Source of the DNA: Bolinopsis microptera
Taxonomy: Eukaryota; Ctenophora; Tentaculata; Lobata; Bolinopsidae
Reading direction: 5' to 3'
DNA length: 64,000 bases
NCBI RefSeq assembly: GCF_026151205.1
Contig: NC_087072.1
Span: 9,545,669-9,609,668, forward strand
Shown: one piece after another, positions 1 to 64,000 of the stretch
How positions within the stretch are numbered: the first letter of the stretch is position 1
Layout: every line of letters starts with the position of its first letter
Made by a program: the position numbers and the translations under genes
The notes under the pieces: model-generated
What the model was told of the DNA's origin: nothing
The model's input: the letters and a program-made list of their open reading frames with translations, nothing else
Database searches by the model: none

Positions 1-243
1 AGAAATAGTCACATGGACTCTCTATGTTTTGTAAGCTCTATCTCACCTCGAGCAAGCTCCAACGCTTTTGCCAAGAATTTCTTCTATAGGACCCACACTA
101 AGTGGAATCACATTCCTCTAGATATCCGTGAGATAGAGAGTATCACTGATTTTAAAAGTAAACTTTCCACTTACATGTGGGGGAAAATTATCCCGGTGGA
201 TTCGGACTCTGAACTTGACTATTCAATAGAAACAAATCCGTAA
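1..243 (+). mobile_element. LINE reverse transcriptase, C-terminal fragment
   Basis: An open frame running in from the window edge encodes about 76 residues typical of the C-terminal tail of Jockey/CR1-type LINE ORF2 proteins. The diagnostic stretch is a serine/arginine-rich lead-in followed by FFYRTHTKWNHIPLDIREI and a final FKSKLSTYMW motif. The stop is at 241-243. The catalytic RT domain lies outside the window to the left. The clade is inferred from this tail only. The next 300 bp look like its 3' UTR. Confidence 0.7.
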
Positions 244-1492
244 AATAGTTTATTCAAGATTATCTATTCTTGATGTCTGCATTCACATATTTCTCAATTT
301 CATCTCACAGCACAATATTTTATGAATTGATTGAATGGGTGTGTGATTTTGTTTAAAGTAACTTATTACAATTTTATAAGGGCCCATGCTTGTGCAGGAG
401 CTGCATTTGCACTCAATATCTGTGTTTTGGTGACCCTCAGGTCCTTTGGTTACATACATTTTGTCCGAGACAATTTCAACTTTGACAATCCATGCTTAGA
501 GGACAATATTATATTTAACTAATTCATTGTGTAAACTTGTATGTAATTGACTGATTTGAAAGATTTCAATAAAAAATATATGTGTATAGTGGTTTTAAAA
601 TTATTTATATTATTAGACATTAGTCATACTGCATATTCATTAAGGAACTTCATAAACGTGGCCATATTACAATAAATTGCCAACAGGGGGCTTTATTTTA
701 AGATATTTTATGGAGAGTCACGTTTATTGACCTGCCAATTTTAGTCTGGTTGCTCAGACTAGCATACTTTCACGATCTTGTAAACAGACAGAACTAAACG
801 TAAATTCAAGTTCTGCGCCTTTAAATTGTTTTAAAAGAACATTCTATCCAGAACTGAGAACATGATATCGTTTCAATTTTATGTGATTCCCGAACTTCAC
901 AATTCCTGAAAAGGGTCTTCTGTTGGACAGTTATTGGGGCCGCGCGTTTATTATTACAGATGGTACAGCGCAGCACGTACGAAATTATAGCAAAATTTGT
1001 AACTAGTCGGTGGCGTAGCATGTGTTTGCCGCCTTAACTATATAATATCATTCAGCAGTCCATGGCCGCTAGCTGTCGCACCGTCTATATAATATTCCGC
1101 CACCCCAGAGGTCCCATTAACGCTGTTTATCCTGGAATACGCTAGACTTCAACCTTTTTAACTGACAAATCTCCCGTTCCTTAACCTTTTTACTAGTTAA
1201 ATGATTGGATTGCAAATTTAAAAGCTGATCGTAGAATAGTTAATCAAATTAAAAATAAATTAACAGTCTTAATTATTAAAAATCGTATTAGAAATCTGTT
1301 TATGCTATCACTTCCAACTGGGTGACAGCAAATAAATACTAGAACTGGAATTTCAAAACAGGAATAAATACTTTCAACTGCCCAAATAAGTCTTGATTGT
1401 TTAATTGGACGGTGATGAAAATATCAGTTCCGCAAGGCAATATGTAAAACGAATATAACCCGAATATACTGTACTCTTCTATAAGTATGAAC
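244..1492. other. Non-coding stretch, probable LINE 3' UTR then intergenic
   Basis: AT-rich sequence without a convincing gene. The first 350 bp may be the 3' UTR of the LINE fragment; an AATAAA lies near 570. A 63-codon open frame at 331-522 shows no recognisable domain and is not called. Confidence 0.4.
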
Positions 1493-3241
1493 TCAATCCA
1501 GCTCTATGACCTCTGGCTCACTGTCATCTGTAGAACACAAATTCGTGTTATCAATACTGACAACACTGTCGTCCGAATCATCACCGTTGTTCTTTTCAGA
1601 CAACTCCACTTTCCCCCTTATTTTACGGCACCAACTACAGGAGTAACTATCAGGAATATTATCTTTATCCACATTGACACAGAACCCGTGCTGCCACTTG
1701 TGACATACGTCACACTCTATCATAAACCCACCACTGGTGCTCTTGCCACAGTCACATGACACGATACACACAGATGTCTCTGAGTTGGCTATACTCCTCC
1801 CACTTTTCTGTTCCATCCCAACCTCCATATGTCTCCTGCACTTGCTGCACGCCACACTGATCCACGCTTTGTAACAGTGGATCAGGATAGACGCAACCTC
1901 TGAGTTCGTTTCCATCCCCAGTTCATCCTTTAGTTTGAGCCACTGGTTGGTTGAAGACCCCAGGTTCAATGGTCTGACTCCACCACGCTTTGAGACACTC
2001 TGTCCGTTTACTGGGAGAGGTTCTCTCACACCACCTGTGAAGTGCCTGTCAAACAGTTCAGAGGTTATTAGAACTGTTAGCGAGGGTGGTGTTTGGCTGA
2101 ACATTCTAGAGTTATCCTGCATCACTTCTTCTGTCAGCATTTTGATAACATCCACGTTATGTACCGGTCCTTTCACCTTGATTAGATGATGTTCATACAA
2201 ATCTTTCACTATCTTTTTCAGATTGTTATCAATAACTTGCTTCCCACGAGCGTTTGTATTACTTGAAAACTGTTTTGAATACCGCCAGTTTTTAAGGAAT
2301 ATGTTAGAAAATAGTCTATAACGTTTGAGATTAACCCCAGATGATTCACGCGTTGCTTGAATCAATATCCGTTTAATATCGTAAAATTTATCAGATTTGT
2401 CTAGTTCTGTTGATTTATCTACCATAGAGGATTCCGTTCCGACTGGTGTATCGTCAGTGATCAGATATGGGGTTTCAGCGCTCGTTATATCTGGTTTACT
2501 AGAATCACTGATTTTTCTTTGTTTACTAGAATAAGTTTTTTTACTAAGCTTTCGTTTCCGGGTATCATGAGTTCCATCAGTTTTAAAATGCTTCGCGACA
2601 TGTTCTGGTAAGGATTGAGGAACGCAGTTAATAACAGGCCTGAGAAGTCTCGGTGAAAATCTGGGTTCATCTAAAATATCTTCATTTTCATTCTCTTCTG
2701 TAAATGCCATGGGATAATCGGGACCCTTATCTTCACGTCCCGCTACTATTTCAGTTTCATCAGAGAAACTATTCTTATGAGAGATTGACTCTCTATCAGT
2801 ATTACTGATTGTCATCTCATCTGGCTCTAAGAAGCCTAACAGTTCATCCCTATCACTATTAAAATTAACACTTAATTTTGAATCTGAAGCTGGGCTGTTC
2901 AGCACAACGTTTGTTTCTGATAGTTCACTTTCATCGAACAGGGAATCTTTACATTTTTCTGTAATATCCGTAGTTAAATTAGTGGCAGAAATTTCAGTGT
3001 CATTGTTGTGAGATTTATCTTTCTGAGGAAGGGTACTGGAGTCTTCTTTAGAGATTGTGTCTGTAGGAGGAACAGTAGGTTCATCAACAACATGCTCTGA
3101 AGGCGAGGTTACAGGGTTAAAGGATGGGCAGTTGTCATCACCAGTTTTAGATTCTGTAGTTTTATCTTCTGAGAGAACTGGAGCTTTGACAGGATTTTTT
3201 TCAGAAAGTTCATTTGAGTGATCTTCGGCAGCGGCCATCAT
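1493..3241 (-). CDS. PHD-finger protein, unassigned family
   Basis: Single-exon 582-residue protein. The first ~230 residues are acidic, Ser/Thr-rich and apparently disordered. A basic patch with KRKLSKK follows near residues 225-250, likely a nuclear signal. The middle is predicted helical and not recognised. A typical C4HC3 PHD finger lies at the C-terminus: C496, C498, C510, C513, H518, C521, C535, C538, with W516 before the zinc histidine as in histone-tail-binding PHD fingers. The tail is acidic. A chromatin-reader role follows from the PHD family; no orthologue could be assigned. Start: tandem ATGs at 3239-3241 and 3236-3238, directly preceded by TTTTAG, which resembles a 3' splice site. 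It is the last of five minus-strand genes. No frame damage is seen. Confidence 0.85.
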   Translation of the reverse strand: MMAAAEDHSNELSEKNPVKAPVLSEDKTTESKTGDDNCPSFNPVTSPSEHVVDEPTVPPTDTISKEDSSTLPQKDKSHNNDTEISATNLTTDITEKCKDSLFDESELSETNVVLNSPASDSKLSVNFNSDRDELLGFLEPDEMTISNTDRESISHKNSFSDETEIVAGREDKGPDYPMAFTEENENEDILDEPRFSPRLLRPVINCVPQSLPEHVAKHFKTDGTHDTRKRKLSKKTYSSKQRKISDSSKPDITSAETPYLITDDTPVGTESSMVDKSTELDKSDKFYDIKRILIQATRESSGVNLKRYRLFSNIFLKNWRYSKQFSSNTNARGKQVIDNNLKKIVKDLYEHHLIKVKGPVHNVDVIKMLTEEVMQDNSRMFSQTPPSLTVLITSELFDRHFTGGVREPLPVNGQSVSKRGGVRPLNLGSSTNQWLKLKDELGMETNSEVASILIHCYKAWISVACSKCRRHMEVGMEQKSGRSIANSETSVCIVSCDCGKSTSGGFMIECDVCHKWQHGFCVNVDKDNIPDSYSCSWCRKIRGKVELSEKNNGDDSDDSVVSIDNTNLCSTDDSEPEVIELD

Positions 3242-4027
3242 CTAAAATGTTAGTGGAGAGTGAATACAAAAGTGTTAAAATTTCATTACATTCTAGTTAT
3301 ACGATTAGCATGGATGCTGTTAATGAGCGGTACAGTCCAAAATTAAAAGAAAGATTTCCGATGTAATTTTCAAAAAAGTTGAAGTAACACACCATACGTA
3401 ATGTTTGTGATAATTTGTAAATTTTTTGGGAAATCTAATAATGACAAAAACTGTGCATCTCAAAACCGATAAGGAACTTGATAGCGTAATTCTAGCTTCC
3501 AAAATTAGATAAATCCTAAATAAATAAATCTAACAAAAATACCACTACCAGTAAATAGCGTTATTTTAACTTCTACAATCCGATTAATTAAAAACTAAAA
3601 ACACCATACTATACACACCAATACGATAAGGAGTTCCGAATCTCTCGATGCTGTTGCAATATAAAACTAGTCGACGTCAATCACCGAATTTAAAATAATC
3701 TATATTTACATTCTGCTTTGCGTGGACGAGTCAGGGTAAACTAATACAAAAATAAACAATTTTACAAACCAAATTTCACCATGAATAATTATTAACTACA
3801 ATGACGTAAAAACTAAAATGAATGAAAGCATACAAAATGATAGAGTTATTACTAATAACTTATTAGGTTTAAAAGATATTTAATTTTGGGTAAAATCGTG
3901 ATAAAAAGGCTTCCAGTCAAATTAGTTGTAATATACAGAAATAAATTAATAACGAAATGTCTGGATCAGCAGTTCTGAAACTACACTAAACAGCGAGGTT
4001 GATAAAAGTTGTTTATAAATTTTACTT
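3242..4027. other. Intergenic region, PHD gene to RNF146
   Basis: About 790 bp of AT-rich sequence between the RNF146 stop and the PHD-gene start, both genes on the minus strand. It must hold the RNF146 3' UTR and any PHD-gene promoter. No repeat or RNA gene was recognised. Confidence 0.4.
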
Positions 4028-6321
4028 TCAGACAGGGGTGCCGCCACGTGATCTGCTGTTGTTATGCCGTCTTGGTTTCACAATTCCTGCCACGCCCTTT
4101 TTATCTGCTATCTGCTTATCTCTCTTGAGTCGGCGCTGGATGTGCGGGTTATCTTTTCTTCTCTGGCACTGCAATGCGATAATTATTGCAATTGGTGCGA
4201 TTACGTACCTTAAAAACTACCTATATATGTGAATTACTTGTAGATTTTGTTACACTTACACATATACTATTATTCTTTTGGACTTACCATAGCATCAAGG
4301 TCGATGATGAAGATGAATCCTGCGATCATAAGTTCTAATATTTTGGGTTCGTCACTTGCTGGCTCGTTATATTTGTCTTCTATTTGCTGAGCAGTTCTGA
4401 CATCAAACTCCCACCACCCTCCATTTCTACCTGCAAAATATCTAATTAGTACCAGAAAACTGAAAAGCGGACGAGATTCTGAGTTTCCATTTTTAATGTC
4501 AGTTAATATGTAAATGACTCCTATACTAATAGTGTATCAGTAATAAGAATGAAACCTAACACCGGAAAATAAGTTTTATGACAGGCTAGTAGTATTGTAT
4601 AACGAACAGGTAAATGTAAGAAGGCTTCTTACCTTCGTAATACCACTTATCATCGGCAACCTCCTCAAGAGAATTATCTTCAGAACTTGAAGATTCATTG
4701 ATTACCTCCGGGTGTAATATATAGTTCCTCGGTAGAGGTGCTCTGCATAATGCACATGAGTTTGTACCGTTGTGCACCGCTCCCTACACGATAAATTAGT
4801 TCGTGATAGTGTTACAAAAACATACGATTTTACGGAAGTAACAAGTAAATATGTACATATGACAAGCTTAATCAAATTATACATGTTACCATTAAAATGG
4901 ATGTAAATATAGCAATTGACTGTTCGCATACCTTGATGCAGAGGAAGCAGAAGATATGATTACAGGGTAGCTTGACAGGTTGTAGTGCTGTTTGCAAACA
5001 TATCGAACACTCCGGCTTATCTGTGAGGATACAGAGTTATTTTTAGCAGGATGTTCCAGATTCAACACATTGCTTCAGAGTTCAGACTATCCAATCATGG
5101 TATATCCCATTGCCAACAGAGATAGAAATGACAACTCTCAATTTATAGTACATTTTAAAACACGAGGTAAGCTCACCAGATTTAGGGGACAGAGGTTGAG
5201 AATTGATATCAGCACAAGTTGTCGGCTCAGTTGGTGAAAACTCGAAGGATGAAGAGGCCTGTTTGCTGGTACTAGCTTCTTGAGAAAATGTTTCGGTGTC
5301 GTCCAGCGACAGAACTGACACGTCTAGATTGGACCCCGTGCTGCGGTTAGGGCGATTATACACCTCATAAAGTTACATTTGTTGATTGCTAACTTGCTGA
5401 TTTGATTGTTCTGTATTCAATGGTATCGCAGGTGTCACGTCGATCTACGTTACCGGTGTATAATAATGAGCAGTCAAACTGACCAAGATTGTCATTGCGC
5501 GCGCGCGACACAAAACTGCTATAGTAAATGCTTTCTTGTTGGATTTTACTAACAATTTTAGAAAAAATGTAGAGTGCTGAAAAAGCAAATCCGCGCGTTC
5601 CATACATCTCTGGCACCCTCTGCACCGGGACCACATTCTAACTCGGTGTGAGTTGGTATGGACACTAATAATAGTTCACATACATTCCGTGTTTGGTAGG
5701 TAGACTTACAAGTTAGGCCTCCCCTCCCTGAAGGCGATCTGCGACTCAGTTCAGTGATTTGTTTGCTGTTCGACGAGTTAGGTAACTATTACACATCGTT
5801 TCAACGTGGCATGCTATCCGCTCTTATTGACATATTTTACACACAATAACAAATAACAATAGAACTAACCTATCTCTTTTCGACATGGAGCGTTTCTTCT
5901 TCTTCTTAGAAATTCTACCGTTCTGGGTGCTAGACAAAGTTTGCTCAGAGTTAGTCTTTACTCCTCTGCTGGCTATTTCCTGGGTGTAATCGATGTTCAT
6001 CGCATGACGTAATTGATAAATGTATACGACAATTTAAACATGATTAAGATTACAGTTAAAAGTTTCAACCTTGATCATCGATCAAATGACCGACGACTGT
6101 GTCTGTAATATCTGGAAGTTTAAAAGTTTACATTTCTACTGTTTGGATTTTGAAACAAAATACTATCGACTACGATGTAGTTTATTTGAGAGTGACACAA
6201 TATACAAAATATGGTAGAAGTTGAATGAAGCAAAACGAAAACAAACAAGATATTATGAAGGAGCACATACCTGACTATTAGAGCCAGCCTTTTCTTGACT
6301 TCTAGTTACAACTCTACCCAT
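4028..6321 (-). CDS. RNF146: E3 ubiquitin ligase RNF146 (Iduna), RING + WWE
   Basis: Seven exons, all GT/AG and phase-consistent: 6271-6321, 5870-5979, 5177-5340, 4932-5020, 4633-4783, 4288-4430, 4028-4168. Together they make 282 codons. The N-terminal ~108 residues are Ser/Thr-rich with a lysine run. A C3HC4 RING follows: C113, C116, C128, H130, C133, C136, C148, C151. The WWE domain (about 183-240) begins with DKWYYEGRNGGWW and keeps the aromatic core that binds iso-ADP-ribose in the family. RNF146 ubiquitylates PARylated proteins such as axin in the tankyrase pathway. The basic [14 protein letters not shown] block after the WWE matches the vertebrate KIKRD...KKGVAG block. The protein then ends about 20 residues later, so the long acidic tail of vertebrate RNF146 is absent. 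The RING is split across two exons. Confidence 0.92.
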
Positions 6322-7680
6322 CGTAACATGTGTAAACTGAACATGCTACAAAAAGTGGTCGATTAGGATGTGATTATCGATCAATCATTTGAAATTATCT
6401 TCCAATTAGCAATATATATATCTTGAATAATATTTCATGCCATTGAATAATATTTCATGCCATAAAAAATTGAAACCCAATAACAGCACCAAACATGAGT
6501 TGTATAGGTTCGTTGAAGCAATGAAGCAATAAAACACCAGATATTATTGCAAAAAGATAGTATGAAATGAAATTTACAATAATCTTACGTATCTTGAGTT
6601 CAGATAATCTTGTAATATTTAAACTTTTTTTTCCTTTTTTTCTTGCTTTATTAATGAAAGCTTGGCGACAGCATTTGAATGTCTTATTTTAGATGATACT
6701 GATAAAAATAAAGTAACTTTACTTTAAAAACATTAAAACAGTCTTTTTCTGAATAAAAAAACAAGATAAATACTAATCAGGTGATTATAGAAATTCCCTC
6801 TGAGCGAATATGACTTGTTAAAAAAACAAAGACTGAAGACAGCACATTGAGAAATACCCTCAAAATATGGTAGAAGGGAAACATGCAGCATAATAAAACG
6901 ATCCTTACAGCTTTGATGTATTATATGGAGAACTAAATAATGAGCTCGTCGGATGGAAATGGTAACAGCAAAGAAAATGAAGAATTGGGAGTGGCGCAGA
7001 TGAAAGCTTAATTTAGAACTTGGAGGCGGGCGGTGGTACCATTAGTCGTACAGGACGTGGAACCATATAAATATTTAATTACATTGCAACATGAATTACA
7101 GCTGACCCTCCAAAATAGCTTTAATGAAGTAGAAATTATTGGATTTTAGATAATGCATCAGCAGTGAACACTGAACAGTATTCATTTTCAAACATAGTCA
7201 TATTCAGAGAGAACCGCTTCACCCTGAATTTTCTGAAGATGGTACTATGACACACCAATATAAATACATTGTACACTACAATGAAGACTTACTTGACTCG
7301 TAGGGACTACCATACTTTGCACGTGCAATGTGCATCCAGTACAACGTTGCATTGAGTACCTATAAGACATTTGAGGTTCCAAGCTGCTTCACCGTTCGTA
7401 TTCCATCAGTCTAAAGAATCACATTCGGCTAGTGATCCAGCAATGGACTCCACGTCAGAATCCAACATTTTCAGAATATCTGAGATGAACTGTAATATTA
7501 TAGAAAATCCCAAAAAATACTCCATATTATTGTGATGATGGGTTTTTTTAAAACATGAAATTTCCACTAAAGTACTGAAAAAGTTACGTTAAATTCATTG
7601 AATCGTCAAACAACCTATTATATAATTACTCCATATTATATAATTACCTCCATTATATAATTAATTAAACTATAAGTAAC
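6322..7680. other. Intergenic region with small AT-rich repeats
   Basis: Upstream region of RNF146. It contains a tandem duplication of TGAATAATATTTCATGCCAT near 6424-6464 and three near-copies of ATTATATAATTAC at about 7617-7665. No gene was found. A promoter for RNF146 is expected here but no core element could be singled out. Confidence 0.4.
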
Positions 7681-8093
7681 CTGGAGAGGCGTTGTCCTCA
7701 ATCCTGCCAAGTCCGATAGGAATAAAATCATCTCCATCAAAGTAGGGTCTATCCACGTCCATTGCATTGTCAACTGTAGGAAGAGAATGTTACAGACTCA
7801 ACAACGCCATCGACGAATCCACAGACAGAATCAAATCAGCCCCTGCACATCATGCCCTGACCACCGGCCACACCATCTCCTGGAACAATATTGAAGTCCT
7901 CAAATCCCTCACCTCACGCTCCCAACTTGACCTCACAGAACACGCAGCTATACAAATACGACAACCAGCTATGAACAGAACAGACCGCGCACCCAAATGT
8001 AGTTCCCTCTGGGACCCCATTCTTCCTAAAATTGCCAAATCCTTAAAGTCCAGACCATCTGGCATTTCCTTCTCAACCTCAACAGAAGACTAA
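7681..8093 (+). mobile_element. GIY-YIG endonuclease tail of a Penelope-like element
   Basis: The open frame at 7767-8093 carries HHALTTGHTISWNNIEVL followed by a glutamate/arginine-rich segment. This resembles the end of the GIY-YIG-type nuclease domain at the C-terminus of Penelope-like elements (HA..TGH.I.W....VL). The N-terminal catalytic GIY/YIG motif is not visible and no RT lies just upstream, so this is a 5'-truncated remnant between RNF146 and ZC3H3. A free-standing GIY-YIG relic is possible. Family assignment is by motif only. Confidence 0.5.
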
Positions 8094-8859
8094 ATTTTTA
8101 TTGACATTGTACTGTAATTTTCACTTTCCCACCCACACCTCCCCCACCCTCCATCCCTGACACCACTCAATCACATATAAGCATTGTCCACCACATCACA
8201 TTCAGCTGACGACGATTAACACATGTTTATTGAAAGCTTCTACAAGTTAAATCATCGTATCTCTTATATGTTTTTAACCCAACTCCACTCAGAAGAGATA
8301 TGATCTAGGCACATTGTGCGATGACTGAAGCGCTACGTGAAGAGCGCTGCACTGATGCGCTGACCTGTGCACACTGCACGGAGCAGTGCACTACTAACCG
8401 CTTAATTGCACTGAACAGAGGCCACCACAACGAATAACATTGTGAATCGTAAATTGTAAAGATCTTACTTTATATGGAACAATTTACACGCATTTATTTG
8501 TTTTATTTGACAGATCTAGCTATGAAATTGGCAGAAATCAAGCAGAGTCAGCATTCTTTTTGTCGATTTGAACTATGAGAGAAAGCATAAAAATAATAAA
8601 CTCATACCTCAGTCCCTGAAGCTATCAAGGATTAATCACAGGAATGTAATATTGAAATAAGTGATTCATCACACCGCATCACATTCATGAAATTTACTAC
8701 CGCTCGAAAGGATTTCAACCATTTACCCATTTTATAGGTACAGTTTAACGAACAGCTCGAAAGATTAGCGCATTACTTAAGCAATCAGTCGCAGTTTATC
8801 TGTTCTTAGAAGTCAGTTTACAGCGAGCCCAGAACAACAAAAGATCTTAACATGGGATA
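8094..8859. other. Intergenic region downstream of ZC3H3
   Basis: Contains the 3' flank of the Penelope-like remnant and presumably the 3' UTR of ZC3H3. The part at 8320-8420 is rich in GTGCAC/TGCACTG words. No gene was seen. Confidence 0.35.
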
Positions 8860-11800
8860 CTAACTGGAGCTAAAAGAGTAAGTCCGGGTCCTGAGTATCT
8901 TCTGGTGTAGCAAGGTGCACTCAGTGTCCAGACAGAAACCAGTGGTGAAGTGAGTTTCACAGTCACGTGTGTGTCGCTTTGTACAGTTAGTTCCTTTCTC
9001 ACAGTGACCCTGTATCACGTGACTCATTAAACGAAGTTGACAGTTCAACTAGGTTGCAGTCTAACTAGGTTAACTAGGTAGACTGATTGGGTTTATATTT
9101 AGGTTCCCTAATTATGGTTCCCTAATTATAATTAGGTTCCCTACTTATAATTAGGGAACCATAATTAGGGTTCCCTACTTATGTTCCCAAGCAGTTGTCC
9201 AAATTGGGTGTGTCCAGTAGGCCAGTAGCCATTTACAAAGTAAGGTGACCCTACAAAGTTCTTATCTGTTAAGAACCTTTACTGATAAACTAAATTTTAA
9301 AAATAATTCTACCACCTAGATTTGGTAATGGTTAACGGATGGTTATCAAAATCCAGACAGCAAATGAAATATTATGTGATTTTTGCAGCCGACTGAACAA
9401 ATATTAGACAGTTCCACTGCCTTCACATTTCTTGAATTTCAGTCTTTATGACCGCTCATTATGTGCTGGAAATTATAGCCAACGGAACTCATACTGTATA
9501 GAGAAACATTTTACATTCATTATGTTACATAATATGTAATATGATTACAACATATTATGAGCGTGTGATTAGGGTGTATCAATATTCAATGTAGTCATGA
9601 TTTGAATATTTTACATAAACTAGGTGTTCTAATTTATCAGGTCCCAAAAGCATCAAATCCTTTACAAGTTTATATATTAGAGATTATTTATTAGAAGTAC
9701 TAGCAGGAACCTGTTCAAACCCTAAAGGGCTAAAGTGGTGTCAAGAGTCAACAATATTTATCTATTTTGCGATTTTGACACCACTTGCTGGTCCAAATTT
9801 TGGAACCTTAAGTTTTTATTCCTTGGCCAATTTTTTATTTTTTATTTCTTCATACTGGTCAAAAAGACATAAAACCCATATAAAAGCATAAGACCCGTAT
9901 ATATCTCGCGGTTTTCGCGGAAAGTTGTGTTAAAGTTGATGTCGTGGTGTCAGTAAAATGGCAACATATATGCCTATTATAAATATATCGTCTCACTTTA
10001 TATATAGTAAGAGAAGGAAGAAATAAAAGGGATAATAATATTTAACAAAACAATGATTAAATCGACTTTAAATGGTTCTGAACTACTTACAGCAGTAAAC
10101 TTCTCACAGACAGGTACATCAATACCCAATTTAACGTGTAGAAACGGACAGTCTTCTTTGGAGCACTTGTTAGCGTAGAAGTATAGACAGAGCGGCATCT
10201 TCTCCTTTATCAGCTGTGATAGTAGGATAATTGATTGGATATTATGAGAGCTAAATAATTCAGTAAATCAACAGCAGAGTGTATGTTTTTAGAATTTCTC
10301 GACAAGAATAACTCTCTATTCGAGAATCAGTACGGATTCCGACCAGGAAGATCATGTGAGCACGCACTTCTCAATGCTCAGAGCTCTATTCTGCATTCTC
10401 TAAATAAGAACCAAATAGCACTTTTATTACTTTTAGACTATAGCAAGGCATTTGACGTCCTAGATCACGCGACATTACTCAGGAAACTTGAGCATTACGG
10501 TATTCGTGGCATTGCGTTGAAATGGTTCGAGTCATACCTCAGTGGTCGCAGTCAATTTGTTTCCCTAAACGGCTCCAATTCATCATTAGAATCTATGATA
10601 TACGGTGTTCCACAAGGGAGCATATTAGGCCCCCTGCTCTTTGTCATATATATCAATGACTTACCAGGAATCAGTAACCTAGCTAAATTTATATTATACG
10701 CAGACGACGCAAACATTGTTATCACCGGATCAAATGTACAAGACATTATATCCAAAGAAACCACCTCACTGACGTGTTGATAAAATGGGTTAACTCGAAC
10801 GGCCAAGCTCATAATCTGAAGAAGACTTGCTATATGGTATTTTCAAAAAGACGGGTAGATCTATCGTCTCTACAAGTAAGTATCGACAACTCTCCTATAG
10901 AACGCAAAACGGAGGCCAGGTTTTTAGGAGTTATCGTCGACGACAAACTAAAATGGGCCAGCCACATCCGAGCCGTCAAAACAAAAATGTCACGGTTTAT
11001 AGGTATTATGTTCAAAATAAAACGCAAATTACCAATCAAAGCACGCTTACAGATCTTCCAAAGTTTTGTACAATCTCACTTAAATTTCTGTTCACTAGTT
11101 TGGGGCTTTGCTGCAAAATCCCATATTGAATCACTGTTCACTAAACAAAAGCAGGGAATACGAGCAGTTATGCCGGGCTACGTGAATTACTATTACAAGG
11201 ACGGTAAGCTTCCGGATCATACTAAAACTACGTTTAAAGAGTACGAAATATTATCTGTACACGGGGTCATCATAAAAAATGCTCTGACTCTGATGCACAA
11301 GATAACTTACATGCCTGGCCTTCTGCCGTCGTCGATAAAAGACTTATTTCCTCCCGATATACCAAAGTATGGCACGTCTTATGACGACAATATCGACTGG
11401 CTAACAACGTTCTCTCAACCAGATCTACGCGCTAGTGTTCTGTATAAAGGTCCTATATTAGCTATTACCGAGCACAACATTAGTCGCATAACTTGCCCAT
11501 CTAGCATTTTCTCAATAAGCATATATAAGAAATCAGCGAAGTGTGTAATGATAGAACTACAAAGCTCAGGAAACGATGAAGAATGGCCACCTTTTCTGTT
11601 ACATAATTTACCCGGGCTACGTAAATCGACAAGATCAGGCACACAACAAATCAACTACCGAGAATAAACTAAGGAATAAATAAAACCAGACGGTTAGCAC
11701 ACTAGTCACTATCAACCATATGCCACTTTTTTCACTGCCCATTCACTGTCATATTAATAGCATCATATAGATAGCGCTAGCAGGTGCTGATAAGACATGG

Positions 11801-14800
11801 GCTCAGTTATTCTTTTTTGTTTTAACCTCAAGTAGCTTATAAAACAGTGCGTGTGATCATCTGTCGTATCAAATCAAATTATTTGTCACTATATGTTAAT
11901 AAATCATGATATACAAGTTTTAATTTTTAAAGTTTCTGTTTTTGTTTTTAATGAATAGACGTAATCAACATTTTCAATTTTCATATTCACGCATATTAAA
12001 TAAAATTATATTGTTATGTATTATATTATTTTGTAAACATTGGCCGGGTACCAAAAACCGGTCCCCAAACAAACATGTGTTATAATGCAAAGATTTTATG
12101 TTAAGTTAAATGTTGAACTGTAGAGTGAAGGAATTGTTAAGATTTAATGTACAAGTTGAAGATAAAAACTTGCGACTAGCACGCATCTTCTGGAACCCTA
12201 AGCTTCATAAGAACCCTTACAAGGCGAGGTTCATTGCAGGTGCCCGTTTTTGCGTTACGAAACAACTTAACGTCCAAGTTAACTGTTGTCTGAAACTTTT
12301 GAGGAAATACTTCAAGAAATACTGCGAGGCAATCTACAACAACAGCGGTACAAACATGTTTTGGAGCATAGATTCCTCAAGTGAATTCCTTGAAGCTATC
12401 AAAAATAGCGATGTTTATAATATACAAGTATATGATTTTACTACTCTTTATACCAGATTAGACTTGATTGAAGTAGAGAATATGATTAATGAAGTTGTTG
12501 ATTTAATATTTTCAGACCGTAATAGATATTAGATATATTTGTATTTCTAAAAGAGACAGTAATACATGTTTCTTTTCCAATAAAACCTATGATTGTCATG
12601 CCTGCTTTAGTCAAGATGACCTAAAAGAGGCTGTTAAATTTATTATTTATAACACTTATGTCGTCTTCGGTGGGATTGTATTCATACAAACCAAGGGTAT
12701 TCCTATGGGTGGAAATTCAAGTTCCCCTATAGCTGATCTCACTGTTGGCAAAAAGGAATTTAATTATATGAAACGTTTACTTCAGGAAAAGAAAATGGGA
12801 TTAGCAAAGATATTATCCAATAATAAACGATATGTTGACGATTTATCTATTATTAACTACCATTACTTTCATAAATTGATTAAAGATATTTATCCTAATT
12901 CATTGGAGATGGAGCGAGCTGGTTCCAATAATAAAATCATTAACTACCTTGATTTAAATATTAATATTTCCACAGAAGGACTAGAAATATCAGTGTATAA
13001 CAAAACTGATGATTTTAATTTTCATGTTGTATCCCTTACATTTCCTCACAGTAACATCCCAACCGAGGTTGGCTACAACGTTTTTTCAAGTCAAGTTCTT
13101 AGATATGGTAATGTTTGCACTAGATTGGATATCTTTACCTCCCATCTTCACAAAATATTCAAAATTCTAATTGATAGAGGATATAGCCGTGATAGACTGA
13201 TTAAAGGCATTAAACGTTGTCTGAGGAAATATGATAACGTTTTCAGGAAGTTCGGTATTCTAGATGACCGTAACATTATTAAAGAACTCCCCTGATATCT
13301 TTTGATTTATTGAAACACGGGTACTAACTCTGCTAAACTGAACAAATTCTGAATCTTAGGTGAATAAGTGTACAACGTGCTAAACCGAAGTTCAGACTGA
13401 CCAGTGAAAATGGGCGAGCGTACCAAGTGTCATTTTAATTAGAAGTTTTAGTCAGTGATTTATTATTGAAGCTTGTAATTACAATATCTAATGCTCCTAT
13501 AAATACTTTAATTAATTGTTTGTCCCGTTATTCTTTTTCCTTCCTCTTTTCCTTGTCATCCCCTTTAGTTTTAAGATTCTTGCTATAAATGGCTACAGCT
13601 AACACTATTAATGCTAAGTACCAAACAACAAGTGGGAGGTGGATCGTTGGTACCATTAAATCGATTTAACACCGCAATTCCAGTCGCAAGCCTGGGACCA
13701 CTACTAGCATAGTCACAACATCTACAAAGCTGCCATATAGCCTGACTGACAATTTTCTCGACTGACTGACAATGTTTCTTCTTTTTCCCCATTTAGAATA
13801 CAAAGATTAGTACATTTTAGCTTATGATTAATATTATATTTTTACCTATAGTTTACTTAGATTAGTTAAATATTGAACAGTAAAATGAAGTCACTTCGAG
13901 ATGGCAGGGCCTACTCTCATGCTGTCTATAGGTGATGATTGATTCTGAAAAACTAGGGACAACTGGGGAATGATCCCAGAACCTCGACATTTCGCGTGTC
14001 TTGCTCTACCAATTGAGTAGACAGCATGAGAGTAGGCCCTGCCATCTCGAAGTGATAATAATAATTAAATGTTTCGCAGATTGGCAATTGATCGGTGTAG
14101 TTGGTGATGTACACACTGCACTGATAATGATATCACGTTGAACGTGTAATGTAAATATAGTGTGGATACATGCGAATATATATTCTAAATAACAGTAAAA
14201 TGAAGGAACATACCTTATGCTGGAAGGGACACTGAGAGTTGTTGCAACGGTTGTAGAAGATAAAGTGGTTACACAGGGTGACTTTAGCAGGATCATGTCT
14301 CTTCCTACACTCCTCACCAAACGCACACTTTCCCCGTCGGATAAAAAACATGCAGTCCTGCTTTCTTCTCGTGGCCGTCTTCCTCTTCCACTTGAGAGCG
14401 CGATTTACCAGTTTTTTATTGAGGCCTACTTTAGTGGGGCCCAGTTTGGGGTTGTTGATAAATCTGTAGTTTGAATTGCGAGGAGAAGGACTGGCGGCTG
14501 GAGCGGTCACATGACCAGGATTTGTAGTCGGAGGTGAAGCAGTGCTTGAAGAGGGAACTGAAGCACTGGAGGGTGGTTTCTTAGACAGGTTTACAACCGG
14601 AAGTTTTGATAACTTTAATTCAGAGATTGGTATTAATGGTGGCGGTGGGGGCAGTGAACTGTATGGCCGTCTCGGAAGTTTAGGAATATTGTTCACACTA
14701 AACGACGACTTGGGCATCTTCCTTGCAGCCGCTTTCTTTAATCTCGTAGGAAGTTTGGATGGATCATGCTTTCTGATACAGCGAACACCAAACTTGCACT

Positions 14801-15986
14801 TCCCAGTTTTTATGTAGAATCTGCAGTCTTGAAGAATGGGTTCATCAGACCTTCTGTAGCGGAGTGACAGGCGTAGTTTCCGGTTCTTAGTTGGGACAAG
14901 GCTTGCTTTGGAAACTGCTTTAAACTTATTGACAGCTACAAGAGGAGAACTAGAGGAGGAGCTAGAGCTAGGGGTTTTATCCTTATCTGGGTTCACATAA
15001 ACTGTTTTACCCTGTTTCAGGACATGATGCTTGAACAAGAATCTTCTTTGACCAACTGTAAGTTTAGAAGTGTCCAGTTTTGAGAGGTCCAGATCTTTTC
15101 TGATTTGTTTTTTAAAGCCCTTTAAATTCTGACTCCTAGCAAATAACTCATCAGCAGCTTTTTCATTAACATAATGGAACTTATTGACACCCAATGCTTT
15201 CATCATTGATCGCTTCCTCCTGCATTCTGAATATGACTGATTTTTGGAATAATCAATTCTGAGCATATCGAAATCAATCTGATCTTTCACCACATTCATG
15301 TATCTAATGAACTTTTCGACAGCACAAGGTACCAAGGATGAAAGCAATTTCCCATGTTTGTGTTCTTTTTCCATTCGGAATAATAGCTCTCTTTTAGATA
15401 GTGGAGGCATCCGACATCTCGGCATTTCGTTAGGCCGCTTTGCATAGTCTGCAGCAAGATTTAACAGATTGCTAACATAATTTGGATCGCGATGGTACCA
15501 TGGATGGTCTCTGTCATTCCAATCAATGTCTTTTGCATAGAAGGGATTGTCCTTGATCCAACTTGGTGCTGGAACCGGACCCTTGTTAAGGTGTCTGGGC
15601 GGGGGTATCTTGAAAGTATTAGGTTTAGGAGTGGGGAGGAGAACAACTCGTTTCTTAGCAGGCAGGTTATCAGAAGGTCCTGGAAAGGCTGGGGCTGGGT
15701 TATTTCTTACAGATTCGGAGGTGAAAGCAGGTACTGCTGGAGGAGAACTAAATGGATTGTTTTGATTACCAGTGAGAGACAAAGTATTCTGATTTGTCTG
15801 AGCTGATGTGTCTGGTGCTTTAGAAACGCTGGCAGCTTGTTCTGCTCGAAGGACTAACTCCTTGACATTTATGTTGTTTATACAAAAGTTAGGGTTGAAG
15901 TAAATGAAACGCTTATCTTCCTCGTTGGATTCTGCTTCCATGTTTCTGTCACAAGTATCAGTGGATTTGCTCCCAACAGCAATCAT
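8860..15986 (-). CDS. ZC3H3: Zinc finger CCCH protein ZC3H3
   Basis: Three phase-0 coding exons: 14214-15986, 10091-10198 and 8860-9009, giving 676 codons. The first ~380 residues are proline-rich and basic. CCCH fingers follow: one near residue 390 (CRFYIKTGKCKFGVRCIRKH), then five close together from about 545. The last five are CMFFIRRGKCAFGEECRKRH, CNHFIFYNRCNNSQCPFQH, CLYFYANKCSKEDCPFLH, CEKFTAGHCEKGTNCTKRH and CETHFTTGFCLDTECTLLH. The fourth is split by intron 2. Vertebrate ZC3H3 has the same C-terminal cluster and acts in mRNA polyadenylation and export; that role is taken from the family. Intron 1 is 4.0 kb and holds a LINE fragment, a Penelope-like RT and a 38-bp inverted-repeat element. 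An in-frame stop lies 18 nt upstream of the ATG. ATCTCAG, 8 nt upstream, may be a splice acceptor. Confidence 0.88.
9010..10090 (-). other. ZC3H3 intron 2
   Basis: About 1.1-kb intron. It contains a small cluster of TTAGGTTCCCTA-like words in both orientations at roughly 9100-9185 and otherwise AT-rich unique-looking sequence. No coding sequence. Confidence 0.6.
9098..9187. repeat. Short direct/inverted repeat cluster (GGTTCCCTA words)
   Basis: Five copies of GGTTCCCTA(A) and one inverted TTAGGGAACC, separated by AATTATAATTA-type spacers, lie within 90 bp. The inverted copies could form small hairpins. Some copies contain TTAGGG or CCCTAA but the unit is not a telomere repeat. Confidence 0.55.
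10283..11667 (+). mobile_element. LINE RT fragment (CR1/Jockey-like), one frameshift
   Basis: An RT without its N-terminal part, in two frames (10283-10780 and 10774-11667). RT motifs in order: ENQYGFRPGRS, LLDYSKAFDVLDH, GVPQGSILGPLLF, then the catalytic YADD, and RFLGVIVDDKLKW in the thumb. The C-terminal ~200 residues run to the stop at 11665-11667. The frame changes once at about 10775. The endonuclease domain is missing. It lies in ZC3H3 intron 1, antisense to the host gene. Confidence 0.85.
11668..12060. other. Retroelement flank inside ZC3H3 intron 1
   Basis: AT-rich sequence between the LINE fragment and the Penelope-like RT. It probably holds the LINE 3' UTR. No gene. Confidence 0.35.
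12070..13295 (+). mobile_element. Penelope-like reverse transcriptase remnant
   Basis: RT-coding sequence in two open frames (12110-12532, 12705-13295). The gap between them is coding in the second frame and includes KGIPMGGNSSSPIADL, so one frameshift near 12535 separates them. Motifs: NPKLHKNPYKARFIAG, then DFTTLYT (motif A position), GIPMGGN (motif B), RYVDD (motif C) and YLDLNI. The short-loop YVDD with an upstream (P)KLHK.P...R.I resembles Penelope-like RTs rather than LINEs. No GIY-YIG domain follows within reach. It could belong to a related RT lineage. It lies antisense in ZC3H3 intron 1. Confidence 0.6.
13296..13890. other. Intronic flank downstream of the Penelope-like RT
   Basis: About 600 bp of intronic sequence between the RT stop and the inverted-repeat element. 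Nothing recognisable was found. Confidence 0.35.
13892..14056 (-). mobile_element. 38-bp perfect inverted repeat enclosing a tRNA-like sequence
   Basis: Positions 13892-13929 and 14019-14056 are perfect reverse complements over 38 bp, separated by 89 bp. Read on the minus strand, the spacer begins ACTCAATTGGTAGAGC, an A-box/D-arm, and then has CTGGG-ATCATTC-CCCAG, a 5-bp T-stem with a 7-nt loop. The acceptor stem does not pair and position 33 is not U, so it is not a functional tRNA gene. It looks like a tRNA-derived SINE or foldback element with long terminal inverted repeats, inserted in ZC3H3 intron 1. Confidence 0.7.
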
Positions 15987-16977
15987 TTGGCATTCTGAGA
16001 TAATTTAATGAAGTGTCATATTATTAGATACTGACAGATTTTGGGGAAGTTATATATAATTGATAAATTGCAAATATGAAATGTTCATTGAGTTGACATG
16101 ACATCGAATGCCAAATTCTGTAACATATAGAATGATCATGGAATCTAATTTGAAATTCTATTTATTTGTTTGGGACAAGAAGAGCAAACAGTGAAACAAT
16201 GATGATACAGTAACAGTAAAATCTTGACCAAAAACCTGAAAAAAACATTAACATTAACCTCGATTTACAAAAATTACATTTTTTAGTCGTCTATTAAGTG
16301 TTTTGCTGATCGTATTAAATTCTGCTTGCATTGCATTCACAAGATATAGCAGGCAACATTACAGTATATCTTCATTCTTTAAAACTGTAAAGTAAAAAAT
16401 GAAAACTGACTACTGGAAGACTGTATATAATTGTCTTATTATCATTTAATAGACTTCAATAAACCAGATGTTTTAAAAAACGAAAAATGATCAACTCACT
16501 TGCTGTGGGTTTTCAGAGGTAAGCTCAATAAAAGCTATAGATTAAATCATTACAAATTTAAGAATGATATGGAAGAAAACCTTTATATAGTGGAAAACCT
16601 GTCGAAATTACACTGTGCATATTCATAGCGGCATCAGAAATTAATAGAAATTAAAGTCAAAGTCATGCAAATAATTCTGGAACTGCTAAGTAATAATCAT
16701 TGATATCGAATCAAAGCACACTGCTGTTTCGGAATTCTGTGCTTTATTTACAGCCGAACAAAATACAACTAATCCTAATTCCTAAACATCAAACTTGAAT
16801 ATCTGTCAAATAATAAGAAACCGAGATCCTTTTTTACGAAATCATGATACAAAAGTAGCATACAAATCTATAGCTATGCAATTTCTGAAACCTTAAACAC
16901 TTTTCGTATTTGATATTTTACATACAGTTTGAATCTTGCTAAAATGTGAAATTATAAAAAAATAATTCCGAAAGGTG
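15987..16977. other. Intergenic region, ZC3H3 to synergin gamma
   Basis: About 1 kb of AT-rich sequence. It should hold the synergin gamma 3' UTR and the ZC3H3 5' region. No gene or repeat was recognised. Confidence 0.4.
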
Positions 16978-19900
16978 CTATAAAAGCGGAGCCTCCAATT
17001 TACTATTCAGATCAGGAAGTAACGGACTAACAGAATTCACCCAGAAATTAGCACAAGTCACATGGTAAAAAACCCCGTTATATTGCAATTTGCTGGTTTT
17101 ACTCTCAACACCCGTGTCTAACAAACATATTCCACAATTCCTACCAGAAAATTCGTCCTCAGTTTTAGCTGGGCGGATATTGAAATCGCGAATAGTTGGT
17201 AAATCAATACTGTCGTCCAACATTTCTGATATAAGGGTCCAAGTGTGTTTGATTTCTTTGAATATTTCGACGATTCCATCGTCAAAGGCACCTGCTAGAC
17301 TTATTCTACAGGCAACTCTGAACACTTCAGTGCAACAGTCCAGGTACAACTTTCCTTTCTCTGAATCAACCACCTCTTGTTTTACTAACGGAACCTTTGA
17401 AGCTCCTAACAGAGATTGACAATGTATAAGAATCGTCAGAATCATTGATAAGCTCTTACTCCAAGCCCCTATTCTGTCTTCTTCATTGTCAAATGATTCC
17501 CCTTTTAAGGCATCATAGCTGACGGGATGTTGAACTGTAGGAACGAACGCTGTAACATCGACAGGCTTAGACACTTTTTTAGGAGCTTCCTCGTTTAAAT
17601 CAAATACAGGGACACTGTCAGTCTTAGAGCCAAGACCATCAACCATGTCATTCCAAAATCCGTCAAGGTCTTTCTTCGGGAGGTTAGTGAGTTTCAATGA
17701 TTCAGTCAGAGTATCTTTTGTTGAGTCATTATCCTCAGCAGTGCCACAAAAGTCAGCAAACTCGTCTTCGTCGTCTGACGGGCTCCCGAAATCTGCAAAA
17801 GCAGGAACAAATGATTCGGGTTCTTGGCTATCTTTTTCACCAGTTTCAGCATCACCAGAAGTGGTGAAATTACCAAAGTCACCAGACTCGGTTATTGCTT
17901 TAGCTGTGTTATTGTTGAAGTCGGCGAATGGTGAGTCAAAATTAGAAGCTGCTGATTCGTCCTTGTTGTTACCAGAATCAAAAGCTCCTGCAGAGATGAC
18001 GAAAACGTTATCGAACTTTTTCTTTTCTACAGACTTCATGAAAACTGCATCGAATGGTTGCGGATTTGAATCAGTCAAATCAGCAAAAGGCGACACAAAC
18101 TGTCCAAGATCTGCATCAGGAGAGGCGAGCTTGTCTAGATCTTTTTGAACAACGTTTTTCTTTGTCGTGGTTTCATCAGCAAACACAACTTCCTTCTCGA
18201 AGACAAGTTTATCTTTATTTGAGTTATTTGTTGTTGCTGGGGATGGTACATCAAACTTGGAACGAACATCAGACATTGCAACATCCATTTTGGCAACTGA
18301 AATAGAAGAAAGGTTCGCAGCAAAAAAGTTGGGCTGTTCAGCTTTAGTGTCCTCCACATCTTCAACTTTAACATGACTATAATCCTTATCATGATAATTG
18401 TCAATACCTGTGCCTTTATCTGATGAAATGGAGATAGTGCCCCACCTGTTTTTAGATGCAGTATTATTGACAGCTTGTTCCTCAATATCATCGGGGTCAA
18501 TATCCCATTTGTGAGCAGGATGTGCAAAGTCTGCCCAGTCTTCATCATCCTCGTCTGATAAGGGCGGAGGTTCATCCAGCTTCAAAGGGGCTGCTGATCG
18601 AGGTTTAGGCAGACTCACTGTTAAGGAAGAAGTTCGTACAGGAAGACCAGGCATGTTCAGCAAATCGACGACAGGATTGCTCTTAGTAGAGACAACAATA
18701 GGCATATTTAGCAGATCTACCACAGGACTACTCTTCGTAGAGGGTGCAAAGTCAGCAACTTGGTTATTGTCCCAGGAAAAGTTGGTACTTTTAGCTGGTT
18801 CACTAACCTCTCCAAAATCACCCCAGTCATCGTCATCGTTGTTTGCAGACAAATCAGTTGGAAGCATTCCGTTATTATTCGTTTGTGGTCCAGCAAATGG
18901 TGCACACGAGAGATCTTTGGTGGAAGACATGCCAAAATCGAAAACAGGTGCTAGTGCTGGCACCTTCTTCTCGGCATCCTGGCTCACAAAAGAGAGTAAA
19001 GTTGGCTGCTCACTTTTACTTTCCTTTTGGTTGGACTTGTTCTTCTTCAAAACAGACATATTTATCGATGGTATTGATAGCTTCTGATAGTTCAGTTCAT
19101 ATTTCGATGGTGTTGGGAATCCTTTCTGCTTTAGTGCAACAATTCCAAGCAAATCAACAAGATCTTTAGCAGTCGGGCTTCCCATCATCTTACACTGACT
19201 CATCAAAGGTTGCAGAGCGACCACTTTGAACTTATCTGTCAGCAAAATCTCATAAATCTTCCCGACATCAATAATACCGCTTGGAGTGTTGCAAAAGGCG
19301 ATGATATCTTTATATATAGAGGGTATTTTGGTCATGTTCAAGTTGGATGGATTCGTTTTAACAGGTGGCGCTAGATCAATCGCAGGTACACTAGAATTTA
19401 GTGAGTGGTCAACCACTGCAACTGGTGTGGTCGTAAAGTCGGTCCAATCCTGCTCAGTAGGCTCTGACTTTTTGCCCTGACTTACCGAAGCAAGATTGTT
19501 ACTACCAAACATATTAAGGATAGAATTACTTTCTTTTTTAGGTTCGGGTTTTGGGGTGGTGATCCCAAGCAACTCTTTAATTCCTACTTTCATCTCTGCT
19601 GGATCCTGGGTGCCCTCTGAGATGTAAGGTACTTTGTCATAACGTCCACTTGGTTTTGAGGAGCTAAACAATGAAAACAAGTCATCAGTGGGTGATTCAG
19701 ATGAATGGGATACCGTAGGTAACGAAGCAGCCATGTTTAAGATATCATTTTGGGGAACAGTTTCAGTTTCGGGTACTTTCGATGAAAAATCACCAAAATC
19801 GTCATCCTCTTCCTGATCAGGAATTTGAAATGCATTGCCTAGATCGAGTGAACCCCAGTCAGCAGCTTTTTCAGAGGGCGTAGCAGTTGACTTCATGGAT

Positions 19901-21747
19901 GGAATCGAGGGCTTTTGGGCAGGTTTAAACAATGATTTCACGTTCGATTTTGTTGCTTTTCCACTCAGTGATTTGTTAATCAGATTATCAAACTCGGAAA
20001 CGTTTGATTTTGTTGTGTTTTCCACTTTTATCGGGTTGGAAAATATTGCAACTGAGTAAACTACATCAGCGTCTTCATTGGTCAATGATCCAGGGACATA
20101 GGCCTGTTGTGATTTTTTATCTAGCTGGGAAAAGGTGGACGCCAAATTAGTACTTACAGCAGGTGTTGATTCTGGAACTGCTGTTTGAAAATCGTCAAAC
20201 TCATCGAAATCATCCTGGTTGTTTTCAGATGTTGAAAATGACGAGCTGCTTTGTATAGACGGAACATGGTTTTCAGTAGCGAATATAGGCTTAGAAAAAC
20301 TTGATACCGTCTCAGTATAAGAATCATTCCCCTTGAACGAATTTGCACTAGAAAACAGATCAGACTGCATAAGATTAGAGATAGTACCAGTTGCTGGAGT
20401 CAGGCTGGCAGATGTATTAGATTGAAACATATTCTGATGATTCAGTGTTTGGGGAGCACTAACCTCCATTCTGGGGCTGGCAGAAGGAGTCAGAGCGAGT
20501 GATGTGTCTGACTGAAACATACCTTGGAGGTTGGAACTACCACTGAAGCTAACATTAGTTGAAGTGCTTGACTGAAATATATCTAGGTGGTTGTGAGCTG
20601 TACTACTTGGTTCTGGAGCAGAAAAACTTTCGCCTGTTGATGCAAAATCACCAAAATCATCTGAGTCAGCTCGGACGAATGTATTGGACGGCTCCTCTTT
20701 CCTATCAAATACACTTACACTAGACTGAAAGCTTGTGGGTGGAACACTAAAAATATCGTCAGTCTTGTTGTTAGCAGTAAAACCGCTCAAACTGCTGTTA
20801 GTCGAAACACCGAATATTCCATAATCGACATTTGAACTAGGAGCATGGGAATCAGTTCTGTTCTGTACTGAAACTTGGGGCATTGAATTACTCCACATAC
20901 TGGAGGTAGATGGAGTGATTTGGGGTTGTGCAGCAGACATCAATTGCACAGGATTCATTGACTGTACAGGAGTCATTGATTGTACAGGAGTCATTGACTG
21001 CACCGGATTCATTGACTGCACTGGAGTCATTGACTGCACCGGATTCATTGACTGCACCGGAGTCATTGACTGCACCGGAGTCATTGACTGCACCGGATTC
21101 ATTGACTGCACAGGATTCATTGACTGTGCAGGATTCATTGACTGCACAGGAGTCATTGACTGCACAGGATTCATTGACTGCACCAGATTCATTGACTGCA
21201 CCGGATTCATTGACTGCACTGGAGTCATTGACTGCGCAGGATTCATTGAATGCAAAGATGACATGGAATGCATAGGATTCATTGGTTGAACAGGATTCAT
21301 TGATTGAATAGGATTCATTGATTGAATAGGATTCATCGATTGCACAGGATTCATTGACTGATGATGATTCATGGCAGTTCGTGGAAAATTCTGAACTTGA
21401 GAATAGTTTGAAGGATATTGCTGGTTAGTTTGCGAATTTGGAGTTGTTTGATAGCCGTTATTGCTTGGAGCAGGAAAGTTTGAAGGATAGTTTGAAGGAT
21501 GTTGCTGTTGCATGGATGTAGGCTGCTGAAAAGTGGAAACCCCCATACTTCTTACATTCATATTTTTCAGACGATTCCGCTGTTCTTCACGCATCATCTG
21601 TTTCTGAAGTTGCTGCTGCTGCATCATGTACTGCTGCTGTTGCTGTAGGAACGTTTGTTGCTGTTTTTGAAAAGCCGCTAATTGTTCGGCTGTAGGTCCA
21701 CTCGAGGATTGAGGGTTGTAGGACTGATGAAAGTTTTGACTGTTCAT
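16978..21747 (-). CDS. SYNRG: Synergin gamma (AP-1 gamma-subunit-binding protein)
   Basis: One uninterrupted exon of 1589 codons. N-terminal 65 residues are Gln-rich and probably coiled. Residues ~125-270 are a hexapeptide array (MNPVQS/MTPVQS). The middle is low-complexity Ser/Asp-rich with many acidic-phenylalanine motifs (DDFGDF, DDWGDF, DEFDDF, DEFADF), the type that binds the gamma-ear of AP-1 and GGA. An EH-like segment lies around residues 800-895 (IYKDIIAFCNTPSGIIDVGKIYEILL). The last ~170 residues match the conserved synergin C-terminus, ending CGICLLDTG...YHVTCANFWVNSV. Synergins link clathrin adaptor AP-1 to trans-Golgi/endosome membranes. The vertebrate gene is multi-exon, so a single exon is striking. 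GCTGCAG ends 2 nt before the ATG, a possible splice acceptor. Confidence 0.9.
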   Translation of the reverse strand: MNSQNFHQSYNPQSSSGPTAEQLAAFQKQQQTFLQQQQQYMMQQQQLQKQMMREEQRNRLKNMNVRSMGVSTFQQPTSMQQQHPSNYPSNFPAPSNNGYQTTPNSQTNQQYPSNYSQVQNFPRTAMNHHQSMNPVQSMNPIQSMNPIQSMNPVQPMNPMHSMSSLHSMNPAQSMTPVQSMNPVQSMNLVQSMNPVQSMTPVQSMNPAQSMNPVQSMNPVQSMTPVQSMTPVQSMNPVQSMTPVQSMNPVQSMTPVQSMTPVQSMNPVQLMSAAQPQITPSTSSMWSNSMPQVSVQNRTDSHAPSSNVDYGIFGVSTNSSLSGFTANNKTDDIFSVPPTSFQSSVSVFDRKEEPSNTFVRADSDDFGDFASTGESFSAPEPSSTAHNHLDIFQSSTSTNVSFSGSSNLQGMFQSDTSLALTPSASPRMEVSAPQTLNHQNMFQSNTSASLTPATGTISNLMQSDLFSSANSFKGNDSYTETVSSFSKPIFATENHVPSIQSSSSFSTSENNQDDFDEFDDFQTAVPESTPAVSTNLASTFSQLDKKSQQAYVPGSLTNEDADVVYSVAIFSNPIKVENTTKSNVSEFDNLINKSLSGKATKSNVKSLFKPAQKPSIPSMKSTATPSEKAADWGSLDLGNAFQIPDQEEDDDFGDFSSKVPETETVPQNDILNMAASLPTVSHSSESPTDDLFSLFSSSKPSGRYDKVPYISEGTQDPAEMKVGIKELLGITTPKPEPKKESNSILNMFGSNNLASVSQGKKSEPTEQDWTDFTTTPVAVVDHSLNSSVPAIDLAPPVKTNPSNLNMTKIPSIYKDIIAFCNTPSGIIDVGKIYEILLTDKFKVVALQPLMSQCKMMGSPTAKDLVDLLGIVALKQKGFPTPSKYELNYQKLSIPSINMSVLKKNKSNQKESKSEQPTLLSFVSQDAEKKVPALAPVFDFGMSSTKDLSCAPFAGPQTNNNGMLPTDLSANNDDDDWGDFGEVSEPAKSTNFSWDNNQVADFAPSTKSSPVVDLLNMPIVVSTKSNPVVDLLNMPGLPVRTSSLTVSLPKPRSAAPLKLDEPPPLSDEDDEDWADFAHPAHKWDIDPDDIEEQAVNNTASKNRWGTISISSDKGTGIDNYHDKDYSHVKVEDVEDTKAEQPNFFAANLSSISVAKMDVAMSDVRSKFDVPSPATTNNSNKDKLVFEKEVVFADETTTKKNVVQKDLDKLASPDADLGQFVSPFADLTDSNPQPFDAVFMKSVEKKKFDNVFVISAGAFDSGNNKDESAASNFDSPFADFNNNTAKAITESGDFGNFTTSGDAETGEKDSQEPESFVPAFADFGSPSDDEDEFADFCGTAEDNDSTKDTLTESLKLTNLPKKDLDGFWNDMVDGLGSKTDSVPVFDLNEEAPKKVSKPVDVTAFVPTVQHPVSYDALKGESFDNEEDRIGAWSKSLSMILTILIHCQSLLGASKVPLVKQEVVDSEKGKLYLDCCTEVFRVACRISLAGAFDDGIVEIFKEIKHTWTLISEMLDDSIDLPTIRDFNIRPAKTEDEFSGRNCGICLLDTGVESKTSKLQYNGVFYHVTCANFWVNSVSPLLPDLNSKLEAPLL
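20941..21371 (-). repeat. Coding 18-bp minisatellite, about 24 units
   Basis: Inside the synergin gamma coding region, an 18-bp unit encodes MNPVQS or MTPVQS. Variants (MNPIQS, MNPMHS, MSSLHS, MNLVQS) gather at the outer ends and the core is nearly uniform, which suggests recent unequal exchange or slippage. The length is a multiple of three, so copy-number change keeps the frame. Confidence 0.92.
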
Positions 21748-22210
21748 GTCTGCAGCTACCCTAAAATAATGTGAATGTTAACAGTTACCAATAAACAACT
21801 TTCTAAATAATATAATACAAACATATTTGAATTGTCAAAAGTTGTGTTTTTTTTTTAAATGTCGAAACACAAATGAATGTTCATGTTTTCGCATCTAAGA
21901 GCAAAGAATAATTATGCCTCTTTATTAATGAATTTTGTGGTTTGAATCATTAATCTGGTAAAAACAAGTTGAACTTTGATACATAAAGTGAACTGAATGC
22001 TGAATCACTGTTATAAGTTGAAAGTTCTGTCTAGAAAATTATTGACGCAGGCTTGGTTGATAAATTTTGTTTAATTATACTGAATAATTTAGCTTCAATC
22101 AGAAACATGGCACGATTATAAAATATAAATAAGTCATTTAAATATAATACAGTTAAAGCACAGCTTTGAATTTTAAATAGGTCATTTACAACACCTGAAT
22201 AATTTTGCTG
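21748..22210. other. Short intergenic region, GPKOW to synergin gamma
   Basis: 463 bp between the GPKOW stop and the synergin gamma ATG, both on the minus strand. It is AT-rich with a T9 run near 21847. No distinct promoter was recognised. Confidence 0.5.
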
Positions 22211-23416
22211 TTACCTATAAGCATCCCCCACAAATTGACAAACCTCGTCATACGAAGCAGATACAACATCTTTTTCAATCAATGTCACACAGATAACTGA
22301 ACCAGTTTTAGAATCTTTTTCTTCAAGTTCAGCTAACTCAAAACGATTCTTTTTCGATAAGAGCATTACTAAGGTACCTTTTTTCTTTGGTATAACAGTT
22401 TCTAGAATAGACTGAGGTACGTTTTCTAATAGTTTTCCCCGTTCTGTGCGACATATACAAGTCCAAGGATCAATGATATCAACAATGTCTAGTTTTTTAC
22501 AATAATATTTCCCTTCAGAAAAGTCTTGACTGACGACTCTAACTTTTAAATCTGTATGTAACCAAGCATTTCTACTGCTCATCTCATTGGAGGATCCATT
22601 TTGAGATGGTGTCACCACCTTTTTATCAGATTTGTGTCTTTTAGCTGCGGGAGCAACAAACACATCAGTATCATCTTTTTGACTTTGATCACGCTGTTTC
22701 AAGTATTCTTCCCTAGAACCTGCCTTGATGTTGATGATGGCTAAATCAACCATTTCTTCAGATGGAACTCTGACAATGCACCTTGAAGTTTCTAATGAAA
22801 GTGACAATATTTTGGCATGTTCACCTTTATTTTGTCCACCAATTATTTCAATATAATCACCCAAATTGAAGTCGTGAAATAATTTTTCAGCTTCAGCAGC
22901 CTCTTCTTCATGCACTGTCACGCCAAGAGTTCTCTTCTTAGTTGCAAAATCTACTGGCTCTACAATCTTGCGATTACGTCCAACTCCTTTTCCCTTTTCC
23001 CAACCCATACCTCTCATTAATGCTTCCCCAAAATCAGTAATTGGAACATCGTTATAATCATCAAGAGTAGAGTCCTCCTGTGGTATAACACCAGGGAATT
23101 TAAGTGAAGATTTGTCATTTGCATTTGCTGATCCTTCTATTTGTTTCTTCTCTTTTTCTGCTACACTATTTGGATCACTAAGTATTTGGTTAATTGCCTC
23201 TTTTGTTATGTCATCTACTTGAACATTTCCAGGTTGCCACAAGTTCTTAGAGCCATGAATAACAAGCTTTTCTTTCTTCTTTTTACTAACGTGGGTAGAT
23301 AATGCAGCACTACTTGATATATACTCTGTTTCCTCAGATTCATCTTTCTGTTTAGTCTTTAATAGTTTGGGTTTCTCTGATCTTCGTTTGAATGTGAACT
23401 TCACAGATTCTGTCAT
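22211..23416 (-). CDS. GPKOW: G-patch and KOW-motif protein GPKOW
   Basis: Single exon, 401 codons. The basic N-terminus (VKFTFKRRSEKPKLL) is typical of the family. The G-patch is near residues 126-150 (ITDFGEALMRGMGWEKGKGVGRN). The first KOW motif is about 183-215 (FNLGDYIEIIGGQNKGEHAKIL). A second KOW-like segment is near 342-380 (PKKKGTLVMLLSKKNRFELAEL). GPKOW is a spliceosome component (yeast Spp2 relative) that binds RNA and the helicase DHX16 through its G-patch; this is family knowledge. Length is slightly below that of the vertebrate protein. The ATG lies 20 nt downstream of ATTTTTAG, a strong-looking 3' splice site. No frame damage. Confidence 0.92.
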   Translation of the reverse strand: MTESVKFTFKRRSEKPKLLKTKQKDESEETEYISSSAALSTHVSKKKKEKLVIHGSKNLWQPGNVQVDDITKEAINQILSDPNSVAEKEKKQIEGSANANDKSSLKFPGVIPQEDSTLDDYNDVPITDFGEALMRGMGWEKGKGVGRNRKIVEPVDFATKKRTLGVTVHEEEAAEAEKLFHDFNLGDYIEIIGGQNKGEHAKILSLSLETSRCIVRVPSEEMVDLAIINIKAGSREEYLKQRDQSQKDDTDVFVAPAAKRHKSDKKVVTPSQNGSSNEMSSRNAWLHTDLKVRVVSQDFSEGKYYCKKLDIVDIIDPWTCICRTERGKLLENVPQSILETVIPKKKGTLVMLLSKKNRFELAELEEKDSKTGSVICVTLIEKDVVSASYDEVCQFVGDAYR

Positions 23417-24295
23417 GCTTGACAGCTTTACTCCTGCTAAAAATATTGCAATTAGTTACCAGAATATTCTTGTGGATCACAACACAAAAAGGTTGAGGGC
23501 CAGAGGGGGGGTGGTAAACACAACTTTCTCAGATTTCACACATTATAATAATAACAATAATAAATTAATGTTATTTTTATGCAGCACCAAAAGGTAAAAT
23601 AATTTAAATTCAACCCTTATATGCTCAGCTGTAAATGATACCTAATTGACAGTGGGGATTGTGCATCTCGCCTTGGACAGGGGTGAAACTATTAGGAAAA
23701 CAGAAGTTTATAACTGCAAATTAAATCCTGACTAAATAAGGCAGATGCACCTAACAAGAACATATCAAAGAAAGGTTAGCAGGTTTTCTAACAGAGGACT
23801 TGAAAAATGGATGATGACCACAAGAGATTTCAGTGTGAAACTCATCAGCCTATCAAAATAATATTCAAGATAAAAAAGATGAAAATCTCTAAAATATTAA
23901 AATTTCTACTATGAAAATTCTATACAACTACAAATATACAAACAATCTGAATACTCCAATATACAATAAAAATGATTGAAAAAGTTTACTGCAGAACAGT
24001 AACTGATGATAAAAGATATTTATGAAAATCTGTGCAATATACGAGTAGAGAAATAAACAGAGTGGAAAAAGATGTGCAAACAGAGTGGAAAAAGATGCTC
24101 TAGTACTTGAGACAAAATACAAAGGGTGTACTTACTTTATGACAAAACATCATCACTTATGTCTACAAAGTATCATCGCACTACATGGAAAAATATACAG
24201 TTACTATTTCTTCATCAAATTTAAAAGTAATAACTTATCAAATATTAATCATGAATAACAACAACAATAGAAAAATTTTAAAAATTTTAATTTAT
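23417..24295. other. Region upstream of GPKOW
   Basis: AT-rich sequence with an imperfect duplication near 24055-24100 (AACAGAGTGGAAAAAGATG twice). No gene was identified. The GPKOW promoter or outron should lie here. Confidence 0.4.
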
Positions 24296-24461
24296 TCATA
24301 CTTCCCAGTGGAGTAAAGATTTTATTAAAAGTTTCTTTGCTACATAAGGATGAAACCAAAGATAATCATTGTGTTTTTCCTTATTACTGACATAACTGGT
24401 ACCTTCAATTCTTGTTAAAACTTCTGTTGGTGACTCAGGATAGAGTTTCCTTTTCTGACAT
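24296..24461 (-). CDS. Possible 3'-terminal exon of an unidentified gene
   Basis: An open frame on the minus strand follows a plausible acceptor (TATGTCAG, exon from about 24461). It encodes about 54 residues ending in YLWFHPYVAKKLLIKSLLHWEV. AATAAA directly overlaps the stop. The residue composition looks coding, but no domain is recognised and no upstream exon was joined. It could be a chance frame. Confidence 0.25.
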
Positions 24462-24699
24462 ACACTACAATTTTGTTGGCAGACACAGTGAAGCACAGAA
24501 AAGAATATTATCTCGAATGTTGCCCGAATTATGTAATAGATTTGCTAGAAACGAACATGAAAAAAAGGATCAAAATCTGACCTTTATCTAAAAATCTGAT
24601 GTAGCTATTTTCGTTCCTTGACTAGGTACTCGAATTACGAATTGTAAGGTTAACCATTTCAGAAATTTACACTAAATTACACATCCTCAGTCACCATCA

Positions 24700-25660
24700 C
24701 AAAAGACCTCACAGACCTGATTATCAACCAGCAAAACACCCTTGAACATTACAACATGTCAATTCAAAATGACACTATAAAAAGTCTCAAGGCAATCAAG
24801 GAGAAACACTTATTTACGGTTAGCAAATCAATAGAGGACAGTGTAAGAGATCCCAACCTAAAGAGATCTCTCCAGTTCATCAAAGAGGAAGGTTCAGGAT
24901 GTTGGCTTACTGCACTTCCATTGAAGAGATTTGGCTACTCCCTGAACAAGATTGAGTTCCGTGATGCTCTGTACTTGCGTTATGGTTGGGAGATCCCTAA
25001 CACGTACACCCCATTTCACTGTGCTTGTGGAGAGAGAAATAATGTGAATCACACACTTATATGCAAGAAAGGTGGCTATGTTTCTATGAGACACAACAAC
25101 ATCCGCGATCTAAATGCAGAGCTGCAGCGTGAAGTATGCAGAGATGTAGTGACTGAGCCAGCATTGATACCCCTTGATAATGAAGAAATTGTTGGTACCA
25201 ATGCTGATAGAGCTGCACCTGATGTATCCTCACGAGGTCTCTGTAGCACATTTGAACGAACATTCTTTGATGTCTGTGTTACCCACCCCAACTCACCCAC
25301 ATATGACAAAAAAGATATGGAACAGATCTATAAAGCTCATGAAATGAGGAAAATGAAAAAGTACAACAACAGAATCATCCAGGTGGAAAAAGGCCTTTAC
25401 CCCACTTATATACTCAACAAATGGCGGATGGGGTCCACAAGCCACAAGATACCACAAGAGACTCGCTGAAAACTATCCCAGAAGAGAGGAGAAGACTATG
25501 CGGCTATTATGTGTTACATGCGCACCAGGATTAGATTCTCAATCCTCAGGAGCACCCTGATAGCGGTCAGGGGTGAGAGAGGGAGACGGCAATCGTATAC
25601 ATTGCCAGTCAGTGTAACTTCGTTTAACTTGATACCTGCCACCATGGACTATGAATGTTT
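24700..25660 (+). mobile_element. Retroelement restriction-like endonuclease region (fragment)
   Basis: An open frame (24756-25469) continuing after a frameshift to about 25660. It contains GCWLTALPLKRFGYSLNKIE, FRDALYLRYGW, a zinc-binding CACG...HTLICKKGG...RHNNIRDL and then DRAAPDVSSRG...RTFFDVCVTHPN. This set, ending in a P-D...(F)FDV(R) core, is the PD-(D/E)XK-like nuclease domain found at the C-terminus of a retroelement lineage common in invertebrate genomes. The RT part is absent, so it is 5'-truncated. After the frameshift, MCYMRTRIRFSILRSTLIAVRG completes the domain end. I cannot name the clade. Confidence 0.7.
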
Positions 25661-26639
25661 CTAGACACTATCCTTTTGATATTGAGATATTGGTATCTCA
25701 TATCACGTGTACATCGTTCCTTTCTTATGACACAGTAATTTATTGACACTCACAGCTATAATTTTAATCATTGAATCAGTATTTCTATCTGTGCTCTGCG
25801 TAATGCATCACATGAATCAGTTTTTTAATCTATTAACTTATTACACATTTGTGCTCTGCTTTAGCATCACTTGACTATTTAAAAAAATTGTTTGTTCAGG
25901 CCATGACCTTATAGTCAGCCAATTGGCCATTGCTATATTATGTGTATATTGTTTGAATATTCTTCACACATATCAGCAGATCAGGTATGAATATTGTTTC
26001 AAAGATAAAGTGCAATATTAAAAGCTCTAAATTAAGGAATCTTCGTAAAGCTTTTTATATCTGAGAGAGTTATACCTTATTGGTATATTCCTACCAGTGG
26101 ATGTTAACAAATCTTCTAGTGTTAATTATAGTAAGACAAGTCTAGAATATTTAGGACTGTTTTTAAAATGGAATATATTGTAATCATCATCACTGGAATG
26201 TGTCTGATGAGGTGATAAGTAGAATTGAAGGAGATAATTATTTGGAGGACAAAAGTAGACATAATGATTATCTGTGATTTCATCACTATTTAGCAAAGAG
26301 GAAGCAAAGAGGAAGTTCATTAACCTGAACTAGGTTGATTGTGTATATTTTACATAGTAAATAATTTAATTTATTAACATATTTTAAAGAATACTTGTGA
26401 TGATCTCAAGCTAAATTACACATTTTGAAATGGTTAACCTCATAAATCGCTACACAATATTTTTAAATGATTGTCCAAGGAACCATAAAGAATCAAAATC
26501 AGGGAGAGGCTGATTTTCTCCACTAAGGAATCGAAAGGTCAAAAAAGTTAGGGCTGTTTGTAGTTCTAGTTTTACAGGTAAACCTCAAAATTTAACCTGT
26601 GTTATCTCAGGAACACAAAATTAGTTTTTTTCTTGTTTG
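25661..26639. other. AT-rich region between retroelements
   Basis: No supported gene. A minus-strand open frame at 26126-26320 has a coding-like composition but no domain or clear splice context and is not called. Confidence 0.35.
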
Positions 26640-28442
26640 TCCTCAGTATGGCTCTATCACATATTAATTAAATATGTATATTAAAATAAACTTTAACACA
26701 CATATCAAACCGTGTTTTGCAAGCAACTGCTCCATGATTTTCCAGAACATAGATGGCAATAAAACAAATTTTGATGCCTTTAGCATGGAACTAGACCTAA
26801 TAGCCGAAAAATTTAAAATTATCGGACTTGCTGAAACCAATATTGGAATAGAGGAAAGCACTGTTTACCATCTAGAGGGATACAATTGTTTCTACCAAGA
26901 TAAACATATCAATAAAGCGAAGGGAAGTGGAGTAGCATTGTACTTAAAGGACAAACTTAATAGAGTTGTAAACGAAAAATTATCATGGGTAACCAAAAAT
27001 CTTGAAACCCTATTTATTACCATTCAACATGATGAACCTCTACATGTAGGAGTTCTGTACCGTCCTCCTAGTGGGAACGCCTCAGAGGCACTAAATGAAC
27101 TTAGAAAATTATTGAATCATGCTCAAAAAAGAATGTTTACATACTAGGAGACTTCAACATTAATCTCCATGATGAAAACAGTAAACTCGTTTCAAGACTT
27201 TGAAAACCTTATTCTAGGCCTATGTTTATCACCACTTATTTCTACGTCTACGCATCATAAACCAGGATGTAACCAATCATGCATTGACAACATACTCACC
27301 ACCAACATCGAAACTCTATCTGCTCTGGAACGATTAGTACCTGCATCAGTCACCATCATGCTGTATTTAACATATTCAACTCACCCCTAGTCAGTGCTGA
27401 GGATCATGAACAAAAGCACTTCCAGTACTATGACTACTGTGCAACTAATGTGAACAAATTTGTCGAAGTACTAGACAATGAATTAACAAGTGATCCACCA
27501 GAAGATTTCAGTACTTTTTTCACTCTATTCAATCATCAACTAGACCAACGCATGTAAACTAGACCAGCCTAAGTGTTCTAAACGTACTGCTAAAAACAAC
27601 CCATGGATTACATCTGGCCTAATTGCCTCTATAAATAGAAAACATGAGCTTTATGACCTATGGAAAAAGGCAGTTAAGAAGAAATGCCTCAGCAACTCTT
27701 CACCTAGCCATGCAGACTGTCTTACTCTTTGTTATAATTGTACAAATAAGGTAACACGTCATGAAGAATTTAAGGCACACCGGAAGTTATTAAACCACCT
27801 TATCAATTCTGCAAAACGTAAGTATCATGGTGTTAAGATTACAGAATGCGCTGGAGATAGCAAGAAAACCTGGCAGATAATCAACGAACTACGTGGTAAG
27901 AAAAGACGTGAGATCAAGCCGAACTTCGTGATAAATAATGAACGTGTGATTAATCGTCGTATAATTGCAAATGAGTTCAATAAATACTTTGCCTCTATTG
28001 CAGCTAACCTGAACGAAGCATACTCTGGTGACTATTTGAGAATAAATTCGCTGCCTTCATTTACTGACTACCTGCCAACATCAATTACGTCCAGTATTTA
28101 TCTTTGGGATTCTGACTGTACTGAGATTAAAGAGACCATAAGCGAACTAAAAAACGGGAAATCCAGTGACATACCTATTCATGTGATCAAGAAGTCATGC
28201 CAAATTAAGTTGCACCGTACTTAGCTAGATACTTTAACAAATGCATGCAAGAAGGCCACTTCCCCGATGAATTGAAGACTGGGAGAATCAGCCCCATTTA
28301 CAAAAAAGAAGATGAACAGCTATTAGAAAACTATAGACCAGTATCAACTCTACCTGTATTCGGGAAAATTCTAGAAAAGTTAATTTATAAGAGGCTCTAT
28401 AGTTTCCTTACTTCCAAGGGGATAATACATGAAAACCAGTTC

Positions 28443-29773
28443 TCTCTCTCTTATCTTTTGTAAATTTGCGATAAGTTCAGTTTGCTGCTACAGCGTAGTT
28501 TACCTTTGCGTGTGTACTTGTACATTACTATACAAGTACACTATGGCGGATGACCCAAGTTTGACCCGATCCCAGGAGTTAATCAAGGAGTTCAATTATG
28601 ATGAACAGGAAGATGTGGAAGGCTGTGTTGCAAGGTGGTCCAGTCAGTTAGGAAAAGACCTGCACATGGACTACAGTGACATTGATTACGAAAGTCGTGA
28701 AAAGATCAAGACTAAGGATAAACAGACTCTGTCAGGCTGGCTTGTGAATGCAATAGACCTTGTTCGTCGGCAGAATAGTCAGTTGTATCTCTTGAAGGAG
28801 ATCATCGAGTGCTTCAAGACGGAAGCACTAGCAGACAAAGAGAAGGTGATCAGACTGCAGGGCCAACTGCTTGTGCAGAAGGATGAACAACTTCAGTTGC
28901 TTAAGACGTCTGTTGAGGAGACAGTACAAACAACGGTGGAGTCAGGGATTCAGAACTATAGTGCAGCTGTTCAACAGAACAGTGCAAGTGGTACGGTCTG
29001 TAACAGTAATATCCTGAAGAAGGTGATGAAGAGTGTGGCTGCAGAGGAGGACAGGAGCAAGAACCTGATTGTGTTTGGGCTAAAAGAAGAGGAGGAAGAA
29101 CAGCTTTCCAGCGCTAGTTACCGCAGTATTGGAGGAGATCGGGGAGAAACCTCACTTCGAAGCGACTAGAATCGGCTGGAAGAGACCAGGTAGTACGGCT
29201 ATCCGACCAGTCAAGATCACCGTCCCAAGCTCCACAGCAGTTCATCAGATTCTGATGAAAACAGGGAGACTGAGGCTAGTTGAGTCGCACAAAGATGTAT
29301 GGATATGTCCAGACAGATCCTGCGAAGAACGAGCAACAAGGAAGCATCTGGTAACTGACCTGAAGAAGAAGAGGGCTGAACAGACTCATCTCGACCACTA
29401 TATCCGGTACGGGAAGGTATTTAGCCGTGATAAAAAGCCATCATGAGTTATTTATGTCTCTCGGACACTTATCAGTATATGTAGGAGTGATGAGTTTTCG
29501 GATGTTATCTGTATTTGAGAGACAATTATATAATTTAAATACTTTATTATTTGATTGTTTCACACTTTTCACATTTCATAATTTTATTACTAGGTGGAGG
29601 TGATGTTATTGAGACTTTGGGCGGCCATAAAACTCCTGTTTTAAAAGTTGTTCTCTGTACTTGTTTCACTGACCCACGCTTTATAGCATTTATACATTTC
29701 GGCCCAATTTATATGTTGTTCGATTTGCTGTACATTTGTATATTTGCTATTTTGTAAAAGTTTCAAATCAAAT
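28443..29773 (+). mobile_element. ORF1-only LINE-derived insertion (half-LINE)
   Basis: A 1.3-kb insertion inside the RT of LINE copy 1, flanked by AACCAGTTC and AATCAGTTC, a 9-bp target duplication with one mismatch. It encodes only an ORF1-type protein from ATG 28543: an N-terminal acidic region, a coiled coil near codons 85-130 (Leu/Gln-rich), then an RRM-like part (KNLIVFGLKEEEEE) continued after one frameshift near 29110 (RPVKITVPSSTAVHQILMKT, CEERATRKHLVTDLKKKRAE), stop at 29444-29446. No RT or endonuclease is present. The 3' end carries a short TCAAATCAAAT tail. Layout resembles HAL-type elements, which consist of ORF1 and a 3' tail and are moved by other LINEs' machinery. Confidence 0.72.
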
Positions 29774-30880
29774 CAGTTCGGCTTTAGGAAAGGACACTCC
29801 ACCAGCCATGCACTGAACTACTCTGTAGAACATATAGAATCGTTAATTAGTAAAAAGCAACATGTCCTAGGGGTCTTCATCGATCTCTCAAAAGCCTTTG
29901 ACACTCTAGATCACTGTAAACTAACTACTAAATTAAAAAACTACGGTATAAGAGGGAATGCTCTGAATCTTATCTCTAGTTACTTGTCTAATAGGAAACA
30001 ATTTGTAAATGTTCTAGATACCAAATCTGATGAATTACCGGTCGAATTTGGAGTCCCTCAGGGTAGTGTATTAGGACCTCTACTTTTCCTACTGTATATC
30101 AATGATATTTGCAATATAACTAATAAGGGTAAATTTGTCTTATTTGCAGACGATACTAATATATTTGTCGCTGCCGATTCGAAAAATAAAGCATACGAAT
30201 TGGCTAATGAAGTACTACAGGCCGTAAACAAGTATATGGGAGTTAACCTACTGCACATTAATGTAAAGAAGTGTTGTTATATGTACTTTTCTCCCTCTAA
30301 ACGTGATAATAGCGAATTAAATGCAGATATAGATAGCCAAAACTTGTCCATAAATAACAAAATAATTAAACGTGTAAGTCAGACAAAATTTCTTGGAGTA
30401 ATCATTGATGATAAACTGAGCTGGAAACCACACATATTATCTCTCAATAAGAAACTAAGTAGTGCTTGTGGACGTATCTACCGTATTAAGAAATGCTTGC
30501 CAGAATCACTATATAAGCAAATATATCATTCTCTCTTTGAATCACACCTAGGTTATGCTATTTCTGTCTGGGGAGGTATTCCCAATAATCAGTTGAAACC
30601 GCTATTTATTACTCAAAAGAAGTGTATCAGGATTCTCTTTGGAGACTTTGAAGCCTATGTAGACAAGTTCAAGACATGTGCTAGAGCAAGACCAATTAAT
30701 TCTCAACGTCTAGGATCTGAATTCTATGTTAAAGAGTCCGCCAAACCTCTATTCACAAAACACGAACTACTTGCTATAGAGAACCTATACAGATACCGTT
30801 GTTTAATGGAATTGTTTAAGATCATTAAGTCACGAGTACCAATTTCGTTATACTACCTATTCGGCTTATCAAATAAGAAA

Positions 30881-33800
30881 TAGAAAATGTAAATTCGGGG
30901 AAACGGATAACAAGGGCGGCATTTGCCAGTGCCCTGAATGCTCACTAAAACGTAGTCGCTACCTTATCTACAAAGAATACAGAAAAGTCCTAAAGAAAAC
31001 ACGTCAAACTGTGAAAACAGAATACTTCTCTGGTAAATTTGCTGAAAATAGCGGTGATAGTAAAAGGACCTGGGAACTAATAAATCGTATAAGAGGTAAA
31101 CAGCGGCGTGAAATAAAGCCGCTGTTCACCATAGACAACGTTAAGATAACAAATAGAAGGATCATAGCAAACGAATTCAATAAATATTTTGCATCATTAG
31201 CTTCTGACCTAAATACCGCTTACAATGATCTTGGACAAATTAACATAAACAGTATGCCTAGTTTCTATGATTATCTACCGCTTTCAAACACTTCCAGCAT
31301 TTACATGCATGACTGCACAACAGACGAGGTTAGCAAAATCATATCTGAACTTAAAAATGGCAAGGCAAGTGACATACCGATTCATGTAATTAAGCAGTCC
31401 TCTAAAATAGTTACTCCTCTACTCACTGTACTGTATAACGAATGTATGAAGGATGGCATATTTCCAGATGACCTTAAAGTTGGAAGGATTAGTCCCATTT
31501 ACAAGAAAGATAACCAGGAACTCCTTGAAAACTATAGACCTGTATCAACGCTAGCTGTGTTTGGTAAAATATTTGAAAAGATTATATTCAATAGATTATA
31601 CAGCTTCTTTCATTCACAGAACTCCTTATATGAAAACCAGTACGGATTCCGTAAAAATCACTCGACCAGTTATGCCCTAAATTACTCAGTGAACCACGTA
31701 GAATCTTGCCTCAAGAAAAAACAACACGTTCTTGGAATATTTATTGATCTTAGCAAAGCCTTTGATACAATATCACATGAAAAGTTACTGCATAAGTTAG
31801 AAAATTATGGAATCCGTGGAAATGCAAATAACCTTATAGCAAGTTACCTGTCGAACAGATACCAGTATGTCTCAGTATTAGGTGAAGACTCCGAGAAACT
31901 TCCAGTAGTCTATGGAGTGCCGCAGGGGAGCTGTCTTGGTCCCTTACTTTTTATTATTTATATTAATGACATCCGTAACTCATCAATTATAGGAAAGTTT
32001 ATACTATTTGCCGACGACACTAACATATTTATAGAAGACACATGTGTCAAAAGACTATACGAAAAAGGAAATGAAGTTCTATCATTTGTGTACAAGTATA
32101 TGAAACTAAACTTATTACATATTAACATTAAGAAATGTTGTTTTATTCATTTTAAACCCTCACGGGCCGAAGAGGAAATAGAAAATGACGAGAACATACT
32201 AACTTTAAATAATGTAGTTATTAAAAGAGTTCAAGAAGCTAAATTTCTAGGCGTTATTATTGACGACCAACTTAACTGGAAATCACATACGCAGTCACTT
32301 AACTCAAAACTTAAATGCGAAGTAGGAAAGCTGTGCAGAATACGACACATTGTCCCAAAGCAGTATTATAAGGATTTATATCATACTCTATTTGAATCAC
32401 ATTTAGGATTTGGAATATCTGTGTGGGGTGGTATTAGCAATAACCGACTTGACCTATCTTTAAAACACAGAAAAAGTGTATAAGAATTCTGTTTGGGGAT
32501 AGAGAAGCTTACCTAGAGAAGTTTAAAACGTGTGCCCGAACACGACCTGTTGATAAGCAAAGACTGGGGGTGGACTTTTACCAAAAAGAACACTCCAAGC
32601 CCTTGTTTAAAACCCACAGGTTGTTGACGGTCCACAATCTGTACAAGTACACTTGTCTCTTAGAACTATTCAAAATTAATAAGTTAGAGGAACCATTATC
32701 ACTGTACTCATCATTTAACAGGTCACCACGACGAGAGGATTATTTCATTACATCACAACCATCCTCACAATTCATCTACCAATCATCCTACATGTGGAAC
32801 AGCTGTCGACAAACATCAAGTAAGATAAGTTTTAATACTCCGACAAACGGGTTTAAGAATATATTGAAAATTGCCTTACGAGAATTGCAATTCAAGCATG
32901 ATACACTTGATTGGTGTGAGCTTAATTTTGCCACAAATGAGCTCAAGTTCTGATTTATGTGAGTTACTAAAATGACCATATATCTTTTCTCATACATACA
33001 ACCACTGCACTCCAACCAAAAACATTACTTACACCATACTCCACAAATGATATATATATATATATATATACACAAACACACTAGTACCGAGCAATCGCAC
33101 TGTAAAACATGCTCACGATACACTCAAAATTGGAAATATTCAACGGCTTGTATATGAAACTTACACTTACACTCAGTGTACACCCAGTGTTAACTAGTAT
33201 TACACACTGGTAAACTCTACGTAACGCGCGAAAATAATAATTCTATGGCGTTTTCATTGTCACATCTCACGTCGACGGGATTAAACGCGCGCGCGCGTAA
33301 CATCTTATCTTACTGCTATCTCAACGAATAAACACACAACGACTTTGACAATTGACCGACGACTTAACGATTGTGAGTTATGACGGACTTAACTGTATGG
33401 GTCAACTACTAAAACTGCATTGTATACTATTTTAATCATTATACTGGACATGATATGACGAAGTATCTTAAGCAGCACTTTATACCTCCACTTATAGAAC
33501 TTGATTAGTCACGAACAATAGAATCATTATAAATCAATACAATAAAACATCTTGATCAATAAATGCCTAGCAGCACCAGACAGCGGCCGTGTACCTTTTT
33601 CGACTCCACGGAGTCCCTGATGGACTTTTGTTTACTTTTGTTAATAATTTGACCGCAACCTTTCTTTCTCGAAGCACAAGTCCTACTGTACTTCATTACA
33701 GTATTAAGATAATATAAAGCAAATCATGTGAATATATGACTACGAAATAGATCTATAGATTTGTCCATAATATTTAATACCGTATTGATGGTTTTGAATT

Positions 33801-34518
33801 TTGTATATTGAATTTTAATGTGAAGCGTTTACTCTTCCCCCTCGGCAATTAATTAGAAAGTTAGATTAATGACAATAATTGCCAAATGACGTAGAAGATA
33901 TAAATGTTCGATGTTGTAGAGTGATTTCAAGAGTAGTGGTCCGAAAAAGCCGTACAGGCACTTGGGTCCTTATCCTTGTCACTAGTCCCAATTGGATTCA
34001 CTTTACACAAAACATGAACGTTTACAATTTAGACGTACACATTGGCACGATATTTATTAGAAAGCAAACAGTATAAAATAATACGTGCGTGCGCGGCTTG
34101 AGCCGCGCTTCATAACAATTTATGCGTTTAGGGGCTGGAGTACGCGTGTTTACAGATTAATGAAGTGTTGCATTGTAAATATTTAAAGTTGACGATATAT
34201 TATGATTAGATTTAATAGTAAATTTTTCAAAGCTGGCTTTGGACTTAGGTAAAATTATAACTTATTTATTTTTTTAAAAAACCACGGATAGTTTTAAATT
34301 TACATAGTCGTATAACTATAATCAAGTTAATCCTGTTTTCAAGAATGCGCGGCTTTGGCGGCCAGTTATTGACTTGTACATAAAATTAAATTTTAAATAG
34401 AAATGTGAATGTATTTAAATTTAAAACTTTCAAAACGGAGGCTTATAAATATTATTGTATCATGATTGTAAAATAAAGGATAAAATTTTAAATTTGTTTC
34501 ACTAAAATTTGTTTCACT
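30881..34518 (+). mobile_element. LINE copy 2, same family, inserted in copy 1
   Basis: A 5'-truncated copy. Its reading frame starts inside ORF2 (KCKFGETDNKGGICQCPEC), passes the RT core (NYRPVSTLAVFGKIFEKII, FIDLSKAFDTISH, GVPQGSCLGPLLF, FADDT) and is intact to 32483. After a frameshift it continues at 32570-32953 to the C-terminus (FIYQSSYMWNSCRQ, LDWCELNF). The flanks AATAAGAAA (30872-30880) and AATAGGAAA (34519-34527) form a 9-bp target duplication with one mismatch. The 1.5 kb after the ORF includes a TA dinucleotide run at 33048-33070 and CG-rich words, and is read as 3' UTR or carried-along sequence. Confidence 0.75.
33048..33070. repeat. (TA)n microsatellite
   Basis: About eleven TA units within the 3' region of LINE copy 2. 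Confidence 0.9.
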
Positions 34519-34740
34519 AATAGGAAAGATAATTTGTTAATCACGCCCTCTCCAACTAATCAATTTATGTACAAATCTGCATGGCTGTGGAACGAATTTC
34601 GTAAAGTTGGGCCGATGAATTTCACCTCCCCTTGCAGCTCTGTCAAGAATTTGCTTAAACAGTCACTTCTAAGAGCTTAAAACAGGTATGGAACTGATTG
34701 GTGTGACAAAAATTTCACTGAATTCTGAGTGAGAAGTGAT

Positions 34741-35320
34741 ACTTGCCTGTTATTCCCAGTTACTGACTGATAATCTTATCTGTAGATACCATGCTTGAAT
34801 TTAGGTAAACAACATAGCACTTCCTCACCAGTCACGTTGAACGCGATCGCCGAATGATAAAACAATATGGGAACGCGCGCGCACAGCATTGCGCGCTGAT
34901 ACTCTAAATACTGTGCGCGTTTCGTCCGGAACCTGGGGGAGTTCCCGCTCTAATATATCTGACGACAGTGATCACTCATTATGAGAACTAATCCCGACCA
35001 CTTTCCCGGTCGAACCGTACCCAAATCAAACTAACTTATGAACCACGTGTATAGCCAACGTCCTTGCGGTGCTGAGCCGATGTAAAACTCTTCTGTCTCT
35101 TGTTAATATTTTAGTTGTACTGTGCATAAAAGTGTGTAGTGACAAGTGTGTAGTGGTAATGTATATTATTTATTATGACGACGCGATATTTATAATGCAG
35201 AATTAAAAGCTGCTTTCGATATGACTGGTGGTGGGCTCTCTCCGGCGGGACATAGATCTATATGGACACGTTCATTTGAGTTTGAGGATATTGGTAAATA
35301 TAAGTGACCCTATTAAAAGG
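34741..35320. other. Region between the LINE nest and the GTCACA repeat block
   Basis: Includes a GC-richer patch with GCGCGCGC words at 34870-34920. Part may be the 3' UTR of LINE copy 1. No gene was seen. Confidence 0.3.
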
Positions 35321-35324
35321 CACA

Positions 35325-35800
35325 GTGTAGTTGACTTTGTCACACTATGAAATTACACAAACCCTTGATGGTTAGGATAATCGTCTCATCCTCTAGGCTA
35401 ACTTTGTCACATAACGATATCTTAATCAGGTGATAAGATATCGCTTAAATACGGCCGGCACGGAAATGGTTACATTGTCACACTATAAACATGTGACAGA
35501 GTAAATATGGACCCCTTGCTGCCGTTTTTGACCAAAATTTTGAGTGTCCAGTTGATTGGATGTGTACATATGACCATTACCTACATATTTGACGACTTTT
35601 TCGTTAGATGGTGCACTCAGGTTTACTCTGTCACACATTTAAGAAAATATGTGAACAATGTTTAGGGAACCCTGATAAGCAATGCTGAGTAGTGTAGGTT
35701 TAGTTAATGGCCTGGAAGTGCTAGGAATTGTTATTATATCATATAGTCGCAAGGAATTAAAACACAGAAGGCACAGACAAGTTTACTTTGTCACATAATC
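35325..35800. repeat. Degenerate repeat block with TTTACTTTGTCACA word (left part)
   Basis: The word, with variants, occurs at about 35329, 35398, 35469, 35491 (inverted), 35621 and 35781. Neighbouring words such as AGGTGATAAG and GGCACGGAAATGGTTAC recur in the right part (46.5-47.4 kb), so longer diverged units are involved rather than a lone motif. It appears to be one repeat block now split by LINE insertions. Confidence 0.6.
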
Positions 35801-36084
35801 TTGATGATATCTGAACATGTGTGAAATTGAACAAATAATGATATACCAGCTTAAACCCTTTGTATTACGTAATATGGATCAAACAATTAATTAATTAAAA
35901 TTGAAATTTAAAAACACCACTATTAAGCGTACACTTTTACTCAGCAGTGTCACTACAACTAGTTAACAAAAATACTTTTAAAACTATATATCAAAAGCAA
36001 AATAAAGTTCTATGTATAAATTCGTTCATAAAACTTCCAAAAAGCTAATATAATTTAGATAAGTCAAAGAGAGGGTTAAAATTA
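35801..36084 (-). other. Probable LINE 3' UTR and flank
   Basis: Sequence directly downstream of the CR1/L2-like ORF on the minus strand, AT-rich, without coding potential. It is taken to include that element's 3' UTR. Confidence 0.4.
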
Positions 36085-38390
36085 TTAATAAAACATTTTT
36101 GCTACCTCAGTGTCAGATAAAGTAAACAAATAAGTCTTCAGTGCGGACTTAAACGCCTCAACAGAATAACATTGTTTGACTGAGTCTGGTAGTGCATTAA
36201 AAACTCGTGGACCAACCACACTAAAACTACGATCACCAAAACCCTTGGTTGAACGATAAGGGACTATGAGCCTAACAGTGTGTCCATGGTGAGCATACTT
36301 AAACATATCTTGAAGGTACAGTGGCGCTATTCCATTAATAGCCTTAAAAGATAGGAGACATATTTTAAAAATCACTCTTTTAGGTATATTAAGCCAGTGC
36401 AATTTATCAAGATCGTCGCCTAGGTGATCAAATTTATATTTTCCAGTTACTGCTTTTGCACAGGCATTTTGAATAAGCTGTAGTTGATGTATGAGGTACT
36501 TGGAGATGCCGTAAAACATGGCGTTACAGTAGTCCAAACAAGAAACAACGAGGCTATTAACAATTGTCTTAAGCTGTTTTGTAGTCAGCAGAAACCTTAT
36601 CTTAGTGAGGTTGCGTAGTGTTAGGAAACATTTCTTCTTCAACTCAACAACATGGTTGCTCATAGTAAGCCCAGAGTCCATATGTATCCCAAGATTCTTA
36701 ACTGTGCTCACAAATCGAATAGTTGTGTCACTCCCAAAATTCACTCCCTTTATATTGATCTCTCGTAGGACGGACATAGGACCAAAAACCATTATCTGTG
36801 TTTTACTGTCATTCATTGCTAGAAAGTATTTTTTCATCCACGCTCTAATAGATGCAAAGCATCCCCTGAGCTTAGAGAGTAATGTTTCGTACTGGTTGAT
36901 GGGTTTAAATCTCTTTAAGATCTGGTGGTCATCTGCATACCCATAAATTGTGAAGTCCATTCCTTGTACAAATCTATAGATGGATCTGATATAAAGGTTA
37001 AACAGAACAGGTCCCAGAACTGAGCCCTGAGGAACACCAAACTTAATAACTATTTCTTCAGAGAGAGTAGAACCAAGTCGAATTCTCTGAGCACGACCTG
37101 TTAGAAAGCTAGTAAACCATTTTAACACAGTGCCCCTTAGTCCTATCTCCTTCATGAGAATGTTCAGTAAGACATCATGGTCTACAGTATCAAACGCCGC
37201 CGATAGGTCAAGCATCATGACAACTGTAGCACTCTTTTCATCTGATGCAACTAGAAGATCATTCCATATTCTGATCAATAATGTTTCTGTGCTGAAGGTC
37301 TTCTTGTATGCAGACTGTTCTGGGCAGTGGAGATTATGCTTATCTAAGTGATCGTTTAGGCGCTTTAACACCACTCTCTCGATTAGCTTCCCAAGGAAAG
37401 TGAGGTTTGAGACAGGGCGAAAGTTTTTCAAGACATTAGGATCAAGAGAGTTACTTTTCAGGAGGGGAACAATATCAGCAAGTTTGACTCCGTCCATTGA
37501 ACCTTGAGATAAGGATGCATTAACAATCTGTAGAAGTAATGGTAGCAGAATGCTGATGTTCTCTTTAAGCAGTGTAGTAGGTAAGATGTCAGAAGGTGAA
37601 CATTTGATACCAAACTCGTCAATGATTTCCTTTAGCTCATCTAATGTGACAGGTTCAAAGGTAGACCAGTGGTAGGATTCGGGAGCTTCAGCAGAAGAGT
37701 CTGATGGAAGAGTAAACCGATCATGATCCATATCTTTCCTAATGTTATCAATCTTAGATGTAAAGTAGGCGTTAAAGTCTGCTGCTAGCTTTGGAAGATC
37801 ATCTGTGTAATCTGGCAGAGGATTAGATTGTTTACGGTCTAAATTTCTATTGACCAGCTGCCACAAAGTTCTTGGGTTGCCTTTAGAGTTTTCTACCATA
37901 TTCTTAAAGTACTCCTTCTTCTTCAGATCAGCCATTTTAGAACATTCTGAGCTGATGTCTCTAAACATGATTTTATCTTCAAGCGTTGCTGTTGGTTTAC
38001 GAGTTTTTGCCTCGGCTTTTCTTCTCAGCTTTCTGTAGTCCCTGTATTCATTATCAAACCAAGGTGCAGAATCAATAACAGATACCTTCTTGGAGACTAT
38101 TGGAGCATGCTCATCTAGGAGTTCAGCACACAAGTCGTTCAAGTTGGCAACAGATGCACTCATATCAGTAGTTCCAATTTTCCCAAGATCAATCAAGTTT
38201 ACTATATCGAAGAGATCACTGGTAAATTGGTCATCATCCACAGTCTTCAAATTTCTGTAAGTGATATCTTTAAAATATTTCTTTTCAAATTCCAAAGAGA
38301 AGTCACAATAGACTGGAAAATGATCTGATCCATGCCTATTCAACAACACTGCTAGTACCATGCACCAGTCACATAAATCATTAACGTGTG
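36085..38390 (-). mobile_element. CR1/L2-like LINE with an intact 758-codon ORF
   Basis: One open frame, 36085-38361, without stops. It begins in the last part of the endonuclease (HGSDHFPVYCDF, the SDH catalytic block), followed by the linker, RT motifs NFRPVSNLTFLGKLIERVV, MMLDLSAAFDTVDH, FGVPQGSVLGPVLF and catalytic YADD, then the C-terminal domain (GIHMDSGLTMSNHV, LIHQLQLIQNACAKAVTG, FGDRSFSVVGPRVFNALP). The upstream endonuclease is absent, as expected for 5' truncation on insertion. The lack of frame damage argues for recent mobility. It sits in the GTCACA repeat block. Confidence 0.88.
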
Positions 38391-38394
38391 GTAA

Positions 38395-38460
38395 TATGTT
38401 AACAGTGTCACAATTAAACTACCACAACATGGTCAAAAATAGGGTAATTTCGTCACAAAA
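38395..38460. repeat. GTCACA repeat block, middle fragment
   Basis: Two variants of the word (AACAGTGTCACA, GTAATTTCGTCACA) between the two minus-strand LINEs. They look like the piece of repeat block left between two insertions. Confidence 0.5.
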
Positions 38461-38556
38461 AAATTATTATAACTCTGTCAGCTCCTTGCTGGCAAAATAA
38501 CTAGTTAGTTTATCGACATTTTTTTGATGATAAAATTACATAGTATTCTAATAGAG

Positions 38557-38590
38557 GTATTAGAATTAGAATTAGAATTAGAATCAAATT
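38557..38590 (-). repeat. (TTCTAA)n 3' tail of the AlkB LINE
   Basis: About four to five units of ATTAGA on the plus strand, placed 430 bp past the ORF2 stop. Microsatellite tails are characteristic of CR1/L2-type LINE 3' ends. Confidence 0.7.
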
Positions 38591-39021
38591 TACACAGCAA
38601 TACAATAAGAATAAAAAATAATTTAAGAAGCTTCAATCTGCTGTGCAGGACATTCAAGTCAGTCAAAAACTGTTAGCAGAACACCCTTCTAGGGACATAA
38701 GGATATAGCATGTAAATTGTAAAACAAAATAAGTAATAAATTAATGAGTGGTAAAATAAGATATGATTTAACAGTGAACTGTGGGCATGAAGGTAACAAT
38801 TAATGTTGAAAATTACATTGATGCCCACTTTGGAATTTCGTAAGTAATATTATTTACAGTTATACACAGAGAAGTATAGAACAACATTAGAATGGCAATG
38901 ATAACAAATGGGAACGAATAAAGGAGATGTTTAAAGTTCTATACTTCTGAAAATAGGTCATATAACGCAGGGGGCCTTTCCACCCGACAAAACTCCAGCA
39001 CCTTAAAAATTGTTTCAGTTG

Positions 39022-42000
39022 TCACATAGCTAGAGTGTAGAAATAGTCGAAACTATTGTTTATTTCATAGGATGAGACTCCTTGAATTACATCTGACATA
39101 AATTTAGATTTCATACATTGTGAGAAATTTACACTACATTCTATAGTCCTTATGTTCTCTGGAATTGTATTCCAACATTTTGCACCTAAATATGTAAAGG
39201 TTTTGTGTGTTCTGGATTTGTGAATATAAAGGTTGCACCTCTCAGCATCACGTGATCCTCCGGATACATAAGAAAATTTACCGGTGAATGATGATGGTGC
39301 AGCCTCATTAAGAATTTTATACATATACGTTGATATATACGTTAAGACGGAGTTGTCGTCTTAAGTGTAAGGGTAAACACTTCATATTTCGATATACATT
39401 TACTGATGGTTCCTGCCAATGAACATCCAGTGCAATTTTTGCTACTTTCTTGTATAATATATCAAGAGAATTAAGTCTGGTTTTGGCAGCCCTACACCAT
39501 ATTATATCCAGGTAGTCAAATTGGGGGAGCATAAGAGCATTTACAAACATTTTTCTATATTTCAGTGGAAGAAGATTTTTCGACCTGTATAATGCCCCTA
39601 TTCTTTTAGCAATTTTTGATTTCACATAATCAATATGGTCTTGAAAGTTCAATAAATTGTCTATCATGAGACCTAAATATTTTTGAGATTTAGTTTCTTC
39701 TATAAAAAGGCATTCTTTTTCCAAATCCAGAGGGATTGACAACGTGTCCAGATTAGGATATCTATCAAATACAATGAATGAAGATTTTGCAGCATTTAGT
39801 CTCAGCTTGTTGATTCTAAGCCATTCATACACAATTTTCATATCCTTAATTACATTTTCATATATGCTTCGGGAAATGTTATCAAAATATAGTGCACTGT
39901 CATCTGCAAATAAGTAAACAGTAGATTGTGTGCAATTTCTACTGAGATCATTTATGAATAAACTAAATAGAATTGGTCCTAATATGCTACCCTGTGGCAC
40001 ACCTGTTTTAACAGGGAGTGATGTGCTTACATTACCACGTATTTTGGTGTGCTGCTTTCTGTCCCCAAGGTAGCTTTTGAACCACTTTATGACAAAGCCA
40101 TCAACTCCATAATACTTAAGTTTTTTCAATAAAATATTATGGCTTACTGTGTCAAAGGCCTTTTTAATATCTAAGAATACAATTGCAGGTTTCTTCTGTG
40201 ATTCCTTAGACGTAAATATTTTATCAAATAGATTAAGCATTAGAAAAGTGGTGGAATGATCTTTTCTAAATCCATACTGATTGTTGGTAAGTAGTTTATT
40301 TGTTTCAACATACTCTGTGAGCTGTTGGTTAACAAAATATTCTATGCATTTTCCAAGTAGGGGGAGTATGGATATTGGCCGGTAGTTATTTGGATCATTA
40401 GGGTCACCAGTTTTAAGAATTGGAGTGACTGATGCAATTTTACATGCCAACGGCATTGTTCCACTTTTCATACTAAGGTTTATAATATGAGCTACTGGAT
40501 CGATGATTTGGGGAATAATATACTTATATACTTTAATAGGCATGATATCGTTGATAGATTTATCTGATGGTATACTGAGTATATATTCTTTTACTTGTTC
40601 AACAGTCACCTCTTCGAATACAGAGAGTTTACACTCTGGTGGAGGCGGCATATATTCTAGAAAGTCGTCTGAATCCTTTTCCTTAATTGATTCTTGTAAT
40701 ATTGTACCAACTGTGGCAAAATGCAGGTTAACTCCGTTAACATTTAAGTTGCTTGGGGAAGAGCTACTTATTTTTCCAGGTAAGTTTGAAGCATGTTTGA
40801 TAGTTTTCCAAATACCTTTCAAATCGTTTTTTGCACTTTTCACAGTAAGGTCCTGAACAATATTTGTACGTCTGTTTTCTTTGGATAATTTTGTCACATA
40901 GTTTCTTTGGGGACGATAGTTATCCCACGAAGTAGAGCATTTCTTATGTAGTTCACTTTTTCTGCAGTTACATATTCCATTAATACACTTACACTTGAAT
41001 TTGTTTAATTGTCCTAAACACTTTTTATACTTTCTGAAAAGCATCTTCTTCTTCCGTATTTCTGCCAACAGTACTTTAGAGGGATTACAAAGAAAGTTAC
41101 TATTACATTTAATCTGTTTAGGTGGACAGTAATTATCATACGATTCCTGGATGTGATGATTAAGTCCATCTAGCGCATGGTCTACATTAGTACAGCTTAG
41201 AATATTACTGTAGTTACTGCAGGATCCCAGAAAATAGCTTAAGGCTTTTAGATTGTTTAAGGAGTGGTCTCTGATAAGGACCTTCTGGAACTTACTAGCT
41301 TTATTTACTTTAAAGTCGAGAACACATTTAAGAGCTTGGTGATCTCCTATTCTATCATCAAGTACTTTACACTCTATGAAATTAGAGTAACAGTTAGTCA
41401 TTACAACATCTATTGTGCTCTGCGTTATTCTACCATCTAAGTTTGCAATACAGACTGTTACTCCTGTAACAGTCTGTATCATTCCAAAGAGCTTCATTGT
41501 TATATCTAACTTTTTATAGTCTAGATCAGATAAAGAGTTTTGGTTAACATTAACATCGCCAATCCATATTACTTTCTTACCTTGAAGTTTCATCATACAT
41601 TCAGTCATATAATCAAGGAAAGTATCTAGATGACAAAAGTTTTGTGATCTGTAGAAGCAGCAAATGTAAAGATTGGCGTCCTTGAGTTGTATCCATATAG
41701 CTTCGATTTTAGAAATATCAGAGTAGGTTATATCTAAATTGAGTAATTTGTGGTTAACATTTTGGTTGATCAATATACCACACCCTCCTCTTCCTCTATC
41801 GTTAGGTCTATCACACCTTATAAAATCAAAGTTTAAGGGGAAGTTAAGTGTACTAGTGTCTATATCAGATTTAAGGTTTGTCTCATTAATTCCAATTATG
41901 TCAAGCTTTTCGCGAAATATTAGCTCCTGTAGTTCGAAAGTTTTTGCCAGATTAGTCAGGCCACCCTGTATATTACATAGACCAAGAGAGAGATTATCGT

Positions 42001-42031
42001 TTATTGAGGTACGAATAAGGTTAAACCAAAG
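39022..42031 (-). CDS. ORF2 of the AlkB LINE: endonuclease + reverse transcriptase
   Basis: The frame is open from 42031, after a TAG at 42032-42034, to 39317. APE-type endonuclease comes first (LGLCNIQGGL, IIGINETNLKSD, RCDRPNDRGRGGCGILI, VIWIGDVNVN, IGDHQALKCVLDF). A Cys-rich linker follows (CKCINGICNCRKSEL), then RT motifs NYRPISILPLLGKCIEY, FLDIKKAFDTVSH, TGVPQGSILGPILF and catalytic FADD, and YLGLMIDNLLNFQDH. The C-terminal ~100 residues are in another frame (39324-39022), so one frameshift has occurred near 39320. No AUG is evident near the 5' border. Coordinates run from the first sense codon to the final stop. Confidence 0.85.
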
Positions 42032-42322
42032 CTAATGGGGAACAAATCCACATGCAGTCTCCTCAAGTAGACTAAGTTTCAAATCATGTCATACATATGA
42101 TTTAAATTGGATTTCGGATCAGCAATCATACTGCAGTTTAAATCATAAAGTTTAACAGCATAAAATAGTAACTCACTTCTGTTTGTGATAAATATAGCTT
42201 GAGAGATATAAAAACGTTAAGTTATTAGAAATTTGTGCTGATCTAACATTTTAAACCAGATAAAACAGTAATCCTGTTATTATTCATGTTGATACCCTTG
42301 GATTATAGAATTTTAATGAAGT

Positions 42323-42843
42323 TTAACACAAGTGAGTTACATATTTGAGATGCTTACCAAGCCTGGCAATTCCTAACTTATTAAGGTGCACATTGTCATG
42401 GCCCCTGCCAAAATACTTGTCCTTTCTATTATAATTTAAAGTAAAGAGATTATTTTCATGTTCTGTGTTAATGTATATTAGCCCATGCTTATAACACATA
42501 TTCTCTAAGTATCGATTAAGTCCCTGCACTATGATGTTCTTACTAGTGACAGCTCTAGGCAGAATATTTAAGATATATATTTTTGCACTATTAAATTCTG
42601 CCCACAATTTTTGAACAAATTCTTCCATGTCATTGGTGGCACTGTTGAAGTTCATTGTGTTGAGGTCAATTGGATCAACACAGTTAGTACCAGTTAGTAA
42701 AACAACCTTTTTAACCTTTTCTTTGTTGAGAACTTTGAACTGACTGTCGCTAAAGAGTCTTTGGGACATTTGGATTGAGTTGGCCCCTGGGTAGAAGAAT
42801 ACTTTGGCCTTCTGAGATGAAGAGCTCAACAGTTTTTCATTCA
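42323..42843 (-). CDS. ORF1 of the AlkB LINE, C-terminal SGNH hydrolase part
   Basis: About 170 residues of an SGNH/GDSL hydrolase fold. Block II is FFYPGANS, block III is VLLTGTN, and block V DNVH (in GRGHDNVHLNKLGIARL) supplies the Asp-His pair. Block I with the serine should lie at the insertion point: ISYIHVTWRDLHP on the other side of the RTE. SGNH or esterase domains in ORF1 are known for CR1/L2 elements. The frame is broken only by the RTE insertion at about 42844. Stop at 42323-42325. Confidence 0.75.
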
Positions 42844-44990
42844 GATGCCTAAACATGCTGCTGCTGATATGATAGAAGAACAATGGAAGAAATTGAGAGA
42901 CATTATAACTGATATCTCGTTTGAAGTTCTGGGTGAAAGGGGCCGGAAAAAGAGAACAGAACATCTCTCAAAGGATACTAAGAATCTCCTAAAAGAACGA
43001 GGTGAGATTAAAAAGAAACCTAGTACTGCTGAGAATCGTGCTAAGTACTCGCAGATTAACGGTCTTGTTAGGCAGAACTGTAAAAGAGATGATAATGCCT
43101 GGGCTGTTAGAGTAGCTGAGGAATTGGAAGAGGCTGCCAAGCAGGGTCAACAAAGAGATGTTTGGCAGAAAATAAAATCCCTTACAAACAAGAGAGTAAA
43201 CAGATCTGCGGCAGTGCGGGATAAGAATGGGACACTTATATCAGATCCCGAAGCTCAGTCACATCGCTGGGCCGAATATTTTGAAGAACTCTTAACGCCA
43301 GCAGCAGATGCGGTGGATTTCTCTCTATTGGATGAGGACGAAAAGGTACTTTCTTTTGAATATCTTAGTAATGATGATGAGCCACCGTCCTTGTTTGAAA
43401 TTGAGGAAGCTATCAAGAAGTTGAAGAACTACAAAAGTGCTGGAATTGATGAAATTTCAAATGAGCAGTTAAAGTACGGTTCTCCTGGACTTCTGCCTTG
43501 GTTAAAAGATTTGTTTGAAACTGTATGGAAAAGTGAGGATATTCCTAGTGATTGGAGGAAAGGAATCATCACCATCATCCCAAAGAAAGGGGACCTCACA
43601 TATTGCAACAACAACAGAGGGATAACTCTACGCTCCACAGTATCGAAGTTATTTCAAATCGTGTTGTTAAAAAGACTAAGTAATGGGCTTGAAAAGTTAC
43701 TTAGAGAAAATCAGTGTGGTTTCAGGAGAAACCGTTCTTGTATAGATCAGCTATACTCCCTTAATTGTATAATACACAATTGTATAGAATTCAACGTCCC
43801 TTTGTATATAAACTTTATTGATTTTAAAGCTGCTTTTGATTCAATCAATCGTGACTTTATTTGGAAAGCTTTTGAACATTATGGTCTTCCAACAAAATAC
43901 ATCAATGTTTTCAAAGCGTTCTTTAGAGCAACTGAAAGTGCAGTTCGTGTCAATGGGGAATTGACAAGATGGTTTGATGTCGATTCGGGGACTGGACAAG
44001 GTGATGTGCAAGGGCCCCCCATTTTCAACCTTGTACTTAACTGGGGATTAGAACTTGCCGAGAAGTTTAAAAATATATCGCGTGGTTTTACTCTTCAGTA
44101 CAGACAAAGTTCCAGACAACCGGAAAAATGTGTCATTGATTTGGACTATGCTGATGACATAGCAGGCATGGATGACACTGTCGAGGGACTGCAAGAAACA
44201 ACGGACAATATTGCGAAATACTGTGGGCTTGGGGGTTTAAAGATGAACGCAAAGAAAACAGAGATCATGGTAATTGGGAAAGATACGTCGCAGCACCCAC
44301 TCCCAGAGAATAGGACCATAGATATTACTGTCGATGGAAACTCTGCAAAGCAGGTCACTCAATTCACTTATTTGGGTGCCAAAATTACATCGGATGGCAA
44401 GATCGATAAAGAAATAAGTGTCAGGATTGGAAAAGCAACCGGAGCTTTTAACCAACTCAATAACATTTGGAAGAATAAGAACATAAGCATTAACAACAAA
44501 GTGCGAATCTACATCGCAGCTGTTCTTACCATTCTGACCTATGGAAGTGAGATATGGAACACGACTCAAGTGCAGACAAGAAGATTAGAGTCTTTCCATC
44601 AGTACTGCTTACGCAGAATCCTGAGAGTGAGGTGGTTCCATCGAGTAAGAAATGAAGATGTTTTAAGAAGGGCTTCAATAACTGCTCTTACTGACATAAT
44701 AGCAACAAAACGGCTACGTTGGTTTGGACATGTCAGTAGAATGCCTGAAGATCGGTTACCTAACTATCTACTTGAATGGAAACCCAAGCATGGGAAACGA
44801 TCAAGAGGCAGGCCTAGGAAGAGCTTAAATGATGTATTTATTGAAGATGCTGAGCAGAGATTGGATCGTAATGGACTCACGATTGATTGTATGAGAAGAT
44901 TGGCTGCAGATCGAAAAGGATGGAGAAATATTACCCGCCGAAGTTGTATAATACAAAGTAATGACGCAGATGACGCAGACTAATCCTTTT
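42844..44990 (+). mobile_element. RTE-type LINE, 5'-truncated, intact RT ORF
   Basis: Open frame 42845-44983, 712 codons, without stops. It starts after the endonuclease (EEQWKKLRDIITDISFEVLG). RT motifs: FRRNRSCIDQLYSLNCII, FIDFKAAFDSINRDFIW, GTGQGDVQGPPIFNLVLNW and catalytic YADD, then TYLGAKITSDG. A C-terminal segment is typical of RTE-like proteins (LTYGSEIWNTT, RLRWFGHVSRMPEDRLPNYL). Inserted antisense into ORF1 of the AlkB LINE, so it is younger than that element. The intact frame suggests recent activity. Confidence 0.88.
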
Positions 44991-46387
44991 GGATGGAGAT
45001 CTCGCCATGTAACATGTATGTAGCTGATATAAACTGTGCTCACATCGTTGGGTGTCTCCTTTTCGAACAATTGTTGTCTGTTAACATGCCGCCCTGATTG
45101 ATGCAGATGGGGTGGTGGAGATGTATAGGGTGGGGTTAGAGGTCGGTGCTGATAAGCACCATTCGTTTTCCTTGATGGATGAACTATAAACTCGTCTTCT
45201 TGATAAGGTACATAGCCGCTGGAGTTGGAGATGTTTTCATATGGGTCATGGTAATTGTCATTGCACATGTTGGTTGGTGTACTTGTTAATCTTTGGACAA
45301 CAGCTACAGGTTTGATCAGTCTGAATGTGATACTGATCCTTTTGTTTGTACAAGATGGTTGAGTACAGATTTCATGTCTGTAATGAAGCTGGGATTTTTT
45401 AGACATGATACAAACATCCCCATGCTTTAGATCTAGGGCAGACACCACTTTTCCTGTTTGAATTTCTGTGAACTGCATCGTCCTAGAGGCACCCAGAGAA
45501 ACTGTAACAATATAAGAGTTTTCATCGATGCATTCTTCATTATCACTATGGATAGGCATGCATTCTGTCCCAGTACAGCTGTAGTAGTTTACGAGAGCAC
45601 TGTTGTAAACATAATCCGGGAGTAACACATCAAGATATGAACAGATAGCAGCCAGATAGGACTGATGTGGTATCTCCTTCGCCTCGTGACTTCCCCCATT
45701 ATACACATATGGGAAGTCCCCAAAGTAAGCTGTTTTCCTATTTTGAAACTGGTGGCTAAAATCCAATTCTCTCAGGAAGATGTCTAAGGAGAATTTTTGA
45801 AACGGTGCCTGATCAATGAGTTCAACAGGTGGTATGATAATGTCAGGGCTTTCATCATTTACACTTAAGGCCACACTAGATATGGGTGTTACATCTATTT
45901 CAGCATAATACTTGCCACTCCATGGATTGACAGATCCTGTACTCCCACTGATTTGATTTTCTGTGTTGTTGGAAATGATAGAATCTGGTGCTTCAATGAT
46001 GCCATCACTATTGATTAGCATGAAAGATTCAGGCACCTCGCATTCACTGTCATATTCAATCTGATCGTTTTCAAATTCTGTCTGAACTGCAACATCTGAA
46101 CACCTATCCAGGACAGCCCGATAATCTATTGACTGATTGGTACTTTGATGTAACAACGTACCATTAATCTCTGCTATAGTCTGAGAAGTTTGAACAATGT
46201 CTTCTAGGATGATCACTTTCCGCTCGAGAAACTTGACATGAGATTTGAATGCAGTACAGTTTTTGCATTTTTGATCACATTCCGACAATAGTTTTCCAAA
46301 AAATGTTTCCATTGAATCGTCCATGATATTGAGTTGATGATTTGAATTAAGTTGTTGATTTGAATTGAAGCAAATTGAAGAGTTCAC
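44991..46387 (-). CDS. ORF1 of the AlkB LINE, N-terminal part with AlkB-like dioxygenase
   Basis: About 465 residues before the RTE insertion. Residues ~26-95 are Cys-containing with a predicted coiled coil (HVKFLERKVIILEDIVQTSQ), as in LINE ORF1 proteins that multimerise. Residues ~210-360 match the AlkB family of Fe(II)/2-oxoglutarate dioxygenases. NYY at 267-269 fits the N-x-Y motif. The iron facial triad is H280, D282 (HSDNEE) and H338 (YRHEI). R350 and R356 form the RISITFR (R-x5-R) motif that binds 2-oxoglutarate and substrate. A proline-rich linker follows (RPLTPPYTSPPP). All catalytic residues are present. By family, it would oxidatively demethylate N-alkylated nucleic acid; any role for the LINE RNA is inference. 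Start may be M1 or M22 (MDDSMETFF). Confidence 0.82.
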
Positions 46388-46489
46388 ATGTGAGATTTGT
46401 TCCTTTCCATTAACGTTACATTCGTATTACATTCGTATTACTCAATAAATGTAATAGATTTGTAGTGTTGTAATTAGTTTAAAACTATA

Positions 46490-47390
46490 TAGATCTTCAA
46501 AATAGGGGCAAGACATGTTTACTTTGTCACATCAGTTATTATTACAGTTAGGTAATCGTCATCACATTAACATATATTTTTTTGTAGTTTGGATTGATTT
46601 ATTTAGGTAATAAGCAGGTGATAAGGCAGCCTATGCTAATTTTTACACACTATCTTGAAATTGTTGGGGCAGGAAAAGTTAATTTTGTCACATTTTTAGT
46701 GACTTTGACAAATTTAACCTAAAATTGTTAAACTTGAGCTCTGATGTTCTGGACAATATTCTACCAATTTTTTCTGAAAGAATGTTAAATTCTAATAGAG
46801 TTATAGAATATATAGATCTTCAAAATAGGGGCAAGACATGTTTACTTTGTCACATCAGTTATTATAAGAGTTATTACTTATTATAAGAGACTATTTCATT
46901 ATATAATCATTGTTACGATTTCGTATAATTTTTTGTGACAATGTAAACATCAACTGATCTTAACTTGCATCAACTACATTGTCATCATGTAAAGTTTTCC
47001 CGCCTTTCAAACCAAAATCAGATATAAATAATTCGCCCAAAATTTTAAATTCCATATATTGTGACAGAATTAACCTCATTGTGCCTGTATTAGCTTACTA
47101 TTCAAAGCAACATATTTTAGGGCTATGATTGGTACTCCGTACTTGGTAGATCAACCATCAAATAATGAGTAAAAAGGGTTTTGAGGACACCTCACAGTAG
47201 AATAGAGGTATGGTATTCTGAGTGTGACAAAGTTACCTAAATATTGCCTTGTAACCGTTCGATCCGTGCCCTTTAACCAATGTTGTATCATAATTGTTAG
47301 ATTGACCTAATCTACTATGTTTCAGACCAAGGAATGATAATTAGACAACTGCAGTTAAATAAGTCACACAAAATGTGACATTTGAACCAT
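46490..47390. repeat. Degenerate repeat block with TTTACTTTGTCACA word (right part)
   Basis: A 55-60-bp segment (TAGATCTTCAAAATAGGGGC...GTCACATCAGTTATTA) occurs twice in direct orientation, at about 46490-46545 and 46810-46865. Further word copies lie at 46678 (plus) and at about 46932, 47059 and 47223 (inverted). Flanking words match the left block at 35.3-35.8 kb. Confidence 0.65.
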
Positions 47391-47636
47391 TATAGTGCCT
47401 AACAACAATAGATTTTCTTTCTGAGCAGTGCATATGGGAGTATGGGTTACGCGGCTAATGTTCAGAACTTCTGAACGTGCTAGGTTAATAGATGTCAAAA
47501 TTAAGCCACTATCGTCAAAAACGCTATTATTTTTGTTTACCAATATCCTCAAACTCAAATGAACGTGTCCATATATGGGGTACCCGGGGTACGAGTTAAC
47601 GAACAGTGTTCGTGTCCTTCCACAACCCCCTGTTAC
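47391..47636. other. Unassigned sequence
   Basis: No gene or repeat was recognised, apart from a TACCCGGGGTA palindrome near 47580. Confidence 0.3.
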
Positions 47637-47787
47637 CTGTGTTTCTGTCGGGGTAGCCTAATTCATCCGTTAGAATCGCAGAGTTAGCGGAGCTCATGAT
47701 ATCTCGCGACGTATGCTGCATGAACGGTGCAAGACTTGCGCCGTTCGTTTCAGCATCCAGTTGCGAGTGCTTGCCCATCGAAAACAT
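47637..47787 (-). CDS. Possible first coding exon of an unidentified gene
   Basis: From ATG 47785-47787, 50 codons (MFSMGKHSQLDAETNGASLA and onward to GYPDRNT) end at a good donor CACAG|GTAACA. The base composition is more GC-rich than the surroundings, unlike the chance frames nearby. No domain is recognised and no second exon was found toward the retroelement nest, which would then lie in an intron. It could be spurious. Confidence 0.3.
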
Positions 47788-49870
47788 GATTAGTGATTGT
47801 GGATTTTATTGATATTACTGATTATCCATCATATTCAGTATTAATGTTATCCATTATTTATTTATTGACATCCTTCAGTCTCCAAAACGAGGTGTGAAGG
47901 TAAATTAACTTTGAGCCTTGTTTTGGCGACTGCTTAATCGATGGGCAAGTAGGTATTTGTTTTTTAGCAGTGTTGAACATTGAAACAATTATAAAATGTT
48001 TATTTTTATCTTATATAACGTACAATATGAATGACATATGCTATAGTGACGTAACATATATAGTGCAAAGAATTAGTAACTTGCGAGATGTGATTTAGTG
48101 ATAATCGACGTTAACATTTTGCAGTTTACAGTTGCACAATGTTGACGTCGATTGTTATACTGACATTTATCTGAATTTAATACAAGTACATGTCACATAT
48201 AAATTGGGTAGCTGAATGAAACTCGTGCCTCAAAATTTTCCGTTATTAGCATTGCAGTGTCCACGCCCTGTACTGCGTTAACGACCAAAATTTTCCCAAT
48301 ATGCAATTATTATTTTGCTTCTAAAATTCTCTGATAATTAATAATATATCGTGACATGTAATTGTAAGATAACAAACCTCGTGCTCGCGACGCTTACATC
48401 TGCACCTGAGAATCTCTCAGCAATGTGTGGCTGTCTGCGCGGCGGGCTGTGTATCGTGAATATAGCTGAATTTAAATTTAGATTTATTTGTAAATGTATA
48501 ATAATATTAAATATGTATTGATTGTTTTGTGGTAAATAAAAATTTTGTTTTACTAATTGAAAATTGAAAAATAGCGGCAGAAATGAGAAATAGAAACCTG
48601 GACATTAATTAGCAAATCTGAGATTGTTTATAAAATCTAATTCATTTAATTCGACGAGAAAGATAGCCTATAAAGCCTAAAAGTAAATTTAAAGCATTAC
48701 AGAAACAGAAAACAAAAAACACAGTTTGACATGATATCAGAAAGAAAAAAAAAGAAAAGGGGGACCCGGGACCCTCAACCCATGTAGCTAAGACACATAA
48801 CAACAAGAAGGCAAAATGGTTTTTCCAGCTTGCGCGTTTGTAAAGGTGCATGGCATGAACTTTGTAGGTTTACAACCTACCAGGACGCGCGTCGAGTTGG
48901 ACTCGTCGACGGTCCAATATATGGAACAGATAGTTTACGAGTATCACCCGTTAACATGAACTAATTAATTAAATTGCCAAAGCTTATAACATATAAGCGG
49001 TGGGTATGGGAGTCCGGCGCGGCCCTTGAAATCATTTTGTCCGTAAAATATTACACGATATAAGACCTATGGCTATAGTAAATTATTTGGAAAATTGTAA
49101 ATACGATAAAAATAATTTTAATTAAATAAGATTACCTAAAAGAAAATTGGCATTATTTGATGTGCGGCGCGGCCCAGAAGTGCATCGCGGTATACTTATA
49201 AAATAATATAATCGAGCTTTATTTTAAAAATTTCTCAAGTTCAATAGTTTACATTTTAAAAGTTATTTTGCAGTTTTTCTGGATTTCCTTTTATCTATTA
49301 CTTTGAAGTTGTCCATTACACTTAATTTTACGGCAAACTTAAACTATTTTTACCACATTATTACAATAAATTACACAATAGTACCATGAAAATTTGACCG
49401 AATGGCTTATTATTATTAACTGGTTCACCTTGGGGGGTTTTTTAAAATCATTTTCACTTAATAATAATAGTAATTCTATACAGTTACATAATTGAAACAA
49501 TCATGGTTCCTTATTATTATATTGTGGGCAGAGTATATGTGTCTTTTTACTTAAATGAGGCACTATCCAACAACTGCACTTAATTTTAGATACATGTTTT
49601 GTCTCTTAAAGTTGCTAAAAGATAAGTGGAACATTTTATTGTTGAATCTATCTGCACTCTAATATCGTCCAATATTATAAAGTGTATTTGAGTTGCCTCT
49701 CTTAATCCAAACCATTCTTATTTCCTGCCTCCTTTTAAAAACTTTAAATCTCTATTTTGTGTTTAACAAATTTTAGGACAAAACTACATCAGGAACCTGT
49801 TCATTCGGCCCACTCATTTCTTGCCAGATCGACACTAATTCGATGAATTAAAGAGCTGAGCTTATTGAGC
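47788..49870. other. Long AT-rich stretch without recognised genes
   Basis: About 2 kb. Two copies of the word CGGCGCGGCCC occur about 150 bp apart (near 49014 and 49167). No coding sequence, RNA gene or structured repeat was supported. Confidence 0.4.
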
Positions 49871-50944
49871 TGCAACAGTACATTTCACTGTTAAAATGTA
49901 ATGCACTGCTGAAAATTTTAAGGCTCTGGCTCATTCAAGAGCTGCGTGAGAATCATGTGATCCACATTGTCAACAGCGACAGGATCTAGTCAGCTCATGG
50001 GATCGACCGATTAGGTTCTCGGTTCTCAACTGTTTGCTAACGATTTGAGTCAGCAGCTCTGTTATCAAGTACCCAATTAGCACATGCACATTAAATTGCT
50101 CATGACTCATGTGAGGTTTCAAACTAATAACTAGGTTATACCAAGCTCAGCATCACATTATGTTCACTTTGGGAGCAAGAACAAGTCAATCAGTGGGGTA
50201 ATGAAGGCCCCCGCCGACCCCGGTTGGGGGCCTTCAACCTGGATTTACAACAACCTCCTAACCAGCAAGCTCTCCTGGGACCTGATGATCTACAATCTCC
50301 CGGTTAGTTTCGTCAAAGATCTTGAAGCAATATGTACGAAGTATCTGAAGAAATGGCTAGGTGTAACAAAGACAATTACTGTCAGTGTGCTTTATAGAAA
50401 TAAGGATTGCTTTGGATTAAACCTTAAACGACTGTTGGACTTATACAAGTTCCTTCAGGTGTCTAAAGGTAACTTTCTAAAGAGCAGCAAGGATCCTAAA
50501 GTTAAGGAGGTCTATGAGCACAGGGCCAAGAGCCAAGAAGGGAGCAGTCAGTGGGGTTACACCAATGAGCTGAGTGCTAGAGAAAGAGATCTTTACTTCA
50601 GAGAGTTAGTAGGAGTAACAGTGCAAGGCAGGATGGGCTTGGGATCCAAGAGGAGTGTAGCCAGTGAAAAGGAAAAACTGAAAGAACTGGTAGCTCACAT
50701 CTCAGAGCAGGATATCCTGTTGACACTGGTAGACAAGGGAGTCCAAGGACAATTCTTAACATGGGAAAACACCATGCAGCTAGAATTAGGTTGGAACAAC
50801 CTTATTTACAACTACAAGATGAGCCCTGCTCTACTTAAGTTCCACCTCAATGCAACCCATGACGTTGCAAATACTCCAGCAAACATGAGCCTGTGGAACT
50901 ATGCTGACACAGGACGCCTGCCACGCCCCACTCGAATGAACTAG
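49870..50944 (+). mobile_element. RT C-terminal fragment of a retrotransposon
   Basis: The open frame 50201-50944 begins soon after KAPADPGWGPSTWIYNNLLTS, followed by LSWDLMIYNLPVSFVKDLEAICTKYLKKWLGV, a segment typical of the region after the RT thumb in several non-LTR elements (L.W.L.IY..P......E......LKKWLG). The C-terminal part ends near 50941. The catalytic RT is absent. Truncated remnant; clade not determined. Confidence 0.65.
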
Positions 50945-51155
50945 AGATCTGAATATTGGTCACAGACTCTAGAGGTTTTACCCTATAACCCCTGTAAATG
51001 ATAAATGACATTTTCAAAACGTTCTTGATGAATTTAACACTGACCACTTGGTTACCTTTTCTGTGACACCCTGTTTACTGTACATAGTGTATACTATACA
51101 AAGAAAATTTCATGTAACATAATTGTAATATAACGATTGTCTCAGAAAGGTATTG

Positions 51156-52830
51156 ATGTCAAGTCAAAAGACAGCTGATTTGATTGAAAAGGATGTAGAA
51201 ACAATAAAGAGGACCGTAACAACTCTTAAAAAGAAAGATGAGGAGATTTTGGACCTTCTGTTGAAAACAAAAATGTTACTTGATAGGCAGAAGATAGAGG
51301 ATATTAAACTTACTGTAAGTAAAACATTAGCTCAATAGTCAGTGTGCTTGCTTGTAAACTCTGTAGAGCTCTACTAAGGGCATTTTGAATGACTTTGTCA
51401 TTTAATAGAAAATGGGAAATTTGAATTATCAATATCAAATAAAGGTAACACTTGTGTGGCCTAAAATTATATCCTAATAAGAGCAAGTTCAGTTTTTGAT
51501 AACATGTTTTCTGTCTAAGTAAACATAACAATGAGATATTCATGAGGTGCATAATATGTATACCTTAGTCGGTAATATTATGGGGGGATGGGGGGGGGGG
51601 GGGGAAATTATCGGTGTTAAAAATATGGACTGTTATAAATATGGTTCTTTGGCCCGAAAAGAACCAAATTTGACCCCCACACTTTTAACTGCGACTTTCC
51701 TTTCATGAAAAATCGAAAATCGAAAATATTGATCAAATTTTTTCGCAATTATAACCACATTGCCGCTTTCGCACCAAATTTAATATTTTTTCATTAGATA
51801 TCCAATCCCTATCAGGTGTTAAAGTATATTTATTCTGTTACACATGGAGCGTTATTTTAGAATGTGGGGCTGACTGCTATCGAAATCTAGTGATTAAAAT
51901 TCAGTGGTCAGTTGCATCGTGTAAATATTCACAAGCTCCCCTATAAGTATATGTTTTAGCCCGTACAGCTTACGAATTGTACACTGCAATGAAACAGCTG
52001 GTGCTGAACTTTTATTATTCATCTGAAGTTGCTGATCTGAAATTTAAATTGAAATTGTTCCTAGTTAACCCCTCTAATTGAAAGGATGGGGGAATAGTAG
52101 ACTTTTTGAACCAGAACTAGCTTCAATTCAGCAAACAATAACGTAAGCATACTTCTGGACGTGCATGAAAGAAACGTTAAGCATAATATGACTGATATAC
52201 CAAAATTTAAATTATGGGGGGTACAAATATGGACTGTTATAAATATGGTTCTTTGGCCCGAAAAGGACCAATTTAGACCCCCCATAATATTACCGACTAA
52301 GGTAATGTAAAGCTGTAGCCTGTGTAGTGTCCTGTGTTTACTTTCACAGTTTTCTGTCGAGCAAGGTACTGTGGCAGTTCTTGTCATTTTACAAAGCCCA
52401 CAAACATGAAAAAGGTTTATCACTGCAATTACGTTTATTAAGTCTCTATAATCACACTGCTGCAGGTTCTAGAAGTTGAAGATGATGAAGAGGATGCACC
52501 CATTTTTGAACCTGAAATTATTGTAGAAACTTGGGAGCAAAAGGCTGAGCAACTTGTAAGTTTTCTAAAATCTCATTCAACATTTACTTGAATAAACGTA
52601 GTATGGCAGATTCTCCTCAGAGCCTATATTTGTTGTTTTTATGACCTTATCGATTGTCAATTGTGGTTTTATAAACAAACAAAATGTAGGATACGTGAGC
52701 TATCTAGCTCATGTTACCCCAATTGCTTGATCACGATGTTTCATTTCAGGAGCAACTTACCCAGACCATAAGATATGAGTTTATGGAAATTCTCAATAGA
52801 AGTCAAGAAGAGAGTGCCGCCAGTAATTGA
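51156..52830 (+). CDS. Small coiled-coil protein, unassigned
   Basis: Three phase-0 exons: 51156-51314, 52466-52555 and 52752 to the stop between 52826 and 52830. They give about 108 codons. Exon 1 is a heptad-rich coiled coil (IEKDVETIKRTVTTLKKKDE). Exon 2 is acidic (VLEVEDDEEDAPIFEPEIIVE). Exon 3 is again helical (EQLTQTIRYEFMEILN). Donors GTAAGT and acceptors CTGCAG and TTTCAG are near-consensus. TTGTCTCAG ends 10 nt before the ATG, so a further 5' exon or a trans-spliced leader is possible. Intron 1 holds a 740-bp inverted-repeat transposon. No homologue is recognised; size and coiled coil suggest a subunit of a larger complex, but this is a guess. Confidence 0.68.
51563..52302. mobile_element. 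740-bp DNA element with 25-bp TIRs and TA target duplication
   Basis: 51563-51587 and 52278-52302 are perfect reverse complements over 25 bp (start CCTTAGTCGGTAATATTATG). TA flanks both ends (51561-51562 and 52303-52304), as for Tc1/mariner-type targets. Inside, a ~55-bp segment (ATATGGACTGTTATAAATAT and on to GGCCCGAAAAG) occurs twice in direct orientation, at about 51624-51665 and 52226-52265. A long G run (about 51591-51604) adjoins the left TIR. No transposase is encoded, so it is a non-autonomous MITE-like element in an intron. Confidence 0.85.
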
Positions 52831-53631
52831 GAATTTAGGACCACAATAATCAGGGCCAGGATACGAGCTTTTTGGGGTTTAAGCTCTTGAGGGTTTCAGT
52901 AATCTGGCAGTTCTTGCTTTATTTGTTTTCTTCCTTTTTAAGAACAACTTCATGGAGAATGAAATTTCATTTCAACTGCTAAGCTCTTTTTCTGATTTTT
53001 GGTTACTTTTAGAATTAACGTAGCTCAGAAAATATTATGTACATTTATTTTCATATTTCGTATTTGTTTTTTATTTAATTGTTCTGTATAATTTGAATCT
53101 TGAACTTAAATCTGTGATGGGCACATAGCTATACAACTAAGATTTTGCTTTAGATATTCAAGATTTTATGATATCACAACAACAGTATCTACTATCAATA
53201 GAGATCGGTTTGTTGTATCAATGAGTAAAATTGACTCAGTTGATAAAGATTCCTTTAATTAATCTAGTAGTTCTAGAAAGTTTAGATTTTAGTGTCTTTG
53301 GTAGCATGCAATCATATTGAACAGCTTGTAGCTGTTATACCTTAAAACAGAATGTGTCCCGGAATGTATGTGTTATTATATTTTTACAATGCAATTTAAC
53401 AATTCTTATTTCATTAAATATATTTTCATTTCAGTATCAAATTGTTTGTTTTATTTACAGTGACGTGTAAATGACTTTGAAAACAATTGTAATAAATGTA
53501 TTACCATGTCTAACTTGCATCAAAGATTGATTCATATTCTGATGTTGGTCCAAAAATGAGCTGTAATTATACAATTATTGGCATGTATTTCTTAACTAAC
53601 CAACAATCCCGACAGGTGTATAGATAGTATC
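52831..53631. other. Intergenic region, coiled-coil gene to RINT1
   Basis: About 800 bp of AT-rich sequence. It holds the 3' UTR of the small gene (AATAAA-like sites) and the RINT1 5' region. CCCGACAG ends 16 nt before the RINT1 ATG. Confidence 0.4.
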
Positions 53632-55633
53632 ATGAACGAAGAGGAAGCTTTATATCTTGATCAGCTGACCTCAATCTCCGACGTTCCAGCCTCCCTGCAA
53701 CACTTCCACAACGATTACGAAGATGCCAAAGCGAAGCTGAGTGTCGTTGCTACAGATACGGCGGCAGTGCACAGAACGCACAAAACAAAGTTACACAAAG
53801 ATATCAGAGAAGCAAGGAAGTACATAAGGCTAGGCGAGGACTTGGTGGAGAGTACTGATGCAGTCCGCCAGACACCCAGCGAGGAGCTTCTCGGCAAACT
53901 GGCTGCTGTCGATCAATTCAGTAAGATTGCTAAATATCTTGACTGGGTCAAGTTCCTGAACGAAGCTGTAAACTTTTTAGATAAGCGACAAAACAAGGAG
54001 AGCTGGAAGAAGTGTCTCCCGATATATGATGAGTTGAATTGTTATTCTAGTCTTGTGGAGGACACTGCATGTGCTAATCTGAAGCGGGTTATGGTAGCAG
54101 AGTGTCGGAAAAGATACAAGATACTTACTGAGATGGCTTTGAAATCATTCGGTCCAGTGAATTGGAAAAATATAAACCAGGAAACTATTCCTGGTATTTT
54201 AGAGAATGTGAAATTCCTGTTTAAATTATCAGAACCGTTATGTCATGGGAAACCCAATCTGAAACTGGGCTTAAAATACATTTTCAGCCACTTTGAGCTG
54301 CAGTTTAAGTTTCACTTCATGAGAAAAGTCAAGACAAACGACATCAAGAAACCTGAGTGGTACTTTACAAAACTGCTGTCCTGGATACGCGAGTTCAAGG
54401 ACAAGTTCCAAACACACTTCGGTGTTTTGTTTGAGAACGAAAATAATGCAACTATCACAGCTCTGTTTGTGGAACACTATTGTGAGTTTGCTGTACTGAA
54501 ACTCAATGAAGATATCCCTAAACTGGATGATGGATTGTTCACTCATTACATTGACGAAGTCATCAAATTCCACAAAGAGCTCAAGGACCACATCCCTCTT
54601 TCCCATTTTAAGTCTCCAATACTGAACCTCTTCACAGAAGAAAAGACTTTAAACAGGTGGTTACAATTGGAGACAATATCCTCCTTCAAATTTCTCACAA
54701 ATGTGGAGGCAGATGAACATTGTTTCGAAGAGAGGGAGAGTGGTAGTGGGTATCCAATACCCTCCATGTGCGTCAGAGTGTTGACATCGGTGAAGGCTGT
54801 AGGAGAAAGAGTAAAAGTGTTCCCATCTCTAGCTCTCAACAATTCATTCTACTCCCTCCAATGTGATCTCTTGAAAGAGTTCATGATTCATTTATCAGAC
54901 AAGTTACAAAAGTTGGACCCACAAAGACCCCAAGTTTTACCTGGTAGTAAATAGCGTGGTGTACATTTTGGCGATCCTAGAGGAATGGAGCTACGATCAG
55001 CATTACATCAAGGTATCCAAGTTCGAGGGTGACAAGGCTCCCTTTTCTCACATCAGCGATTCCTATGAACTTCTTCAACAAGATTTACAGGACTCCCTAG
55101 AATCCTCTATATCGAGTAAAGTGAACAGTTTGCTTAGCGGATACTTCAAGAAAAACTGGATGCTCCCCAATAAACTGGATACTATAACTCCTTCCTGCTC
55201 AGCTGGACTTATGGAGTTACAACAGTCTCTAGCAAGTCTATCTGCCTCTCTTGCGCCTGATAACTTCCTTAATATCTGGAGTAACCTTGCCAGCTCTTTA
55301 CAGCTGACCTTTACTAACAAGATCCTCTTCAAATCACAGTTTAATATAGCGGGAGCTCAACAGTTCAAACAAAAAATTTATTTTTTGGGGGGGGGGGGGG
55401 GGGAACCCATGGCAGCGTTTTGTGGAATATTTTATGAGTATTGCTCTCCGAGTTACTTTGCGAGGCTGAACAGTAATTTAGAAGTTTTGACACTGCCGTG
55501 TGAGACTGCCAGATTGTGGAAGGGTGAGGGGACGACTAGTTTAGACAATCTCACAGATCTTTTGCAGGAGCGAAATATAGTTCTGCCAACCTCTGACGTT
55601 TTAAAGATTTTGAAGCTCAGATCAGACATTTAA
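53632..55633 (+). CDS. RINT1: RINT1 (RAD50 interactor 1 / Tip20 family), one frameshift
   Basis: Frame 1 (53632-54951) gives 440 residues matching the N-terminal and central RINT1/Tip20 region: helical tether repeats, FHFMRKVKTNDIKKPEWYFT, LLSWIREF, then PSLALNNSFYSLQCDLLKEF. The protein continues in another frame (to 55633) with VVYILAILEEWSYDQHYIKV, which aligns to the family's next block (YISTVLADW). The two frames overlap around 54915-54955, so a single-base indel is implied. A T6-G17 run at 55381-55403 interrupts a conserved segment (SQFNIAGAQQFK, then AAFCGIFYEYCSPSYFARL). RINT1 is a subunit of the NRZ (Dsl1-like) complex tethering Golgi-to-ER vesicles. As it is normally essential, the breaks are more likely sequence errors than gene loss. 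Confidence 0.85.
55381..55403 (+). repeat. T6-G17 homopolymer inside RINT1
   Basis: A run of six T and 17 G inside the C-terminal coding part. It encodes poly-Gly in frame and is not expected in the family. Possibly an assembly artefact or an expanded G tract. Confidence 0.85.
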
Positions 55634-56089
55634 TTGGGATTTATATCGAATTTTAACCTCGGCTTTTGGATCGAATTTTAATGTCTGACTTGAATTATGA
55701 AAATTTGATTTGTCATTTGTCAGGTGTAAGATAAAGAAATCACCTTTTTTGTTAAATGACCTCTACGTTTTTGCATGAATTTTTTATGGGTTAATGATTT
55801 TGATGACTTTTGAATTTCATTTAATTAAATACTCTGTACTTCCCTAAACGATCTGTGTTCTTTAATATTGAATAATGAATTCTCTCGGGTATTTTTACTC
55901 AAATTTGTATGACCTAACTAATTTTATTATCGTGCATTGATACACTTTAACGCGTTTACGTGGTTCCAAGTGTCCCCATATTTGGAATCCAATACATATC
56001 GTAACTTTGAATAATTTCAGAACATTCTACCCTCAATTTTATTTATCACAGTTTTATCTTTGTCTAGAGTCGTTGTGTTTGCTTTTAAA
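55634..56089. other. Intergenic region, RINT1 to the next gene
   Basis: AT-rich spacer with the RINT1 3' UTR. CTTTGTCTAG lies about 24 nt before the next ATG. Confidence 0.4.
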
Positions 56090-58689
56090 ATGACCTCAAA
56101 TATCCGAGAGTCTTATTATAAACTTGTCTATAGGTTCCCTGCCAAGATGGATGTCGACCAGTAAGTATTGATAAATATTTCATTATAAAGTTTAAACTTA
56201 ATTCTCTGATAATTGTTTACGGGTAGCTTATCAATAGAATTAATCAACGCTTATATCAGGGGAAGACTTATCAAAGTAACATATCAACTCGTGATTTTTA
56301 TATTGAGATGTTGGTTTATAGCCGGACGGCGGACATTTTCAAACATTTCAAACATTTAGTCGCACTTCCCAATCTCTTATTTCAAGACTTTTTAGAATTT
56401 ATTGACAACTCTTTTATTTACTGTAAATCAAAATTAAATTTGTCATAAAAACACAAATAGTTGTACATATCATAATACACTGCACACGGTGCTTATATAT
56501 TAACTGAAACAGTAAATCTAAAACGTTATTTCCTTAAAACGGAAATATTACAGTAATACTCTTTGATTCGATCCGTTAGTTTCTGAACCAAGTATGTCTA
56601 GCGAGATAATAAAAGTTAATCCTGTGATTAACCTTGTAATTCAAACACTGGTCAACAAAGTCTCTAGCTTGGAATCTTGTAAGTCCCACTCAACAACCTT
56701 CCTCCAACAATAGCATCCTTCTTCAGATAAGGAGGGTCATTTTCAGGAGGGTGTAAGCCAGACATCCGATACTCACAAACTGCAGCAGGTTGTACTGATC
56801 GCACCCTGATGTAGTATTCTGAGGAACATACCCCTCAGTACCTGGGAATTGTGGCGTACAATGTACATTGTCGTGATGGCTGAAGTGATTCCAAAGTCTA
56901 TGGAGTTGATGTTGTCCTGATCTAGGGTTGTATAGAATGTTCTCGTCCTTTATGTCTCTATGATCCACACCGACTGAGTGAAGGTATTTGCTCACTTGAA
57001 TGGACTTGTCTGATAAATAATCGGTGTAATGCTGAATTATAGGACACGATTTCATCGCACTTTAAACAAGGCCAGGTATCAGGATCGTTCTCCATCACGG
57101 ACATCCAGAAGTCTTGTTCAGGAACAGGTCACTCAGCTGCACGATAGAGGGAGGTCAGCTTTCTCCAGAGGAGGATCTCGTCAGGATGTCATTTGTCTGC
57201 GGGGGCACCAGCGACTTCCGGCTGTATTCCTGTCGTGAACTATCTTGACAGCGGTAGGTGCTACAGTTGTCTTATTCTCGCATAATAAAACACAGTTCCG
57301 TACCCTCCTTGTCCAGTTTGTCTACGCAGTGTGTAGGCACAAAGAAAGGAATCCAGGAGCTGGCTATCAGATTTTTTCTCAAGAAAACCGAAACATTTTG
57401 TTGAATTTGTTGAATGAAGATGTAACTAGTAGATGTGGAAATGTAGATAACTTGTAATGGGTCCTTGAGGATTATATACCATTGTAACTGGTTGGATTAG
57501 GCAAGGCCGGGTTTTCAGACACTAGACTGGAGTCTACGTTGGAAAATTGTCTAACAAGGATTGGGTAATCGCGTGATCAGAATCTTGTGATCAGCCTCTT
57601 GATCACGTGATTAGTGTTTTAATCACGTGACCTGCCCTTTAGTTATTAGAAACCTTATCATGAAGTAACATGACCGAAACCTTGTCAGTAGTCAGGTGTT
57701 GCCATGTCATCTGATACTGAGAACCTCGTTAATCAGCCAGTGTTTCGACAAGTTGTTATATTCGCCTTATAATTGCATTATAAGTACGATCACTTTCCAA
57801 AAATAGAAAAAAAGAAAAAAAGAAAGTATTTAGGCACTCCGAATTCAATTTATTTAAATGCTGGTTTCGACTGAGCTGGATCATACCTGTGTACCGTTTT
57901 AACTGCGACAGTGGAATCCCGGCCAAAGGCCGAGTTACACTTGTACTTTATAATATCATACCATAAATCCAATACACAAAACTATGTAAAGCTACATTAA
58001 TAAAGTTACTAAAGTTGATACAAATCGAATTATATCACGATTTCTTTTTTATAAGAGCTTTCTTTTCAGGTCACTTATCACTGAAGCTGACAATTTCATC
58101 TCTAAGCTAGGTAAGTCAAGGATTGTCGTAGAATTGATGTTAATTGTCGCATATGAGTTAAGACGAAGAAACCGCCATATAATAATGTTCACACTTTACC
58201 CGAGATCAACGGCCTGACTTCACGTTTGGGACAGCCGTGTCCAGTTTAGTTGTGTGTTGTAACGCGCCGAATATAATTTTGTAAAGTACAACGCGCGATG
58301 CACATACGTTTTTGACTTTTTCTGGCAATTTATGGCTCAAAAGGCGTAGTCTTCTTCATTCGAAACCAAGTTACCATAGCTACGGGTCAAGAATAATCAA
58401 TTGCTACCGTCTTCCGGTCAAAAACTGTATTAAGTCCTAAATTAGGACACTTGACTCCTTAATACTCGCGTTACAACGCTCATATTACTTCCTGCGTCAT
58501 TATCGCACTCCATAGTTACAATTACAATAGACTGTTATAGCTCGCTACAATCACCGTGTTTAACTCTTATAATATTACACTCGCATGCTACATTTCCTCT
58601 TAATACGATCCATTTCAGACGATTGCAGGATAGATAGTAGGATACTATTCAAGGACAGGCTGGTTACACTATCGGAGAACACTGGAAAG
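56090..58689 (+). CDS. Three exons of an unidentified gene (3' end not found)
   Basis: Exons 56090-56160, 58070-58110 and 58619-58689 join in phase (2, 1, 0) across near-consensus GTAAGT/GTAGGT donors and CAG acceptors. They encode 61 residues from ATG: MTSNIRESYYKLVYRFPAK, MDVDQSLITEADNFISKL, then DDCRIDSRILFKDRLVTLSE. No known family was recognised. The frame needs further exons downstream, but the following 500 bp shows none that is convincing and the GPCR gene begins on the other strand at 59223. The 1.9-kb first intron contains a PIM-kinase relic and an ATCACGTG cluster. Confidence 0.5.
56620..57140 (-). pseudogene. PIM-like Ser/Thr kinase pseudogene fragment
   Basis: In shifted frames on the minus strand: VMENDPDTW, then (with damage) HSVGVDHRDIKDENILYNPRSG (catalytic-loop region with the HRD aspartate and PIM-like DENIL), INSIDFG (a DFG-like motif in another frame), FPGTEGYVP, and ENDPPYLKKDAIVGGRLLSG. 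The order matches the C-lobe of PIM-family kinases. At least three frameshifts and the missing N-lobe show it is dead. No intron is visible, so it may be a processed copy. It lies in an intron, antisense. Confidence 0.7.
57460..58069. other. Intronic sequence with ATCACGTG cluster
   Basis: At about 57565-57635 four related words (ATCGCGTGATC, TTGTGATCAG, GATCACGTGATTA, AATCACGTGACC) lie within 70 bp. Two contain the E-box CACGTG. The rest is AT-rich without features. Confidence 0.35.
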
Positions 58690-59222
58690 GTAGGTTAGCT
58701 TTGTAGATATTTATAATACCTCCGTGGGATCCATTATGCCGGGCGGTCTAGTTTAATTTCATTGTCCAGTAACTTGGTTAGAGCTCATTGTTATGCATAT
58801 TCAGTAGCCATACAAACATATTAGAGCCATTTATTTGTCAGGCACATACGACAAACAATAACCACTGTGCAGTGTGCAGTTATTGACTACTAGCACACTT
58901 ACGTAGGCTTGAACTGAGTCCATACCTGCATCGTTTATAACGAAGCAATTGTCTTGGCTCTGTTAAACAATTCCACTTGTGAACTTTGTGATGATTGAAG
59001 GAATTGGGCAAACAACTGAATACACGAATTTTGTTGAAAACAGTATGAAAAGTATAAAAGAAGAGTTCAAAAGTTAACATAAATACAATAGATTACCATG
59101 AATAGAATTAATAAAGTTATAAAATATTTATGATTATGTTTCTCCTTGAAAATGTTCTATCGGAATCGTGATGCATGCCCCAATCAACAAACACAATAAT
59201 ATTAAGCTCTAATTTAAGATTG
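58690..59222. other. Spacer between converging genes
   Basis: About 530 bp between the last recognised exon of the plus-strand gene and the stop of the minus-strand GPCR. No exon with both a good acceptor and conserved coding sequence was found. AATAAA-like sites exist on both strands. Confidence 0.35.
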
Positions 59223-62908
<3,686 letters not shown>

Positions 62909-62911
<3 letters not shown>

Positions 62912-63060
62912 ACTACAAGTTTGGGAGATGTTATAAGATATAAAGAAGTTATAGGATACTACAAGTTTGGGAAAGATTATAAGATATAAAGAAATTATAG
63001 GATACTACAAGTTTTGGAGATGTTATAAGATATAAAGGTGTAAGATATAAAGGGTTTTAA
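62909..63060. repeat. 46-bp tandem repeat, just over three units
   Basis: The phrase TACTACAAGTTTGGGAGATG recurs at 62911, 62957 and 63003, giving a 46-bp period, with TTATAAGATATAAAG in each unit. It starts at the GPCR initiation codon and extends upstream of it, so the first unit overlaps the putative acceptor (TTGTAG) and the ATG. Confidence 0.85.
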
Positions 63061-64000
63061 AAAAAAAAAATAAGATATAAACTACAATAAAAATGTATAA
63101 GATTTTTAGTATGGGGGATAGTTAGTGGTGGACATGACCAGTACAATTGCCGGTAAAATATAGGAATTATTACTTCCGTTTAGACGTGTTGGAAGTGAAT
63201 CAAGGGGGAATTCTGGTAAGCTACCCTATAATGATGTAAAGCAAACGTCAATTTCGTGAGAGATAGAGAATCAGCCATCCCGCAGCTTGGTTTTAGTAGT
63301 TATCAAACGCGTCAATAAATCGACAAAATTAACACCTATTTTATAATTTTAAATGCCAATTAGTAACCACAGTAGTCAGAGGTGATCTTTCAGAAAAAGT
63401 TCTGGAATAAAAGCAAAAGCTCTTTAAACACTAATAAGTCACACGGTTAAAGTTAAATCTGAGGTATTGAGCCATATGTGACCTCTACAGAAGTTACAAG
63501 AAATTGCTAGGCCAGAAACGGGTGACCATTATATAAGAAGAAGAAGAAAATAAATTACCAACAACGTGCTACACTTTGGACTTAATTAAGTAATTAGCAT
63601 AAGCCATACAGCTAACTCATCATTTTTATAGTCAATTCAATTTGATTTGAAACCTTGTTCAAATATTACAGAAGATATAATAAAAAATTTCCCTAATGTT
63701 ACACGTGTAATCGTAGCACAGTATTTGGTTATCATGAGAAAGGCCTGTGAAGCAAGGATATAAAACGATTTCAGTTACTACTACTATTCGGTATTCAAAA
63801 GAAACGTTTAACATCCAAATAAGGTCACACAAGTGCCCCTATACTCATTACTCACGCGCTCCGGTCCAGGTAATATAGCAAGAGAAGTTAATTGCAAGGC
63901 GATATCTACAGAACCAGACAGACTACAAGCAATAATACACTACATGTACATGACATGTATGATAATGATATATCACACGGCAGTATAGCGTGTCTTGTGT
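63061..64000. other. Upstream flank of the GPCR gene
   Basis: AT-rich sequence with an A-run at 63059-63070. No gene, RNA gene or repeat was recognised to the window end. The GPCR promoter may lie here. Confidence 0.35.

Follow-up and report, generated by a model that had tools for sequence, protein, structure and literature searches.

A complete AlkB-type dioxygenase domain in ORF1 of LINE elements of the ctenophore Bolinopsis microptera

The window analysed here, a stretch of 64,000 nucleotides of contig NC_087072.1 of Bolinopsis microptera (assembly GCF_026151205.1, positions 9,545,669 to 9,609,668 of the forward strand), contains a nearly full-length copy of a LINE element (Table 1). This copy was compared by blastn with the full-length copy L138, in which the element begins at position 1154, as judged from the sequence shared between copies. 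The identity is 99.2% over 46442-45023 and 97.5% over 42868-38559. The 5' end of the window copy is about 50 bp shorter than that of L138, and its 3' end is an (ATTCTA)n tail. Downstream of ORF1 and on the same strand, as the initial annotation had read it, ORF2 encodes an endonuclease and a reverse transcriptase, with Pfam matches to Exo_endo_phos (3.4e-5, just under the cut-off) and RVT_1 (1e-39). The open frame of ORF2 stops at 39317, the aligned coding sequence extends to about 39022, and a 10-bp insertion at about 39339-39348 shifts the frame. Because of this insertion and the ~50 bp missing at the 5' end, the window copy is not intact.

Table 1. Coordinates of the LINE element and its parts in the window, and loci of the giant AlkB frames elsewhere in the genome
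Feature	Position	Strand	Basis or remark
LINE element, family A copy, nearly full length	38559..46442	-	blastn against L138
ORF1, first part: Cys motif and coiled-coil-like N-terminus, AlkB, Pro-rich linker	45023..46324	-	open frame; ends at insertion point
AlkB (2OG-Fe(II) dioxygenase) domain	45302..45835	-	Pfam core 45320-45679
ORF1, last part: putative SGNH hydrolase domain and stop	42323..42870	-	Lipase_GDSL_2 match, motifs
TSD copy 1, GCTGATAT	42863..42870	.	6-bp overlap of blastn pieces on L138
TSD copy 2, GCTGATAT	45023..45030	.	flanks other side of insert
Younger LINE insertion, 5'-truncated	42871..45022	+	RVT_1 5.9e-27; opposite strand; 8-bp TSD
ORF2: endonuclease and reverse transcriptase	39022..42031	-	Pfam matches, alignment to L138
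Giant AlkB frames	C10:16875843 (L158, L166-L168), C3:14441692, C12:8338315, C9:15868177, C12:2469580, C9:11092850

The open frame of ORF1 exists as it had been described, on the minus strand and not at the plus coordinates first given for it. Between stops it spans 46426-44825; the codon at position 46387, taken as the first in the initial annotation, is GTG, and the first ATG is found at 46324. AlkB and SGNH had been taken for separate ORFs, a view that had to be abandoned: once the younger insert is removed, both belong to one 613-aa frame starting from a methionine. The sequence GCTGATAT flanks the plus-strand RT insertion at either end, and the two pieces of the window copy abut on L138 with an overlap of 6 bp. 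In the eight uninterrupted family A copies fetched, ORF1 is open throughout, with 644-646 aa from stop to stop. ORF1 is thus one frame, since the insert is flanked by a target-site duplication, the joined halves are in frame and the uninterrupted copies show it undivided. In the younger LINE, the RT open frame (42821-44983) runs nearly to the 3' end of the insertion, and no endonuclease was found in it. The 3' end of this younger plus-strand LINE matches 13 other places in the genome (query residues 439-520).

SGNH hydrolases are characterized by four catalytic blocks. In the window copy, the corresponding segments read SSS (the Ser block), YPGA, GTN and DNVHLN, and 19 of the 20 elements read retain all four residues S, G, N and H, the exception being L147 with D for N. 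The Lipase_GDSL_2 match of this part (9e-7) scores 30 bits, where the cut-off is 32.9, and all Pfam GDSL matches of the window copy and of the other copies tested stay under the curated cut-off. Queried against PDB sequences, the SGNH part returned a single match, weak and irrelevant, and its single-sequence fold model was unusable (pLDDT 34.5). Based on the sub-threshold Pfam matches and the motif, the C-terminal part is probably an SGNH hydrolase. In the ORF1 of families A and B, a heptad-like stretch can be seen by eye; no RRM was matched in ORF1.

The AlkB domain, proposed in the initial annotation from the letters of the sequence, was confirmed by a profile search: PF13532 matches residues 237-356 of the frame (window:44828-46387:-) with E=1e-21 and 78.5 bits, against a curated cut-off of 31.2. 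One copy per family gave 82.6 (A), 75.2 (B) and 66.9 bits (C). The signature residues are indeed those that had been named, N267/Y269, H280/D282, H338 and R350/R356. Numbered within the 178-aa domain, which begins at residue 185, they correspond to N83, Y85, H96, D98, H154, R166 and R172. The LINE AlkB keeps 17 of the 18 columns that are invariant across 11 bacterial and phage AlkB proteins, and N-x-Y, HxD, H and R-x5-R are intact in all 20 elements read, which had been picked by their AlkB match. The suggested structure check also turned out in favour of AlkB, the predicted fold being the AlkB-type double-stranded beta-helix. The alignment behind this model has a depth of 40 loci, taken from 13 viral and 80 genome loci found with five bacterial AlkBs. 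It is nearly certain that ORF1 carries a complete AlkB domain and that this domain is encoded by the LINE.

Among PDB entries, the nearest relatives of the LINE AlkB are ALKBH2 and ALKBH3, both by sequence and by fold. No ALKBH5 chain was matched by sequence at E 1 or better, and by fold ALKBH5 ranks far lower than ALKBH2/3 (1.8e-8 versus 2.6e-12). RNA virus polyprotein models rank among the best structural matches, and a search of viral contigs with ORF1 yielded no relative. In ALKBH2, a hairpin with F102 is pushed into duplex DNA; an F102A entry is present among the fold matches. This hairpin is apparently missing in the LINE AlkB of families A, B and C, as read from a region of low-identity alignment where the pLDDT is about 59. 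Single-stranded substrates would consequently be favoured. AlkB might instead mend alkylated target DNA or cDNA at the insertion site during target-primed reverse transcription, as ALKBH2 and ALKBH3 act on DNA according to the names of their PDB entries. We judge such a repair function very improbable, because the duplex-intercalating hairpin seems absent and because ORF1 proteins are generally RNA-binding and largely cytoplasmic.

A genome search with the ORF1 frame returned 83 rows, 13 of which cover only the part of the query that belongs to the younger insertion. The other 70 represent three families, A, B and C, and some fragments. The window element belongs to family A, to which B shows about 63% identity; for C, identity over the AlkB part is 49-53%. 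From these rows, 20 elements were fetched (8 A, 6 B and 6 C). AlkB and SGNH are open together in the ORF1 of every one of them, and the shared sequence continues into ORF2 in all 20, which were chosen for AlkB. ORF2 is open at at least 996 aa in 11 of the 20 elements; the remaining ones are frameshifted, interrupted (e.g., L135, L140, L141, L143, L147) or shorter. Over pieces longer than 240 bp, the identity to the family reference copy is 97.1-99.4% in A, 98.7-99.4% in B and 99.3-99.8% in C (element part), and therefore the three families moved recently. Among 13 copies, no convincing target-site duplication of the AlkB LINE was found, the best candidates measuring 5-8 bp.

The linkage also holds when read from ORF2, a check that the initial annotation had proposed. 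An ORF2 query gave 51 rows, 50 of which were used; they comprise only families A-C because they derive from the best 50 of 6395 candidates. Within this set, 34 rows have a match beginning at or before residue 13, and in 31 of them AlkB is found upstream on the same strand, with the AlkB ORF1 no more than 3 kb away in 30 and 5.4 kb away in one. Two further matches, beginning at residues 14 and 17, have no AlkB ORF1 upstream. In the whole set of 50 rows, some of them 5'-truncated, 39 have an AlkB ORF1 within 9 kb. Two of the three rows lacking AlkB have SGNH directly upstream, as expected from 5' truncation, and the third (C8:17090340) has nothing upstream among the matches listed. With SGNH as the query, all 90 frames of at least 490 aa have AlkB 130-454 bp upstream among the matches listed, as do 106 of 112 frames of all sizes, including a 551-aa and a 537-aa class. 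Further classes (592-610, 571, 557 and a second one of 537 aa) were found with the AlkB of the 551-aa class. Over AlkB, the 551- and 537-aa classes share 83-85% identity. An SGNH partner is missing among the matches listed at 35 of 141 AlkB loci, many of them divergent classes or short frames. The LINE status covers families A, B and C, whose RT was read. Neither of the two refuting conditions named in the initial annotation holds, as the profile search matches AlkB and most 5'-complete copies retain the domain. That a LINE and a host AlkB gene lie side by side merely by chance, for which nothing speaks beyond the single window locus, was rejected as scarcely conceivable: many copies have the same ORF1 in the same place, and separate ALKBH2-like (L155, 2e-52) and ALKBH3-like (L156, 7e-39) host sequences exist in the genome, elsewhere in the AlkB tree.

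The dN/dS of the AlkB domain, which the initial annotation had proposed to test, is below 1. It amounts to 0.12 for A-B (bootstrap 0.06-0.23, 448 of 500 replicates with finite dS) and 0.18 for B-C (0.09-0.35), and is undefined for A-C, with an infinite dS; these are order-of-magnitude figures, because the differing fraction of synonymous sites between families (0.68-0.78) is near saturation, and the direction of the ratio is secure. In the count test, pN/pS is 0.28 for A-B (Fisher p 1.8e-21), 0.38 for A-C and 0.41 for B-C. That the domain is under purifying selection is nearly certain. Between A and B, identity is 68% in AlkB, 63% in the N-terminal part, 44% in the linker and 52% in SGNH. In the pairs with C, it is 55% in AlkB, 22-25% in the N-terminal part, 38-41% in SGNH and 54-55% in ORF2. 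Whichever two families are compared, AlkB is the best-conserved part of ORF1, and against C it is as conserved as ORF2. A host pseudogene was rejected as the identity of the AlkB ORF.

Families A and B are 98% identical in ORF2 and the 3' end, and ~70% or less on the 5' side of a sharp boundary in the gap between ORF1 and ORF2 (at about position 3437 of L138 and about position 3150 of L146, the latter on the minus strand). The whole 5' module with ORF1 was therefore exchanged between elements. AlkB is retained in the ORF1 modules of both A and B. A late passenger was also rejected for AlkB, given a dN/dS far below 1 and its presence in both swapped modules. Reticulate evolution of ORF1 is known from the CR1/L2 group (PMC4120745).

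In a 25-row AlkB tree with the host ALKBH proteins, a comparison proposed in the initial annotation, the LINE AlkB does not group with host ALKBH2/3. A branch (93/90) separates the AlkB of the LINE, of the 551-aa class, of three frames of unread element type and of Helitrons from host ALKBH2/3 and human and bacterial AlkB. Branches are long, the placement of single rows is unsure, and the midpoint root serves for drawing only. Taken alone, the LINE label requires two changes on this tree, and one change in 26% of the bootstrap trees, in a count that labels ORF593, ORF707 and ORF222, rows of unread element type, as LINE. The simplest reading would be one AlkB lineage specific to transposable elements. 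A recent capture of host ALKBH2 or ALKBH3 is not supported by the tree.

The 551-, 593- and 707-aa classes (L159, L160, L161) have T or S for the N of N-x-Y and keep HxD, H and R-x5-R. Their chemistry may differ, since this N is replaced. Such a replacement would suit an AlkB kept mainly as a binding module that ties ORF1p to RNA, with catalysis secondary or lost, and so would the description of the esterase-type ORF1ps in Repbase as having no structural RNA-binding domain (PMC3905857). We nevertheless regard this as improbable: all 20 elements read retain the iron-ligand and 2OG-binding positions, which binding alone would not need, and even the three divergent classes retain HxD, H and R-x5-R. 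More multi-copy AlkB frames, whose element type is unread, have 593, 676, 692-707, 777-779 and 843-884 aa. L162, of the 843-aa class, is very divergent in the tree.

Six giant AlkB frames of 2225-3388 aa are Helitrons. In all six, Helitron_like_N (PF14214) is found 3.2-3.9 kb downstream on the same strand, at the same frame length. It was read directly in L168 (PF14214, 4e-17), beside L167; no Pfam family matched L166 or L167 at 0.01. The Helitron_like_N search of the genome lists 41 rows, most of them without AlkB. At C12:816078 and C10:4306526, Helitron_like_N lies ~4 kb downstream of AlkB in broken or other frames.

The elements are LINEs (APE-type non-LTR retrotransposons), having an ORF2 with endonuclease and RT and dispersed near-identical copies, and the RT of family C matches human L1 ORF2p at 2e-13. 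The tentative label "CR1-like" fits the 3' tails, which in all three families (13 copies) are short repeats of the CR1/L2 type instead of poly-A, (ATTCTA)n in A and B and (TTTA)n in C. ORF1 resembles the Type IV (esterase) ORF1 of CR1/L2 elements, such as zebrafish ZfL2-1, in its N-terminal part (zinc-finger/leucine-zipper or coiled-coil in Type IV, Cys-rich and heptad-like here), its poorly conserved linker, its probable C-terminal SGNH and the downstream EN-RT ORF2 (PMC3905857; PMC4120745). It differs in the complete AlkB between the N-terminal part and SGNH. Type IV is described as lacking any other enzymatic or structural RNA-binding domain (PMC3905857). As the AlkB domain is present, this ORF1 represents a new subtype of Type IV and not a plain member. 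A survey of Jockey superfamily ORF1s distinguishes types I-V, and its main text makes no mention of AlkB or oxygenase (PMC4120745).

The initial annotation knew of no earlier description of AlkB in a LINE ORF1, and none was found in the open-licence literature (titles and abstract starts), a scope outside which Repbase and subscription papers lie, so that an earlier mention is possible. Closest among known cases, Ty3/Gypsy elements of orchids have an ALKBH5-like ORF (PMC9289625), likewise a retrotransposon-borne member of the AlkB superfamily with a proposed epitranscriptomic role. That domain belongs to the ALKBH5 branch and forms a separate ORF of a plant LTR element, found only in Phalaenopsis in that screen, whereas the present one is ALKBH2/3-like and lies inside the ORF1 of several non-LTR families. 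In plant RNA viruses, AlkB is also fused to a replication protein of the parasite, a replicase in place of a LINE ORF1p (PMC544882). Compared to ALKBH2 and ALKBH3, from whose host branch it is separate, the LINE AlkB has a shorter N-terminal lid, apparently lacks the ALKBH2 hairpin and is part of a multi-domain ORF1p. As far as the open-licence literature shows, it would be the first nucleic-acid-methylation enzyme inside a LINE ORF1.

A role in packaging LINE RNA is presumed for ORF1 proteins (PMC3905857), and the ORF1p described here would coat the RNA of its own element in an RNP. Its AlkB could oxidatively strip RT-stopping base methylations (m1A, m3C), caused by chemical damage or by host RNA methyltransferases, and a template cleared in this way would allow ORF2 to copy a long RNA. 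AlkB may perhaps also provide a nucleic-acid grip in an ORF1 class otherwise without a known RNA-binding domain. It has been reported that m1A and m3C hinder reverse transcriptases, that AlkB treatment takes both off tRNA and increases the cloning of 3' tRNA fragments in OTTR, which uses an R2-type RT, and that it brings only a modest change for intact tRNA (PMC12140624). Judged from sequence, we hold it to be an evenly balanced proposition that the AlkB of ORF1p demethylates element RNA and so aids its reverse transcription.

The marks erased could also be regulatory ones set by the host, m6A on RNA or methyl groups on DNA at the insertion site, in which case AlkB would let the element escape decay or silencing. 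The ALKBH5-like domain of the orchid element is an m6A demethylase in vitro (PMC9289625), and the occurrence of AlkB in Helitrons, a group of DNA transposons, speaks for a cause shared by several element classes. However, the LINE AlkB is nearest to the repair-type ALKBH2/3 and not to ALKBH5, by sequence and by fold. Moreover, m6A benefits human L1, whose transposition in human cells is suppressed by the m6A eraser ALKBH5 (PMC7873242), so demethylation need not help a LINE. Such a counter-host role seems rather unlikely to us. Helitrons with AlkB do not fit a purely RT-centred reason either, and another or a wider one is needed. More far-reaching, and put forward tentatively as less likely than not, is the reading that a large LINE clade has its own RNA-demethylating enzyme in ORF1p, which frees the template of RT-blocking methylation ahead of ORF2, and that its AlkB lineage, shared with Helitrons, spreads as a counter-methylation module among both RNA- and DNA-based transposons.

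How esterase ORF1 proteins bind or tend RNA was left open in 2013 (PMC3905857), and a complete AlkB under selection offers a testable answer. It links retrotransposon replication with epitranscriptomics, in parallel to RNA virus replicases and the LTR element of one plant. Judging from the Helitrons, nucleic-acid methylation may hinder mobile DNA quite generally in this host.

Elsewhere in the window, a 65-bp direct repeat (97%) lies just upstream of the 5' end of the element, at 46486-46550 and 46809-46873. A 40-bp perfect inverted pair is found at 47536-47575 and 35259-35298, 12 kb apart. The open frames at 53596-55633 resemble exons of a COG7-type Golgi tethering gene.
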